DNA from: Chloroflexota bacterium
Lineage (GTDB): Bacteria; Chloroflexota; UBA11872
DNA: 52,658 bases
Assembly (NCBI GenBank): GCA_028873795.1
Contig: JAPPNP010000018.1
Span: 1-52,658 of the forward strand
Direction: 5' to 3'
Shown here: piece after piece, positions 1-52,658 of the stretch
How positions within the stretch are numbered: position 1 is the stretch's first letter
Layout: the number at the start of each line of letters is the position of its first letter
The notes under the pieces: generated by a model
What the model saw: only the letters and a program-made list of their open reading frames with translations
The model's database searches: none
What the model was told of the DNA's origin: nothing
Program-made: the position numbers and the translations under genes

Positions 1-2
1 TG

Positions 3-599
<597 letters not shown>

Positions 600-632
600 C
601 CCTTGACGGCCAAACACCGTTGCTACCGGACT

Positions 633-652
633 CTGCAAAGACCTCTTTGCAG
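633..652. terminator. Hairpin between convergent genes
   Basis: A perfect inverted repeat, CTGCAAAG-ACCT-CTTTGCAG, sits in the 76-base gap between the transposase stop and the aldo/keto reductase stop. It lacks a U-tract. It could be a weak bidirectional terminator or belong to the right end of the IS110 element. Confidence 0.35.
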
Positions 653-675
653 GGGGACGGGACCTGACCGGCGCT

Positions 676-1620
676 TTAGGTATCCCCCTTGAGCTCCGCG
701 ATCTCCTTGGCGCTCAGGTGCGGCGGGTCGCCCGCGGGCGCGTTGCGCTGGATGTCCTGCTCGCTCGAAATGCCGACGATGGAGCACGACACCGCCTCGT
801 GACCGAGCACGTAGCGAATGGCCGTCTCGTGCGCGGGCTCGTCGCGCGCGTCCGCCGTGGCCTGCAAGCGCTCGCGCAGGCCGGTCAGTTGGCGCACGCG
901 ATTGCGGAACGACTCGCGCCGGCGCCAGTCGGTGACCGGGAGGCGGTCGATGCCGGCCTCGTCGAGCATCAGGATGCCGCTGCCGAACGGCGACCTTGCC
1001 AGCACGCCGGTACCGCGCTCGGCGGCCAGCGGCAGCACGTGGCGGGCGACGCCGTCGTCGGCGAGGCTGAACGGGGACTCGACGACCGGCGCGTTCCACA
1101 GCCGAATGGCCTCGGCCGCGGCGGGGGCTGACGCCGACACGCCCCACCAGCGAATCTTGCCCGCCTGCTGCAAGCGCCGCAGCGCTTCGAAGGGTTCCGG
1201 TTGCCGCACGATCTGCAACGGCGGGTCGTGCAGCAGCAGCGCGTCGATGTAGGTCGTGCGCAGGCGCCGCAGGGAAAGCTCGCACGCCTGTTGAATGCGT
1301 GACGGGGAGAAGTCCTGGGGCTCGTAGTCCAGGTGCAGGTCCTGCGCGCCGTCGCTGCCGGGCAGGTACCCGACCTTCGTCACCAGGACCGTCTCGCCGC
1401 GCACGCCCTCCAGCGCCTTGCCCAGGATGGTCTCGCTGCGGCCGCCGCCGTACTGCTCCGCCGTGTCGAAGGTCGTGATGCCCGCGTCGAGCGCCGCGCG
1501 CACCAACTCCACCGCGTCCAGCGAAGACATCGGCCCCCACGACAGACCGCCAATCTCCCAGCACCCCATGCAGAGGCTGCTCACGCGTGCGCCCGTCGTC
1601 CCGAGCTCTCGTTCCGTCAT
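676..1620 (-). CDS. Aldo/keto reductase
   Basis: NAD(P)H-dependent oxidoreductase of the aldo/keto reductase family, 314 residues, full length, cytosolic. The TIM-barrel catalytic tetrad is visible: Asp52 and Tyr57 in FDTAEQYGGGRSE, Lys82 in TKVGY and His131 in LLLHDP. The C-terminal cofactor region contains SIVGISS. The ATG is preceded by GGGAG at a 6-base spacing. The closest general type is the YajO/Tas or L-fucose/galactose dehydrogenase-like branch; the substrate cannot be assigned. It is followed downstream only by the convergent IS110 gene. Confidence 0.92.
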   Translation of the reverse strand: MTERELGTTGARVSSLCMGCWEIGGLSWGPMSSLDAVELVRAALDAGITTFDTAEQYGGGRSETILGKALEGVRGETVLVTKVGYLPGSDGAQDLHLDYEPQDFSPSRIQQACELSLRRLRTTYIDALLLHDPPLQIVRQPEPFEALRRLQQAGKIRWWGVSASAPAAAEAIRLWNAPVVESPFSLADDGVARHVLPLAAERGTGVLARSPFGSGILMLDEAGIDRLPVTDWRRRESFRNRVRQLTGLRERLQATADARDEPAHETAIRYVLGHEAVSCSIVGISSEQDIQRNAPAGDPPHLSAKEIAELKGDT

Positions 1621-1714
1621 GGCGTTCTCCCGTCCGCGTCGCTCAGGCGGTCACCGTACCCAACGCTACAGCACGTGCGGCACTCGGTCGTCGCTCGCGC
1701 GCGCTCCAGGCACC

Positions 1715-1741
1715 GTCATGCCGTCGGAAGCCGGCATCCAG
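1715..1741 (+). repeat. Palindromic repeat, family A (variant copy)
   Basis: Diverged copy of the 27-base dispersed element whose core is ATTCCGGC-GGAA-GCCGGAAT. It lies in the gap between the aldo/keto reductase start and the glycosidase-like gene's 3' end. Confidence 0.55.
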
Positions 1742-1790
1742 GTCCGGGCGCCGGGGCACGGAGCAGTCACAGGCCGCGTCTCTTGCCCGG

Positions 1791-3314
1791 CTACTCGCCA
1801 CCGAATCCAAAGCTGTAGAGCTCCGCGCCCTTTAGATGGAAGCGCAGCTTGAGGCCGCCGCGCAGGTCGCCCGGCGCGCCGCCCGACCAGGTGAGGTTGT
1901 GGCGGATGCTGTCGCCCTCGAACCGCCGGCAGGCCGAGCGCTCGAATCCCGGCCAGATGTCGTTGTACGGGTCCATTACCTCGGCCTCCACGTAGCCGCC
2001 GGGCTCGCAGCGGGCGTTGATGAAGAGCTGGCCGGCGGTCGGCCGCACCGGCTTGGTCTCCACGTAGCCCTCGCGCACCGTGGCGTCGAGCGACACGTAG
2101 CCGTCGTAGCGCAGCGTCGCCAGGCACAGGTGATGGCCGTTCTCGGCGATGCTCGGGTCGTGGACCTCGGGCACGTCAAGCCCCTGGCCACTGCCGATGA
2201 TCCACCAATCGTGGTGCACGTTGTTGCCGCCGTAGTAGAACCACAGCTCGTCCCCGACCACCAGCGGCTGCACCGTCGTCTCGTTGTCGAGCGCGTCGTA
2301 GGCGCCCTCGGGACCGCGCGGGATGAAGGGCCGGTGATCGTTGAACCGATGCCAGTTGTGCCCGTCGCGGCTGTAGTGCAGGTACAAGTCCAGGGTGTCG
2401 TCGACCGTGTGCAGCATGTTGAGGATGCCCAGGTGCATCTCGCCCGCGCGCCAGGGCACGAAGCTGTAGTGCCCGTCGTCCAGGTTGTCCGCCGCGCCGG
2501 GCTCGAAGATCAGCTCCGCCGGCGACCAGTTCACCAGGTCCTGGCTCTCCTGCCGCCAGACTCGGCGGCGGGTTCCCCACACGCCCTCGGGCTGGCTGGG
2601 CCACACGGGGGCGAACCAGTGGTCGAACTCGGGGTGCCAGGCTTCGCCGGCGGAGTCGCCATAGCGGCCCCAGAGCACGTACTTCTGGTCGATCGAGTCG
2701 TAGGTCAGCACCTGGCAGTCCGCCGCCCACTCCGGGATGATCGGGTTGGCGGGATGACGGGTCCAGTCGAGGCCGTTGCCCGACATCGCCAGGCCCAGTC
2801 CCATCCCGCGCCGGCCGACGCGGTAGACGTGAACCTTCTTGAACCGGCGGCTGTGGTCAGTCTCGATCGGGTCCAGCATGATCGACGGGAAAAGGGTGGA
2901 CTCGTCGTTGGCATCCGGCGATACGATCAGCGTGTTGGTGTCCTGGCCGTCAATGGCGTGGCGCCCCAGCAGCGGCTTCTCCCAGGTGATGCCGTCGGTC
3001 GACTGGGCGTAGTAGATGCGGCTGCCCAGCCGCGGGACGCCCTTGCTGCCCCAATAGTTCGGATAGTCCTCGTACCAGCACTTGAAGAGGCTGTCTTCCG
3101 GATCCTGCAGGACATTGAACGAGCAGCTGCGGAAGTAGGGCACCACCTCCCACGGCTGATCGTTTTCGATCAGCGGGTTGGACGGGTGCTTGACCGGGTG
3201 ATGGAAGCGGCGGGTGACGTTCTTGACCACCGCGACCACGTCGTCGTCGATGAAGAGCTGGCGATCGGCGCCGATGTCCTTGGCGATCCGATCGGGGGCG
3301 TAGGCCAGAAACAT
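1791..3314 (-). CDS. Glycosyl hydrolase-like beta-propeller protein (GH32/GH43/sialidase type)
   Basis: 507 residues, no signal peptide seen. It has repeated beta-propeller-like blades with motifs usual in GH32/GH43/GH130-like proteins: RIYYAQSTDGITWEKP, GNGLDWTRHPANPII, SQDLVNWSP and HYSRDGHNWHRF, plus acidic residues such as LFIDDDVV near the N-terminus. A C-terminal beta region (ATLRYDGYVSLDA onward) resembles the extra sandwich of GH32-type proteins. The start is placed at the internal ATG (3314), preceded by GAGG, rather than at an upstream in-frame codon that would overlap the ABC gene. It follows the ABC ATPase on the same strand with about 40 bases between them, which suggests oligosaccharide use. 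The actual substrate is unknown. Confidence 0.75.
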   Translation of the reverse strand: MFLAYAPDRIAKDIGADRQLFIDDDVVAVVKNVTRRFHHPVKHPSNPLIENDQPWEVVPYFRSCSFNVLQDPEDSLFKCWYEDYPNYWGSKGVPRLGSRIYYAQSTDGITWEKPLLGRHAIDGQDTNTLIVSPDANDESTLFPSIMLDPIETDHSRRFKKVHVYRVGRRGMGLGLAMSGNGLDWTRHPANPIIPEWAADCQVLTYDSIDQKYVLWGRYGDSAGEAWHPEFDHWFAPVWPSQPEGVWGTRRRVWRQESQDLVNWSPAELIFEPGAADNLDDGHYSFVPWRAGEMHLGILNMLHTVDDTLDLYLHYSRDGHNWHRFNDHRPFIPRGPEGAYDALDNETTVQPLVVGDELWFYYGGNNVHHDWWIIGSGQGLDVPEVHDPSIAENGHHLCLATLRYDGYVSLDATVREGYVETKPVRPTAGQLFINARCEPGGYVEAEVMDPYNDIWPGFERSACRRFEGDSIRHNLTWSGGAPGDLRGGLKLRFHLKGAELYSFGFGGE

Positions 3315-3354
3315 GGCGCCTCGGAAGTGGTGGGAGCAGCGCCCCAGCGTAGCG

Positions 3355-4455
3355 CTACGCAATCGCCTCCTGCGTGGCGCGGTCGAACAGGTGCATGCGG
3401 TCCATCTCGAAGGCCAGCTCGAAGGGCTGATTGGGCTGCGCCGTGGTGCGCGGATCGACGCGCGCCACGAATGAATCCGAGCCCGCGAGCATGTACAGGA
3501 TGACCTCGCTGCCCAGCGGCTCCATCACGTCAACCGTCGCGGTGATGGTCGCCTGGTGCGTCACGCCGCCGGCCGCGAATTGCGGGTCGGCGATGTTCTC
3601 GGGACGGATGCCGAAAATCACGTCCTTGCCGGCGTGGGGCGCGACGGCATCGCGCCGGTCCGGCGGCACGGCCACGCGCAGGGTCTCCGTCTCGACCCAC
3701 AGGCCGTCGTCGCCCGAGACTCGCGCGTCGAAGAAGTTCATCGCCGGGCTGCCGATGAAGCCGCCGACGAACACGTTGCTCGGCGACGCGTAGACCTCCT
3801 GCGGCGCGCCAAGCTGCTGCAGCACGCCGTCGCGCAACACCGCAATCCGCGTCCCCATGGTCATCGCTTCCATCTGGTCGTGGGTCACGTAGATCACCGT
3901 GGCCTGCAAGCGCTCGTGCAGGCGAATCAGCTCGGCCCGCGTCTGCACGCGCAGCTTCGCATCCAGATTGGACAGGGGCTCGTCCATCAGGAACACGGCG
4001 GGGTCGCGCACGATGGCCCGACCAACCGCCACGCGCTGCCGCTGGCCGCCGGAGAGCGCGCGCGGCTTGCGCTCCAGCAGCTCGCTGATATTCAGCATGT
4101 CGGCGGCCTCGGCCACCCGCCGCTGAATCTCGGCCTTGGGCGTCTTGCGCAGCTTCAGGCCGAACGCCAGGTTGTCGTAGACGCTCATGTGGGGATACAG
4201 CGCGTAGCTCTGGAACACCATGGCGATGTCGCGATCTTTGGGCGGCACGTCATTCACCAGGCGGTCGCCGATGTAGATGTTGCCGCCGGTCAGCTCCTCG
4301 AGCCCCGCGACCATGCGCAGCGTGGTGGACTTGCCGCAGCCCGACGGCCCGACCAGCACCAGAAACTCCCGGTCCTGAACGTCGATGGACACCTCGTCGA
4401 CGGCCACGACGTCCCCAAAGTGCTTCGTGACTTGATCGAGCGTGACGCTGGCCAT
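3355..4455 (-). CDS. ABC transporter ATP-binding protein, UgpC/MalK/MsmX type
   Basis: 366-residue ATPase that powers a CUT1-type carbohydrate importer. It has Walker A GPSGCGKST, Q-loop FQSYALYP, signature LSGGQRQRVAVGRA, Walker B FLMDEP, the switch VTHDQMEAM, and a C-terminal OB/TOBE region (FGIRPENI, PLGSEVILYM) as in UgpC and MsmX. The ATG at 4455 has GAGGAG seven bases upstream, so the further TTG upstream is not needed. No permease or solute-binding gene lies in the window, so it may serve several permeases, as MsmX does, or a distant operon. It is co-directional with the downstream glycosidase-like gene. Confidence 0.95.
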   Translation of the reverse strand: MASVTLDQVTKHFGDVVAVDEVSIDVQDREFLVLVGPSGCGKSTTLRMVAGLEELTGGNIYIGDRLVNDVPPKDRDIAMVFQSYALYPHMSVYDNLAFGLKLRKTPKAEIQRRVAEAADMLNISELLERKPRALSGGQRQRVAVGRAIVRDPAVFLMDEPLSNLDAKLRVQTRAELIRLHERLQATVIYVTHDQMEAMTMGTRIAVLRDGVLQQLGAPQEVYASPSNVFVGGFIGSPAMNFFDARVSGDDGLWVETETLRVAVPPDRRDAVAPHAGKDVIFGIRPENIADPQFAAGGVTHQATITATVDVMEPLGSEVILYMLAGSDSFVARVDPRTTAQPNQPFELAFEMDRMHLFDRATQEAIA

Positions 4456-4801
4456 CAGCAAGCTCCTCGCCCTGCCGATGCCGCGGCGACGCCACGGTGT
4501 CGGGCAAGGACAGAACTGTTCGGCAAAAGCCGTTCCCTACCCCGCCGGTCCACCCATCCGGCCTGCCCGCACGCTACCCAACGCGGTGCGGCGCGTCAAC
4601 GCGGTCGGGATTGGACGCGAGGACGTGAGCCGGTCGAATCGCCCGCTGCTGAACCTCCGCCGCGTGCCGCACCATCGGCAACTGCAAGGTGCCAGCCCCA
4701 ATGAGGCTCAGATGGGCCAAAACTGCCCCGTTCGTTGATGAAGCCCCGCGTTAGTCATATCGTTAGTCAAGCACACAGATGAGGCGCCCGAGGAATCGGC
4801 C
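4456..4801. other. Intergenic region between divergent genes
   Basis: About 346 bases upstream of both the ABC ATPase (minus) and the first antitoxin (plus). No convincing gene is seen. It holds the paired GTTAGTCA boxes near the antitoxin. It also holds a segment (4608-4635) resembling the sequence at the 3' end of the ATPase gene at 5826-5853 (23 of 28 bases match by eye). Confidence 0.6.
4750..4769 (+). promoter_or_regulatory. Candidate antitoxin operator (direct repeats)
   Basis: Two GTTAGTCA boxes, 12 bases apart start to start (about one helical turn), lie about 30-50 bases before the first antitoxin ATG. A related pair occurs at the same distance before the second antitoxin, so the upstream region was duplicated too. 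An autoregulatory role is inferred from Phd/YefM biology. Confidence 0.4.
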
Positions 4802-5035
4802 ATGGCAACGGTGGACGTCCACCAAGCGAAAACCCACCTCTCTCGCCTGCTGGCGCAGGTCGAGGCGGGCGAAGAGGTGACCATCGCCCGCAATGGCAAG
4901 CCCGTGGCTCGGCTGGTGCCGGCGCGCACTCTCGGCCGTCCCCAACCCGACGTATTCAAGGGACAAGTCGTCGTTCCCGACAGCTTCTTCGACCCGCTTC
5001 CCCAGGAGGTATTGCCCCTGAGCGAAGGCGGCTAG
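4802..5035 (+). CDS. Phd/YefM-type antitoxin without an adjacent toxin
   Basis: 77-residue type II antitoxin of the prevent-host-death family. The N-terminal DNA-binding fold is clear: TVDVHQAKTHLSRLLAQVEAGEEVTIARNGKPVARLVP. The C-terminal tail (SFFDPLPQEVLPLSEGG) matches that of the next antitoxin, which normally wraps a PIN toxin. No toxin gene follows: 102 bases of non-coding sequence lead straight to the second antitoxin. This copy is thus an orphan from a tandem duplication, or the survivor of a lost pair. It may still bind the neighbour's operator or toxin. Confidence 0.9.
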   Translation: MATVDVHQAKTHLSRLLAQVEAGEEVTIARNGKPVARLVPARTLGRPQPDVFKGQVVVPDSFFDPLPQEVLPLSEGG

Positions 5036-5085
5036 GTCGTGCGGCAGCCGCGCCGCAACCGTCCGAAGTCTTGAAGCAGACCCGA

Positions 5086-5105
5086 GTTAGTCATAGTCTT
5101 AGCCA
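5086..5105 (+). promoter_or_regulatory. Candidate antitoxin operator (second copy)
   Basis: GTTAGTCA and the related CTTAGCCA, 12 bases apart, precede the second antitoxin and match the pair at 4750-4769. The block from here to the antitoxin start is clearly homologous to the upstream block of the first antitoxin. Confidence 0.4.
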
Positions 5106-5137
5106 AGCACACAGGTGAGGCGCCCGAGGAGTCGGCC

Positions 5138-5371
5138 ATGCCAACGGTGAACGTGCACGAAGCGAAGACCCACCTGTCGCGCCTGCTCGCGCAGGTCGAG
5201 GCGGGCGAAGAGGTGACCATCGCCCGCAATGGAAAGCCCGTGGCCCGGCTGGTGGCCTGCAAGCCGCGGGGTATGCGCCGGCCCGGCGCGTTCAAGGGAA
5301 AGATCACGATCGACGACAGCTTCTTCGACCCGCTTCCCGAGGAGGAGTTGCGTCTGTGGGAAGGCGGCTGA
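5138..5371 (+). CDS. Phd/YefM-type antitoxin
   Basis: 77-residue prevent-host-death antitoxin, the paralogue of the one at 4802. The shared core is VHEAKTHLSRLLAQVEAGEE, then IARNGKPVARLV, and the tail is DDSFFDPLPEEELRLWEGG. It should repress its own promoter and neutralise the PIN toxin whose gene starts four bases after its stop. The two antitoxins are near-identical through the first 45 residues and then differ in the linker (RTLGRPQPDVF versus KPRGMRRPGAF). This may alter toxin specificity. Confidence 0.93.
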   Translation: MPTVNVHEAKTHLSRLLAQVEAGEEVTIARNGKPVARLVACKPRGMRRPGAFKGKITIDDSFFDPLPEEELRLWEGG

Positions 5372-5374
5372 CCC

Positions 5375-5761
5375 TTGCGGCTGCTGCTCGACACCCACGC
5401 GTTCCTATGGTGGTCCGACGACAGCCCGCAGTTGCCGCGGCCCGCCCGGCGAGCCATCCAAGACGAGGACAACGACGTATTGGTCAGCGCCGCCTCCGCC
5501 TGGGAAATCACTACCAAGCACCGGCTGGGTAAGCTTCCGGGCGCTGACGCCATTGCCTCCGACATTCCTGGCGCCATTGCCGCCCAGGGCTTCGACGAAC
5601 TGCCCATCGCCGTCGCAGAAGCCGCCCGCGCCGGCGCCCTGCCGGGGCCTCTCAATGACCCCTTCGACCGCATGCTCATCGCCCAGGCCCTCTCGCGTGA
5701 CCTCGTGCTCATCTCCAACGAATCCACCTTCGACTGGTACCCCATTCGCCGCCTGTGGTGA
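5375..5761 (+). CDS. PIN-domain toxin (VapC-like)
   Basis: 128-residue PIN-domain ribonuclease, the toxin of the preceding antitoxin. Acidic site residues are visible in LLLDTHAFLWW (Asp6), SAWEITTKHRLGKL (Glu) and NDPFDRMLIAQAL (Asp), with the closing ISNESTFDWYPI block typical of the Phd-partnered PIN subfamily. It starts at a TTG four bases after the antitoxin stop, so the pair is probably translationally coupled. It lies convergent with the ATPase gene at 5845. Confidence 0.92.
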   Translation: MRLLLDTHAFLWWSDDSPQLPRPARRAIQDEDNDVLVSAASAWEITTKHRLGKLPGADAIASDIPGAIAAQGFDELPIAVAEAARAGALPGPLNDPFDRMLIAQALSRDLVLISNESTFDWYPIRRLW

Positions 5762-5844
5762 GGCGCGCCTCGACCCACTAGCTAGTCCTCACCCTTGCGA
5801 ACGGCATCCGCCGAGTCCAAGCGACGAGATTGGAACCGAGGACG

Positions 5845-8838
5845 TTACCCGGCGAGGCCGGGCGTGGCGACGACGACGGCGTCGGCCTGGGCGCTGGTGC
5901 GCTCGGCCCAGGACGGATCGGCGGTGAAGAGAAATACCTGCCGTGTTCGGCCGATCTCGCGCAGCACGGCCATGCCGCGGCCGGTGCGGGACGGGTCCCA
6001 GTTCACGAACATCTCGTCCATGAACAGCGGCAGCCGCTCGGCGTCCTCGCCCTCCACCTGGTCCACCATCGCCAGTCGCAGCGCCAGGTAGATCTGCTGC
6101 AGGGTTCCGCGGCTGAGGGGGTGGCCCACGACGACGGGGAAGTCCTCGCCCCGACGCCGCACGTGCAGCCGCACGCCCTCGCCGGTTGAGTCGTCCGCGA
6201 TCAGCCGGTCGTAACGCCCGTCGGTGATGCTGGCGAGGTGGGCGCTGGCCGCCTCCAACAGGGGCGATTGGTGCGCGTCTCGATAGGCCCGCTCGGCGGC
6301 GGATATCGCGGCGGCCAGCAGCGCCAGCCGGTCGTGCGCGCGGTGAACGTCTTCGAGCTCGGCGTTCGCCTCCTCGATGGCGCCCTGCACGTGTGCAGGT
6401 CCAGGCAGCGCTTCCATCTCTTGAACATCCCGGCTCAGGGCGCCGCGCTCGTTGCTCAGGCGCTGCGATTCCTCGCGCAGCTCGTCGCGCCAGCGACGCA
6501 GCTCGACGCGGCGGTCGTCCGACAGCGCGATGTCCTCGCCCTGGGCCTCCAGTCGATCGGCCTCGGCCACGCGCTCGCGCCAATTGGGCGTCTCGCGGTC
6601 GAGGTCGCCGCGCGCGCGCTCCGCCTCATCCCGGGCGGCGCGGGCCTCCTCCAGCCGTTCCAGGCCCACCGCGGGATCGCCGTCGGCGATGTCCAATCGC
6701 GCCAACCGCGCATCCAGGCGCCCAAGCTCCCCGTCGGCGGCGTCTCGCGCGTCACCGACCTGCCGCCGCTCGTCGCGCAGCTTGGCGATTGCCGCGTCGG
6801 CCGCCTCGGCGTCGCTATTGGACATCTCTGCGGCAGCCAGCATCCGGCCAAGTTCGGCGACCGCGGGCACGACATCGGCCGTTGGATCGAGCTCCAACTC
6901 ATGGCGCATGCTCTGCAGATGGCTCAGACGCTCGGTGACGCGGCGCTGCACGATGGCGCGGTCCTCCTCCAAGGCGTGGGTACGCGATAGCGACTCGCGC
7001 AGCTCCTCCACGTCGCGCAGCAGGGTCTCGCGGGGGCGTTCCAGCTGCACGGGGGCGATCGAGACGCCGGGCAGCAACTCGATCCAGGCATTGCGCGCCG
7101 TGGTGGCGGCCTGCGTGGCCTCATCCTCGCGGTGCGCCGCGTCCTCGATCGTCGTCTTGGCCTCCGCGAGCCGTTGGTCGATGTCGGATGCGCGCCGCGC
7201 CGCGTCGCGCTGGCGCATCGCCTCGTCCATGACCTCGGCGGCACGCACTCCCGGCGCCAAACCCACGCGCTGTCGGAGTGCCTCGACGGCTGCCGTCCTG
7301 CCCCCGGCCCGGCGCCGCACCATCACGGTCCGCGTCAGGTCGACCGTCGCGCCGGCGGTCAACGACGCGCCCACGCCGGCCACGATCGCATCGCTCACCA
7401 CCACGCCCACGATGATCGCCGCCACCCCGGCGAGCGCCACCAGCGGAGCGACCCAGAACCGCCAGAATGGCATCGACGACTGGTCGCCTGCGCCCGACAA
7501 TGCCTCGGCCCGGTCGAGCTCGAGCAGGGTCTGCACGCGGCCATGGGCCTGCGCCGGGTCCGGGACGTCGCCCAGCGCTTCACGCTCCCGCTGCGCGCGC
7601 TCCGCCGTTTCCGCCGCGTGCCGCCGTTCCACCGCGCGGTAGTCAACGTCGGCGATGGCCACGATCCAGGCCTCGAATCGGCCCCGCGATTCGGCGATTC
7701 GCAGTGATCGCAGCGTTGCGAGGGCGTCGACGTCCAGCTCCCGGTCGAGCACGCGCTCGGCGACTTGAGCAAAGCCCCCGCTTTCGCGTTGCAGCTCGCT
7801 AGACATTTGCTCGATGCGCTTCTGGTCCTCGACATGGAGCGGGATCTCGGCCTGCAATTCCAAAACCAGGTTGCGGCGAGCGAGCGCCGCCTGGTGGGCC
7901 GGGCCAATCTCAAGTGCTTCGGCCAGCCCCTCGATCTCGTCGTCGATCTCTACGATGCGCCGTTCGCCCGACGACACGGCATCGCGCAGCCCCGTGCGCG
8001 CGGCACGCGGATCGGCGCCGAAGTCGTCATCCGCCACGAGCGCCGCGGCTTCGGCCTCCAGCTCCATCGCGCGGCGCGCGCGGCGCACGATGGGCGCCAG
8101 CGTGGCGTCGCGCTCCAGCATGAGCTCGATGGCCTGCAACCCGTGCGGTCCGCGCTCGATGGCTTCCAAGCGTTCGGCGATCTCAGCTAGACGATCCTGC
8201 TTGGCCTCGACGTCCGCGCGGCGTCCGCTGGCCGGTCGCAGCTCCTCGCGCAACCTGGTCAGCCGCTCGCGAATCTCGGTGGTCTTCGGTCGGCCTCGGC
8301 GATCGGGCCGCCAGAGCGCCTGGCGATCCTGGTCGAGTTGCTGCACCACCTCGCGCGCCGGCAGCAGGAAGTCGAACGACGACCCGCCCAACATGCGGTC
8401 CTCGACGCTCTGCCAGGTGCGCGGGTCCATGCCCAGCGCGTCTTCCTGGGTCACGGCGTGCAGGTTGGTGAAAATCGCGCGCGCCAGCCCGCCCACCCAT
8501 GCCACGGGACGGTTGGCCAGGTCGTCGGGACGGCCGTCGATTTCGATGGTCCCCTGGGGGCGAGACGTCAAGCGCCGCGCCAGGCGCACGCGGCGCCCGT
8601 CACCGAGGCTCGCGAGCAGCGCCCCACCCGGGAAGCCTCCGGCCCAGGGACTATACGGATGGCTCGCGGCGGTTGCGGGCGCGAAGCCGAACAGCGAGGT
8701 CGTCAAGAATTCGAACAGCGCCGACTTGCCGGTCTCGTTGTCACCGGCGATCACCACCACGCCGTGCTCGGCGAGCCCGTGCTGGGTCCAGCCGCTGATC
8801 GGACCGAAGGCGTCGATCTCCCAGCCGTCGATTCTCAT
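5845..8838 (-). CDS. YhaN/SbcC-like SMC-type ATPase
   Basis: 997-residue Rad50/SbcC-type ATPase, the partner of the nuclease encoded just upstream. Walker A is GDNETGKS (residues 32-39). Long coiled-coil stretches fill roughly residues 180-430 and 510-850. The C-terminal half-site has the signature-like SRGTLQQIYLALRLAMVD and Walker B LPLFMDEMF. Instead of a zinc-hook CxxC, the middle holds two hydrophobic segments (about residues 456-495, WVAPLVALAGVAAIIVGVVV followed by a second). This fits the YhaN/AAA_27 branch, which can be membrane-tethered. Its start overlaps the nuclease stop by four bases. Likely role: ATP-gated processing of DNA ends or structures. Confidence 0.88.
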   Translation of the reverse strand: MRIDGWEIDAFGPISGWTQHGLAEHGVVVIAGDNETGKSALFEFLTTSLFGFAPATAASHPYSPWAGGFPGGALLASLGDGRRVRLARRLTSRPQGTIEIDGRPDDLANRPVAWVGGLARAIFTNLHAVTQEDALGMDPRTWQSVEDRMLGGSSFDFLLPAREVVQQLDQDRQALWRPDRRGRPKTTEIRERLTRLREELRPASGRRADVEAKQDRLAEIAERLEAIERGPHGLQAIELMLERDATLAPIVRRARRAMELEAEAAALVADDDFGADPRAARTGLRDAVSSGERRIVEIDDEIEGLAEALEIGPAHQAALARRNLVLELQAEIPLHVEDQKRIEQMSSELQRESGGFAQVAERVLDRELDVDALATLRSLRIAESRGRFEAWIVAIADVDYRAVERRHAAETAERAQREREALGDVPDPAQAHGRVQTLLELDRAEALSGAGDQSSMPFWRFWVAPLVALAGVAAIIVGVVVSDAIVAGVGASLTAGATVDLTRTVMVRRRAGGRTAAVEALRQRVGLAPGVRAAEVMDEAMRQRDAARRASDIDQRLAEAKTTIEDAAHREDEATQAATTARNAWIELLPGVSIAPVQLERPRETLLRDVEELRESLSRTHALEEDRAIVQRRVTERLSHLQSMRHELELDPTADVVPAVAELGRMLAAAEMSNSDAEAADAAIAKLRDERRQVGDARDAADGELGRLDARLARLDIADGDPAVGLERLEEARAARDEAERARGDLDRETPNWRERVAEADRLEAQGEDIALSDDRRVELRRWRDELREESQRLSNERGALSRDVQEMEALPGPAHVQGAIEEANAELEDVHRAHDRLALLAAAISAAERAYRDAHQSPLLEAASAHLASITDGRYDRLIADDSTGEGVRLHVRRRGEDFPVVVGHPLSRGTLQQIYLALRLAMVDQVEGEDAERLPLFMDEMFVNWDPSRTGRGMAVLREIGRTRQVFLFTADPSWAERTSAQADAVVVATPGLAG

Positions 8839-10094
8839 GCGGTTTCCGACTCACGCAGCAGCCGCACGGCGGCCTCCGCGTCCAGGTCGCGCAGCAGGTC
8901 GCGAAGGTAGTCCCGGCGCTCGGCCGCGTCGCCGCCCTGGCTGGCGGCCAGCTCGGTCGGGGTGATGCCCTCAAGCGCCGCGTCGTCGGTGGCGGCGCGG
9001 GTCAGCAGCGCCAGGGTCTGACCGAGCAGGTGCGGTTGGTCGCGGTGGGCCCCGATGTCCACGGGCCGGTACAGACCGCGGTCGCGCACCTCCACGTCCA
9101 GCACGCCCAGGTCTTCGCGCAGCTGCGCGGCCAGCTCGGCGCGCTCGTCCTCGCTGGCAAGCAAGGGTGCCAGCGGCGACGAGCCGCGCAGGTCCACGCG
9201 CAGAATCCACTCTTGATCGGACGGGGAATCGCCCCGTCGCGCGTTGAACGCCGCGCTCACGGCCGCGTGCACGTGGGTCAGGTTGCGCGCCTCGTCGAGC
9301 CCTTCCGGCTCGAGCGTTTCCCAGCGCACCGGCGCCAACGGCTCGAATTCGACTTCCGGCGCGGCGCCGCGCTCCAGCGTCACCACCAGCGCGCCCTTGG
9401 CGCCCACCTCGCCGAATTGCCGGCCCTGCACATTGCCTGAATAGTGAACCGGCGGATCGGGCCGCACCTCCTGGCGCTGGTGGATGTGGCCCAGCGCCCA
9501 GTAGGCATAGCTCGGATCCAGGCTGTCGAGCGCGGCGGGAGCGTAGCGATCGTGCTGCTCGGCCAATCTGGCGCTCATCACCTGCGCATGCAAGAGACCC
9601 ACGGCCGGTTCCGGCCCCGGCGCAGGCGGAAACGTCGCGGCCAGGTCGCGGTCCTCGCGGGGCGTCTGATGCCCTGCCGCGACCACCCAGCCCACCACCT
9701 CGCCGTCGCGCTCGATGGCGATCTGCCGCGGCTGCCGCGAGGCCACCAGGTGAAAGCGCTCTTTGGGCCAGTCGATGCCCATGGCCCGGTAGTTCGCCCG
9801 CCCCGGATCGTGGTTGCCGGTGGCGTAGACCACCGTGAGCCCAGCCCTGGTGGCGCGCGTCAGCTCGTCGACCAGCACGCGCTCCGTCGCCAGCGTCAGC
9901 AAGTCGTTGTCGAAGAGGTCCCCGGCGATCAGCAGCGCGTCGACCTGGCGCTCCAGCGCCAGGTCGATCAGACGCGTGAAGGCTTCACGTCCCGCCTCGC
10001 GCAGACGTGCACGCACCGCTTCGTCGTGACGCCGATAGGGCGTGTCGAAGTGAATGTCGGCGGCGTGAACGATGCGCAGCATGGGACGAGTCAC
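8835..10094 (-). CDS. YhaO/SbcD-like DNA exonuclease (metallophosphoesterase)
   Basis: 419-residue calcineurin-like phosphoesterase with all five metal-binding motifs: HAADIHFD, GDLFDN, TGNHD, LLHAQ and LGHIHQR. This makes it the Mre11/SbcD-type nuclease of the pair. The C-terminal region (about 250-419) would form the capping and ATPase-contact domain. The GTG at 10094 follows GGAG at a short 4-base spacing; an ATG at 10082 is an alternative with no good ribosome site. ATGA-style overlap with the downstream ATPase indicates a two-gene operon and a complex of the two proteins. Confidence 0.9.
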   Translation of the reverse strand: MTRPMLRIVHAADIHFDTPYRRHDEAVRARLREAGREAFTRLIDLALERQVDALLIAGDLFDNDLLTLATERVLVDELTRATRAGLTVVYATGNHDPGRANYRAMGIDWPKERFHLVASRQPRQIAIERDGEVVGWVVAAGHQTPREDRDLAATFPPAPGPEPAVGLLHAQVMSARLAEQHDRYAPAALDSLDPSYAYWALGHIHQRQEVRPDPPVHYSGNVQGRQFGEVGAKGALVVTLERGAAPEVEFEPLAPVRWETLEPEGLDEARNLTHVHAAVSAAFNARRGDSPSDQEWILRVDLRGSSPLAPLLASEDERAELAAQLREDLGVLDVEVRDRGLYRPVDIGAHRDQPHLLGQTLALLTRAATDDAALEGITPTELAASQGGDAAERRDYLRDLLRDLDAEAAVRLLRESETA

Positions 10095-10150
10095 TCGACT
10101 CCGTTTCAGGTCGCGCCACAGGATATCCGGGCAACGCCGGGCTGCGTCCG

Positions 10151-10178
10151 CTGTAGGGGCAGCCCTCGTGGCTGCCCG
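10151..10178 (+). repeat. Dispersed repeat, family C copy 1
   Basis: 28-base element beginning CTGTAGGGGCAGCCCTCGTG, containing the inverted repeat GGGCAGCC...GGCTGCCC. Identical copies are at 10246 and 18747. An inverted, degenerate echo (GGGCGCCCCTAC) follows a short distance downstream. Confidence 0.85.
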
Positions 10179-10245
10179 GATCGACCCGAACGGGCGCCCC
10201 TACGCGGACCCGGGCATTGCAGGGCCTCGAGCCCCATTCCGTTTG

Positions 10246-10273
10246 CTGTAGGGGCAGCCCTCGTGGCTGCCCG
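10246..10273 (+). repeat. Dispersed repeat, family C copy 2
   Basis: Exact second copy of the 28-base element at 10151, 95 bases further on in the same gap. Confidence 0.85.
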
Positions 10274-10310
10274 TCGCGCCTGAGTCCCGCTAGAACTCTG
10301 CGCTGAGGCA

Positions 10311-10334
10311 GGGGCGGGTTTCAAACCCGCCCCT
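10311..10334. repeat. Palindromic repeat, family B copy 1
   Basis: Near-perfect palindrome GGGGCGGGTTTCAAACCCGC followed by CCCT. Related copies lie at 22130, 23986, 28537, 46842 and 51431. It can form a strong hairpin but has no U-tract. Confidence 0.85.
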
Positions 10335-10418
10335 GCTCGACCCGAGAGCTCAACGGTTGTCAGATTTCCGCGGAGACGGGAATCTAGTCGTCATTCGCCG
10401 ACGCACCGGAGCCACGCC

Positions 10419-12194
10419 GTGAACGCCGCCGAGGTCCTCGTCGACGCGCTCGAACGCCACGGCGTGCGCTATGTCTTCGGCATTCCCGGGCACGGCAACA
10501 CCAACATCCTGGACGCGATCCACGGCTCCGACCAGATCGACTTCATGCTCGTGCGGCACGAGCAGGCGGCGGCCCACATCGCCGACGGCTACGCCCGCGT
10601 CAGCGGCCAGGTGGGTGTGTGCTGCTCATCGGTGGGACCCGGCGCGGCCAACATGATCATGGGCATCGCCACGGCCATGTCCACCTCCAGCCCCGTGCTG
10701 GCCATCGTGGGGGCGCCGATCCAGCGCTGGTACGGGCGCGGGCAGTTGCAGGAGACCTCGCGCCCGGACACCGCGCCGGCGGACCAGGCGTTTATGCAGA
10801 TGCTGCAGCCCATCACCAAGCGCGTCTGGTCCATCGCCGACCCGCGCACGATTCCGACCGCCGTACGAAAGGCCTTCACGGCGGCGCAGGTGGGGCGACC
10901 CGGTCCGGTTGGCCTGGAGATTCCCTGGGACCTGCAAGCGTCCGAGGTCGACACGTTGCCCGAGGACCCCGACCCGTTCCCGGCGCGTGCCCGGCCGCGG
11001 GCCGATGCGGACCTCACCGACCGCGCGGCGCAAATGCTCATCGACTCGGAATTCCCCGTCATCATCGCCGGCAACGGCGCGCTGATTTCCGGCGCCGGGG
11101 AGTCCGTCACCGCACTCGCCGAAAGCCTGGGGGCGGCCATCGCCTCGTCGTTCGTCTCCAAGGGCGTGGTGCCCGAAGACCACCCGCTGGCGGTGGGCAT
11201 GGTCGGCTGGCTCGGGCATCCCGTGGCGCACGAGCTGATCCGCGAGCGCGCCGACGTGATCCTGGCCGTGGGCTACCGCTTCGCCGACGAGTCCACCAGC
11301 TGGTGGACCGAGGGCAAACCGTTCGTGCCGCAGAACCGCATCATCCAGATCGACATCGAGGCCCGCGAGATGGGCCGCGCCGGACCGATCGAGCTGGGGC
11401 TGGAAGGCGACGCGCTGGCGGTGGTCAACGACCTGCGCGAGGCCGTCGAGCGCCGGGGCGGGCGGCCATCCGCTGAGGCCGACGCCGCGCTGATCCGCCG
11501 CGCTAAGGGCGCCTACGAACTGGATCTCACCCCGCCCGACGCCACGCCCATGGAACCGCTGCGAGTGGCCGAGCAGGTGCGGCGCGCGCTGCCGGACGAC
11601 TCGATCATCTCCGTCGACACCGGCAACCACGCGCACTATTTCTCTGCGTTCTATCCGATTCGGTCCGGCGGGCGCTTCCTGAATCCGGGCGGCTGGACGC
11701 CGATGGGATGGGGTCCAACGGCCATCATCGGCGCCAAGCTGGCGCAGCCCGACAAGGCCTGCGTCGCAGTCACCGGCGACGGCGGCTTCCTCATGGTCAA
11801 CCAGGAGGTGTCCACGGCGGTCGAGTGGGGCCTGCCGGTGGTCTGGCTGGTGTTCAACAACTCGTCGCTGGCCGCCATTCGCGACGGGCAGATGGCCGAC
11901 TTCGGCGGCCGCGTCATCGGCACCGAGTACACGGTCGAGGTGGACTACGCGGAACTGGGGCGCGCCCTGGGCGGCGAGGGCGTGCGCGTGACCCAGCACG
12001 ACGAAGTCGAGGACGCCATTCGCTGGGCGCTGGATTGCGGTCGGCCCTGCGTGGTGGACCTGGTGGTGGCCGCGGACGCCGTGCGACCGCCCATCGCCGG
12101 CGCGTGGTACGAGCCCGGCCGCTCCGAGCCAGCCCCCATGCCGCGCGGCTCCGAGGTGCGATACTCGGCGCCCCAAGCGGATGGGTCTGCCTGA
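10419..12194 (+). CDS. Thiamine-pyrophosphate enzyme, acetolactate synthase-like
   Basis: 591-residue ThDP-dependent decarboxylase/ligase with the three usual domains: PYR (1-170), central Rossmann-like (about 195-330) and PP (about 370-560). The cofactor-activating glutamate is present (Glu48 in VRHEQAAAHIADGYAR). The ThDP/Mg motif runs from GDGGF to the NN pair in LVFNNSS. Glyoxylate carboligase replaces this Glu by Val, so that assignment is unlikely despite the isomerase next door. The GTG start has GGAG seven bases upstream. Its TGA overlaps the next gene's ATG (TGATG), so the two are coupled. Substrate unknown; a 2-keto acid is expected. Confidence 0.88.
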   Translation: MNAAEVLVDALERHGVRYVFGIPGHGNTNILDAIHGSDQIDFMLVRHEQAAAHIADGYARVSGQVGVCCSSVGPGAANMIMGIATAMSTSSPVLAIVGAPIQRWYGRGQLQETSRPDTAPADQAFMQMLQPITKRVWSIADPRTIPTAVRKAFTAAQVGRPGPVGLEIPWDLQASEVDTLPEDPDPFPARARPRADADLTDRAAQMLIDSEFPVIIAGNGALISGAGESVTALAESLGAAIASSFVSKGVVPEDHPLAVGMVGWLGHPVAHELIRERADVILAVGYRFADESTSWWTEGKPFVPQNRIIQIDIEAREMGRAGPIELGLEGDALAVVNDLREAVERRGGRPSAEADAALIRRAKGAYELDLTPPDATPMEPLRVAEQVRRALPDDSIISVDTGNHAHYFSAFYPIRSGGRFLNPGGWTPMGWGPTAIIGAKLAQPDKACVAVTGDGGFLMVNQEVSTAVEWGLPVVWLVFNNSSLAAIRDGQMADFGGRVIGTEYTVEVDYAELGRALGGEGVRVTQHDEVEDAIRWALDCGRPCVVDLVVAADAVRPPIAGAWYEPGRSEPAPMPRGSEVRYSAPQADGSA

Positions 12195-13039
12195 TGCGGC
12201 GATTCAAGTACGCCTACAGCGCCCTGGTCTACTACGGCGAGGACATCGGCACGTCCATCGACCGCGTGGCGCGGTTCGGCTACGACGGCATCGAGCTATT
12301 GGGCCAGCCCGAGACCTACGACGCGCCTGCCGTGCGGCGGCGAGTGGCCGACGCGGGCATTTCCGTCAGCTCGATCAGTTCGGTGATCAGCGCCGACCGC
12401 GACTTCGCCCACCCCGACCCGGAGATCCGCGCCAACGCGCTGGCCTACCTAAACTCGCTGACCGATCTGGCGGTCGACGTAGGCGCGCCGGTGATCGTGG
12501 GACGCCCCAGCGCCTCGATGAAGCTGCTGCCGCTGGCCGACCCCGACGACGAGTGGCGCTGGGCGGTGGACGGTCTGCGAGCCGCCGGCGAGTACGCCGC
12601 CGAGCGCGGAGTGAGCGTGGTGCTGGAGTGCTGGACGCGATTCGAGACCTACTTCCTCAACCGCCTGGAGCAAGCCGTGGAGCTTTGGGAGGCCATCGGC
12701 CTGACCAACGGCGGCGTCATGGGCGACACGTTCCACATGAACATCGAGGAAGCGTCCCTGGGCGACGCGATTCGACACGCCGGCAAACATCTGGCGCACA
12801 TGCACCTGGCTGACTCCAACCGCCTGCCGCCCGGGTACGGCCACACCGATTTCCGCGAGGTGCTGCGGGCGCTCGACCAGGCGGACTACACCGGCTGGCT
12901 GGCGTTCGAGCTGCTCCCCGACACCGCCGACCCCTTCACCGTCTTCCGCGCCGGCGGCCACGCCGACTTCTTCGACAAATACACGCGCGACGCCATCACC
13001 CACATGCGTCGGCTCGAAGACGAGCTAGGCGCCCCCTGA
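12194..13039 (+). CDS. Sugar phosphate isomerase/epimerase (TIM barrel, AP-endonuclease 2 superfamily)
   Basis: 281-residue xylose-isomerase-like TIM-barrel protein. Typical motifs are FGYDGIELLGQP, a metal ligand Glu in VVLECWTRFE, GVMGDTFHMNIEE and LAHMHLADSNRLPPGYGH. Members include hydroxypyruvate isomerase, inosose dehydratase and tagatose 3-epimerase; the exact activity is not readable. It starts at the ATG overlapping the TPP enzyme stop. Its last codons (13010-13033) are repeated exactly at 13806-13829, beyond the inserted toxin-antitoxin pair. Read in frame, the distal copy would end ELGAGD rather than ELGAP, so the native 3' end was probably displaced by the insertion. Confidence 0.88.
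   Translation: MRRFKYAYSALVYYGEDIGTSIDRVARFGYDGIELLGQPETYDAPAVRRRVADAGISVSSISSVISADRDFAHPDPEIRANALAYLNSLTDLAVDVGAPVIVGRPSASMKLLPLADPDDEWRWAVDGLRAAGEYAAERGVSVVLECWTRFETYFLNRLEQAVELWEAIGLTNGGVMGDTFHMNIEEASLGDAIRHAGKHLAHMHLADSNRLPPGYGHTDFREVLRALDQADYTGWLAFELLPDTADPFTVFRAGGHADFFDKYTRDAITHMRRLEDELGAP
13010..13033 (+). repeat. 24-base direct repeat, left copy (isomerase 3' end)
   Basis: The 24 bases starting CGGCTCGAAGACGAGCTAGG are identical to 13806-13829. The left copy is inside the isomerase gene, encoding RLEDELGA. The two copies flank the toxin-antitoxin insertion. Confidence 0.9.
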
Positions 13040-13119
13040 GCACCGGGCGCCCCGGCTGCGTGGGGTCCGGGCGGCGCGGTATTGTTTAGCGACAGTGAGC
13101 CTAAGGAAGGTTTGGGAGG

Positions 13120-13380
13120 ATGCCGCAGCAGCTTGAGGCGACGACCGATATCGCCGTTGGCGATGTGCGCGCCTTGCGCCGCAACCTTCGCCGCCGCATT
13201 TCGGTCTTTGAGCGACGCTACGAAATGACGACGGACACCATGCGGGTGTGCGTGCGCGCTGGAACCTTTCCGGAGACGGCAGAGATTTCACAATGGCTCC
13301 TCGCCGACGCGACACTGACGCACCTGGAGGAATCAGGCGCGAAAAGCACAGCTGGCTCGCGCTCGAACGCTACCTCGTAA
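13120..13380 (+). CDS. Putative antitoxin of a TumE-like pair
   Basis: 86 residues. A helical core DVRALRRNLRRRISVFERRY is followed by EMTTDTMRVCVRAGTFPETA and EISQWLLADATLTHLEE. This resembles the small helical partners often found before DUF6516/TumE-type toxins (a long helix, then an FE.RYGMT-like turn). AAGGAAGG lies nine bases before the ATG. The coding end overlaps the next gene by about 88 bases in another frame, which is unusual and may mean a recent extension of this C-terminus. It lies inside the segment bracketed by 24-base direct repeats. Confidence 0.6.
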   Translation: MPQQLEATTDIAVGDVRALRRNLRRRISVFERRYEMTTDTMRVCVRAGTFPETAEISQWLLADATLTHLEESGAKSTAGSRSNATS

Positions 13381-13784
13381 TCCACCGGGAAAAGCTGGCA
13401 GCGCGCCCGTTCGTCATCACCGACGGGACCGAGTTTGTGCGGTATGTTGCTGAGGGCGCTGAATTCGTGCGTTGCGTTGGCGTCATCACCTGCAAGCGGG
13501 CAGTGCGAATCGCGGTTACCAAGCTGATGGCGACTCGCGTGTCACGGGCGAAACTCGAGGTACGGTCGATCCACTTCAATTATCACGTCACGCAGCGGCT
13601 CGACGGTCGAACCCGGAATCTCCTGCGCTACGACAACTCGCACGTGGACACCCCCGAGGAGTATCACCGCCACGTCTATGACACAACGTCCGGCGAGCAG
13701 ACCCGCACGATCCTGACGCGGGAGCAATTTCCGGATCTTGCCGAAGTGATTGATGAGGCCGACAGACTCTCAAGCCGATCGTGA
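13293..13784 (+). CDS. Putative toxin, DUF6516/TumE-like or DUF7718-like
   Basis: 163 residues if started at the first good ATG; the start is uncertain. The C-terminal half carries the recognisable block RNLLRYDNSHVDTPEEYHRH, then VYD, then EQFPDLAEVIDEADRL. That arrangement (RYDN...H...HRH) is seen in TumE/DUF6516-like and related toxins paired with short helical antitoxins. N-terminal KHSWLALERYLVIHREKL fits the same group. Codon use is less GC-biased than in the neighbours. The function as a toxin is inferred from pairing and motifs. Confidence 0.55.
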   Translation: MAPRRRDTDAPGGIRREKHSWLALERYLVIHREKLAARPFVITDGTEFVRYVAEGAEFVRCVGVITCKRAVRIAVTKLMATRVSRAKLEVRSIHFNYHVTQRLDGRTRNLLRYDNSHVDTPEEYHRHVYDTTSGEQTRTILTREQFPDLAEVIDEADRLSSRS

Positions 13785-13805
13785 ACGTCCTCGCCGTGCA
13801 GGCGC

Positions 13806-13829
13806 CGGCTCGAAGACGAGCTAGGCGCC
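13806..13829 (+). repeat. 24-base direct repeat, right copy
   Basis: Exact copy of 13010-13033. In the isomerase frame it continues to GGCGACTGA, giving an end of RLEDELGAGD. The AAC(3)-like gene starts 16 bases after this copy. The ancestral order was therefore probably isomerase directly followed by the acetyltransferase. Confidence 0.9.
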
Positions 13830-13845
13830 GGCGACTGAACCCGGC

Positions 13846-14742
13846 GTGAGCGCGACTTCCGGCCGGGCAATCCGCACCGGCCCGGAATTGACGGCCGACC
13901 TCGAGCGCTTGGGCCTGCCACGGGGCGGTCTGGTGATGTTTCACAGCTCGTTGCGCAGCATCGGAGCGGTTGATGGCGGGGCCTCCACGGTGGTCGACGC
14001 GCTGCTGGCGGCGGTCGGGCCCGCCGGAACGCTGGTCGCGCCCACCTTCACCGGGCAATACCACGACCCGGGCTTTGTCTTCGATCCGGCGGAGACGCCG
14101 GTCACCACCGGCGCCATTCCCAATCACTTATTCCGCCGACCGGAGGCGCGCCGCACGGTCCACATCGTGCAGACTGTGGCCGCCATCGGGCCGCTGCGGG
14201 ACACCATTATCGACGCCGGCGGTGATGACGGCTGGGACGCGCAGCCGTCCATGCGGGCGATATTCGATCTCGACGGGTGGTTCCTGCTGCTGGGCGTGCC
14301 CTATCAGAACCTCACCGCCGGTCACTTCATGGAACAGGAGATTGGGTCTCACCGCCGCCCGCGCGCCGTGGAAGGACTTCAGCGCCTGTCAGACGGTCGT
14401 GTGGTTCCCCTGCGCAGCGAGGCGTGGGGACCGGACCCGAGCTTCCCCGGCATGCCCGAGCGAAGCTACGACTTCAACCGCCTGGGCGAGGGCCTGGAGC
14501 AGCGCGGGCTGGTCAAGCGAGGCGCGGTGGGCAACGCCGTCGCCCGACTCTTCCGCGCCCGCGATCTCGAGCGCACCGTGCGAGAGATGTTCGCCGCCGA
14601 CCCGGAGCTGTTCTTCATTTCCGACGGCCAGGTGACGCCGCTCCAATACGGCGTGACCTGGGCCATTCCCGAAGGCCGCCACGCCGGCGCCGAGCTGTGC
14701 GTGGTCGATCCGGCGGGGGTGTATCGAGGGCGCGCCGAATAG
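13846..14742 (+). CDS. AAC(3)-family N-acetyltransferase-like protein
   Basis: 298 residues, related to the aminoglycoside 3-N-acetyltransferase/YokD/FrbF superfamily that uses acetyl-CoA. Family landmarks are VMFHSSLRSIGAVDGGASTV, VAPTFTGQYHDPG, TTGAIPNHLFRRPEARRTVH, LLLGVPYQNLT and MEQEIG. The usual R..HP motif reads RRTVHI, so activity on a true aminoglycoside is doubtful. Chromosomal members often act on sugar or peptide amines. The GTG start lies just beyond the right direct repeat; the gene was probably coupled to the isomerase before the toxin-antitoxin insertion. Confidence 0.82.
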   Translation: MSATSGRAIRTGPELTADLERLGLPRGGLVMFHSSLRSIGAVDGGASTVVDALLAAVGPAGTLVAPTFTGQYHDPGFVFDPAETPVTTGAIPNHLFRRPEARRTVHIVQTVAAIGPLRDTIIDAGGDDGWDAQPSMRAIFDLDGWFLLLGVPYQNLTAGHFMEQEIGSHRRPRAVEGLQRLSDGRVVPLRSEAWGPDPSFPGMPERSYDFNRLGEGLEQRGLVKRGAVGNAVARLFRARDLERTVREMFAADPELFFISDGQVTPLQYGVTWAIPEGRHAGAELCVVDPAGVYRGRAE

Positions 14743-14835
14743 AGATTTGTGTGGGCGCTGCCTGCGTGCTCCCTGGATTCCTTGCCTGCGTCTTTCAGAT
14801 CTCATTCTGAACGCCGTGAGGAACCCACGGACGTT

Positions 14836-14881
14836 GTGCCTTCTCCCTGCTCCTTAGATTTCTCGCTCCGCTCGAAATGAC
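14836..14881 (-). repeat. Dispersed repeat, family D copy 1
   Basis: Read on the minus strand: GTCATTTCGAGCGGAGCGAG followed by AAATCTAAGGAGCAGGGAGAAGG in two parts. Related copies are at 16764, 24075, 48199 and 52533. Confidence 0.8.
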
Positions 14882-14898
14882 AACCCTGGGGACATCTC

Positions 14899-14929
14899 CG
14901 GTGGCCCGCGCTGTGTGCAGCGTGGGGCC
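14899..14929. repeat. Dispersed repeat, family F copy 1
   Basis: Hairpin element with the core GGTGGCCCGCGCTG..CAGCG. Related copies are at 14938, 47153 and 48347. Confidence 0.7.
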
Positions 14930-14937
14930 GGCCGTGA

Positions 14938-14976
14938 GTGAATCTCCCATGCTGCGCGCAGCATGGGCCACCGGGC
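14938..14976. repeat. Dispersed repeat, family F copy 2
   Basis: Contains the palindrome CCCATGCTGCGCGCAGCATG followed by GGCCACCGGG. The whole 39 bases closely match 48347-48383, including the GTGAATC lead-in. Confidence 0.8.
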
Positions 14977-14982
14977 CCGTCC

Positions 14983-15009
14983 GTCATTCCGGCGGAAGCC
15001 GGAATCCAG
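14983..15009 (+). repeat. Palindromic repeat, family A copy
   Basis: 27-base element GTCATTCCGGCGGAAGCCGG then AATCCAG, with the hairpin ATTCCGGC-GGAA-GCCGGAAT. Identical at 24158 and 51367. Confidence 0.9.
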
Positions 15010-15169
15010 ATCCGAGCTGCCCGTGTTTCCAAGCCCACACCGGTATCCGTACACCTTGGATTCCTCGCAACGCGCGGGATAGCAGAACGGTCGCCGAGTG
15101 CTTGTCTCGCCGAGCGCATCCCTCCGCCCGCCTACAATGCGTCTCCCGGTACCGATGGGGAATGACCTG

Positions 15170-16249
15170 ATGCCAACGCTCTGGGGACGTGACTACACCC
15201 GCGCGGAGTTGATGGCGCGCGTTGGCGACCTCTCCCAGGTCGGCGGCGTTCGCGAATATCGCCTCGACGGCGGCTCAGGTGACGGCGTGGAGGCGGTCGA
15301 TTTCGACACCGGGTCGGGCCTGCGATTCACCGTGCTTCCCGGTCGTGCCCTGGACATCTCGAGCGCTTCGTACCGCGGCATCCCCCTGGCCTTCCGCACG
15401 CCGACGGGCGACGTGCAGGGCGCCCGCTACGAGCCCGGCGGCCAGGGCTGGATTCGCACCACGGTGCTCGGCCTTCTGGTGACGGGCGGTCTCACCAACG
15501 TGGGCGACCCCGTCGGCGACGATGACGAGGCTGGCGAGGAAGGCCTGCACGGACGGCTGTCCAACCTCGGCGCGACCAACGTCTGGGCCGACGGCGCCTG
15601 GGACGGCGACGAGTACCGCATGTGGGTCCAAGGGCGCGTGCGCCAGGCGATTCTCTACGGCGAAAACCTCGAGCTGGTGCGCCGCATCGAAACCTCACTG
15701 GGCTCCAGCGCCATCGAGATCCACGACACGGTGACCAATCACGGCCACCGCACCCAGCACATGATGATCCTCTATCACATGAATCCGGGACACCCGCTGC
15801 TCGACGAGGGGACTCGATTCCACGTGCGCAGCCAATCGCGCCGGTTCCACGACATCTATACCGGGGCCAGCCCCGAGGGATGGGAGGTCTACGAAGGCCC
15901 CTCCGTCGACTGGCAGGTGCAGGTGTTGATTCACGACGTGGAGGCCGAGGCCGACGGCACGGTCCACGCGGCGCTGGTCAATCGCGGGCTGGGCAACGGG
16001 CTGGGGCTGGGCTTCACCTGGAACAAGAACCAGCTGCCGTATCTGAACCACTGGCGAAACACCACGCCGGGGGACTACGTGACCGGCATCGAGCCTGGCA
16101 ATGCGACCGTGCTCGGCCGCGCGCGCAACCGCGCCGACGGCACCCTGCACTCTCTCGAGCCCGGCGAGACGGCGTCGTTCGACGTGCGCATCCAGGTGCT
16201 CGACGGTGCGGACGCCATTGACGACTTTCTCGCGCGCGTCGGGGCGTAG
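15170..16249 (+). CDS. DUF4432-family protein (aldose 1-epimerase-like fold)
   Basis: 359 residues of the DUF4432 family, which has the galactose-mutarotase beta-sandwich. Landmarks are FTVLPGRALDISSASYRGIP, GLLVTGGLTNVGDP, EEGLHGRLSNLGA, IEIHDTVTNHGHRTQHMMI with LYHMNPGHPL, and GIEPGNATVLGRA. Conserved His and Glu residues probably bind a sugar in the mutarotase-like cleft. The exact reaction for DUF4432 proteins is not established. The ATG at 15170 is chosen because GGGG lies nine bases before it; an ATG at 15155 is possible. It sits with other sugar genes. Confidence 0.88.
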   Translation: MPTLWGRDYTRAELMARVGDLSQVGGVREYRLDGGSGDGVEAVDFDTGSGLRFTVLPGRALDISSASYRGIPLAFRTPTGDVQGARYEPGGQGWIRTTVLGLLVTGGLTNVGDPVGDDDEAGEEGLHGRLSNLGATNVWADGAWDGDEYRMWVQGRVRQAILYGENLELVRRIETSLGSSAIEIHDTVTNHGHRTQHMMILYHMNPGHPLLDEGTRFHVRSQSRRFHDIYTGASPEGWEVYEGPSVDWQVQVLIHDVEAEADGTVHAALVNRGLGNGLGLGFTWNKNQLPYLNHWRNTTPGDYVTGIEPGNATVLGRARNRADGTLHSLEPGETASFDVRIQVLDGADAIDDFLARVGA

Positions 16250-16265
16250 TCGGCTACGCGGTCCG

Positions 16266-16700
16266 ATGCCCCGCGAAAGCCGGGACGCGCCCGATGCGCC
16301 GCCCGCCCACCGCGAGACCCTGCGCGTGCGCTATTCGGACACCGACGCGCAGGGCATCGCGCACCATTCGAGCTACCTCCTCTGGCTCGAGGAGGCTCGG
16401 CTGGGATGGTTGCGGGCGATCGACCTGGGCTACGCCGACCTCACCGCCGGCGGCATGTTCCTGTCGTTAGTCGAGTGCAGCTGCCGCTATGTCTCCCCAG
16501 CCGTTGGCGAGGATGTGGTGACCGTGGGTGTGTGGGTGGACGAGGTTTCGCGGCTGCGCGTGCGGCTGCGCTACGAGATCCGGCGGGACGACACGCTGCT
16601 CGCCACGGCCACCACGCAAAATGCCTTCGTCGACGGGGATGGACGTCCGCGGCGGCTACCGGCCGATCACCCCGCGTGGTTCAAGCTGCGGGAGCTGTGA
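16266..16700 (+). CDS. Acyl-CoA thioesterase, YbgC/4-hydroxybenzoyl-CoA type
   Basis: 144-residue single hot-dog domain. The signature RVRYSDTDAQGIAHHSSYLL contains the catalytic Asp of the YbgC/4HBT group, followed by WLEEAR. FVDGDGRPRRLP is the usual C-terminal strand. It hydrolyses acyl-CoA thioesters in the cytosol; chain specificity is unknown. It starts 16 bases after the DUF4432 stop and may be co-transcribed. About 20 residues precede the domain, so translation may begin later. Confidence 0.9.
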   Translation: MPRESRDAPDAPPAHRETLRVRYSDTDAQGIAHHSSYLLWLEEARLGWLRAIDLGYADLTAGGMFLSLVECSCRYVSPAVGEDVVTVGVWVDEVSRLRVRLRYEIRRDDTLLATATTQNAFVDGDGRPRRLPADHPAWFKLREL

Positions 16701-16763
16701 GGGGCTGATCGCGACCTGTCAGTCCGAGCGGCAGCCATCGGTCATTCCGCGCGGCAGCCACCT

Positions 16764-16845
16764 GTCATTCCGAGCGGCAGCGAGCAATCTAAGGTGCCGA
16801 GAGAAGGCACAACGTCCTTGGATTCCTCACTTCGTTCGGAATGAC
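16764..16845. repeat. Dispersed repeat, family D copy 2 (complete hairpin form)
   Basis: Starts GTCATTCCGAGCGGCAGCGA and ends with the inverted form (TTCGGAATGAC), giving an imperfect stem over about 82 bases with AAGG..CCTTGGATT in the middle. It appears to be the full-length form of the family. A shorter GTCATTCC echo lies just before it at 16741. Confidence 0.75.
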
Positions 16846-16904
16846 ATTCAGAGTGGGCAAAGACGAAACTTGGGGCCGCGTGGAGCCGGAACGCTCAATG
16901 GAAT

Positions 16905-17333
16905 TCAGTCTTGCTCGGGCGAGGCGTCCACCTCCGCGCGCGGCGGCGTGATGAAGTCGCACCTCGGACCGGTGGCGCGGCTGAGCCTTCGATCGAGCGT
17001 CACGATCGGATAGTCGAGGGCCTCGGCCAACGCGACGTACCACGCGTCGTAGCTGGTTACGTTTGCGCGCAGCGCCCACACGCGCTCCGCGTACGGGGCG
17101 AACGAAAACAACGCAATGTCCAACCGCAGCATGTCCCGGTGGCTGGCGGTGGCTTGCAGCGTTGAAATCCGGCCGGAGCGCTCCATCCGGCGCAGGATGT
17201 TGCTGGTCTCGGCGAATACGAACTCCGGACTGGCCAGCGGCCCATCGGCGACTGCTGCTCGTGCCCACTCTCCCTCGGGTCCCGCATCGACCAGAGCCGT
17301 GGTGAGGACGGATGCGTCGACGACGGCCCTCAC
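16905..17333 (-). CDS. PIN-domain toxin (VapC/FitB-like)
   Basis: 142-residue PIN ribonuclease. Acidic site positions are seen in MRAVVDASVLTTALV (Asp6), FVFAETSNILRRM (Glu), TSYDAWYVALAEAL (Asp) and IVTLDRRLSRA (Asp). The C-terminal tail beyond the PIN fold (PPRAEVDASPEQD) is short and acidic. The GTG start overlaps the antitoxin stop (GTGA), the usual coupling in vapBC operons. Confidence 0.92.
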   Translation of the reverse strand: MRAVVDASVLTTALVDAGPEGEWARAAVADGPLASPEFVFAETSNILRRMERSGRISTLQATASHRDMLRLDIALFSFAPYAERVWALRANVTSYDAWYVALAEALDYPIVTLDRRLSRATGPRCDFITPPRAEVDASPEQD

Positions 17334-17566
17334 TTCCGGTCCGCGTCGCGGGCCTCGAGGATTTCTGACGCCGTCACGCGCGTGCCGGACGCTGCCACGC
17401 GTCGGCGCACCTCTTGCACCCAGACGTCGTTGGAGGGCCGCGACGCGATGCGCTCCAACTCACCGCGCAAGAACTCCTGCATGGACTGGCCGCGACGGGC
17501 CGCGCGCGACGCCAACTCGTTGCGCACCTCGTCGCGAACGTTCCTAATGGTGATCTGAACCGGCAT
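17330..17566 (-). CDS. Ribbon-helix-helix antitoxin, FitA/VapB type
   Basis: 78 residues. The N-terminal ribbon-helix-helix reads MPVQITIRNVRDEVRNELAS then RAARRGQSMQEFLRGEL, a FitA/Arc-type DNA-binding domain. The C-terminal tail should wrap the PIN toxin. A long perfect palindrome lies immediately upstream of the ATG (17571-17599), as expected for autorepression by the toxin-antitoxin complex. Confidence 0.92.
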   Translation of the reverse strand: MPVQITIRNVRDEVRNELASRAARRGQSMQEFLRGELERIASRPSNDVWVQEVRRRVAASGTRVTASEILEARDADRK

Positions 17567-17570
17567 ACCA

Positions 17571-17599
17571 GCATAGTGCCAGCATTGCTGGCACTATGC
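17571..17599. promoter_or_regulatory. Palindromic operator of the vapBC-like operon
   Basis: Arms GCATAGTGCCAGCA and TGCTGGCACTATGC are perfect inverted repeats of 14 bases around a single central base. It ends five bases before the antitoxin ATG. It likely overlaps the promoter or ribosome site and binds the RHH antitoxin dimer pair. Confidence 0.8.
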
Positions 17600-17680
17600 A
17601 AGCGCCGAAGCGCCCTTCGCGCGTCCGGTTGCGGCGTCGAGGCCTTGTCGCGAATGGTCGCGACGCCTCCGTGCCCCCGG

Positions 17681-18190
17681 CTAGTTCAGATCGGACGCCC
17701 CGTAGCCCGACAGGGTGTGGATGGGCATGTTGTGCCGAATCGACGCGTCGGTAATCACGCGCTGGGTGCGAGATGAGGTGGCCGACTCGTCGAGCAACAG
17801 GTGCAGGATGCCCCTCAGCACGCCAAACGCCCTGCGGGGGGCCACTTGCAGGCCCGTCACCACCAGACGCGCCCAGCGGAGCGGAGCAGCGGGACGCCGC
17901 GGCAACGCTGCCTGTGACCTGACGACGGGCTGATAGCGGCGGACCACGCCGGAGGCGTAGCGCCGCGCGCCTGCCGCCTTGCGAAAGTCGGAATGGCCGT
18001 TGGCCCTCGACACGTAGAACCGTGTCGGCCCCGCGAAGTCAGCGTTCGGCGGATGGCCCCACGCATTCGCCCGCTCACGCCTTTTTCGTGCGACCCACTC
18101 GCCGAGACGGTCGGCAAGACTCAGCAGATACTCAGCACGGGTCGTTCGGGAACTGCCCCCGGCGCATCCCACGAGAGCACCTGGAGATTC
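17681..18190 (-). pseudogene. Possible 3' remnant of an unrecognised gene
   Basis: Open minus-strand frame of about 170 codons with no convincing start or family match. It is rich in Arg and Ala, as a C-terminal fragment might be. A palindromic repeat at its 5' side suggests loss of the front of the gene. It could also be non-coding GC-rich sequence. Confidence 0.25.
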
Positions 18191-18197
18191 AACCTGG

Positions 18198-18224
18198 CTG
18201 GAATCCGGCCGGCGTCGGAATGAC
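18198..18224 (-). repeat. Palindromic repeat, family A (diverged, minus orientation)
   Basis: On the minus strand it reads GTCATTCCGACGCCGGCCGG then ATTCCAG. It has the same ends as other family A copies but an altered loop. Confidence 0.6.
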
Positions 18225-18246
18225 GGACGGGTGCGCAAGAGTCTCC

Positions 18247-18594
18247 CTATCCCACCGTGCCGTCGTGACGCTGGTGCAGCAGCACCAGGTTGCCCTCCGG
18301 GTCCCTGATCGCGGCGCTGGCGCACCAATCGTTGCCCTGCGGTCCGGCCACCACCTCCACGCCCTTCGCCCTGAGCTCTTCGACCGCGTCGCTCACGCTG
18401 TCGACGGACAGCGCCACGCTCACGCCCTCGACCTCCGCCGCCAGCGCGATCGTCGTGTCGCCGGCGGCCAGCTCCACCCATTCGTCGCCCCAGGCCTCGC
18501 CGACCGGCATCCCGAGAGCGTCGCGATAGAAGCCCAGCGCGCGGTCCATGTCGCGCACCTGGATCTGAACAAAGTCAACCGCTCGCACCTTCAT
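18247..18594 (-). CDS. VOC-family protein (glyoxalase/bleomycin-resistance fold)
   Basis: 115 residues, a single vicinal-oxygen-chelate module. Characteristic pieces are FVQIQVRDMDRALGFYRDAL, GMPVGEAWGDEWVEL, VDSVSDAVEELRAKGVEV and the closing IRDPEGNLVLLHQ. The first metal-ligand His is replaced by Gln (FVQIQV), and Glu in DPEGN is kept. A true glyalase-type metal site is therefore uncertain. The internal ATG is chosen; the upstream in-frame codons add a non-family extension. Confidence 0.85.
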   Translation of the reverse strand: MKVRAVDFVQIQVRDMDRALGFYRDALGMPVGEAWGDEWVELAAGDTTIALAAEVEGVSVALSVDSVSDAVEELRAKGVEVVAGPQGNDWCASAAIRDPEGNLVLLHQRHDGTVG

Positions 18595-18746
18595 CGCTTG
18601 CTCGCATCCCGTGCGCGTCCCCACGTCGCACCGATGCTACACCGGACCGACAATCGGCGGCGTATTGGAAGGGCAATCCCTCGTGGCTACCCATCTGACC
18701 GGCCGCACGGGCGCCCACTAGGGACGCCCCTACAGGCAAACGTCCA

Positions 18747-18774
18747 CTGTAGGGGCAGCCCTCGTGGCTGCCCG
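18747..18774 (+). repeat. Dispersed repeat, family C copy 3
   Basis: Exact copy of the 28-base element at 10151 and 10246. A degraded copy (CCCTCGTGGCTACCC) lies about 70 bases before it, with an inverted GGGACGCCCCTAC between the two. Confidence 0.85.
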
Positions 18775-18781
18775 TGCGCCG

Positions 18782-20419
18782 TCAGTCGAGCGGGTCGAAA
18801 TAGGTGAAGTCGGTGCCGAAGCTGTCCATGGCCTCGACCTCGGCGCCGCGCAGGCGCACGCGGATGTCGCGGGTGCGGTGTTTGAGCACCAGCTCCCGCG
18901 TGGGCAGCGACGCGTGCAGCGTGACGGCCTGATTCGGCGTCGGGTTGGGGAATTCCAGGTAGCCGCCCGAGAAGCGCCGCTCGATTCCAGCCGGCTCGAC
19001 TTCGATATCGCCCGCGCCGAGCCATTGCGGAATCCGCACCGCGAGCGGCCCACGGCGCAGCGGCGTGACCCGCAGCACTCCGTTCGAATAGTTGGACTCC
19101 ACCCGCGCATCGGCGGTGGCGTGGTCGAACCACAGGTTCACGCGCGTTGTGTCGCCGTCGCGGCGCACGGCATCCACGAACGCCTCGCAGAGCGATCCCG
19201 TGGTGCCGGCCACGATGTCCCAGCTTGGCGCGACTTCGGGAATTCCAATCGGCCGGTGCGCGTAGGGCGCGCAAAATCCGAACATGCCCAGCGCGCGATC
19301 GGCCACGTCGCGGCGCGCGTCGCTGTCATCGGGTTCCGGCGGCGACCCCGTGAACGACGTGTCCCGGAATTGCGACGGCAGGATGTGCGCGCGCAGCATC
19401 TGCTCGGCGTCGTCGTAGTAGCTCGGGTAGCCGCGCCGCGCCAGGATCAGCGCCGTCTCCAGCATGTCGCCCGTGTTGTTTAGCTCACCCTGGTCGGGAT
19501 TGCGGCCCGGGTCGCTTCGCTCCATCACCCAGCCGATCTCGGTGCGGATGGTCCACAGCCCCCCGTCGTAGAACGTCCGCACGCGCTCGAGCAATGCCGT
19601 GTCGTCGGTCAGGTCGGCCAGCTGCGCCAACGACGACATCACGCACGTGGTCGAGTGTCCGTGCGCCCCGAAGCGTTCCCACTCATATGAACCGTCGGCC
19701 AGGAAGGCTATGTCCAGTGCGTGGTCCTTCAACGTCTGCGCCAGCTCCAGCGCCGCGTCCGATCCGGTCGTGCGGACGTACTTGACCAGCGGCCCGATGG
19801 CTCGACCCACGCCCTCGACGAAGGTCGGGCGCGCCTGGAAGTCCAGGCCGGACCGCCGATTGAGTGACGCCAGGTCCCAGCCGCCGTCGGGCGACCAGAA
19901 CTCCTGGATCGTGGCGATGCATTGCTCGGCAAGCTCGGCTGCCTGGTCGTTGCCTCGGTCGCGCACCAGCGCGTTGAGCCCATGGAATCCCTCCCGGATG
20001 CTGTGCTCGTCCACTTCCACCAACGGTCCGCCCATCTCCCGCCGGTTGCACGGCAGCGGCACCGGCCCAGTGAAGGAGAACAACGCCCCCCGGGTGTGCT
20101 TGGCGATGGCCTCCTCGTCCACCGGCGTGCCCGTGACCTCGGCGGCCCGCAGCATCGCTTCCAGGTGACGGCCCGACACCTGCACGGCGCAGTGCCAGGG
20201 GCTGAAGCCGAACCACCCGTCGGGCCACAGTCGCGAGTACATGAACGGCAGATCGTCGTCGTCCGCGTTGAAGCAGCGGGCCATGGCGCGCGTGCCCAGC
20301 TCGATGGCGCTGCGTATGTCCGTGGTGTTGACGTTCCCCACGCGACGCGGGCCGCGCCCATGCGGCGCGGGCGCCGGGGCGTCGTGCGGCTGCGCGTCGT
20401 CGGAGGCCGACCGGACCAT
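18782..20419 (-). CDS. Six-hairpin glycosidase-like protein (GH127/DUF1680-like)
   Basis: 545 residues. The N-terminal two thirds are helix-rich with features of (alpha/alpha)6 glycosidases: EFWSPDGGWDLASLNRRSGL, HGHSTTCVMSSLAQLAD, LWTIRTEIGWVMER, GELNNTGDMLETALILARRG and MFGFCAPYAHRP. The C-terminal third is beta-rich (VNLWFDHATADARVESNYSN, VRIPQWLGAGDIEVEPAG), as in GH127 beta-L-arabinofuranosidases. The GH127 zinc-cysteine motif is not obvious, so activity is uncertain. No signal peptide, so cytosolic. AGGAG lies just before the ATG. It follows the phytanoyl-CoA dioxygenase-like gene by 24 bases. Confidence 0.65.
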   Translation of the reverse strand: MVRSASDDAQPHDAPAPAPHGRGPRRVGNVNTTDIRSAIELGTRAMARCFNADDDDLPFMYSRLWPDGWFGFSPWHCAVQVSGRHLEAMLRAAEVTGTPVDEEAIAKHTRGALFSFTGPVPLPCNRREMGGPLVEVDEHSIREGFHGLNALVRDRGNDQAAELAEQCIATIQEFWSPDGGWDLASLNRRSGLDFQARPTFVEGVGRAIGPLVKYVRTTGSDAALELAQTLKDHALDIAFLADGSYEWERFGAHGHSTTCVMSSLAQLADLTDDTALLERVRTFYDGGLWTIRTEIGWVMERSDPGRNPDQGELNNTGDMLETALILARRGYPSYYDDAEQMLRAHILPSQFRDTSFTGSPPEPDDSDARRDVADRALGMFGFCAPYAHRPIGIPEVAPSWDIVAGTTGSLCEAFVDAVRRDGDTTRVNLWFDHATADARVESNYSNGVLRVTPLRRGPLAVRIPQWLGAGDIEVEPAGIERRFSGGYLEFPNPTPNQAVTLHASLPTRELVLKHRTRDIRVRLRGAEVEAMDSFGTDFTYFDPLD

Positions 20420-20443
20420 TAGCTCCTCACCAAGCGCCGACGC

Positions 20444-21472
20444 CTACGACTCGTCCGAGGCGGCTTGTGCGGCCAGCACGGCTTCCGCCCGCTCGCGCAG
20501 CTCAGGATCGTCACGCGCGATGATTCGCTCCAATGCGCCGATGGATTTCTTCTCAAGCTCGGGCGGCAGCGTGCCGTCTTCGAATTCCTCCAGCGTCAGC
20601 GCGTCGACCTGCTCCAGATGGACATCGTTGACGTCGGCGATTGTGGTCTCCAGGTCGCCCCAGTAGTACTTCAAGTCGTCAGACTCCCAGCCGGCGTAGA
20701 CCTCTTCCCACGTCGTCACGCCCATATGCGGCAGCAGGCTCCGTTGGAGCACCGGTTCGCGGGCGCATTGGTAGCGGCCGTCGATCGACAGGCGGATCCG
20801 GTCGCCCGTCACCGGCAGGCCCTGATGCACCGTCAGGCTGTGAAAGATGAGGGCGTCGCCCTGGCGAAACTCGTTGGTCGCCCAGGCGCCCTCCAGCGGA
20901 TCGATCACGGCAATGCCGCCCGCGCCGAGCGCCGGGCGATAGTCGTAGACGCCCCGCCGGTGGGAGCCGGCGGCAACTGCCAGCCCACCCATCGAGGCCG
21001 GCAAGTCGTGCAAGGGAAACCAAGCCGTGTAGACGTCGGCCGAGCCCTGCACGTGGGGAAAGTCCTGGTGCGGGGGCGTGGTGAACATCTCGCGCTGCGG
21101 AAACATCACGCGCGAGATGATGCTGGGATGCGCCAGCACCGGAGGGTCGAGCAAGGCCTCCATGACCCCAAGCAACGCCGGCTCGAGCTGCAGCGCGTGG
21201 AAGGATTCGAGCAGGTAGAGCCGCGCGTAGGTGTCGTTGGGGATGCTCCCGCGACCCTCCGGGATGCCGTCCGGGTTCACCAGTTGGTCCCGGTAGCCCT
21301 CGGCGTCGGCGTAACCCAGGTCGCGCAGAATCTCGAGAAACTCCAGCCGCACGCGCTCGAGATTCGCGACCGGCAACAGGCCGCGAATGAAGAGGTAGCC
21401 ATCGTCCTCGGCGCGGGCGCGCAGGCGGTCGGCATCGCCGACGAGGTCGGTCGAGTCGCGAAACTCGTTCAT
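20444..21472 (-). CDS. Phytanoyl-CoA dioxygenase (PhyH)-family protein
   Basis: 342-residue Fe(II)/2-oxoglutarate oxygenase of the PhyH family. The iron triad is visible: His135 and Asp137 in PPHQDFPH and the distal His216 in SLTVHQGLPVTGDRIRLSID, whose Arg would bind 2-oxoglutarate. The C-terminal tail (from about 260) is acidic and helical and is not needed for the jelly-roll fold. PhyH relatives of this kind hydroxylate many small substrates, so the product cannot be named. It is co-directional with the downstream glycosidase-like gene and likely in one operon with it. Confidence 0.9.
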   Translation of the reverse strand: MNEFRDSTDLVGDADRLRARAEDDGYLFIRGLLPVANLERVRLEFLEILRDLGYADAEGYRDQLVNPDGIPEGRGSIPNDTYARLYLLESFHALQLEPALLGVMEALLDPPVLAHPSIISRVMFPQREMFTTPPHQDFPHVQGSADVYTAWFPLHDLPASMGGLAVAAGSHRRGVYDYRPALGAGGIAVIDPLEGAWATNEFRQGDALIFHSLTVHQGLPVTGDRIRLSIDGRYQCAREPVLQRSLLPHMGVTTWEEVYAGWESDDLKYYWGDLETTIADVNDVHLEQVDALTLEEFEDGTLPPELEKKSIGALERIIARDDPELRERAEAVLAAQAASDES

Positions 21473-21525
21473 GGCGCTACGCGTATTGCAGGCGGTGACG
21501 GCAGCGATGATAGCGCCGCGCGGGC

Positions 21526-22083
21526 TCAGTCGCTCGCATCTCCCGCGGGCGGCCAGTCGCTTTTGAGCACCGCGTAGTAGGCGTCGTCGACGCGCAGGCC
21601 ATGCGCGACGCGGTTGTCACGCACTTCGCCGACCTGGACCATGCCCACCTTCTCCAGGACCCGCCGCGACGCGGCGTTGCGCACGTCCGCGCGGGCGTAA
21701 ACGCGCTCGAAGTCGGTGCTGGCGAACACGGCGTCTACGACGGCGCTCACGACTTCGGTGGCGTAGCCCTGGCCCCAGCGCGGCCTGGCGATGGCATAGC
21801 CGACCTCCGCGTGGCGGTTCTGCGGGTCGGGCCACAGCCCGATGTGGCCAATCAGCTCCCCGTCCAGATCGGCTGCCCACCACGACGGGTCCTTGCCCCA
21901 GTCGTCCACCAGCCGCCCGATGACGAATTCCTCCGCGTCGCGGCGGGTATACGGGAGCGGCAGAGGGAAATAGCGGGCCCACTCAGCGTCGTTGCAATAG
22001 GCCTGGCGGGGCTCGATATCGCGCAACTCGAACGGCCGCAGGGTCAGTCGCGGCGTGCGGATGGTGCGGGGAAGACCGTTCAT
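21526..22083 (-). CDS. GNAT acetyltransferase, RimJ/RimL type
   Basis: 185 residues with the order typical of RimJ/RimL acetyltransferases: TPRLTLRPFELRDIEP, the strand GELIGHIGLWPD, GYAIARPRWGQGYATEVVSA (the acetyl-CoA-binding R..G.G.A) and VRNAASRRVLEKVGM. It transfers acetyl groups to an amine of a protein or small molecule. The ATG at 22083 is chosen; upstream codons pass through a family B repeat and are not coding. Confidence 0.93.
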   Translation of the reverse strand: MNGLPRTIRTPRLTLRPFELRDIEPRQAYCNDAEWARYFPLPLPYTRRDAEEFVIGRLVDDWGKDPSWWAADLDGELIGHIGLWPDPQNRHAEVGYAIARPRWGQGYATEVVSAVVDAVFASTDFERVYARADVRNAASRRVLEKVGMVQVGEVRDNRVAHGLRVDDAYYAVLKSDWPPAGDASD

Positions 22084-22129
22084 TTCGCGCAAGCGTAGAC
22101 CATTCGAATGCGCGAATCGATCCGGCGAA

Positions 22130-22151
22130 GGGGCGGGCTTCAAACCCGCCC
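22130..22151. repeat. Palindromic repeat, family B copy
   Basis: GGGGCGGGCTTCAAACCCGC plus CC, in the gap between the DtxR regulator stop and the GNAT start. Confidence 0.8.
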
Positions 22152-22189
22152 GCCCCCGCCAAATGGATCGCCTGCCCCGCCGCCGCGTC

Positions 22190-22858
22190 CTACTCGACCG
22201 GCAGCACAAACACCCGATCGGAGACCGGCCGACCCAGGTGATGGATCTGGTCGCCGATGCAGATTTCGAGCGGGCCGTCAAAGGGCAGGTGTTCACGCAC
22301 ATGGACGCGCACGCCCGGCACCAGGCCGATCTCGGTCAGATAGGCCAGGATTTCCCGGTCGCGGTCCGACACGCGGGCCACGGTCACGCGTTGCCCGGCG
22401 GCGGTGGTGGTCAGCGTCACCGACGCGTCGTCCACGGCCTCGAGAGCCTCGGTCGGAATCAGGTCTCCGTGGGGATCGGTCGTGGGGTCCGACACCCGGG
22501 CTGCGATGCGGCGCTCCAACTCTTCGGAAATCGCGTGTTCCAGGCGGTCGGCCTCCTGGTGCACGTCGTTCCAGTCGTAGCCGAGGAACTCCACCAGAAA
22601 CCGTTCGATCAAACGGTGGTGCCGCACCATTTCCAGCGCCAGGCGCTCACCGTCGGGCGTCAGCCGCACGCCCTTGTAGCGCACATAGTCCACCAATCCG
22701 CGGGCGTGCAGCCGCTTGACCGCCACGGTGACCGAGGCCGGCGAGTTGCCGGCCACCTCGGCCACGCGGCCCATCGCGATCTGGGCGCGCGCGCCCCCCG
22801 CGTCGTAGATGGCGCGGAGGTGGTCCTGGTCGCTCTCGGTCAGTTTTGGTGCGGCCAC
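22190..22858 (-). CDS. DtxR/MntR-family metal-dependent repressor
   Basis: 222 residues in the normal three-part layout: N-terminal winged helix (1-65, with SPASVTVAVKRLHARGLVDY as recognition region), metal-binding/dimerisation domain (70-140, with EMVRHHRLIERFLVEFLGYD and the HQEADRLEHAIS ligand region) and a C-terminal SH3/FeoA-like domain (150-222). It represses metal-uptake or oxidative-stress genes when Fe(II) or Mn(II) is bound. It is divergent from the thioredoxin-like lipoprotein gene. GTG start, with GAGGA about ten bases upstream. Confidence 0.93.
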   Translation of the reverse strand: MAAPKLTESDQDHLRAIYDAGGARAQIAMGRVAEVAGNSPASVTVAVKRLHARGLVDYVRYKGVRLTPDGERLALEMVRHHRLIERFLVEFLGYDWNDVHQEADRLEHAISEELERRIAARVSDPTTDPHGDLIPTEALEAVDDASVTLTTTAAGQRVTVARVSDRDREILAYLTEIGLVPGVRVHVREHLPFDGPLEICIGDQIHHLGRPVSDRVFVLPVE

Positions 22859-22958
22859 CGGTCCGGCTTCCTCGCTATAGTGCGAGGGCGTCTGTGCGAA
22901 TGAGTCACGAGGGTATCAGCTTGCCGCCGCCGGACAGTGGGCGTCGGTGAGGCGCCCA

Positions 22959-23897
22959 ATGCCCGTGGTCCTCTCGCGCCGGCGCCTGCTCCTGGGCCTG
23001 GGGATCGCCGTCGCGGGAGTCGCCATCGGGGCCTGCGGCGAGCCGGCCGAGCGCCCCGATGTCAACGTCTTCCTCACGGCGACGGAGTTCGTGGTCGGCC
23101 CCAACCGGTTTCCGTTCACAGTGGTCACCAACGACGGCGTCGGCATCGACCGGGCGGCGGTGGACATCCGCTTCTCGCTGCTCGACGGTCCGGCGACGCA
23201 CTTCAAATTCTCGCGGCCTGCCACGTCGTTCGAGATCCGCAACACGACCCCGCACATCCATGCCGATGGCTCCGTCCACATGCACCTCGACCGACGCGGC
23301 TACTACGTGGTCGAGCCCGCCGAGTTCGACACACCCGGCATTTGGTCCGCCGAGCTGACCGTCGATCCGCCGGATGCCGAGGCATTTCGGGCGCGAGCCG
23401 CATTCAACGTCATTTCGCAACCCTCGGCGCCGGGCGTTGGAATGGCCGCGCTCCCGATCGATCACCCCACCATGCAAGGCGTCGCCGATGTCGAGCGGCT
23501 GTCCAGTGCGGAGGAGCCCGTGCCGGACATGTACGCCGTCACCGTGGCCGACGCGCTGGCCGAGGAACGCCCGCTGGTCGTGCAGTTCAGCACCCCGCGG
23601 TTCTGCGTCTCGCACATGTGCGGCCCGGTCTACGAAGAGGTGGCGTCGTTGCACGCGACCTACGGCGACCGGGTGCGCTTCATCCATCTCGAGCCCTTCG
23701 ACCTGGCCGTCGCCCGCTCCGAAGGGCGGCTGGTTCCCACCCCTGCCTTCCAAGCTTGGAACCTGCAAACCGAGCCCTGGACGTTCGTGATCGACGGCGC
23801 CGGCGTCGTCAGCGCGAGATTCGAGGGACTGGTGAGCGCCACGGAGCTCGAAGCCGCACTGCAACGTGTAGTTGGCTCGGTCGGGACGGGGTCGTGA
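22959..23897 (+). CDS. Thioredoxin-like lipoprotein
   Basis: 312 residues. A twin-arginine-like SRRR and hydrophobic stretch lead to the lipobox VAIGAC, with lipidated Cys26 predicted, so it is exported and membrane-anchored. Residues 35-150 form a beta-sandwich-like domain with a His cluster (HIHADGSVHMHLD). Residues 185-305 resemble a thioredoxin fold with a C-x4-C site (Cys216 and Cys221 in FCVSHMCGP), then TPAFQAW and WTFVIDGAGVV. GAGG six bases before the ATG fixes the start. The His-rich domain and the adjacent DtxR regulator suggest a redox or metal role outside the membrane; this is inference. Confidence 0.78.
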   Translation: MPVVLSRRRLLLGLGIAVAGVAIGACGEPAERPDVNVFLTATEFVVGPNRFPFTVVTNDGVGIDRAAVDIRFSLLDGPATHFKFSRPATSFEIRNTTPHIHADGSVHMHLDRRGYYVVEPAEFDTPGIWSAELTVDPPDAEAFRARAAFNVISQPSAPGVGMAALPIDHPTMQGVADVERLSSAEEPVPDMYAVTVADALAEERPLVVQFSTPRFCVSHMCGPVYEEVASLHATYGDRVRFIHLEPFDLAVARSEGRLVPTPAFQAWNLQTEPWTFVIDGAGVVSARFEGLVSATELEAALQRVVGSVGTGS

Positions 23898-23985
23898 CCG
23901 GACGCCGCCCTCGTGCGGTCAGACAGTCATCACGCGTTGCCCCGGCTTCGCCCTGCTTGCGGCAGGCGACTCCCGTAGATCCGCG

Positions 23986-24010
23986 TAGGGGCGGGCTTCA
24001 AACCCGCCCG
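23986..24010. repeat. Palindromic repeat, family B copy
   Basis: TAGGGGCGGGCTTCAAACCC followed by GCCCG. Confidence 0.8.
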
Positions 24011-24074
24011 TACCCCGAACGCCGAACCCACGCCGTCCGCCGTTCCCACCCTCCAGGTCATTCCCTACCCGCAT

Positions 24075-24127
24075 GTCATTCCGAGCACAGCGAGGAATCC
24101 AAGGAGCAGGCGAACAAGCACAACGCC
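24075..24127 (+). repeat. Dispersed repeat, family D copy 3
   Basis: Starts GTCATTCCGAGCACAGCGAG and continues with AATCCAAGGAGCAGG. This is the half-length form. Confidence 0.7.
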
Positions 24128-24157
24128 TGTAAACGCATCGCGCCCACCGCCCCCTCC

Positions 24158-24184
24158 GTCATTCCGGCGGAAGCCGGAATCCAG
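24158..24184 (+). repeat. Palindromic repeat, family A copy
   Basis: Exact 27-base family A element (GTCATTCCGGCGGAAGCCGG then AATCCAG), directly before the start of the following membrane protein gene. Confidence 0.9.
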
Positions 24185-24196
24185 TCCGGTCAAACC

Positions 24197-24712
24197 TTGA
24201 GACGCGCCCTTTTGGCAAGGCGACGGACCGCAGCCTGGATCATTGCCGCCCTCGTCGCGCTCGCCCTCCCCAGCGCCGCCGCCGCGCACGGCGGCAGCCT
24301 GGTCTTCAGCGGCGACCGCGGCCCCTATCAGATCCGGGCCTTCGCCATCCTCAACGAGGGCTGGCTCGACTACTCCATCGACCTGCGCGAGCTCGGCAGC
24401 GGCGAGCGGGTCACCGGCGCCCAGGTCTCGATCATGGCCCTGACGCCGGACGGCCTGCTCGGCCCCTGGAACGCGATCTACACCGGCACCGTCTACGAAA
24501 TGATCGAGCGCGCCCCGGACGACGTGGACTGGACCATCCAGGTCGACGTCACCGGCGGCCCCGGATCGATCTCCTACGCACATCGCCTTCAGATCACTCC
24601 GGGCACTTGGGTCTGGCCCACGGTCGCGGTGGGCGTAGTCTTCGCCCTCGCCATCGCCGCCCACGCCTACCCCGGCCGCAAACGCCGCGCACGCGCAGGG
24701 TCACGCCAGTAG
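24197..24712 (+). CDS. Exported protein with C-terminal membrane anchor (YtkA/FixH-like?)
   Basis: About 171 residues. An N-terminal signal (AAWIIAALVALALPSAAAAH) leads to a beta-rich external domain (LVFSGDRGPYQIRAFAILNE to SISYAHRLQIT), then one membrane segment (WVWPTVAVGVVFALAIAAHA) and a basic tail. The layout recalls YtkA/FixH-like or copper-resistance-type proteins, but the match is weak. The start is uncertain: TTG at 24197 or 24212, since no ATG is in place. Its last codons (24653 on) are repeated beyond the DUF6602-like insertion. The right copy, read in the same frame, gives a longer tail ending EHAPAR. Confidence 0.6.
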   Translation: MRRALLARRRTAAWIIAALVALALPSAAAAHGGSLVFSGDRGPYQIRAFAILNEGWLDYSIDLRELGSGERVTGAQVSIMALTPDGLLGPWNAIYTGTVYEMIERAPDDVDWTIQVDVTGGPGSISYAHRLQITPGTWVWPTVAVGVVFALAIAAHAYPGRKRRARAGSRQ

Positions 24713-24731
24713 CCCGCCCCGGCGGGTTGAC
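24653..24731 (+). repeat. 79-base direct repeat, copy R1
   Basis: Covers the last codons, stop and 19 bases beyond the stop of the small membrane protein gene. It aligns without gaps to 25820-25898 with seven mismatches. The core CGCCAGTAGCCCGCCCCGGC recurs a third time at 26773. Confidence 0.88.
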
Positions 24732-24758
24732 GTTTTGTGCGTCTGCGTCCCACAGTCC

Positions 24759-24778
24759 GGCGGCACGCGTGTGCCGCC
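24759..24778. terminator. Perfect 20-base palindrome after the membrane protein gene
   Basis: GGCGGCACGCGTGTGCCGCC forms an 8-base stem with a 4-base loop, about 50 bases after the stop. There is no U-run. It may act as a terminator or repeat end. A related GGCGGCACGC lies at about 26828. Confidence 0.4.
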
Positions 24779-24932
24779 ACCTCAAATTAATGCTTCGTGG
24801 CACACTTAGCGGTGCTCTCGGAGACCAACACGTCGGCGATGCCCTCCAGTCGCGTGCAATCACCGCCCAGCGCGACGCACTGCTACCGCAGAAGACTCTT
24901 TGATAGATTGGATTGGAGGTAGTGCGTTCAAC

Positions 24933-25739
24933 ATGGCCATGCATGAGTATCTTGCGGATGTTGCGCAAGAAATGTCCAAAAAGTCCGATGGCATTAGGCG
25001 AGACTTCAAGAAACACAACCCTACGTCCGGGGAAAATCTCGAAGATATTGTTGCCAAATTCCTGAAGAATCATCTTCCGAAGCGATTTGCTGTCAAGTCG
25101 GGGCTGGTGATTTCCCATGATGGCATGTACTCCAATCAAGCTGACCTCATTATCGTAGACGAGCAATTCAATGCACCTCTCTACCCTGATTCCACAAAGC
25201 AGATTTGGCCGGTAGAATCAGTATACGCCCTGATAGAGGTGAAAGCTAAGTTAGATAAGAAATCGCTGGCGGACGCAGTCGCAAAAGGTAGACGATTCAA
25301 GTCAATGCAGCGACGCTTTTATGAAACCAAGTCGGCGATTAGACGAATCGATGCCAGCCTTTACTTAATCTGGGCTTTTGAGTCACTAATGCCTCATACG
25401 CTAAAGAGAAATTTTATTCAAGAACTGTCGGGAGTACCTGTTGTTGAACGACCTGATTTGTCGTTAGTGCTTGGTGGGACCGTTGTTTCGTCCGGAACAT
25501 ATTTGGAGACCGTGACCATTGGGGAACAAAATAGCCAGCACCGTCGGGACTTGCTTTCGCGCCATGCCGGAGACTTGTCTAGCCTAATCCCCGGCCCGGT
25601 AAAGGTGTATAACCTGCGAGACAACGCCCTCTGGGCGTGGTGCATGTGGGTTGATGCGTGGCTTCGGCAGGCCGGGGGTCGTATTGCAGACCCATTCGCC
25701 TACTTGCCCGAGGGACAGCACTTCGGTGAGATGATCTGA
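24933..25739 (+). CDS. DUF6602-like protein, possible PD-(D/E)XK nuclease
   Basis: 268 residues from the ATG at 24933. Residues 30-130 match the DUF6602 pattern: NPTSGENLEDIVAKFLKNHL, PKRFAVKSGLVISHDGMYSN, QADLIIVDEQFNAPLYP and PVESVYALIEVKAKL. The order Asp...(16+)...Glu-x-Lys resembles a PD-(D/E)XK nuclease core. Genes of this family are often found in defence-type islands; function unproven. Base composition is much lower in GC than its neighbours, with many A/T third positions and AGA codons, which indicates recent transfer. It is flanked by the 79-base direct repeats. Confidence 0.75.
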   Translation: MAMHEYLADVAQEMSKKSDGIRRDFKKHNPTSGENLEDIVAKFLKNHLPKRFAVKSGLVISHDGMYSNQADLIIVDEQFNAPLYPDSTKQIWPVESVYALIEVKAKLDKKSLADAVAKGRRFKSMQRRFYETKSAIRRIDASLYLIWAFESLMPHTLKRNFIQELSGVPVVERPDLSLVLGGTVVSSGTYLETVTIGEQNSQHRRDLLSRHAGDLSSLIPGPVKVYNLRDNALWAWCMWVDAWLRQAGGRIADPFAYLPEGQHFGEMI

Positions 25740-25819
25740 GTGGAGTGTGTCCATTCGACGCAAGAGTCTATTGGAGACCGTACTTAGTGCTTGGCAGCGA
25801 CATGCTTTGAGAATAGGTA

Positions 25820-25898
25820 ATCGCCGCCCACGCCCACACCGGCCGCAAACGCCGCGCACGCGCACGGTCTCGCCAGGAGCACGCCCCGGCGCGTTGAC
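25820..25898 (+). repeat. 79-base direct repeat, copy R2
   Basis: Distal copy of 24653-24731. In the membrane-protein frame it reads on from IAAHAHTGRKRRARARSRQ to a stop after EHAPAR, so it may be the displaced native 3' end. It returns to GC-rich composition immediately after the AT-richer segment. Confidence 0.88.
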
Positions 25899-25940
25899 CG
25901 CCGGCGCGGCGGAGCCGGCCGGGTCGCACGCTAATCTGGT

Positions 25941-25954
25941 CTAGACTAGTCTAG
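25941..25954. promoter_or_regulatory. Palindromic operator of the Phd/PIN pair
   Basis: CTAGACTAGTCTAG is a perfect 14-base palindrome built of CTAG steps, rare in this genome. It ends 20 bases before the antitoxin GTG, so autorepression is likely. Confidence 0.65.
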
Positions 25955-25974
25955 TTTTGCTGGAGGGCCTGCGA

Positions 25975-26271
25975 GTGAGCGCCGGCGAATCACAGCGCAC
26001 CTGGACGGTCGCCGAGGCCAAGGCCAAGCTATCGGAGGTCCTGCGGCTGGCGGAAGAGGAGGGCCCGCAGCGCATCGGCCTGCGGCAACCCTTCGTCGTC
26101 GTGCCCGAGCGCGTGTGGCGGGAGAAGTCGCCTCCCGAGACACACATGGGCCGGTGGCTGGTCGAGAACATGCCGCGCGGCGCCAATCTCGAGATTCCCG
26201 ACCGCCATGAGGAGTCACACCGAGAGATTCCGTTCGCGGACTGGGATGACGCCGACTGGGGCGATGATTGA
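25975..26271 (+). CDS. Phd-like antitoxin
   Basis: 98 residues. The Phd/YefM DNA-binding part is RTWTVAEAKAKLSEVLRLAE and IGLRQPFVVVPERVW. The rest is an acidic toxin-binding tail (FADWDDADWGDD). The GTG at 25975 follows GGAGG at eight bases and is preferred to an in-frame TTG at 25957. Its stop overlaps the toxin start (TTGA). A CTAG palindrome precedes it. Confidence 0.85.
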   Translation: MSAGESQRTWTVAEAKAKLSEVLRLAEEEGPQRIGLRQPFVVVPERVWREKSPPETHMGRWLVENMPRGANLEIPDRHEESHREIPFADWDDADWGDD

Positions 26272-26687
26272 GCGGGTTCCTCCTCGACACGAACGTCGTG
26301 TCGGAGATGATGAAGCGCCGTCCAAGCCCTCAGGTCACCGCCTTTCTGACGCGACAGGCTGATTTCTGGCTCGCAGCCCTGGTCGTGCACGAGCTGGAGT
26401 TCGGGCTGCAGCTCACGCCGCAGGGACGGCGCCGGGAGCGGTTGCGGTCAGATCTGTCGCGGTTTCTCGGAATCTACGGGGAGCGGATTCTCGACCTCGA
26501 TCGTGCCAGCGCGGAGTGGGCGGCCCGGCTTCGGGCGGACGCGGCTCGTGCAGGTCGCCCGTCAAGCCTCGCCGACATGCTCATCGCCGGAACAGCCAAG
26601 GCCCACGACTTGGCCATCGCCACCCGCAACGTGCGGGACTTCGAGGGAATGGACATCGACCTCGTCAACCCCTGGGAGCACACCTGA
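26268..26687 (+). CDS. PIN-domain toxin (VapC-like)
   Basis: 139-residue PIN ribonuclease with Asp7 in SGFLLDTNVVSEMMK, Glu in VVHELEFGLQLTP, Asp in SLADMLIAGTAKAH and the end IATRNVRDFEGMDIDLVNPW. This is the StbB/FitB-type subgroup that pairs with Phd or RHH antitoxins. TTG start overlapping the antitoxin stop by four bases. It lies between repeat copies R2 and R3. Confidence 0.93.
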   Translation: MSGFLLDTNVVSEMMKRRPSPQVTAFLTRQADFWLAALVVHELEFGLQLTPQGRRRERLRSDLSRFLGIYGERILDLDRASAEWAARLRADAARAGRPSSLADMLIAGTAKAHDLAIATRNVRDFEGMDIDLVNPWEHT

Positions 26688-26772
26688 CCCAGTTGACCGG
26701 CGATGACGTCGAACAGATCCCCCAAGCGTGGCCCGAGGACATGGGCTGGACACTAGCGGCGTGAGCCGCCAC

Positions 26773-26845
26773 CGCCGGGAGCACGCCTCCGCGCGTTGAC
26801 GTTCCGCGCGGCGGCGTGCCACGGTTCGGCGGCACGCTTGCGCGG
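26773..26845 (+). repeat. Third copy of the cassette-flanking repeat, R3
   Basis: The first 28 bases (CGCCGGGAGCACGCCTCCGC...) differ from the R2 core by three bases. Further on (CGTGCCACGGTTCGGCGGCA) it matches the sequence that follows R1 (CGTCCCACAGTCCGGCGGCA). R1 and R3 thus enclose both accessory cassettes. Confidence 0.7.
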
Positions 26846-26855
26846 GACTTTGGCC

Positions 26856-28331
26856 ATGCGGATTGCCATTGGCGCCATCGCGCACGAATCCAGCTCCTTC
26901 ACGCCGGTCGCTACGCCCTACGAGGCGTTCTCGGAGACCGGACGCGGGCTGCTCCGCGGTGACGAGATCATCGACCTGCATCGCGGCGTCAACTCCGGCG
27001 CCGGGGGATTCATTGCGGGCGCCGAGGAGTTCGACTTCGAGCTGGCGCCTGTGCTGTGGACCTTCGCCGAGCCGTCGGCGCCGGTAGAGTCGGACGCCTG
27101 GCGGCGGTTGAGAGACGAGTTCCTGGAGCGCCTGGCCAACCTCGGTCCGGTGGACGGCGTGCTGCTGGATCTCCACGGCGCGATGGTGATCGAGGACGTC
27201 GAGGACGGCGAGGGCGACCTGCTCAGCGGCATCCGTGATGTGATCGGCGACGACCCGCCGGTCATCTCCACGCTCGACCTTCACGGCAACATCACCCAGC
27301 GCATGTGCGACGCCGCCACCGCGCTGATTCCCTGCGACAACTACCCGCACACCGACTTCCTGGAACGGGGTCTCGAAGCCTCGGAGATGATCGTCGGCAC
27401 GCTGCGCGGCGAGCTGTCCCCCGTGATGGCGTGGCGGCAACTGCCGATGCTGTGGACCGGCGGCCAGTTCACCGGACGCGAGCCGTTCGACTCGATCATC
27501 GCCCGCGCCCACGCGCTCGAGACCCAGCCCGGGATCCTCACCGCGTCCGTGGCGCCCGGATTCCCGTGGGCCGACATCCACGACGCCGGGGCCTCCGTCA
27601 TTGTGGTCGCCGACCGTGACCGGGACCTGGCGCGGCGGGAGGCCGATGCGCTCGCCGCCTGGATCTACGCCCAGCGCGACCTATTTCTGCCCGACCTCGA
27701 GTCGTGGGACGACGCGCTGCGGACGGCGCGTGACGTCAACCGCTGGCCGGCCGTGTTCGGCGATCCGCAGGACAACCCCGGCGGCGGCGCGCCGGGCGAC
27801 TCGGTGGGCATGCTGCGGGCGTTTCTGGACGCGGGCCTGACCAGCGCCCTCATCGTCACGCTGTGCGACCCGGAGGTCGTGGGCATCGCCCAGCAGGCCG
27901 GCGAGGGCGCCGAAATCACCGTGGACGTCGGCGGCAAGTCGGCGCCCGACCAGGGACCGCCGGTGCACGCCACCGCGGTGGTCGAGCGCTTACTCGACCT
28001 GCGCTTTTCGATCACGGGCCCGATGTACACGGGCATGGTGCAGGACTTCGGTCCGTCGGTGCTGCTGCGCATCGGCGGCGTCCACGTCGCGGTCACGACG
28101 CTCCGGATGCAGGTGTTCGACCTGGAGGGACCGCGCATGCTCGGGTTCGAGCCCGAGCGCCTGTCGTGGATCGGCGTCAAGTCCGCCAACCACTTCCGCG
28201 GCGCCTACGAGCCCATCGCCGGCAGCGTGCATCGGGTCGCTTTCCCCGCGCAGCATCGCTTCGACCCGCGCGAGCACCGCTACACCCGCCTGCGCCGGCC
28301 GATCTGGCCGCTGGACGACGTTCAGCTTTAG
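26856..28331 (+). CDS. M81-family metallopeptidase-like protein (MlrC/DUF1485)
   Basis: 491 residues of the MlrC family, named after the microcystin-degradation enzyme. Landmarks are AIGAIAHESSSFTPVATPYE, LLDLHGAMVIEDVEDGEGD, STLDLHGNIT, YPHTDFLERG, SVAPGFPWADIHDAG, GDPQDNPGGGAPGDS and SANHFRGAYEPIA. The conserved Asp/His residues are predicted zinc ligands. Chromosomal members in oligotrophs probably act on other peptide or amide substrates. The ATG follows R3; an upstream extension through R3 is rejected. Confidence 0.93.
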   Translation: MRIAIGAIAHESSSFTPVATPYEAFSETGRGLLRGDEIIDLHRGVNSGAGGFIAGAEEFDFELAPVLWTFAEPSAPVESDAWRRLRDEFLERLANLGPVDGVLLDLHGAMVIEDVEDGEGDLLSGIRDVIGDDPPVISTLDLHGNITQRMCDAATALIPCDNYPHTDFLERGLEASEMIVGTLRGELSPVMAWRQLPMLWTGGQFTGREPFDSIIARAHALETQPGILTASVAPGFPWADIHDAGASVIVVADRDRDLARREADALAAWIYAQRDLFLPDLESWDDALRTARDVNRWPAVFGDPQDNPGGGAPGDSVGMLRAFLDAGLTSALIVTLCDPEVVGIAQQAGEGAEITVDVGGKSAPDQGPPVHATAVVERLLDLRFSITGPMYTGMVQDFGPSVLLRIGGVHVAVTTLRMQVFDLEGPRMLGFEPERLSWIGVKSANHFRGAYEPIAGSVHRVAFPAQHRFDPREHRYTRLRRPIWPLDDVQL

Positions 28332-28471
28332 GGCAGGTTCTAGCGGCTGCCGGTGACGGCGGCGTCGGCGGCCGTCCGTAAGCGGGTGGCTGATCGGCCT
28401 CGTCTGGAGCATGCACTGCCGACCCTTTTCACAAGCTTCCCCACTTCAGCAGACCCGTGCGTAACCCCTTC

Positions 28472-28498
28472 GTCATTCCGGCGGAGGCCGGAATCCAG
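28472..28498 (+). repeat. Palindromic repeat, family A copy
   Basis: GTCATTCCGGCGGAGGCCGG then AATCCAG. The lead-in GCGTAACCCCTTC is shared with the copies near 39957 and 44460, so the element is longer than its hairpin. Confidence 0.85.
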
Positions 28499-28536
28499 TC
28501 CGGTCCCACCTGCAAGCGCGCCGAATGCCCGGCGTC

Positions 28537-28560
28537 GGGCGGGTTACAAACCCGCCCCTA
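28537..28560. repeat. Palindromic repeat, family B copy
   Basis: GGGCGGGTTACAAACCCGCC then CCTA. Confidence 0.75.
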
Positions 28561-28612
28561 CACCACTCTCGAAGCACTCCTTCCGGGGAGAAGGCGTCGA
28601 ACCCGAGGCCTT

Positions 28613-29380
28613 CTAGAAGTGCGCCTTGGCCAGCGTGCCGCCGTCGATGGTGATGGCGCTCCCGGTCACGTATTGACACTCGTCGCTGGCCAGGAACAGC
28701 GCCGCCGCGGCCACGTCCTCGACGCGTCCGAAGGGACCTAGAGGAATGGCCTCCGTGCGCTTGGCCACCAGCGCCGGGTCCTGATAGCGCGGCGTGTTCT
28801 TGTCGACCAGGATCGGACCCGGCGCCAGCAGATTGACTGCGATGCCGTGCCCGCCGAGCTCGATGGCCATGCTGCGCGTGAGCATCAGCAGGCCGCCCTT
28901 GCTCGCGGCGTAGGGTGCAGCCTGCATCTCCGAGGCGAACGAGTCCACCGAGCCGGTGTTGATGATCCGGCCGGGGATGCCGGCGTCGACCATGTGACGC
29001 GCCACCGCCTGGGCGATCACGAACGGCCCGGTGAGATTGGTCTCAATGAAGTCCCGCCAGACATCCAGATCGACGTCCAGAAACGCCCCGGCGCGGCCCG
29101 TGCGCCCGGCGTTATTGACGAGGATGTCCAGCCGGCCGGTCGCTTCGATCGCATGATCGACCAGCGCGAGCACCTGGTCGGTCTGGGTGATATCGGTCGG
29201 GACCGCTCTGGCCCAGCCGCCGTCAGCCTCGATGTCGGCGACGGTGGCGTCGAGCGCCTCGGCGCTGCGCTGCGCGATCACGACGCGCGCGCCCTCCGCC
29301 GCGAAGCGCAGCGCGATGGCGCGCCCGATGCCGGTGCCTCCTCCTGTGATCAGCGCGGCCTTACCTTCGAGTCTTCCCAT
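28613..29380 (-). CDS. Short-chain dehydrogenase/reductase
   Basis: 255-residue classical SDR using NAD(P)(H). It has TGGGTGIG (12-19), LVNNAG, catalytic Ser144, Tyr157 and Lys161 (YAASK), and the closing GSAITIDGGT. The substrate is not indicated. It is the only minus-strand gene between the M81 gene and the SAF-like oxidoreductase, and is divergent from the sugar dehydrogenase lipoprotein. Confidence 0.95.
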   Translation of the reverse strand: MGRLEGKAALITGGGTGIGRAIALRFAAEGARVVIAQRSAEALDATVADIEADGGWARAVPTDITQTDQVLALVDHAIEATGRLDILVNNAGRTGRAGAFLDVDLDVWRDFIETNLTGPFVIAQAVARHMVDAGIPGRIINTGSVDSFASEMQAAPYAASKGGLLMLTRSMAIELGGHGIAVNLLAPGPILVDKNTPRYQDPALVAKRTEAIPLGPFGRVEDVAAAALFLASDECQYVTGSAITIDGGTLAKAHF

Positions 29381-29486
29381 GTGCTTCCGCCAGATTGCGC
29401 TGCCGGCCGTCGTGGCTCCGGCTCACGGCGGATATTCTCTCACTCGTGACCAGGCCACACGTTCGAGCGTTCGGAAGCGCCGCCGC

Positions 29487-31040
29487 ATGAAGCTTGCGCG
29501 GTTGGCGCTGGCGGCAATCATGCTGGCGCTCATGGCCGGTGGAGCCTGTGACGAAGGCGCCGAGCCGGCCGGTGGCATCCCAACCCCGACGTCCGCGCCC
29601 GTGATTGCCCCTACGGCCCTCGCGGCCCCCGCGGCGGTCGTCGCCCGACCCACGGCCCTGCCGCCGCGAGCGCCCGAACCGACCGCCACGCCCACGGAGG
29701 CACCCACTCCACCGGGCGTCGCCGAGGTCGCGTCGTCACCCGACCCGACGGCGTCGCCCGCGCCGGAATCGACCGCTGCGCCCGCAACTCCCCCACCTGC
29801 TGCTCCCGCCGTCACCCCAGCTCCGGCAATCCCGCCGGCGCCCACTCCAACCCAACCACCCACACCGACGCCGGCCCACTCGCCGCCGCCAACGCCCGTC
29901 CCCGAACCAACTCCGACTCCCACGCCCGCACCGACGCCGACCCCAACGCCCACGCCGGCGCCGCCCGTGCTCCGCGGCCTCACAGCCGATCGGGTCGTTG
30001 GCGGTCTCGTCCGTCCCGTGTATGCCGGCCACGCCGGCGACGGCTCCGGTCGCCTGTTCGTCATTGAGAAGGAAGGCCGCGTTCGCATCGTCGTCGCCGG
30101 ACAACTCGTCCCGGACCCGTTCCTGGACCTCACCGGCATCGTCAACTCGCGCGCCAACGAACGCGGGCTGCTGGGCTTGGCGTTTCACCCGGACTACGCC
30201 TCGAACGGCCGCTTCTTTGTCTTCTACACGGAGTTGCGGGGCGCCACGGTGGTCGCCGAGTACCGGGTCTCGGACGATCCCGACCGCGCCGATCCCACGT
30301 CGGCGCGGGTACTGCTCACGCAACCGCAGCCGTTCGCCAATCACAACGGCGGCATGCTGGCGTTCGGGCCTGACGGCATGCTCTATGTGGCGCTGGGCGA
30401 CGGCGGGGCGGCGGGCGATCCGCAGAATCACGCCCAGCGGCTGGATACCTGGCTGGGCACGCTGCTTCGCTTGGACGTGAGCGCGCCGGGCGCCTATCGC
30501 GTGCCGTCCGACAATCCGTTCGTGGGCGTGCCCGACGCGCGCGCCGAGATCTGGGCCTACGGCTTGCGCAACCCCTGGCGCTTCTCGTTCGACCGCGCCA
30601 CCGGTGACCTCTACATCGCCGACGTCGGCCAGAACAGCTTCGAGGAAATCGACTTTGCCCCGGCTTCGTCCACAGGTGGGGAAAACTATGGCTGGAAGCT
30701 CATGGAGGGCTTCAGCTGCTTCGTCGAGGGCAGTCCCGAGTGCAATTCATTGCGCTTCACCGACCCGGTCGCCGTCTACGGCCGGGACGGCGGCTGCTCG
30801 GTGACCGGCGGCTACGTCTATCGCGGCTCGGCCTATCCGGCGCTTGCCGGCGCCTACGTCTTCGGTGACTACTGCAGCGGCAACGTCTGGACGCTGCGGC
30901 GGGATGCCGCGGGCACCTGGCAGATGCGGCTGCAGGGGGAGTTGGACGCCCGGATCACGTCGTTTGGCGAGGACGAAGCCGGAGAGCTTTACATAACAGA
31001 CGATCAGGGCCGCCTGCTGCGAGTCCGCGCCCGCTCCTAA
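29487..31040 (+). CDS. PQQ-type soluble sugar dehydrogenase-like lipoprotein with Pro/Thr linker
   Basis: 517 residues in three parts. Signal and lipobox: LAAIMLALMAGGAC, Cys21 as likely lipid site. A long low-complexity linker (about 28-165) is made of PTPTP, APEST and PAP runs. Then a six-bladed propeller of the GDH-B/HHIP-like family: LFVIEKEGRVRIV, LLGLAFHPDYASNGRFFVFY, NHNGGMLAFGPDGMLYVALG, WAYGLRNPWRFSFDRATGDL, YIADVGQNSFEEID and GGYVYRG. Likely a surface-anchored aldose dehydrogenase; PQQ dependence is assumed. GGAAG lies nine bases before the ATG. The linker suggests reach through a cell wall or S-layer. Confidence 0.9.
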   Translation: MKLARLALAAIMLALMAGGACDEGAEPAGGIPTPTSAPVIAPTALAAPAAVVARPTALPPRAPEPTATPTEAPTPPGVAEVASSPDPTASPAPESTAAPATPPPAAPAVTPAPAIPPAPTPTQPPTPTPAHSPPPTPVPEPTPTPTPAPTPTPTPTPAPPVLRGLTADRVVGGLVRPVYAGHAGDGSGRLFVIEKEGRVRIVVAGQLVPDPFLDLTGIVNSRANERGLLGLAFHPDYASNGRFFVFYTELRGATVVAEYRVSDDPDRADPTSARVLLTQPQPFANHNGGMLAFGPDGMLYVALGDGGAAGDPQNHAQRLDTWLGTLLRLDVSAPGAYRVPSDNPFVGVPDARAEIWAYGLRNPWRFSFDRATGDLYIADVGQNSFEEIDFAPASSTGGENYGWKLMEGFSCFVEGSPECNSLRFTDPVAVYGRDGGCSVTGGYVYRGSAYPALAGAYVFGDYCSGNVWTLRRDAAGTWQMRLQGELDARITSFGEDEAGELYITDDQGRLLRVRARS

Positions 31041-31091
31041 GTCTCAACTCGTACGTATCATCGAGTCCAAAGCGGCAGGGGGGAGGTTGGC

Positions 31092-32348
31092 ATGGCGCAC
31101 CAGTTCGCACTAGTCGGTTGCGGCGGCATGGGCCGTCGTCATTTGCGGGGATTCGTGGAGCTGGCGCGGGTGCGTCCCGGCCTCGTCGAGCTGGCCGCGG
31201 TGGTGGACGTGGACCGCGAGCGGGCCGAATTCGTCGCCGGCGAGGTTGAAGAGTTTCTCGGCAACCGGCCCGCGGCTTGCACCAGCATTTCCGAGGCCAA
31301 GTCGCAGCGGCCCGAGCTGGAGGCGGCGGACATCGTCACCACCGCGGGCGCGCACCACGTCGCGGCGGCCGAGGCGCTGAATGCCGAGCTCCACGTGCTC
31401 GTTGAAAAGCCGCTGGCCGTCACCATGCGCGGTTGCGCCCAGATTCGCGCCGCCGCGTCGCGCTCCGGGTGCATGGTCTCGGTGGCGGAGAACTACCGGC
31501 GCGACCCGATTCTGCGGCTCGCGCGCGCGCTGCTGGATGCGGGCGCCATCGGCGAGCCGCGCTCCATCGTCGAGCTGCGGGCCGGCGGCAGCGACGCCAT
31601 GCTCATCACGCCCTGGAGGCACTTTCGCGAGGACGGCGGCCCCTTGATGGACGTGGGCGTGCACTACGCCGACATGATTATGTACCTCATGGGTCCCGTG
31701 GATCGGGTGGCCGGCATCACGCGGCTGCTGGAGCCGGTGCGGACCACCGGCCGCATCGACGAAGCGCCCAGCGGCATGTACGCGCGCTTCCGCGCCGACT
31801 TGCCGGACACGTTCGAGGCCACGGCGCCCGATTCGCTGCAGGCCATGCTCGGGTTCGCCTCCGGCGCCGCTGGCACCTGGGGACTCGAGCTCTCGGCCCC
31901 GGACGCAGGCCAACACCTGAGCGCCGTGCTGGGTTCGGAGGGCCGGCTCGAAACGCTCGGCGTACGCAGCGGCCGGCCGCTGAAAGTCTGGTGCGGCGGC
32001 CCGGAGCCGCTCGACGACGACGAGGTGCTCGCCCTGGCGCCCGACTTTTCGCTTGATCCCATGACGACGGATTTGTTCGGCAGCGACCGCCTGGCGCGCT
32101 ACGACTTTGCGTTCCCCCAGGCCGATCGCAAGCTGATCGCCCACGAGCTCGGCGAGCTGGCCGAAGCCATCGATTCGGGCAATCCCGTCGAGGTTGACCT
32201 CGACGCCGGCGAGGCGGCCGTGGCGCTGGTGCTCGCCGTGCACGAATCGAGCCAGGCCGGCGCGATCGTCACGCTGGACGACGTGCGCAGCGGACGCGTC
32301 AGCGCCTACCAGGACGTGACGGACCGAAAGCTCGGTCTCATCGATTGA
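31092..32348 (+). CDS. Gfo/Idh/MocA-family oxidoreductase
   Basis: 418 residues. The NAD(P)-binding Rossmann fold starts ALVGCGGMGRRHLRGF. EKPLAVT (from residue 105) carries the family's conserved Lys. The C-terminal sugar-binding domain includes GGPLMDVGVHYADMIMYLMG with the catalytic-site Asp/His pattern. The activity would be oxidation of a sugar, sugar acid or inositol. GGGAGG six bases before the ATG marks a strong start. The first membrane paralogue begins 44 bases after its stop, so co-transcription is likely. Confidence 0.94.
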   Translation: MAHQFALVGCGGMGRRHLRGFVELARVRPGLVELAAVVDVDRERAEFVAGEVEEFLGNRPAACTSISEAKSQRPELEAADIVTTAGAHHVAAAEALNAELHVLVEKPLAVTMRGCAQIRAAASRSGCMVSVAENYRRDPILRLARALLDAGAIGEPRSIVELRAGGSDAMLITPWRHFREDGGPLMDVGVHYADMIMYLMGPVDRVAGITRLLEPVRTTGRIDEAPSGMYARFRADLPDTFEATAPDSLQAMLGFASGAAGTWGLELSAPDAGQHLSAVLGSEGRLETLGVRSGRPLKVWCGGPEPLDDDEVLALAPDFSLDPMTTDLFGSDRLARYDFAFPQADRKLIAHELGELAEAIDSGNPVEVDLDAGEAAVALVLAVHESSQAGAIVTLDDVRSGRVSAYQDVTDRKLGLID

Positions 32349-32392
32349 GCCGTGCGGCGCCGGACAGTGACTGTGCGGCGGAGGTGGCTTGA

Positions 32393-35251
32393 GTGACCGT
32401 CGATCCGTCGGTTGTCCCGGGATTCCTGCTGCTGCTGGCGGAGTTCGCCGCGCTGGCCGCCGTGGGCTACGTGGTCGCACGGGTGGCGCTGCGGCAGGAC
32501 AACGAGCCAATGGCCCTGGCCCAAGGCCTGGTAATCGGTCTGGCGCTCTGGGGCCTCATCACCAACGTGGTGCTCTACGCGGTGCCCGGTCTTGCTGGCG
32601 CGGCCGTGGGCTGGGGCGTCGTGCTGGCGCTGAGCGCAGTGCTGGCCTGGCGCGCGCCGCAACCCATTGGGCCGCGCCCGCGCGTGGCGGCGGTATTCGC
32701 CGCAGTCGTGGTGGCGCTGCTCTGGGTGTCGACCGCTGCGCGGCAGCTTGGGTCGATCCCGGACCCCATGATCCACCTGGGGTTGGCGGCGTCGATCCGG
32801 GCGGGCGGGTTTCCTCCAGAGCTGCCCTGGGGTCCGGGTGCGCCGGCGCCTTATCACTACGGCCCAAGCCTCCTGGTCGGCCTGTTGGCGCCGCCGACGG
32901 GAACGGACCTGGCCTTTGTCTCTGAGCTGCTTGGGGTCTACGCGTGGATTGGCTTCGCGTTGGTGGTGGTGACGGCGCTGGCGCGGTACGGGTCGTGGCC
33001 GATTGCGCTACTGCTCGCCCCCCTGCTGCTCACGAGCGGGCTCTGGACATTCGCCAGCGCGGGCGCGGGGATCTTGCAGCTCCCGATTCCGGCCGGACTG
33101 CCGGACGCGGGCCTGCGCGCATCGCTGGCCGGCGTCTACTGGCCGCCGGTCGAGCTGTCGCCGACCGCGCGGTTTGTGGAAATCGTGCCCGACATCTCCA
33201 AGCCCGCCTTCACATTGGGCTATGCCCTGGCGTTCGTGGTGCTCGAGCGCGCGGCGCGCTCGGACTGCGCCTCCTGGCTCGCGACCGCGACGCTGGCGGG
33301 GTTGGTGGGTTTCCTGGGTCTGCTCTCCACCACGCTCGTGCCGGTGGTGATGTTGGCGTGGGCCGGCCTGGCGGTGGCGGACGGGGTTCGCGCGCGACGA
33401 GACGGCGCAGCCGTGAGAACGGTGCTGCGATCCGGTTTAGGCTTGGCGTTGGCGGCGCTGCTGCTCCTGCTCGATTGGACCGTGTTCACGCGGATTCTGG
33501 GCGGTGCGGGGCCCCCCGGCCTGTCGTTGGCGTGGAACCCCGACCCGAGACAGTGGGAGGCACTCGGCACGTTCGACGTGCATGCGGGCGGTGTGGCCCT
33601 TGCGGGCATGGGGCCGCTGGTCGTGGCGGGGCTTGCGGTGGCGCTGGCTTGGCGCGATCGGCTTGTGGTGGCCTTGGCGGCCGGCGCCGGACTGCTGGTG
33701 CTGGCCTGGCTGGTCGTGTCCTATCCAACCTATCCCCTCGACCTCAACCGCCTGGCGGGGCACGCCCGCAATCTCGCGTTGCTGGCGTTGCTGCCGGCGC
33801 TCGGCATTCGCCTAGCGAGCCTGCCTTCCGTGCGTTGGCGCTACGTCATCGGCGCGCTGCTGATTGGGCTGATTGTCTGGCCAACCGCCGCGGCTCAGGT
33901 GCGCAGTCTTGGTCTGGCGGTCGGGCATGGCGTGCAGCTGGCCAACGCCAATTCCGTTGAGCCGAAATTGAATGCGCGTGGCGATCTCGTGCCTCCCCGT
34001 CGGTTTCAGTTACCGGTCATGTCCGACCGCGTGGCGGACCACATCCGGGATCACACCGCCCCCGATGCGCGCGTGCTCACCTCCGAGCCGCCGTTTTGGA
34101 CGGTGTTCTTCGCCACCGGCCGCCCGAGCAATGCCGGCTTCGCCGAAATCACCCACTTGATCTACTACCTAGGCCCCGCGTATTGGGACGCCCATCGCTA
34201 TCTGGAACCGCGCGCCATGCGGCGGCTGGGTCTCGACTATGTGCACGCCACGGATACCTGGATTGCCGGGCTCCCCGAGCGCGCGCAAGGCTGGCTGGCC
34301 GACCCACGCTTATTCGAGCTCCTGGTCCGCGATGGCGCCGAGGCGCTCTACCGCGTGCGGCCGGCGTTCCTTGCGCTTGATGTCGCACCGCATGCCGAGT
34401 CGTTCGAGGCGCTGCGGTCGGCGCCAGCCGCAACGGTGGCGTATCTGGCTCCGCAAACCCTTTGGCTGGACCGGTTGCGCGTCGCCTCGGTGCTGTCGCA
34501 TGTCCGGCTGGTGGGCGTCATCGATACGGAACCCTTGCATCTGCGGTCGTCGGCGCCGTGGACCGTGGAGCCGCTGGGCGAACGGGTGCCCGATCTGGTG
34601 GTTCTCCCGGCGTCAATCGAGCCCTGGACGTGGATGTTTCCGCCGGGCGCGCGGCGGCCTGTCTGGCAGAACGAAAGGATCGCCGTCTACGCGCCGCACG
34701 GAGCATTGGCGTCAATGGCGCCACCACCTCCGGCGCGTCAGGAGCCGCCGGTCACGGTGCGAATCTCCGATGCGGGCATTGACGGTGGGCGCGTCACATT
34801 CACCGCCGCATTCCAGGAGCATGCACCGGAACGCTGGACGGGCCAGGACTGGGTCGTCGTGCGGGTTGACGGCGGGCCGTGGGGGCTCCCAACCAGATTC
34901 CAGGGGCAGGGCCGGGGACCTGAGATCGCCAAATGGTTCGGCGGACTTATCTCGTCGGGGACGGCGACCAGCTCGCACACCTACGAGCTCGACGTTCCCG
35001 CAGCGAGCTTGGCGGTCCGCGACGCCGCCGGGGCCTTGGCGCCGCTTGCGGCCTCCGACGGGGAGCTGGGTGTGGGCGCCTGGGTGCTGGCGGTCCGCCT
35101 GCGACACGAGTACCAGCCGGAATTCTGGCGCGAAACGGCCTTCATTCCAGTGCTCATGATCGCGGTCAGCGATGCTGGCGCGGTGTCCTACGCGGTGTTC
35201 GACGAGGTGCTTGACGGGGAGTCGCTCCCTGGATCGCCGGTGACGCCGTAA
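32393..35251 (+). CDS. Large GT-C-like membrane protein, tandem paralogue 1
   Basis: 952 residues; family not named with certainty. Residues 1-510 hold about a dozen membrane segments. After the fourth lies an external loop with SIPDPMIHLG (Asp124, His128), GGFPPELPW and YHYG. A loop with an acidic residue and FPP..PW/YHxG motifs recalls GT-C glycosyltransferases, especially DUF2298-type proteins. Residues 510-775 form a soluble domain (HTAPDARVLT, ATGRPSNAGFAE, LGLDYVHATDTWIAGLPERA) and 780-950 a beta-rich domain (RWTGQDWVV, GVGAWVLAVRLRHEYQP). GTG start with GGAGG eight bases upstream. Likely transfers a lipid-linked sugar outside the membrane. Confidence 0.7.
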   Translation: MTVDPSVVPGFLLLLAEFAALAAVGYVVARVALRQDNEPMALAQGLVIGLALWGLITNVVLYAVPGLAGAAVGWGVVLALSAVLAWRAPQPIGPRPRVAAVFAAVVVALLWVSTAARQLGSIPDPMIHLGLAASIRAGGFPPELPWGPGAPAPYHYGPSLLVGLLAPPTGTDLAFVSELLGVYAWIGFALVVVTALARYGSWPIALLLAPLLLTSGLWTFASAGAGILQLPIPAGLPDAGLRASLAGVYWPPVELSPTARFVEIVPDISKPAFTLGYALAFVVLERAARSDCASWLATATLAGLVGFLGLLSTTLVPVVMLAWAGLAVADGVRARRDGAAVRTVLRSGLGLALAALLLLLDWTVFTRILGGAGPPGLSLAWNPDPRQWEALGTFDVHAGGVALAGMGPLVVAGLAVALAWRDRLVVALAAGAGLLVLAWLVVSYPTYPLDLNRLAGHARNLALLALLPALGIRLASLPSVRWRYVIGALLIGLIVWPTAAAQVRSLGLAVGHGVQLANANSVEPKLNARGDLVPPRRFQLPVMSDRVADHIRDHTAPDARVLTSEPPFWTVFFATGRPSNAGFAEITHLIYYLGPAYWDAHRYLEPRAMRRLGLDYVHATDTWIAGLPERAQGWLADPRLFELLVRDGAEALYRVRPAFLALDVAPHAESFEALRSAPAATVAYLAPQTLWLDRLRVASVLSHVRLVGVIDTEPLHLRSSAPWTVEPLGERVPDLVVLPASIEPWTWMFPPGARRPVWQNERIAVYAPHGALASMAPPPPARQEPPVTVRISDAGIDGGRVTFTAAFQEHAPERWTGQDWVVVRVDGGPWGLPTRFQGQGRGPEIAKWFGGLISSGTATSSHTYELDVPAASLAVRDAAGALAPLAASDGELGVGAWVLAVRLRHEYQPEFWRETAFIPVLMIAVSDAGAVSYAVFDEVLDGESLPGSPVTP

Positions 35252-35428
35252 TCACCTCGAACACGATGGGCCAAAGCCGGACATGAGTGACAGAGGGGCG
35301 CGCGGCGTGCAGCCTTGGGAGAAGTTCGGAGATTTCAACATTGGTGGTCGCGTGGCTCCCGTGCCAATCCGCGGTGTAGTGGTTGCGGCGCAACGGTCAC
35401 TGGTGGCCGGGTCGTGGAGTTCGCGGGC
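35252..35428. other. Spacer between paralogues 1 and 2
   Basis: 177 bases with no gene. An in-frame upstream extension of paralogue 2 runs through it but has no counterpart in the other copies. Confidence 0.6.
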
Positions 35429-38260
35429 TTGACCGTAGATCCGACGGTGATTCCGGGCCTGTTGCTGCTCGTGGCAGAGCTGGTGGTGCTGGCGGCGGTG
35501 GGCTACGCCGTGGTTCGTGTGGCGCTGCGGCAAACCGACGACCGCGCGGCCCTCGCGCAGGGTTTGATGGTCGGTCCCGCGCTTTGGGGCTTGCTGGCGA
35601 ACTTCATCATGTACGTCGTCCCGGGCCTAGCCGCGGCGGCCGTTGCCTGGGCCCTTGTCATCGCTGTCGCCGCGGCGCTGGCTTGGCGATTCCCCGACCG
35701 CCTCCAAGCCAAGCCGCGCACCGTCGCCGCATTTGCGGTCGCCGTCCTGGCGATTTGCTGGGTGGCGCTTGCCAGCCGGCAATTCCTGTCGATACCCGAC
35801 GCCATCAACCACCTTGGGCTGGCCGCCTCGATCCGCGCCGGCGGCTTCCCGCCGGTGTTCTTCTGGACTCCCGACCTGCCGGCCTCTTACCACCACGGCA
35901 CCGGCCTGCTGATCGGCCTGCTGGCGCCGCCCGTTGGCCCGGATCTGGCCCTGACCACTGAAATCCTGGACGTGTGGCTGTGGACGGGCTTCTTCCTGGT
36001 CGTCGTGACGGCGCTCCTCCGCTACGCATCGAAATTTGCCGTGCTGCTCACGGCGCCATTGCTGTTCACGGCCGGAGCCTGGACCTTCATCGGCGATGCC
36101 GTCGACATCGTGCAGGTTCCGCTGCCGGCCGGGATTCCGGCGGCTGGAATCCGCGCCTCGCTGACCGAGGTCTATTGGCCGGTGGTGGAGCTGCCGTGGG
36201 CATCGGAGCGAGCGGCGCTGCCGGATATTTGGCGTTTCGTCTATACGCTGTCCTACGCGCTGGCGTTCGTGGTGCTGGAGCACGCGGCGCGGCCCGAGCG
36301 CCGCACCTGGCCCGCCACGCTCACGCTGGCTGCCCTGGTGGGTTTCGTGGGCCTGCTCGCCACCACGCTGGCCCCGATCCTGCTCGTCCTCTGGGGTGGA
36401 TTGGAAGTCGTGGCCCTGGTGCGATCCAGGGGAGATCGCACGGCGCTCGGAAATGCCGCCCTGCGATCGGGGGCCGGGCCGGTGCTTGCGCTGCTGCTGC
36501 TCGCGCTCGGCGGTGGCTCACTGGCGTCGGCGCTCACGGGTTCGGGATCGTCAGGCTTGTCGTTCGGGTGGGCCGACCATCCGGGGTTCTATCGACCGCT
36601 GGGCGCCTTGGATGTATTGGACGGCGGAGTTGGCCTGCTGCGCGGCGGCCCGGTGGTCATCGCCGGGATCGCGGCGCTCCTTGCCTGGCGCAGCCGCTTG
36701 GTCCTGGCGCTGGCGGTCGGTGTCGGGCTGCTGGTGCTGGCCGGGGTGGCGCTGCGCTACGACCCCGCGCCTTGGGTGCTCAGCCGCTTCTTTGGGCACG
36801 CGCGCAACCTCGCGTTGCTGGCCCTGCTGCTGGCGCTCGCGCCCTGCCTGTCCCGATTGCCGTCGCCGCGCTGGCGCTATGCCGCCGCCGTCTTGCTCAT
36901 CGTCCTCGTCGCTTGGCCGACGCTCGTGGCGCCGGTGCGCAACCTGGGTCTCGCGATCGGGCAGGGCGTCGCACTGGCAAACGCCGCGCCGACCCACGGG
37001 CCGCCCGATGCAGCCTTCGCCGGTCACGGTCGATTTGCGATGCCGGCAATGTCCGGCCGGGTTGCCGCCTACGCTTGGGACCACACCGCGGTTGACGCGC
37101 GAGTCTTCTCGCCCACGCCCGCTGATCTGTCCTTCGCCGCCGTGGCCTTCGCCACCGGCCGCCCGAATGCGTCGGGCTTTCTCGACCGCCAATACTTCCT
37201 GTCGCACACCGGGCCTGCGTACCTTGACGTGCTGCGCCATCTCGAGCCGGCGGCGGTTCGCCGGTTGGAGCTTGACTACATCCATGCTACGGACGATTGG
37301 GTGGCAGGGCTGCCGGAGCGTGCGGCGCGCTGGTTGGCGGACCCTAACCTTTTCGAACTCCTGATCCGCGACGGCGCCGAGGCGCTGTACCGGATCAGGC
37401 CCGCGTTTCTCAATCTCGACGTGGCGCCGGCGCCGACGTCATTCGAGGCGCTGCGCCGGGCGGTGCCCCCCGACGCCACGGTGTACATGCCCGCGCCCTT
37501 CCGCACGGTGCCCGCGCTCCGCGTGGCCGCGACGCTGTCGCATGCCCGGTTGCTCGGCTTCGTGGACCCCACGATGATGCATCTGCTGACGCCCTGGCCC
37601 TATGAGCGGTTCGCCGGGCAAGCGGCGGATCTCGTGATCCTGTGGCCCGAGGTCGAGCCGTGGATGTTCCCACCCGCCGGGCGTCAGCCCATCTGGTGGA
37701 ACGACGAGATCGCCGTCTACGCGCCCGACGGCGCCGTCGCGCCCATCATGCCGCCGCCGCCGGCCTCCGAGCCTGCCCCGGTCGCGGTGCGGGTGACGGA
37801 TGTGCGTGCCGCGGATGGACGCATCGCCTTCACCGCCACCTTCGATAACCGCGCGCCGGACCGGTGGACGGGCCAGGAGTGGGTGGTCCTGCTGGGCGAC
37901 AGGTCGCCATGGGCCATTCCGATGCACGTGGATCCCGGTGGGCGCACGCTTGGATCCGTGGCGTGGTTTCCGGGTCAGCTCGCGCCCAGCACGACGACGA
38001 ACACATTCGTCTACGAGTTCGATATTCTCGCGCCCAGCCTGGCGGTGCGGGATGCGAACGGCACGTTCACTCCGGCCGGAGGATCGGCGCAAGCGCTCGG
38101 GGCGGGGGCCTGGACGCTCGCAGTCCGCCTGCAGCATGAATGGCAGCCAAACTACTGGCGGCACGCGGGCCTGATTCCCGTGCTGCGAATCCGCGTTTCC
38201 GATGCCGGTGAGATTGCCTATGACGTCTTTGACGATGTGGTTGGCGGTTCGCGCCCCTAG
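35429..38260 (+). CDS. Large GT-C-like membrane protein, tandem paralogue 2
   Basis: 943 residues from a TTG that aligns with the starts of the other copies (M-T-V-D-P-T-V-I-P-G-L-L-L-L) and has GGAG nine bases upstream. It has the same layout as paralogue 1. The loop motif is SIPDAINHLG, and PPVFFW replaces PPELPW. The soluble domain keeps ATGRPNASGFLDR, LELDYIHATDDWVAGLPERA and RDGAEALYRIRPAFL. The C-terminal domain keeps RWTGQEWVVLLGD and AQALGAGAWTLAVRLQHEWQ. It groups by eye with paralogue 4 (AAGIRASL..VYWP, LPDIW...TLSYALAFVVLE). The divergent loop suggests a different acceptor or donor. Confidence 0.7.
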   Translation: MTVDPTVIPGLLLLVAELVVLAAVGYAVVRVALRQTDDRAALAQGLMVGPALWGLLANFIMYVVPGLAAAAVAWALVIAVAAALAWRFPDRLQAKPRTVAAFAVAVLAICWVALASRQFLSIPDAINHLGLAASIRAGGFPPVFFWTPDLPASYHHGTGLLIGLLAPPVGPDLALTTEILDVWLWTGFFLVVVTALLRYASKFAVLLTAPLLFTAGAWTFIGDAVDIVQVPLPAGIPAAGIRASLTEVYWPVVELPWASERAALPDIWRFVYTLSYALAFVVLEHAARPERRTWPATLTLAALVGFVGLLATTLAPILLVLWGGLEVVALVRSRGDRTALGNAALRSGAGPVLALLLLALGGGSLASALTGSGSSGLSFGWADHPGFYRPLGALDVLDGGVGLLRGGPVVIAGIAALLAWRSRLVLALAVGVGLLVLAGVALRYDPAPWVLSRFFGHARNLALLALLLALAPCLSRLPSPRWRYAAAVLLIVLVAWPTLVAPVRNLGLAIGQGVALANAAPTHGPPDAAFAGHGRFAMPAMSGRVAAYAWDHTAVDARVFSPTPADLSFAAVAFATGRPNASGFLDRQYFLSHTGPAYLDVLRHLEPAAVRRLELDYIHATDDWVAGLPERAARWLADPNLFELLIRDGAEALYRIRPAFLNLDVAPAPTSFEALRRAVPPDATVYMPAPFRTVPALRVAATLSHARLLGFVDPTMMHLLTPWPYERFAGQAADLVILWPEVEPWMFPPAGRQPIWWNDEIAVYAPDGAVAPIMPPPPASEPAPVAVRVTDVRAADGRIAFTATFDNRAPDRWTGQEWVVLLGDRSPWAIPMHVDPGGRTLGSVAWFPGQLAPSTTTNTFVYEFDILAPSLAVRDANGTFTPAGGSAQALGAGAWTLAVRLQHEWQPNYWRHAGLIPVLRIRVSDAGEIAYDVFDDVVGGSRP

Positions 38261-38354
38261 GCCCCTGGGGCGACCGCCGGGCAACCCGCGAGACCTTGGC
38301 GGTCCGCATGGCTGACCCGCATGGAGCGGGGCGCCCCGCGCCGGTCGCAGCGTC

Positions 38355-39896
38355 ATGGCGATGACGGAGCCGGCGAAACTGCTGAAGGCCGTTAGGCGCG
38401 GCGTGCGAATGCGCCCCACGATCGGCTCGGGCATCCGGCGGTGGCTGCTGGCGGCATTCATGGTCGGAAGCCTCGCGGCGGTGCTGTTGGCCTTGGTTGA
38501 CGCCCTTGGCTGGCGCTGGTTGGCGGGCGAGTGGCTCCAGGAGCTTGACGCCACCTACGAGCGCGGGAGCATGGACCGATTCTCCGGCGTGCTCTTTGGC
38601 ATCGTGGCCGCGCTGGCCGCGGCCCAGGCGCTCCGTCGGCCGGCTCCCCGCGGCGGTCCCCGATGGCTCTGGGTGCTCGGTTGGCTGAGCGCGGCTTTCC
38701 TCATCGCCCTCGTGGCGTTTGAAGAATTGCATCGGCAAGTCGACATCGGGTCCTTCGTCGCTCCGCTCCTTGGCCTCAAGGAGCTTGAAGAACGGTTTCG
38801 CTGGGTGCTCGTGGCGGGGCCGCTTGCCGTGCCGCTGGCCGCGGCGGCCGGTTGGGTCCTCTTTGCGGCGCAGCGCGGGCATCCCGCACGGGCGCTGCTC
38901 GCCGTGCTGGCGGTCGCGCTGGCGCTGATCGGATTGCTCCTGGACGCCACCAGCGGTCACCTGTTGCTGTATCGCGGCTTCGTCGGATGGTTCGGGTTCC
39001 CGCCCAGTCCGCCGGGCTTCTATGAGGTCTTCGAGGAGGCGTCGGAGCAGATGGCGGCGGCGGCCCTGGCCGTGGTCTTGGTCGAGATGTTGGCCGCGCG
39101 GCCCGGCGCCGTCCGCCTGCCCATCAGCCGCCGCCCGCTGGCGGTGGCGCTGGCAGTGTCGGCGGGGCTGATAGTGGTCAGCGCATTCCCGCTGGCGAGC
39201 CACCGCGTCCACAAGGGCGACGGCTGGGAGTTGGTCGCCCCGTGGTCCTATGCCGGCCCCATCGCTCTCGTCGAGCAGCCGTTCCAGGCCAACCAGGACT
39301 ACCTCCGACGCATCGACGTCTGGGCCTTCATCGACGGTGGTCCGGCCGGAGTGCCGGGAGAGATCTTCGCTCGGCTAACGCCCGAAGGCTCCGACCAGCC
39401 GATCCGCGAGAGCCGGGCGGAAGTACGCGGCGCCCGCCACAGCAACACAACGGTCTCCTTCCACTTCGAACCCATCCCCGATAGCAGCGGCAAACGCTAT
39501 ACCTTGGCTGTCGGTCTTCTGAGCGGTCCGCGCCCCTTCGTGTTCCTCGGCCTGACCCGTGGCGATGTGATCCCCGAGGGCGCCGCCGTGGTCAATGGCG
39601 ACGTGACACCCTATGCGGATGACCTGGCCATGCGGACAGCCTGGAGCGGACGATTCATCGACGGCATGTACCCGCGCGACTTGCGGCTTTGGGGACTGAT
39701 CGGCGAGGTGGTCTTCAACATCTTTCTGTGGGTGCTGGCCGTCGTCCTCGCCGCGACTCGGCTCTCCGGACCTTGGCCGGGGTTCGGGCGACGGGTGGTC
39801 TGGCCCTCGGTGCTCATCAGCGCCCTCGTGACCGCAGACATCGTCATCGTCACGCTTGCCTACCTCGCCCTGCGGTCGCCGATCCAACTCGCGTGA
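38355..39896 (+). CDS. Multi-pass membrane protein with an external beta domain
   Basis: 513 residues, not a paralogue of the flanking large proteins. Around seven hydrophobic segments lie in the first 280 residues (for example WLLAAFMVGSLAAVLLALVD, ALLAVLAVALALIGLLLDAT, RRPLAVALAVSAGLIVVSAF). A beta-rich external domain follows (about 290-440, PFQANQDYLRRIDVWAFIDG, SFHFEPIPDSSGKRYTLAVG). Two more membrane segments (VVFNIFLWVLAVVLAATRL, VLISALVTADIVIVTLAYLA) close the protein. No family is recognised. Its position between paralogues 2 and 3, with small gaps, suggests shared function in the same envelope pathway. Start ATG at 38355 (a second ATG two codons on). Confidence 0.65.
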   Translation: MAMTEPAKLLKAVRRGVRMRPTIGSGIRRWLLAAFMVGSLAAVLLALVDALGWRWLAGEWLQELDATYERGSMDRFSGVLFGIVAALAAAQALRRPAPRGGPRWLWVLGWLSAAFLIALVAFEELHRQVDIGSFVAPLLGLKELEERFRWVLVAGPLAVPLAAAAGWVLFAAQRGHPARALLAVLAVALALIGLLLDATSGHLLLYRGFVGWFGFPPSPPGFYEVFEEASEQMAAAALAVVLVEMLAARPGAVRLPISRRPLAVALAVSAGLIVVSAFPLASHRVHKGDGWELVAPWSYAGPIALVEQPFQANQDYLRRIDVWAFIDGGPAGVPGEIFARLTPEGSDQPIRESRAEVRGARHSNTTVSFHFEPIPDSSGKRYTLAVGLLSGPRPFVFLGLTRGDVIPEGAAVVNGDVTPYADDLAMRTAWSGRFIDGMYPRDLRLWGLIGEVVFNIFLWVLAVVLAATRLSGPWPGFGRRVVWPSVLISALVTADIVIVTLAYLALRSPIQLA

Positions 39897-39956
39897 CCTT
39901 CCCGGCCCGCAGGCGCCAATCAGGGTCCTCGACTAGAGCGATGTGCGAAACCCTTT

Positions 39957-40007
39957 GTCATTCCGGCGAAAAGCCTGCCCCGTACTCGATACGGGACCGG
40001 AATCCAG
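39957..40007 (+). repeat. Palindromic repeat, family A, extended-loop form
   Basis: It has the same ends as the 27-base family A element (GTCATTCCGGC ... CCGGAATCCAG). The loop is enlarged by a second hairpin, CCCGTACTCGATACGGG. It lies in the 199-base gap before paralogue 3. Confidence 0.85.
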
Positions 40008-40095
40008 AGTCCGGCCAACTCGAATCGTCGCCGGGCTCACCCGTCGATTCACGGGCCGGCCCGCCAACGACTGAGACAACCTGGAGGCGCCGCGC

Positions 40096-42933
40096 GTGAT
40101 CGTTGATCCGGCGGTCATCCCCGGCCTCTTGCTTCTCGCGGCGGAGCTCGTGGCGCTGGCGGCGGTCGGCTACGTGGTCGCGCGGGTGGTGCTGCGGCAA
40201 GACGACGAGCGCGTGGCCCTCGCCCAGGGTCTGGTGGTTGGGCTTGCGCTCTGGGGCGTGATCGTCAACTTCGTCATGTACGTGGTTCCCGGCCTCGCCG
40301 GGGCCGCCGTCGGTTGGGTCGTCACGCTGGCCCTGGGCGCGGTCCTGGTGTGGCGCGCGCCGGGCGCCATTCGGCCGCAGCCGCGCGTCGCGGCCGGCTT
40401 CATCGTGGCGGTCCTCGCGCTCATGTGGGCGGCGCTTGCCAGCCGGCAGTTGCTGGTAATTCCCGACCCGCCAATCCATCTCGGGCTGGCGGCCACGATC
40501 CGCGCGGGCGGATTCCCACCGGAGTTGCCCTGGCATGCCGGCACCCTCGTGCGCTATCACCACGGCCCCGATCTTCTGGTCGGCTTGCTGGCTCCTCCGA
40601 CGGGACCGGACCTCGCGTTCGTTTCCGAGTTGCTCGGCGCCTACGCCTGGACCAGCCTCGTCCTGATCGTGGCTGCGGCGGTGCTCCAGCGGGGATCGCT
40701 GGTCGGCGCGCTGGTCGCCGTGCCGCTCATGCTGAGCAGCGGACTGTGGACCTTCACCAATGTCGGCCCCGGCGTAGTGCAACTGCCCATTCCCGCCGGG
40801 CTGCCCGAGGCCGGCCTGCGCGCGTCACTCGGCGATGTCTATTGGCCGCACGTCGAGCTGTCCTCGACCGCGCACATCTCCGACGTCGTGGCGGATATCT
40901 GGAAGCCGGGATTCCCGCTGAGCTATGCCGTGACCTTCATCGTGTTGAGCCACGCGGCGCAATCCGACCGCTGGTCGCGCGGCGCGAGCGTCGCGCTGGC
41001 GGCATTGGTGGGATTCCTGGGTCTGCTGTCGACCACGCTCGTGCCCATCGCGGGTATCCTCTGGGCCGGCCTGGCCGCCCTGCACTTCCAGCGAATTCGG
41101 CGGACCGGCTCGACGGCTTCCGCCACGTTGGAGTCTGGCTTGGGGCCGGCGTTGGCAGTGCTGTTGCTCCTCGGCGGCGGTGGCGCGTTCACGGGAGTCC
41201 TGGACGGCGCGCCACCGTCCGGATTGGACGTGGCGCCGGGTCTCGACTCCACGCAATGGCACGTGCTCGGCTCGTTCGACGCGCGTCCCGGGGGTCTGGG
41301 CCTGCTGGGCTTGGGGCCGTTGGCGCTTGCCGGCCTCGCGGTGGCGCTGGCGCGGCGCGACCGGCTGGTGCTGTCGCTGGCGGCCGGCGCGGCTCTCTTG
41401 GTCGCTCTGTGGCTCGCGCTTACCTATCCGCCCGCACCGTGGGATCTCAATCGCCTGGCGGGGCACGCGCGCAATCTATCGCTGGTGGCGCTGCTGCTCG
41501 CCATGAGCTCGCGCCTGGCCGACCTGCCGCCCGGACGCTGGCGCGTCGCCGTTGGCGTGCTGATCGCGGGGCTGATCGTCTGGCCCACCATCGTGACGCC
41601 CGTGCGCAATCTCGGCCTCGCGATCGGCAACGGCGTGCAACTGGCCAATGCCCGATGGGTGCAACAAGAGCTGATCGACCGAGGCGAAACCGTGCCCATG
41701 CGCCGGTTTCAGCTGCGGGCCTTGACGGGACCCATGGCGGAATACATCCGCGACCACACCGACGTGGACGCGCGTGTGCTCGCCACCGAGTGGCCCTATT
41801 GGAACGTGTTCCTCGGCCCCGGCCGCCCAAACAACGCGGGATTCGCCGATGTGATCTACCTGATCTATCACCCGGGCCCGGAGTACTGGGACGCCCGCCA
41901 CTACCTCGAGCCGGCCGCGATCCGGCGATTGCGCCTCGAATACGTCCACGCCACGGATACCTGGACGGCCGGACTGCCCGACCGCGCCAAGGCTTGGCTG
42001 GCCGACCCGAGCTTCTTCGAGCTCCTGATCCGCGACGGCGACGAGGCGTTGTATCGCATTCAGCCGGCGTTCCTCGCGCTCGAGGTGGCGCCGCATCCCG
42101 AGTCCTTCGAAGCGCTGCGCGCCGTCCCGCCGTCGGCGTCGGTCTACCTCGGTCCGCAGACGCTGTGGCTGGAGCGGCTCCGAGTCGCCTCGGTGCTGCC
42201 CCACGCTCGTCTGGTGGGCGACATCAGCGCGCGGCCGCTGCACCTGCGCACGCCCGAGCCGTGGACGGTCGAACCACTGGGAGACGACGTACCAGATCTC
42301 ATCGTCCTCCCGGCGGCTGTCGAGCCGTGGACCTGGGCGTTTCCGCCCCACGCCCGGCAGCCCATCTGGCGGAACAGCGAGATTGCGGTCTATGCACCGG
42401 GCGGGGCGGTCGCCCCCATCACGCCGCCGCGAGTCGAGCTCGACGCGCCGCCGGTAACCGTCGAGATAGCCGATGCCCGCCTCGACGACGGGCGCATCGC
42501 CTTCACGGCCAGCTTCGACAACCAGGCGCCGGAACGCTGGACGGGGCAGGACTGGGTCGTGGCGCCGGTGGACACTCGGCCGTGGGAGCTTCCCGCCACA
42601 TTTGCCGACGGCGGCCGCGGACCGGGGATCGCGAAGTGGTTTGCGGGGTTGATCTCGCCAACCATGGCCACCAGCACCCACGCCTACGAGTTTGACGTGC
42701 CGGCGTCCAGGCTGGCGGTGCGCAACCAGCGCGGCGAATTGGCGCCGCTCGACGCATCGGATGGTGAAGTCGGGACGGGGGCTTGGGTCCTGGCCCTCCG
42801 CCTGCAGCACGAATGGCGGCCGAACCACTGGCGGGAGGCTGCCTTCATTCCAGTACTGCGAATCGGCGTCTCCGACGACGGCAATGTCACGTTCGAAGTC
42901 TTCGAAGAGGTTCGCGGCGAATCGCCGCCATAA
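40096..42933 (+). CDS. Large GT-C-like membrane protein, tandem paralogue 3
   Basis: 945 residues, closest by eye to paralogue 1: shared GYVVARVVLRQDDERVALAQ-type opening, VIPDPPIHLGLAATIRAGGF, PPELPW, VYWPHVELSSTA, LDYVHATDTW-like LEYVHATDTWTAGLPDRA, and LWLERLRVASVLPHARLVGD. About a dozen membrane segments, then the soluble and beta domains (RWTGQDWVVAPVDTRPWELP; GTGAWVLALRLQHEWRPNHW). GTG start with GGAGG eight bases upstream, the same arrangement as paralogue 1. A complete and apparently functional copy. Confidence 0.7.
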   Translation: MIVDPAVIPGLLLLAAELVALAAVGYVVARVVLRQDDERVALAQGLVVGLALWGVIVNFVMYVVPGLAGAAVGWVVTLALGAVLVWRAPGAIRPQPRVAAGFIVAVLALMWAALASRQLLVIPDPPIHLGLAATIRAGGFPPELPWHAGTLVRYHHGPDLLVGLLAPPTGPDLAFVSELLGAYAWTSLVLIVAAAVLQRGSLVGALVAVPLMLSSGLWTFTNVGPGVVQLPIPAGLPEAGLRASLGDVYWPHVELSSTAHISDVVADIWKPGFPLSYAVTFIVLSHAAQSDRWSRGASVALAALVGFLGLLSTTLVPIAGILWAGLAALHFQRIRRTGSTASATLESGLGPALAVLLLLGGGGAFTGVLDGAPPSGLDVAPGLDSTQWHVLGSFDARPGGLGLLGLGPLALAGLAVALARRDRLVLSLAAGAALLVALWLALTYPPAPWDLNRLAGHARNLSLVALLLAMSSRLADLPPGRWRVAVGVLIAGLIVWPTIVTPVRNLGLAIGNGVQLANARWVQQELIDRGETVPMRRFQLRALTGPMAEYIRDHTDVDARVLATEWPYWNVFLGPGRPNNAGFADVIYLIYHPGPEYWDARHYLEPAAIRRLRLEYVHATDTWTAGLPDRAKAWLADPSFFELLIRDGDEALYRIQPAFLALEVAPHPESFEALRAVPPSASVYLGPQTLWLERLRVASVLPHARLVGDISARPLHLRTPEPWTVEPLGDDVPDLIVLPAAVEPWTWAFPPHARQPIWRNSEIAVYAPGGAVAPITPPRVELDAPPVTVEIADARLDDGRIAFTASFDNQAPERWTGQDWVVAPVDTRPWELPATFADGGRGPGIAKWFAGLISPTMATSTHAYEFDVPASRLAVRNQRGELAPLDASDGEVGTGAWVLALRLQHEWRPNHWREAAFIPVLRIGVSDDGNVTFEVFEEVRGESPP

Positions 42934-43027
42934 CGCTCCGCGGCGCCGGAACTCCGTGCTTCCCGCGCGGGCATCTCGCAGGATGTGACCGGCCACAAAC
43001 TCCGACGCATTTGGCGAGGGTGCGCCA

Positions 43028-45553
43028 TTGATCGTTGATCCGGCCATCGTCCCGGGGCTTTTGCTCCTGGCGGCAAAGCTGGCGGCGCTGGCCGCGGTGG
43101 GCTACGTGGTCGTCCGCGCGGCCCTGCGCCAATCCGACGAGCGGATGGCCCTGGCGCAGGGACTGGTGGTCGGCCCCGCGATCTGGGGTCTGACTACGAA
43201 CTTCGTGCTCCACGCCGTGCCGGGACTCGCCGGCGCGGCGATCGGCTGGGGGATCACGCTGGTTCTGGGAGCGGCTCTTGTATGGCGTGCGTCCCACCCC
43301 ATCCGTCCGCGGCCGCGGGTCGCGGCGGTGTTCGTCTTGTCCGTTCTGGCGCTCCTCTGGCTGACGCTCGCCAGCCGGCAGCTGCTCGAAAGTCCGGACC
43401 CAACGCTGCATCTGGGGCTGTCGGCATGGATCCGCGCGGGCGGTTTTCCGCCGGAGATGCCCTGGAATCCGGGCAGCCCCGTGCGCTATCACCACGCCGT
43501 CGATCTGCTGACCGGACTGCTCACGCCGCCGGTCGGCCCCGACCTGGCGTTCACGCAGGAGCTGCTCGGCGCCTATGCCTGGACGGCTTTCGCGCTGGTC
43601 GTGCTGACGGCGCTGCTTCGGCGCTCGTCGTGGACCGTGGCGCTGATCGTCGCTCCGCTGCTGCTCACCGCCGGCGCCTGGACCTGGACCGACCTGGGCG
43701 GAGGCATTTTGCGCGTTCCCGTGTCCACAGGATTGCCGGCGGCCGGTATCGGGGAGTCGCTGGCCGATATCTATTGGCCGGCGCTGGGTCAGTCGTGGCC
43801 CTCCGAGCCAGCGACACTGCACGACATCTGGACTCCGTCGTTCACGCTGGGCTACGCCCTCGCGTTCGTGGTGCTGGAACGCGCAGTGCGGCCCGAGCCC
43901 GCGGCGTGGCTCGGCGTGCTCGTCCTGGCCGGGATCGTCGGCTTCTTGGGCATCCTCGTGACCTCGCTGGCGCCAGTCGTCCTGGTCCTGTGGGCGGTGC
44001 TGGCAGCGGTCCATGTCGCGCGGGAACGCTGCGCCCGCGCGGCGCTCCGATGGGGCGCTGGGCTCGCACTGGCCGTGGCGCTGATGCTCTTCGGCGGGGG
44101 CGCCTTCACCGCCATCGTTGACGGCGGTCTTTCAACCGGCTTGCGGCTTACGTGGAACCTCCATCAGACCCACTGGCAGGCCCTCGGTTCGTTCGACGCG
44201 CATGTCGGTGGTGTCGGCGTGCTGGGCCTCGGCCCGGTGGTCGTCGCGGGACTCGCCGTGCTCCTGGCGCGGCGGGATCGCCTGGTGGTGACGCTCGCAG
44301 TGGGCGCCGCCTTGCTGCTGCTGACCTGGCTAGTACTCAGCTATCCGCCTGCGCCCTGGGTGCTCAGTCGACTCGCCGGCCACGCCCGCAACCTGGCGCT
44401 GCTGGCGCTGCTGCTCGCGCTGACAGGCGTATTCTCCGGGAAACGTTCGAAACCCCTTGGTCATTCCGGCAACGGGGGACTCTTGCGGAGCCTCACCCGT
44501 GGAGCTGGCAATGCAGGTCGTGCCCACTCCCCCTGGAAGGGGGAGGGTTGGGGTGGGGGTCATCCGCGGGCTAGGCGTTGGCCGTCGACCATCTCTGCAA
44601 ACCTCGCCCTCGTGTCACGGAGCCGGCGCTTCCTGCTCGCCGTTCTGGTCGTCATCCTCGTCGTCTGGCCCACCATCGCGGGCCCGGTACACAGTCTCGC
44701 AGCGGCCGCCGGCAACGGCCTGCAGCTGGCCAACGCCAACTGGGTGCAGCGAGAGATTTACAGCCAAGGCTCGGCGGCGTCGCTGCGGCGATTTGCCATG
44801 CCGGCCATGTCCGACCGCCTGGCGCACTACGTCCGCGACCACACACCGCTGGATGCCCGCGTGCTGACGCCCGAGTGGCCCTATTGGATGGTCTCCCTGG
44901 CCACCGGACGCCCCAGCAGCGCGGGGTTCGCCGATCTGTCCCACCTCATCTACTTCACCGGCCCGGCGTACCTGGACGCCGTCCGCTATCTGGAGCCCGC
45001 CGCCATCCGAAGGCTCGGCATCGGGTACATCCACGCCACCGATGCTTGGACGGACGGCCTCCCGCCGCGCGCGCAGGACTGGCTGGCGGACCCCCAGCTC
45101 TTCGAGTTCCTGGAACACGACGGCGCGGAAGAGCTCTACCGCGTAAGGCCGGCGTTCCTAGGACTGGCGGTCGAGCCGCACCCAACGTCCTACGAAGCGC
45201 TCCGCTCGGTGCCGTCGACGACCCTCGTGCACCTCGCCCCGGATCTCGGCTGGTTGGACGGGCTGCGGGTCGCGTCGGCGCTGTCCCATACGCGCCTCAC
45301 CGGCGAAATCGACGCACGGCATCTGCACCTGCAAGCGTCTATGCCGTGGACGGTGGAGCCTCTGGGTGAGCGGACGCCTGATCTGGTGGTTCTGCCGGCG
45401 TCGCTGGAGCCGTCGATGTTTCCGACCGTGGCTTGGCGACTCGTTTGGATGGATGCTGCCGACAGGATCGCGGTCTATGCGCCAGCCTGGTCGCGCAGCC
45501 GCGCTACGAACGAATCCCCAATGGCGCTGACCGCCCGCATGGGAATCGGCTGA
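43028..45553 (+). CDS. GT-C-like membrane protein, tandem paralogue 4; repeat insertion and lost C-terminus
   Basis: 841 residues. It begins at a TTG seven bases after GAGGG (M-I-V-D-P-A-I-V-P-G), with the same membrane region and loop (SPDPTLHLGL, GGFPPEMPW, YHHA). Two defects are clear. (1) About 62 residues (roughly 470-531, bases 44435-44620) have no counterpart in the other copies and come from intergenic repeats A and E. The frame stays open. (2) The alignment ends at RIAVYAP (45483). The last 18 codons run antisense through the 3' end of the convergent oxidoreductase gene, so the roughly 150-residue C-terminal beta domain is missing. The product may still be made but is probably altered; it could be a pseudogene in progress. 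Confidence 0.7.
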   Translation: MIVDPAIVPGLLLLAAKLAALAAVGYVVVRAALRQSDERMALAQGLVVGPAIWGLTTNFVLHAVPGLAGAAIGWGITLVLGAALVWRASHPIRPRPRVAAVFVLSVLALLWLTLASRQLLESPDPTLHLGLSAWIRAGGFPPEMPWNPGSPVRYHHAVDLLTGLLTPPVGPDLAFTQELLGAYAWTAFALVVLTALLRRSSWTVALIVAPLLLTAGAWTWTDLGGGILRVPVSTGLPAAGIGESLADIYWPALGQSWPSEPATLHDIWTPSFTLGYALAFVVLERAVRPEPAAWLGVLVLAGIVGFLGILVTSLAPVVLVLWAVLAAVHVARERCARAALRWGAGLALAVALMLFGGGAFTAIVDGGLSTGLRLTWNLHQTHWQALGSFDAHVGGVGVLGLGPVVVAGLAVLLARRDRLVVTLAVGAALLLLTWLVLSYPPAPWVLSRLAGHARNLALLALLLALTGVFSGKRSKPLGHSGNGGLLRSLTRGAGNAGRAHSPWKGEGWGGGHPRARRWPSTISANLALVSRSRRFLLAVLVVILVVWPTIAGPVHSLAAAAGNGLQLANANWVQREIYSQGSAASLRRFAMPAMSDRLAHYVRDHTPLDARVLTPEWPYWMVSLATGRPSSAGFADLSHLIYFTGPAYLDAVRYLEPAAIRRLGIGYIHATDAWTDGLPPRAQDWLADPQLFEFLEHDGAEELYRVRPAFLGLAVEPHPTSYEALRSVPSTTLVHLAPDLGWLDGLRVASALSHTRLTGEIDARHLHLQASMPWTVEPLGERTPDLVVLPASLEPSMFPTVAWRLVWMDAADRIAVYAPAWSRSRATNESPMALTARMGIG
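44435..44620 (+). repeat. Intergenic repeat inserted in frame within paralogue 4
   Basis: Contains half of a family A element (GTCATTCCGGC at 44459, with the shared lead-in CGAAACCCCTTG). It also holds a family E element (44524-44563: CCCCCTGGAAGGGGGAGGGT then TGGGGTGGGGGTCAT). Both families are otherwise intergenic. Length fits 62 codons with no stop. Edges are set by comparison with paralogues 1-3 and are accurate to perhaps 15 bases. Confidence 0.7.
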
Positions 45554-46824
45554 TCCGCGGCCACCGCCTCGCGCACCACGGCGCCGTAGGCCAGCCCCAG
45601 CGGCAGCACACCGTCGGCGCTCACCGCCTCCGCCCGGTCGATCAACCCGTAGACCAGCCGCCCGCCGGACCCGTCCAGCGTGTCGCCGGGTCGCAGGCCC
45701 CGTTTGGCGTACGCCAAGACTTCCGAGGTCGGCGTCGCGCGTGGCGCGCCCGACGACGCGCCCAGCAGCGCCGCCTGGGCGATGCTCAGCGGGGTCTCGA
45801 CGCCGCACAGGTGGTACTCGCGGAACAACAGCACCCGCTCCTCGTCGCGCGAGACGCGCGTGCCGTGGAGGCGCAGGTCCTCGCGCACGCGCTCGTCGCC
45901 GCAGGTGACCACGGCCCACACGCCGGTGGCGATGTGCTCCGGCATATCCGACTTGCCGTCGGATGCCACGGCATTCGCCAGATCGACCACGCCCGTCTGG
46001 CGCAGCAGTCCGCCGGCGTCTCGCGGCGCGAACAGGTTCGGCAGCTCGTTCAAGCCCGCCGACGGCTCGTGCATCCCGCGGCAGTCCGGCCGCAGCCCCG
46101 TCATGTTGGACACGGCGCACATCTCGATCTGGGACTTGGTGCCGTCCCGGAACGAGTTGTACATCTGCGCGTTGAGCCGCAGCCGGCTCGCCGTTTCCGC
46201 GTCGTAGCCGAGACGTTCCAGGGCCTGGTCGGCGTCTCCATGGCGGTCGTGAGGGTAGAGCCGCGTGCCGCGTCCCACGGCCACTGGCTCCAAGCCGAGC
46301 GTGGCAGCCCAGTCGAACAGCTCCATGATCCCGATCGGCTGATCGCCGGCGGCGAGCGAGTAGACCACACCCTGCCGTCGCGCTTCCCGCGCCAGGGCCC
46401 AGCCGCAGCTCACGTCCGCTTCAACTGTGACCATCACCACGTGGCGGCCCTGGCCCAATGCCTCCCACGCATTTCGGGCGGCGACCTCGGGGATGCCGGT
46501 CGCATCCACGAAGACCTCGATGGGAGCGGACGCCAGCGCGTCGGCGTCGGGCGCCAAAGCGGCATTGCCGGTTTCAACCGCCGACTGCACGGCGTCCGTG
46601 CTGTCGCAGCGCACCCACTGGTCGTCCGCCCAGCCGGCGGCGCGCAGGGCTTCGGCGCCGTTGTCCGCGTTCGGATCGGCCACCGCCGCGAGTCGCAGAC
46701 CGTCCATTTGCGCGATCTGCGCCGCGATGCTCGTCCCAAACCGACCGGCGCCCGCCAGCGCCACCGTTACGGGCCGGCCGGCCGCCGCGCGAGATTCAAG
46801 TCGCTCGAGCAATGGACGCATCAT
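45475..46824 (-). CDS. NAD(P)-binding oxidoreductase with SAF-like C-terminal domain
   Basis: 449 residues. Residues 18-170 form a Rossmann domain (VALAGAGRFGTSIAAQIAQM, VFVDATGIPEVAARNAWEAL) like that of homoserine dehydrogenase. The middle carries VSCGWALAREARRQGVVYSL, AAGDQPIGIMEL and QIEMCAVSNMTGLRPDCRGM. The C-terminus (about 340-440) is SAF-like (RPGDTLDGSGGRLVYGLIDR). Proteins of this layout are often found with carbohydrate or sugar-acid genes; the reaction is unknown. GGGAGG eight bases before the ATG at 46824 fixes the start; a longer frame upstream crosses a family B repeat. Its 3' end overlaps paralogue 4 tail to tail by 79 bases. Confidence 0.85.
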   Translation of the reverse strand: MMRPLLERLESRAAAGRPVTVALAGAGRFGTSIAAQIAQMDGLRLAAVADPNADNGAEALRAAGWADDQWVRCDSTDAVQSAVETGNAALAPDADALASAPIEVFVDATGIPEVAARNAWEALGQGRHVVMVTVEADVSCGWALAREARRQGVVYSLAAGDQPIGIMELFDWAATLGLEPVAVGRGTRLYPHDRHGDADQALERLGYDAETASRLRLNAQMYNSFRDGTKSQIEMCAVSNMTGLRPDCRGMHEPSAGLNELPNLFAPRDAGGLLRQTGVVDLANAVASDGKSDMPEHIATGVWAVVTCGDERVREDLRLHGTRVSRDEERVLLFREYHLCGVETPLSIAQAALLGASSGAPRATPTSEVLAYAKRGLRPGDTLDGSGGRLVYGLIDRAEAVSADGVLPLGLAYGAVVREAVAADQPIPMRAVSAIGDSFVARLRDQAGA

Positions 46825-46841
46825 GCGGTCGGCCTCCCGAA

Positions 46842-46864
46842 TAGGGGCGGTTCGCGAACCGCCC
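46842..46864. repeat. Palindromic repeat, family B (diverged)
   Basis: TAGGGGCGGTTCGCGAACCG then CCC. It has the same outer stem as family B but a TTCGCGAA centre. Confidence 0.65.
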
Positions 46865-47031
46865 TCTCGCGCTTCTTCAATTCGTGCGGCATTTGACGAG
46901 AGTCTCGGCTGACTTGAGCCAGGCAAGCCCTAGTCTTGGACACCACGCCCAAGCCGTCCATCGTCGCAAACGCCCGACGGCACAGCCTCCGCCCGGCTCT
47001 CGCCCCTCCCCGTTCCTGGTGAGCCACTCGG

Positions 47032-47090
47032 CAAGCTCAGGACAGGCTCTGTCGAACCATGAACGGCGCCCTTCGACTTCGCTCAGAGCC
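47032..47090. repeat. Inverted-repeat element
   Basis: AAGCTCAGGACAGGCTCTGT ... ACGGCGCCCTTCGACTTCGC then TCAGAGC. It looks like the widespread element built on GACAGGCTC/GAGC..GTCGAA arms. It occurs only once in this window. Confidence 0.45.
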
Positions 47091-47152
47091 TGCCTCGCGC
47101 CCGAGACGGGGGCGATCGGGGGCCATTAGTCCTCACTTCTCTCCGATCGTGC

Positions 47153-47188
47153 CCGGTGGCCCGCGCTGCGTGCAGCGTGGGACCATGG
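47153..47188. repeat. Dispersed repeat, family F copy 3
   Basis: CCGGTGGCCCGCGCTGCGTG then CAGCGTGGGACCATGG. Matches 14899-14929. Confidence 0.7.
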
Positions 47189-47218
47189 CCATGTCGGACA
47201 TCAACTGAAGGGCGCCTG

Positions 47219-47794
47219 ATGACCAACCTCTTCCGCCGTCGCGACCTGAGCGCCGCCCAGGCGCTCCTCGCCGCGGCCGTCCTCGGCGTCGCCCTGTTCG
47301 CCTGGGGCGATCAGACCGGTATGTTCAGCCGGCCGGGCCTCGCCTCGACCGACAACTGGGTCTGGCGGCTTTGGCAGATCGGCGCGTTGCTCATGGGCAT
47401 CCCCGGCGTCTGGTGGATCTGGCGCGGCACCCGCCGCCTGCCCTGGACGCGCAGCCTGATCCTGACCGTCCTGGCCGTGATCGTCTTTCTCAACACCTAT
47501 AGCGAAGTGCTGTCCTCCGCGCATTTCGGCAACGTCTGGAAGATGATCAACCCCATATTCCTCGGCTGCAGCACCGTGGTCGTGGCCGTGCTCTGGAGTC
47601 GCGGCGGGTTCTGGGACGGGATCGGCGCCGCGATCTTCGCCGCGCTCGGAACCGTGCTCTTCATCAACGCCTACTTCGTCAACCACGACGTCCTCTGGGA
47701 GGCGCTCAATCCCCTGCGGATCGTGGTCTTCCTCCTGTGGGCGTTTGCGGCAATGCAGGCGGACGCTCCGCCACAAGAGTCCGGCCATGAATGA
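47219..47794 (+). CDS. Small multi-pass membrane protein
   Basis: 191 residues with six predicted membrane segments, for example ALLAAAVLGVALFAWG, IGALLMGIPGVWWIW, LILTVLAVIVFLNTYS, IFLGCSTVVVAVLW, IGAAIFAALGTVLFINAYF and LRIVVFLLWAFAAMQ. No family is recognised. The ATG follows AAGGG at six bases. Its last codons overlap the start of the following VOC gene (ATGAATGA), so the two are translationally coupled. Confidence 0.8.
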   Translation: MTNLFRRRDLSAAQALLAAAVLGVALFAWGDQTGMFSRPGLASTDNWVWRLWQIGALLMGIPGVWWIWRGTRRLPWTRSLILTVLAVIVFLNTYSEVLSSAHFGNVWKMINPIFLGCSTVVVAVLWSRGGFWDGIGAAIFAALGTVLFINAYFVNHDVLWEALNPLRIVVFLLWAFAAMQADAPPQESGHE

Positions 47795-48173
47795 CAAGCC
47801 GCTGTTCGAAGCGGCCTACCCCTTTCAGGACGACGTGCTGTCGCTGCCCGTCACCGATCTCGATGAGGCGGCGGAGTGGTATGGCAAGTCATTCGGTCTC
47901 ACCGAGGCGGAGCGCCGTGACAGCCCCATTCCCACCGTGTTCATGGAGCGCGAGGGTGTGCGGCTCGGCTTTGCCGTGAACGGCGGCGACGCCAGCGTCG
48001 ACGGCGCGGCCATCCTGGTCAGCGACATTCACCGCGCCCGACAAGAGCTCGAGGCCAACGGCGTCGCCACCGCGAACTGGCGCGTGGACGAGCGCGATGG
48101 GCAGAAGTTCCAAGTGTTCTTTGTCGTCGCTCCCGACGGCCTCTGCTGGTATTTCCACCAGCCCATCGGCTAG
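47787..48173 (+). CDS. VOC-family protein (glyoxalase-like)
   Basis: 128 residues, single VOC module: [60 protein letters not shown] and the closing [16 protein letters not shown]. The usual Glu in DPDGN is not present (APDGL), so metal-dependent catalysis is doubtful. Translation is coupled to the upstream membrane protein by an 8-base overlap. Confidence 0.85.
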
Positions 48174-48198
48174 CCGCGGGCAACGCCGCCCCACCGAT

Positions 48199-48248
48199 GT
48201 CATTTCGAGCGGAGCGAGAAATCTAAGGCGCTGGGAGAAGGCACGAGC
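48199..48248 (+). repeat. Dispersed repeat, family D copy 4
   Basis: GTCATTTCGAGCGGAGCGAG then AAATCTAAGGCGCTGGGAGAAGG in two parts. Closest to the copy at 14836. Confidence 0.8.
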
Positions 48249-48298
48249 CTTCCCCCGACTAGATGCGGGGGTGAGGCTGCTCGCCGGCTCCGGTCCGG

Positions 48299-48340
48299 CC
48301 CCCTCTCCCACGGGGAGAGGGATGGGGTGAGGGAGCCCGG
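48299..48340 (+). repeat. Dispersed repeat, family E copy
   Basis: CCCCTCTCCCACGGGGAGAG then GGATGGGGTGAGGGAGCCCGG. The hairpin CTCTCCC-ACGG-GGAGAG type recurs near 44524 and 51508. Confidence 0.75.
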
Positions 48341-48346
48341 CTGCGA

Positions 48347-48383
48347 GTGAATCCCCCCTGCTGCGCGCAGCAGGGGCCACCGG
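48347..48383. repeat. Dispersed repeat, family F copy 4
   Basis: GTGAATCCCCCCTGCTGCGC then GCAGCAGGGGCCACCGG. Nearly identical to 14938-14976. It lies about 30 bases before the uvrA start. Confidence 0.8.
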
Positions 48384-48414
48384 CCACACCCCAAATCGCT
48401 TAAGCTGGACCGTT

Positions 48415-51309
<2,895 letters not shown>

Positions 51310-51366
51310 CAAGAACGTCTTACTCGACCTCCATCTTCCTGAAGTAGAACGTTGCGTGTCCGCTCC

Positions 51367-51393
51367 GTCATTCCGGCGGAAGCCGGAATCCAG
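51367..51393 (+). repeat. Palindromic repeat, family A copy
   Basis: Exact 27-base copy, as at 14983 and 24158. Confidence 0.9.
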
Positions 51394-51430
51394 CCCGGGC
51401 AAACCTAGGCGGCGCGCCGGGTCGTGGCGG

Positions 51431-51455
51431 TAGGGGCGGGTCTCAGACCCGCCCG
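51431..51455. repeat. Palindromic repeat, family B copy
   Basis: TAGGGGCGGGTCTCAGACCC then GCCCG, with a compensated stem change (TCTCAGA centre). Confidence 0.8.
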
Positions 51456-51507
51456 TTCAGATCCCGGCAAATGCCCTGGTGACGGAGGCTCAACCAGCGG
51501 TCCGGTC

Positions 51508-51546
51508 CCTTCCCCCTGAAAGGGGGAAGGTTAGGATGGGGGTCAT
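51508..51546 (+). repeat. Dispersed repeat, family E copy
   Basis: CCCTTCCCCCTGAAAGGGGG then AAGGTTAGGATGGGGGTCAT. It closely resembles the copy inside paralogue 4. Confidence 0.75.
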
Positions 51547-51644
51547 TCCGGGCCACCGCGGCTGGGCTCGTCGACAATCCGGCACAACCACCACCGAGCC
51601 CGTCATCGCCAGGAGTAATCCAGACCCTCCCCAGGAGCATGACC

Positions 51645-52475
51645 ATGGCTGAATCTCGTGTAGCAATCGTCACCGGCGGCGCCACCGGCATCGGCGGCGC
51701 CATCGCCCGCCGGCTGGCCGCGGACGGGGAACGCGTGCTCATCGCGGACATTGCCGACGACCTGTCGGCGTCAAACGTGGCGCAGATCGAGGCCGCGGGA
51801 GGCACGGCCGCCGCGATTCACTCCGACGTCTCCCGCCACGACGACATCCGCGAGATGGTCCAGGATGCGGTCGAGCGCTGGGGCCGCCTCGACATCCTCG
51901 TCAACAACGCATTTCCCGCCATGGAAGCCCTCCCCGGCGGCGTCGAGGAAGTCACCGAGGAGCAATGGGACTTCGGCATGTCGCTCCTGGTGAAGGCCCT
52001 GTTCCTGGGCGCCAAATACGCCGTGCCCGAGATGCGCCGCGTCGGCGGCGGCAACATCGTCAACATTTCGTCGGTTCACGGCCTCCTGATGGCCAAGGAC
52101 TACCTGGTCTACGAAGCGGGCAAGTCCGCCGCCATCGGCGTCACCAAGCAAATGGCCATTCAGCACGGCCCCGACAACATCCGCGTCAATGCCATCTGCC
52201 CCGGGCACATGGTCACCGAGAACATCCAACGCGTGATGTGGGACAACAATCCCAGCGGGCTTGAGCTGGTTGCGGATCAATACCCGCTCCGCCGCGCCGG
52301 ACGGCCGGATGAAATCGCTTCGGCCGTTTCCTTCCTGTGCTCCGACGACGCCTCTTTCGTCACCGGCCACGCCCTCGTCGTCGACGGCGGGCTCTCAATC
52401 CAGCTGCAGGAGAACATCGGCGTCCAACAGGCCAACTTCATGCGCCGCCATCCGGACACGCAACCGCCCTACTAG
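51645..52475 (+). CDS. Short-chain dehydrogenase/reductase
   Basis: 276-residue classical SDR. TGGATGIG lies at residues 10-17. NNAF replaces the usual NNAG. Catalytic Ser143, Tyr156 and Lys160 (YEAGK) are spaced normally. The C-terminal SFVTGHALVVDGG is standard, followed by an unusual 30-residue tail (SIQLQENIGVQQANFMRRHP). The second ATG (51645) is chosen, as AGGAG lies seven bases before it. Substrate unknown. Confidence 0.93.
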   Translation: MAESRVAIVTGGATGIGGAIARRLAADGERVLIADIADDLSASNVAQIEAAGGTAAAIHSDVSRHDDIREMVQDAVERWGRLDILVNNAFPAMEALPGGVEEVTEEQWDFGMSLLVKALFLGAKYAVPEMRRVGGGNIVNISSVHGLLMAKDYLVYEAGKSAAIGVTKQMAIQHGPDNIRVNAICPGHMVTENIQRVMWDNNPSGLELVADQYPLRRAGRPDEIASAVSFLCSDDASFVTGHALVVDGGLSIQLQENIGVQQANFMRRHPDTQPPY

Positions 52476-52532
52476 GCCGTTCGGGTCGCTCCAGATCGCG
52501 CCTCCTGAAGAGAGCTTCGCGCCCACCTCCAT

Positions 52533-52610
52533 GTCATTTCGAGCGAAGCGAGAAATCTAAGGGGCACGGGAGAAGGCTCGGTGTCCTTAGATTCCTCGCT
52601 GCACTCGGAG
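52533..52610. repeat. Dispersed repeat, family D copy 5 (hairpin form)
   Basis: GTCATTTCGAGCGAAGCGAG then AAATCTAAGG, followed by the inverted half (CCTTAGATTCCTCGCTGCAC). Same paired arrangement as 16764-16845. Confidence 0.8.
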
Positions 52611-52658
52611 TATCTGTGTTCGGATGTCAAGGGTTTTAGGGGGCGGGGGCGCGCTCCT

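Follow-up and report, generated by a model that had tools for sequence, protein, structure and literature searches.

Among the described systems that come nearest to the locus studied here are the mycobacterial arabinosyltransferases. EmbA, EmbB, EmbC, AftA and AftB combine a GT-C fold with extracytoplasmic C-terminal domains, and in the Emb proteins the C-terminal domain helps to decide the product, so that a swap of this domain changes the glycan made (PMC3044687). In the three-component systems (GtlB, YfhO and others), a sugar is loaded onto polyprenyl phosphate, a flippase takes part, and the transfer is performed outside the cytoplasm by a GT-C enzyme (PMC8035078). By sequence, the nearest described group is DUF2298/Chlor_Arch_YYY, whose true DUF2298 proteins occur at about two per genome.

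The window, i.e. the whole stretch of 52,658 nucleotides that was analysed, comes from a Chloroflexota bacterium and holds a tandem array of very large GT-C-like genes. With Emb and Aft these genes share the GT-C fold, which is here predicted, and the extracytoplasmic C-terminal domains. Whereas Emb and Aft are few fixed genes, this array holds 4 to 12 copies and bears signs of module exchange. With the three-component systems it shares the proposed chain of lipid-sugar, flippase and external GT-C enzyme; unlike in those systems, neither a loading enzyme nor a flippase was recognised adjoining the array. Overall, we consider it probable (roughly 0.6) that the genes encode lineage-specific GT-C-fold glycosyltransferases, distant kin of DUF2298/Chlor_Arch_YYY, kept at one chromosomal place in an array that gains, loses and recombines its copies.

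Genes of the array and their sequence relatives

The initial annotation had described four homologous reading frames in head-to-tail order, the second and third separated by an unrelated membrane protein, and both descriptions were confirmed (Table 1). Copies 2, 3 and 4 are 54%, 64% and 60% identical to copy 1, far beyond chance, and the mean column identity of the four is 68%. The intervening 513-aa protein has no Pfam family, its only match being insignificant. The reading frame of copy 2 can alternatively be read from a TTG at 35315. The motifs M-x-V-D-P, D-x3-H, FPPxx(P/F)W and YH(H/Y) were found in 4/4 copies as annotated. The soluble-region motif (Y/H)ATD.W..GLP was also present in all four, but its first position had been drawn too broadly: in the window it is always His (HATDxWxxGLP).

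Table 1. Features of the array and its borders in the window (aa, amino acids)
Feature	Position	Strand	Remarks
Gfo/Idh/MocA oxidoreductase	31092..32348	+	Upstream border, constant; Pfam
Copy 1, GT-C-like, 952 aa	32393..35251	+	GTG start; ORF and alignment
Copy 2, GT-C-like, 943 aa	35429..38260	+	TTG start; ORF and alignment
513-aa membrane protein with soluble stretch	38355..39896	+	Unrelated to the GT-C-like family
Copy 3, GT-C-like, 945 aa	40096..42933	+	GTG start; modelled by AlphaFold2
Copy 3, N-terminal module, aa 1-665	40096..42090	+	Membrane GT-C part and first soluble subdomain
Copy 3, first large external loop, aa 118-172	40447..40611	+	Asp124, FPP..W, YHH
Copy 3, C-terminal module, aa 676-935	42121..42900	+	Includes beta-sandwich domain, aa 787-935
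Copy 4, 841 aa	43028..45553	+	TTG start; without C-terminal beta domain
Copy 4, in-frame repeat-like insert, ~aa 471-528 (~58 aa)	44438..44611	+	Ends approximate
DRL-type oxidoreductase	45475..46926	-	Downstream border, convergent; Pfam PF21135

Copy 4 lacks the last ~150 aa, which correspond to the beta-sandwich domain, and its tail overlaps the convergent DRL-type gene in antisense. Its orthologues in two other species (G002 and G003) carry in-frame inserts at the same site with different sequences; G001, G004 and G005 have none. The inserts lie between two membrane helices and include stretches such as KPLGHSGNGG and KPLRHSREGGNP. They resemble translated palindromic repeats.

Neither Pfam nor NCBIfam gave a match above cut-off for any of the four copies. 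For PF10060 (DUF2298) the window copies reached 19.8 bits against a cut-off of 27.8, and for TIGR03662 (Chlor_Arch_YYY) 18.7 and 22.3 against 300.25. At the profile-profile level, by contrast, the resemblance to DUF2298 that had been remarked on proved to be real homology. Aligned by hhalign with 24 DUF2298 sequences, the family gave a probability of 93.0 (E 3.5e-7, 604 columns), as against at most 0.6 for controls in which either alignment was reversed or shuffled in blocks of 40 columns. One relative (G020:C19) passes the PF10060 cut-off unaided with 29.8 bits, and this match lies inside a family copy.

The likeness extends over about 600 columns and takes in the external-loop block (FPP, then W, and a block rich in Tyr) as well as the stretch around an invariant Arg that precedes the soluble domain. 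On the other hand, the present family is multi-copy, has an extra C-terminal beta domain, and carries YH(H/Y) in place of YYY. The YYY-x-G motif is absent from all four window copies, and H155 is found in 77/78 members, while YYY is invariant in the DUF2298 comparison set, a set that was itself aligned on YYY. Since the window copies fall under the curated cut-offs and lack YYY, the sequence profiles argue for a separate, distant sister of DUF2298/Chlor_Arch_YYY rather than a member of it. The present family has no name in either Pfam or NCBIfam. A sequence search of the PDB gave no meaningful match to any solved chain, and the plasmids searched held no relative.

Predicted fold and the putative catalytic acid

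The AlphaFold2 model of copy 3 (78 sequences) had a pLDDT of 90.7 and a pTM of 0.89. Its ten best PDB matches were all GT-C enzymes or complexes containing one: DPY19 (E 7e-6), AftA (E 2.8e-5, TM 0.46 by target length) and OST/STT3 complexes (from E 1.5e-3) were among them, with 5/10 below E 0.001. The TM-scores were moderate, mostly 0.3-0.5 by target length. Against a viral structure library, the model matched nothing below E 1e-3. The GT-C layout that had been proposed, with structure prediction as its check, is thus supported, and the model makes the assignment of the family to the GT-C fold a strong one. Because the family has no solved sequence relative and no Pfam or NCBIfam match above cut-off, a glycosyltransferase activity is predicted from fold and motif.

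In GT-C(A) enzymes, the first external loop contains juxtamembrane helix 1, and the catalytic Asp occupies the tip of this helix (PMC12041299). Asp124 of copy 3 directly precedes the loop helix 125-136, a matching placement by which we regard it as the putative catalytic acid, and the position is acidic in 75/78 members. Both P141 and E178, the latter just past the external loop, are invariant among the 78. Which conserved acid of DUF2298 corresponds to Asp124 is ambiguous in the alignment, by a few residues. Three members without an acid at 124 (L041:1088-3928, L044:10007-12829 and L058:7060-9825) may be inactive.

The C-terminal beta domain (aa 787-935) was confidently modelled as a beta-sandwich (pLDDT 91). 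No PDB structure matched it below E 1e-3; the best value was 2.8e-3, and the matches were of mixed kinds. Given such insignificant matches, we do not label the domain a carbohydrate-binding module, and acceptor binding by it is proposed by analogy.

Range of the family and the locus in sister species

The family is almost confined to one small Chloroflexota order, where it was found in 22/24 genomes (species) with up to 18 copies per genome. When we searched 41 genomes of the class (E <=1e-10), only two genomes outside the order had matches, both weak (8e-18 and 2e-14). In ~85,000 bacterial and archaeal genomes, a pattern-based scan picked up 26 loci, every one of them in a Chloroflexota MAG. 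The named MAGs include sponge-derived bins. The 'jk18x' bins originate from Ircinia sponges (PMC9531527), and the bin names 'COS' and 'RHO' would fit Coscinoderma and Rhopaloeides, two sponge hosts in PMC8163846. The group may correspond to UBA2235/UBA11872, a lineage published at class level in which the UBA11872 part was found only in corals and sponges (PMC10608941). In four cases (G013:C180, G015:C152, G018:C27 and G020:C19) a copy contains one stop inside the match; such copies could be decayed, or be frameshifted assemblies, or be matches running beyond the gene end.

Within one genus, six species have the array flanked by the same two genes, with 4 copies in the window and 7, 8, 12, 9 and 7 in the sister species. 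The Gfo/Idh gene is directly upstream in 5/5 sister species and 90-97% identical to that of the window; the DRL-type gene adjoins the array in 5/5 and is 84-88% identical. The annotation's set of four is therefore right for the window array and undersells the family, since the locus holds 4-12 copies and a single genome up to 18. A profile of the four found seven copies in the window's own genome. Around the array we found no polysaccharide cluster, and the neighbours scanned in the window serve mostly general metabolism and transport.

Copies 2 and 3 have orthologues in G003 (copies 8 and 9, 92% and 84% identical, dN/dS 0.17 and 0.23). The 513-aa gene, among the six arrays, occurs only in the window and in G003 (88% identical, dN/dS 0.17), and the order of copy 2, 513-aa gene and copy 3 is kept there. 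The last copy of the array lacks the beta domain in 6/6 species and forms one orthologous clade (support 100); the dN/dS of copy 4 with its orthologues, 0.37, is the highest among the array pairs measured. The orthologue pairs measured are under purifying selection (dN/dS 0.17-0.37, compared with 0.06-0.07 for the Gfo/Idh gene and uvrA). That copy 4 is a decayed pseudogene was considered and rejected, because the array ends in this truncated copy in six species and the copy evolves under purifying selection.

Since copies 2, 3 and 4 each have orthologues in sister species, they are old paralogues, and most paralogues of the array are older than the six species. For copy 1, none of the five sister species has a full-length orthologue, and its nearest relatives change along its length; in the tree, six copies of G003 form a private expansion. 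The annotation had further paired copies 1 with 3 and 2 with 4, and had suggested that a two-gene unit was duplicated. Of these pairs, the first is allowed (AU p 0.63), but a clade joining the orthologues of copy 2 to those of copy 4 was rejected (AU p 0.029), so the duplication is not supported.

The locus itself may be older than the genus. In G006, a single-contig genome of another genus, one broken and one intact copy (G006:C1:2238179-2243656) also abut a DRL homologue (77%), so this border, too, may be old. Among relatives outside the genus, L049 and L050 have family copies that begin beside mreB, mreC, PBP and rodA-like genes, i.e. a cell-elongation cluster.

Module histories, proposed role and alternatives

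We compared pairwise distances between segments across 41 full-length array copies, with shuffled columns as the null. The membrane part and the first soluble subdomain agreed with each other, as did the second soluble subdomain and the beta domain, while between these two groups rho was 0.21-0.35 against a column-shuffled null minimum of 0.50 for the sizes tested. Subdomain 541-665 tracked the later membrane blocks (rho 0.69-0.81), whereas 666-775 tracked the beta domain (0.66) and not the membrane part (0.24-0.28). For the whole N and C modules, rho was 0.28, compared with a null minimum of 0.70 and with 0.84 for a control split inside the N module, and the correlation dipped near aa 660. 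The effect was weaker among 44 copies from outside the genus (rho 0.41, null minimum 0.43, control 0.66). Imposing the clades of one module on the data of the other was rejected by AU tests in 5/5 cases (p 1e-5 to 0.008), where the p values serve as a guide because the clades were picked after the trees were seen.

Individual cases agree with this pattern. Over most of the N module copy 3 is nearest to copy 9 of G003, but at aa 751-825 to copy 10 (91% vs 71%). In G004, copies 1 and 8 lie ~18 kb from each other and have in common a run of at least 210 codons that are identical in nucleotides, with diverged flanks. This tract came from a codon-by-codon comparison of one pair; a 90%-identity repeat search of the whole regions found none inside the six arrays and missed it because that search reports whole alignments. 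The window copies hold no near-identical repeats as a recombination signature, the longest exact match being 20 nt. Since all the genomes here are MAGs, the G004 tract could be an assembly error; for the cross-species cases, with their many differing sites, such an error is a less ready explanation. Taken together, the N module (1-665) and the C module (676-935) have different histories, which points to modules being exchanged between copies; within one genus, the support for this is good.

From fold, motif and analogy we infer catalysis, donor, acceptor and an adaptive role. The enzymes are likely to use lipid-linked sugars and to tailor surface glycans, with the C module reading the acceptor, as the effect of the Emb C-terminal swap on the glycan suggests. 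A cytoplasmic GT-2 enzyme would put a sugar on polyprenyl phosphate, a flippase would turn the lipid-sugar across the membrane, and the array enzyme, via Asp124 at the tip of the external loop, would hand the sugar to a growing surface glycan or glycoprotein outside, the C-terminal module helping to pick the acceptor. The genome has a GT-2 protein nearest to dolichol-phosphate mannose synthase (DPMS; E 6.4e-28) and a second one nearest to DPMS/ArnC-type enzymes, which may fill the first of these steps. GtrA was dropped as a candidate flippase, there being no match in the genome. Exchange of C modules between tandem copies would create new combinations and leave sister species with different sets, and a copy without the beta domain may serve another or a broader acceptor. 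On this basis we tentatively suggest that the locus could be a system in which recombination diversifies the surface glycans of sponge-associated bacteria: reassorted catalytic and acceptor-recognition modules would let related species, perhaps strains, show different glycans to host, phages or neighbours.

It is also conceivable, if again rather doubtful, that GT-C paralogues with fixed, separate roles undergo neutral birth and death, conversion being a by-product of tandem repetition with no diversifying function. The age of most copies, with orthologues in sister species, and the purifying selection on the measured pairs would suit this; tandem paralogues recombine in any genome, and a few neutral conversions could give the modules differing histories. 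Less expected from neutral turnover are the three-fold range in copy number between flanking genes that remain 84-97% identical, the six-copy expansion private to G003, and a break in history near one place (~aa 660) instead of scattered breaks.

A role as STT3- or DPY19-like protein glycosyltransferases, each copy serving one sequon or one secreted or surface protein, seems unlikely. The C-mannosyltransferase DPY19 and STT3 complexes are among the best PDB matches, and the DPMS-like enzyme is a plausible source of lipid-linked mannose; however, these matches reflect the common GT-C core (TM mostly 0.3-0.5), AftA, an arabinosyltransferase acting on a polysaccharide, matches about equally well, and among the genes adjoining the array none proved specific to protein glycosylation.

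More improbable still is that convergent or relaxed evolution of the C module, without recombination, produced the differing histories. The C module does vary more than the N-terminal end, and copies might have converged there on similar acceptors, but the adjacent segments 541-665 and 666-775 follow different partners (the membrane blocks and the beta domain, respectively), orthologue pairs change partner along the gene, and the identical tract of at least 210 codons needs DNA exchange, or else an assembly error. That the proteins are transporters or structural membrane proteins merely resembling GT-C enzymes is very unlikely: they have no Pfam family and their GT-C activity is a model-based prediction, yet the fold matches, the DUF2298 homology and the conserved external acid all argue against it.

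We return to the reading of an array of recombining glycosyltransferases that tailor surface glycans. To our knowledge, no description exists of expanded arrays in which very large GT-C enzymes have exchangeable modules; a limited search of open papers, which cannot rule one out, found no account of the family. The family can now be modelled. If confirmed, the arrays would amount to a mutagenesis series made by nature, from which one could learn what determines the acceptor of GT-C enzymes; until now, engineered Emb chimaeras have been the way into this question. They would also be a candidate source of variation at the cell surface in a Chloroflexota lineage about which little is known and whose named members include sponge-derived bins, where the trading of modules would offer a natural route to new surface sugars.
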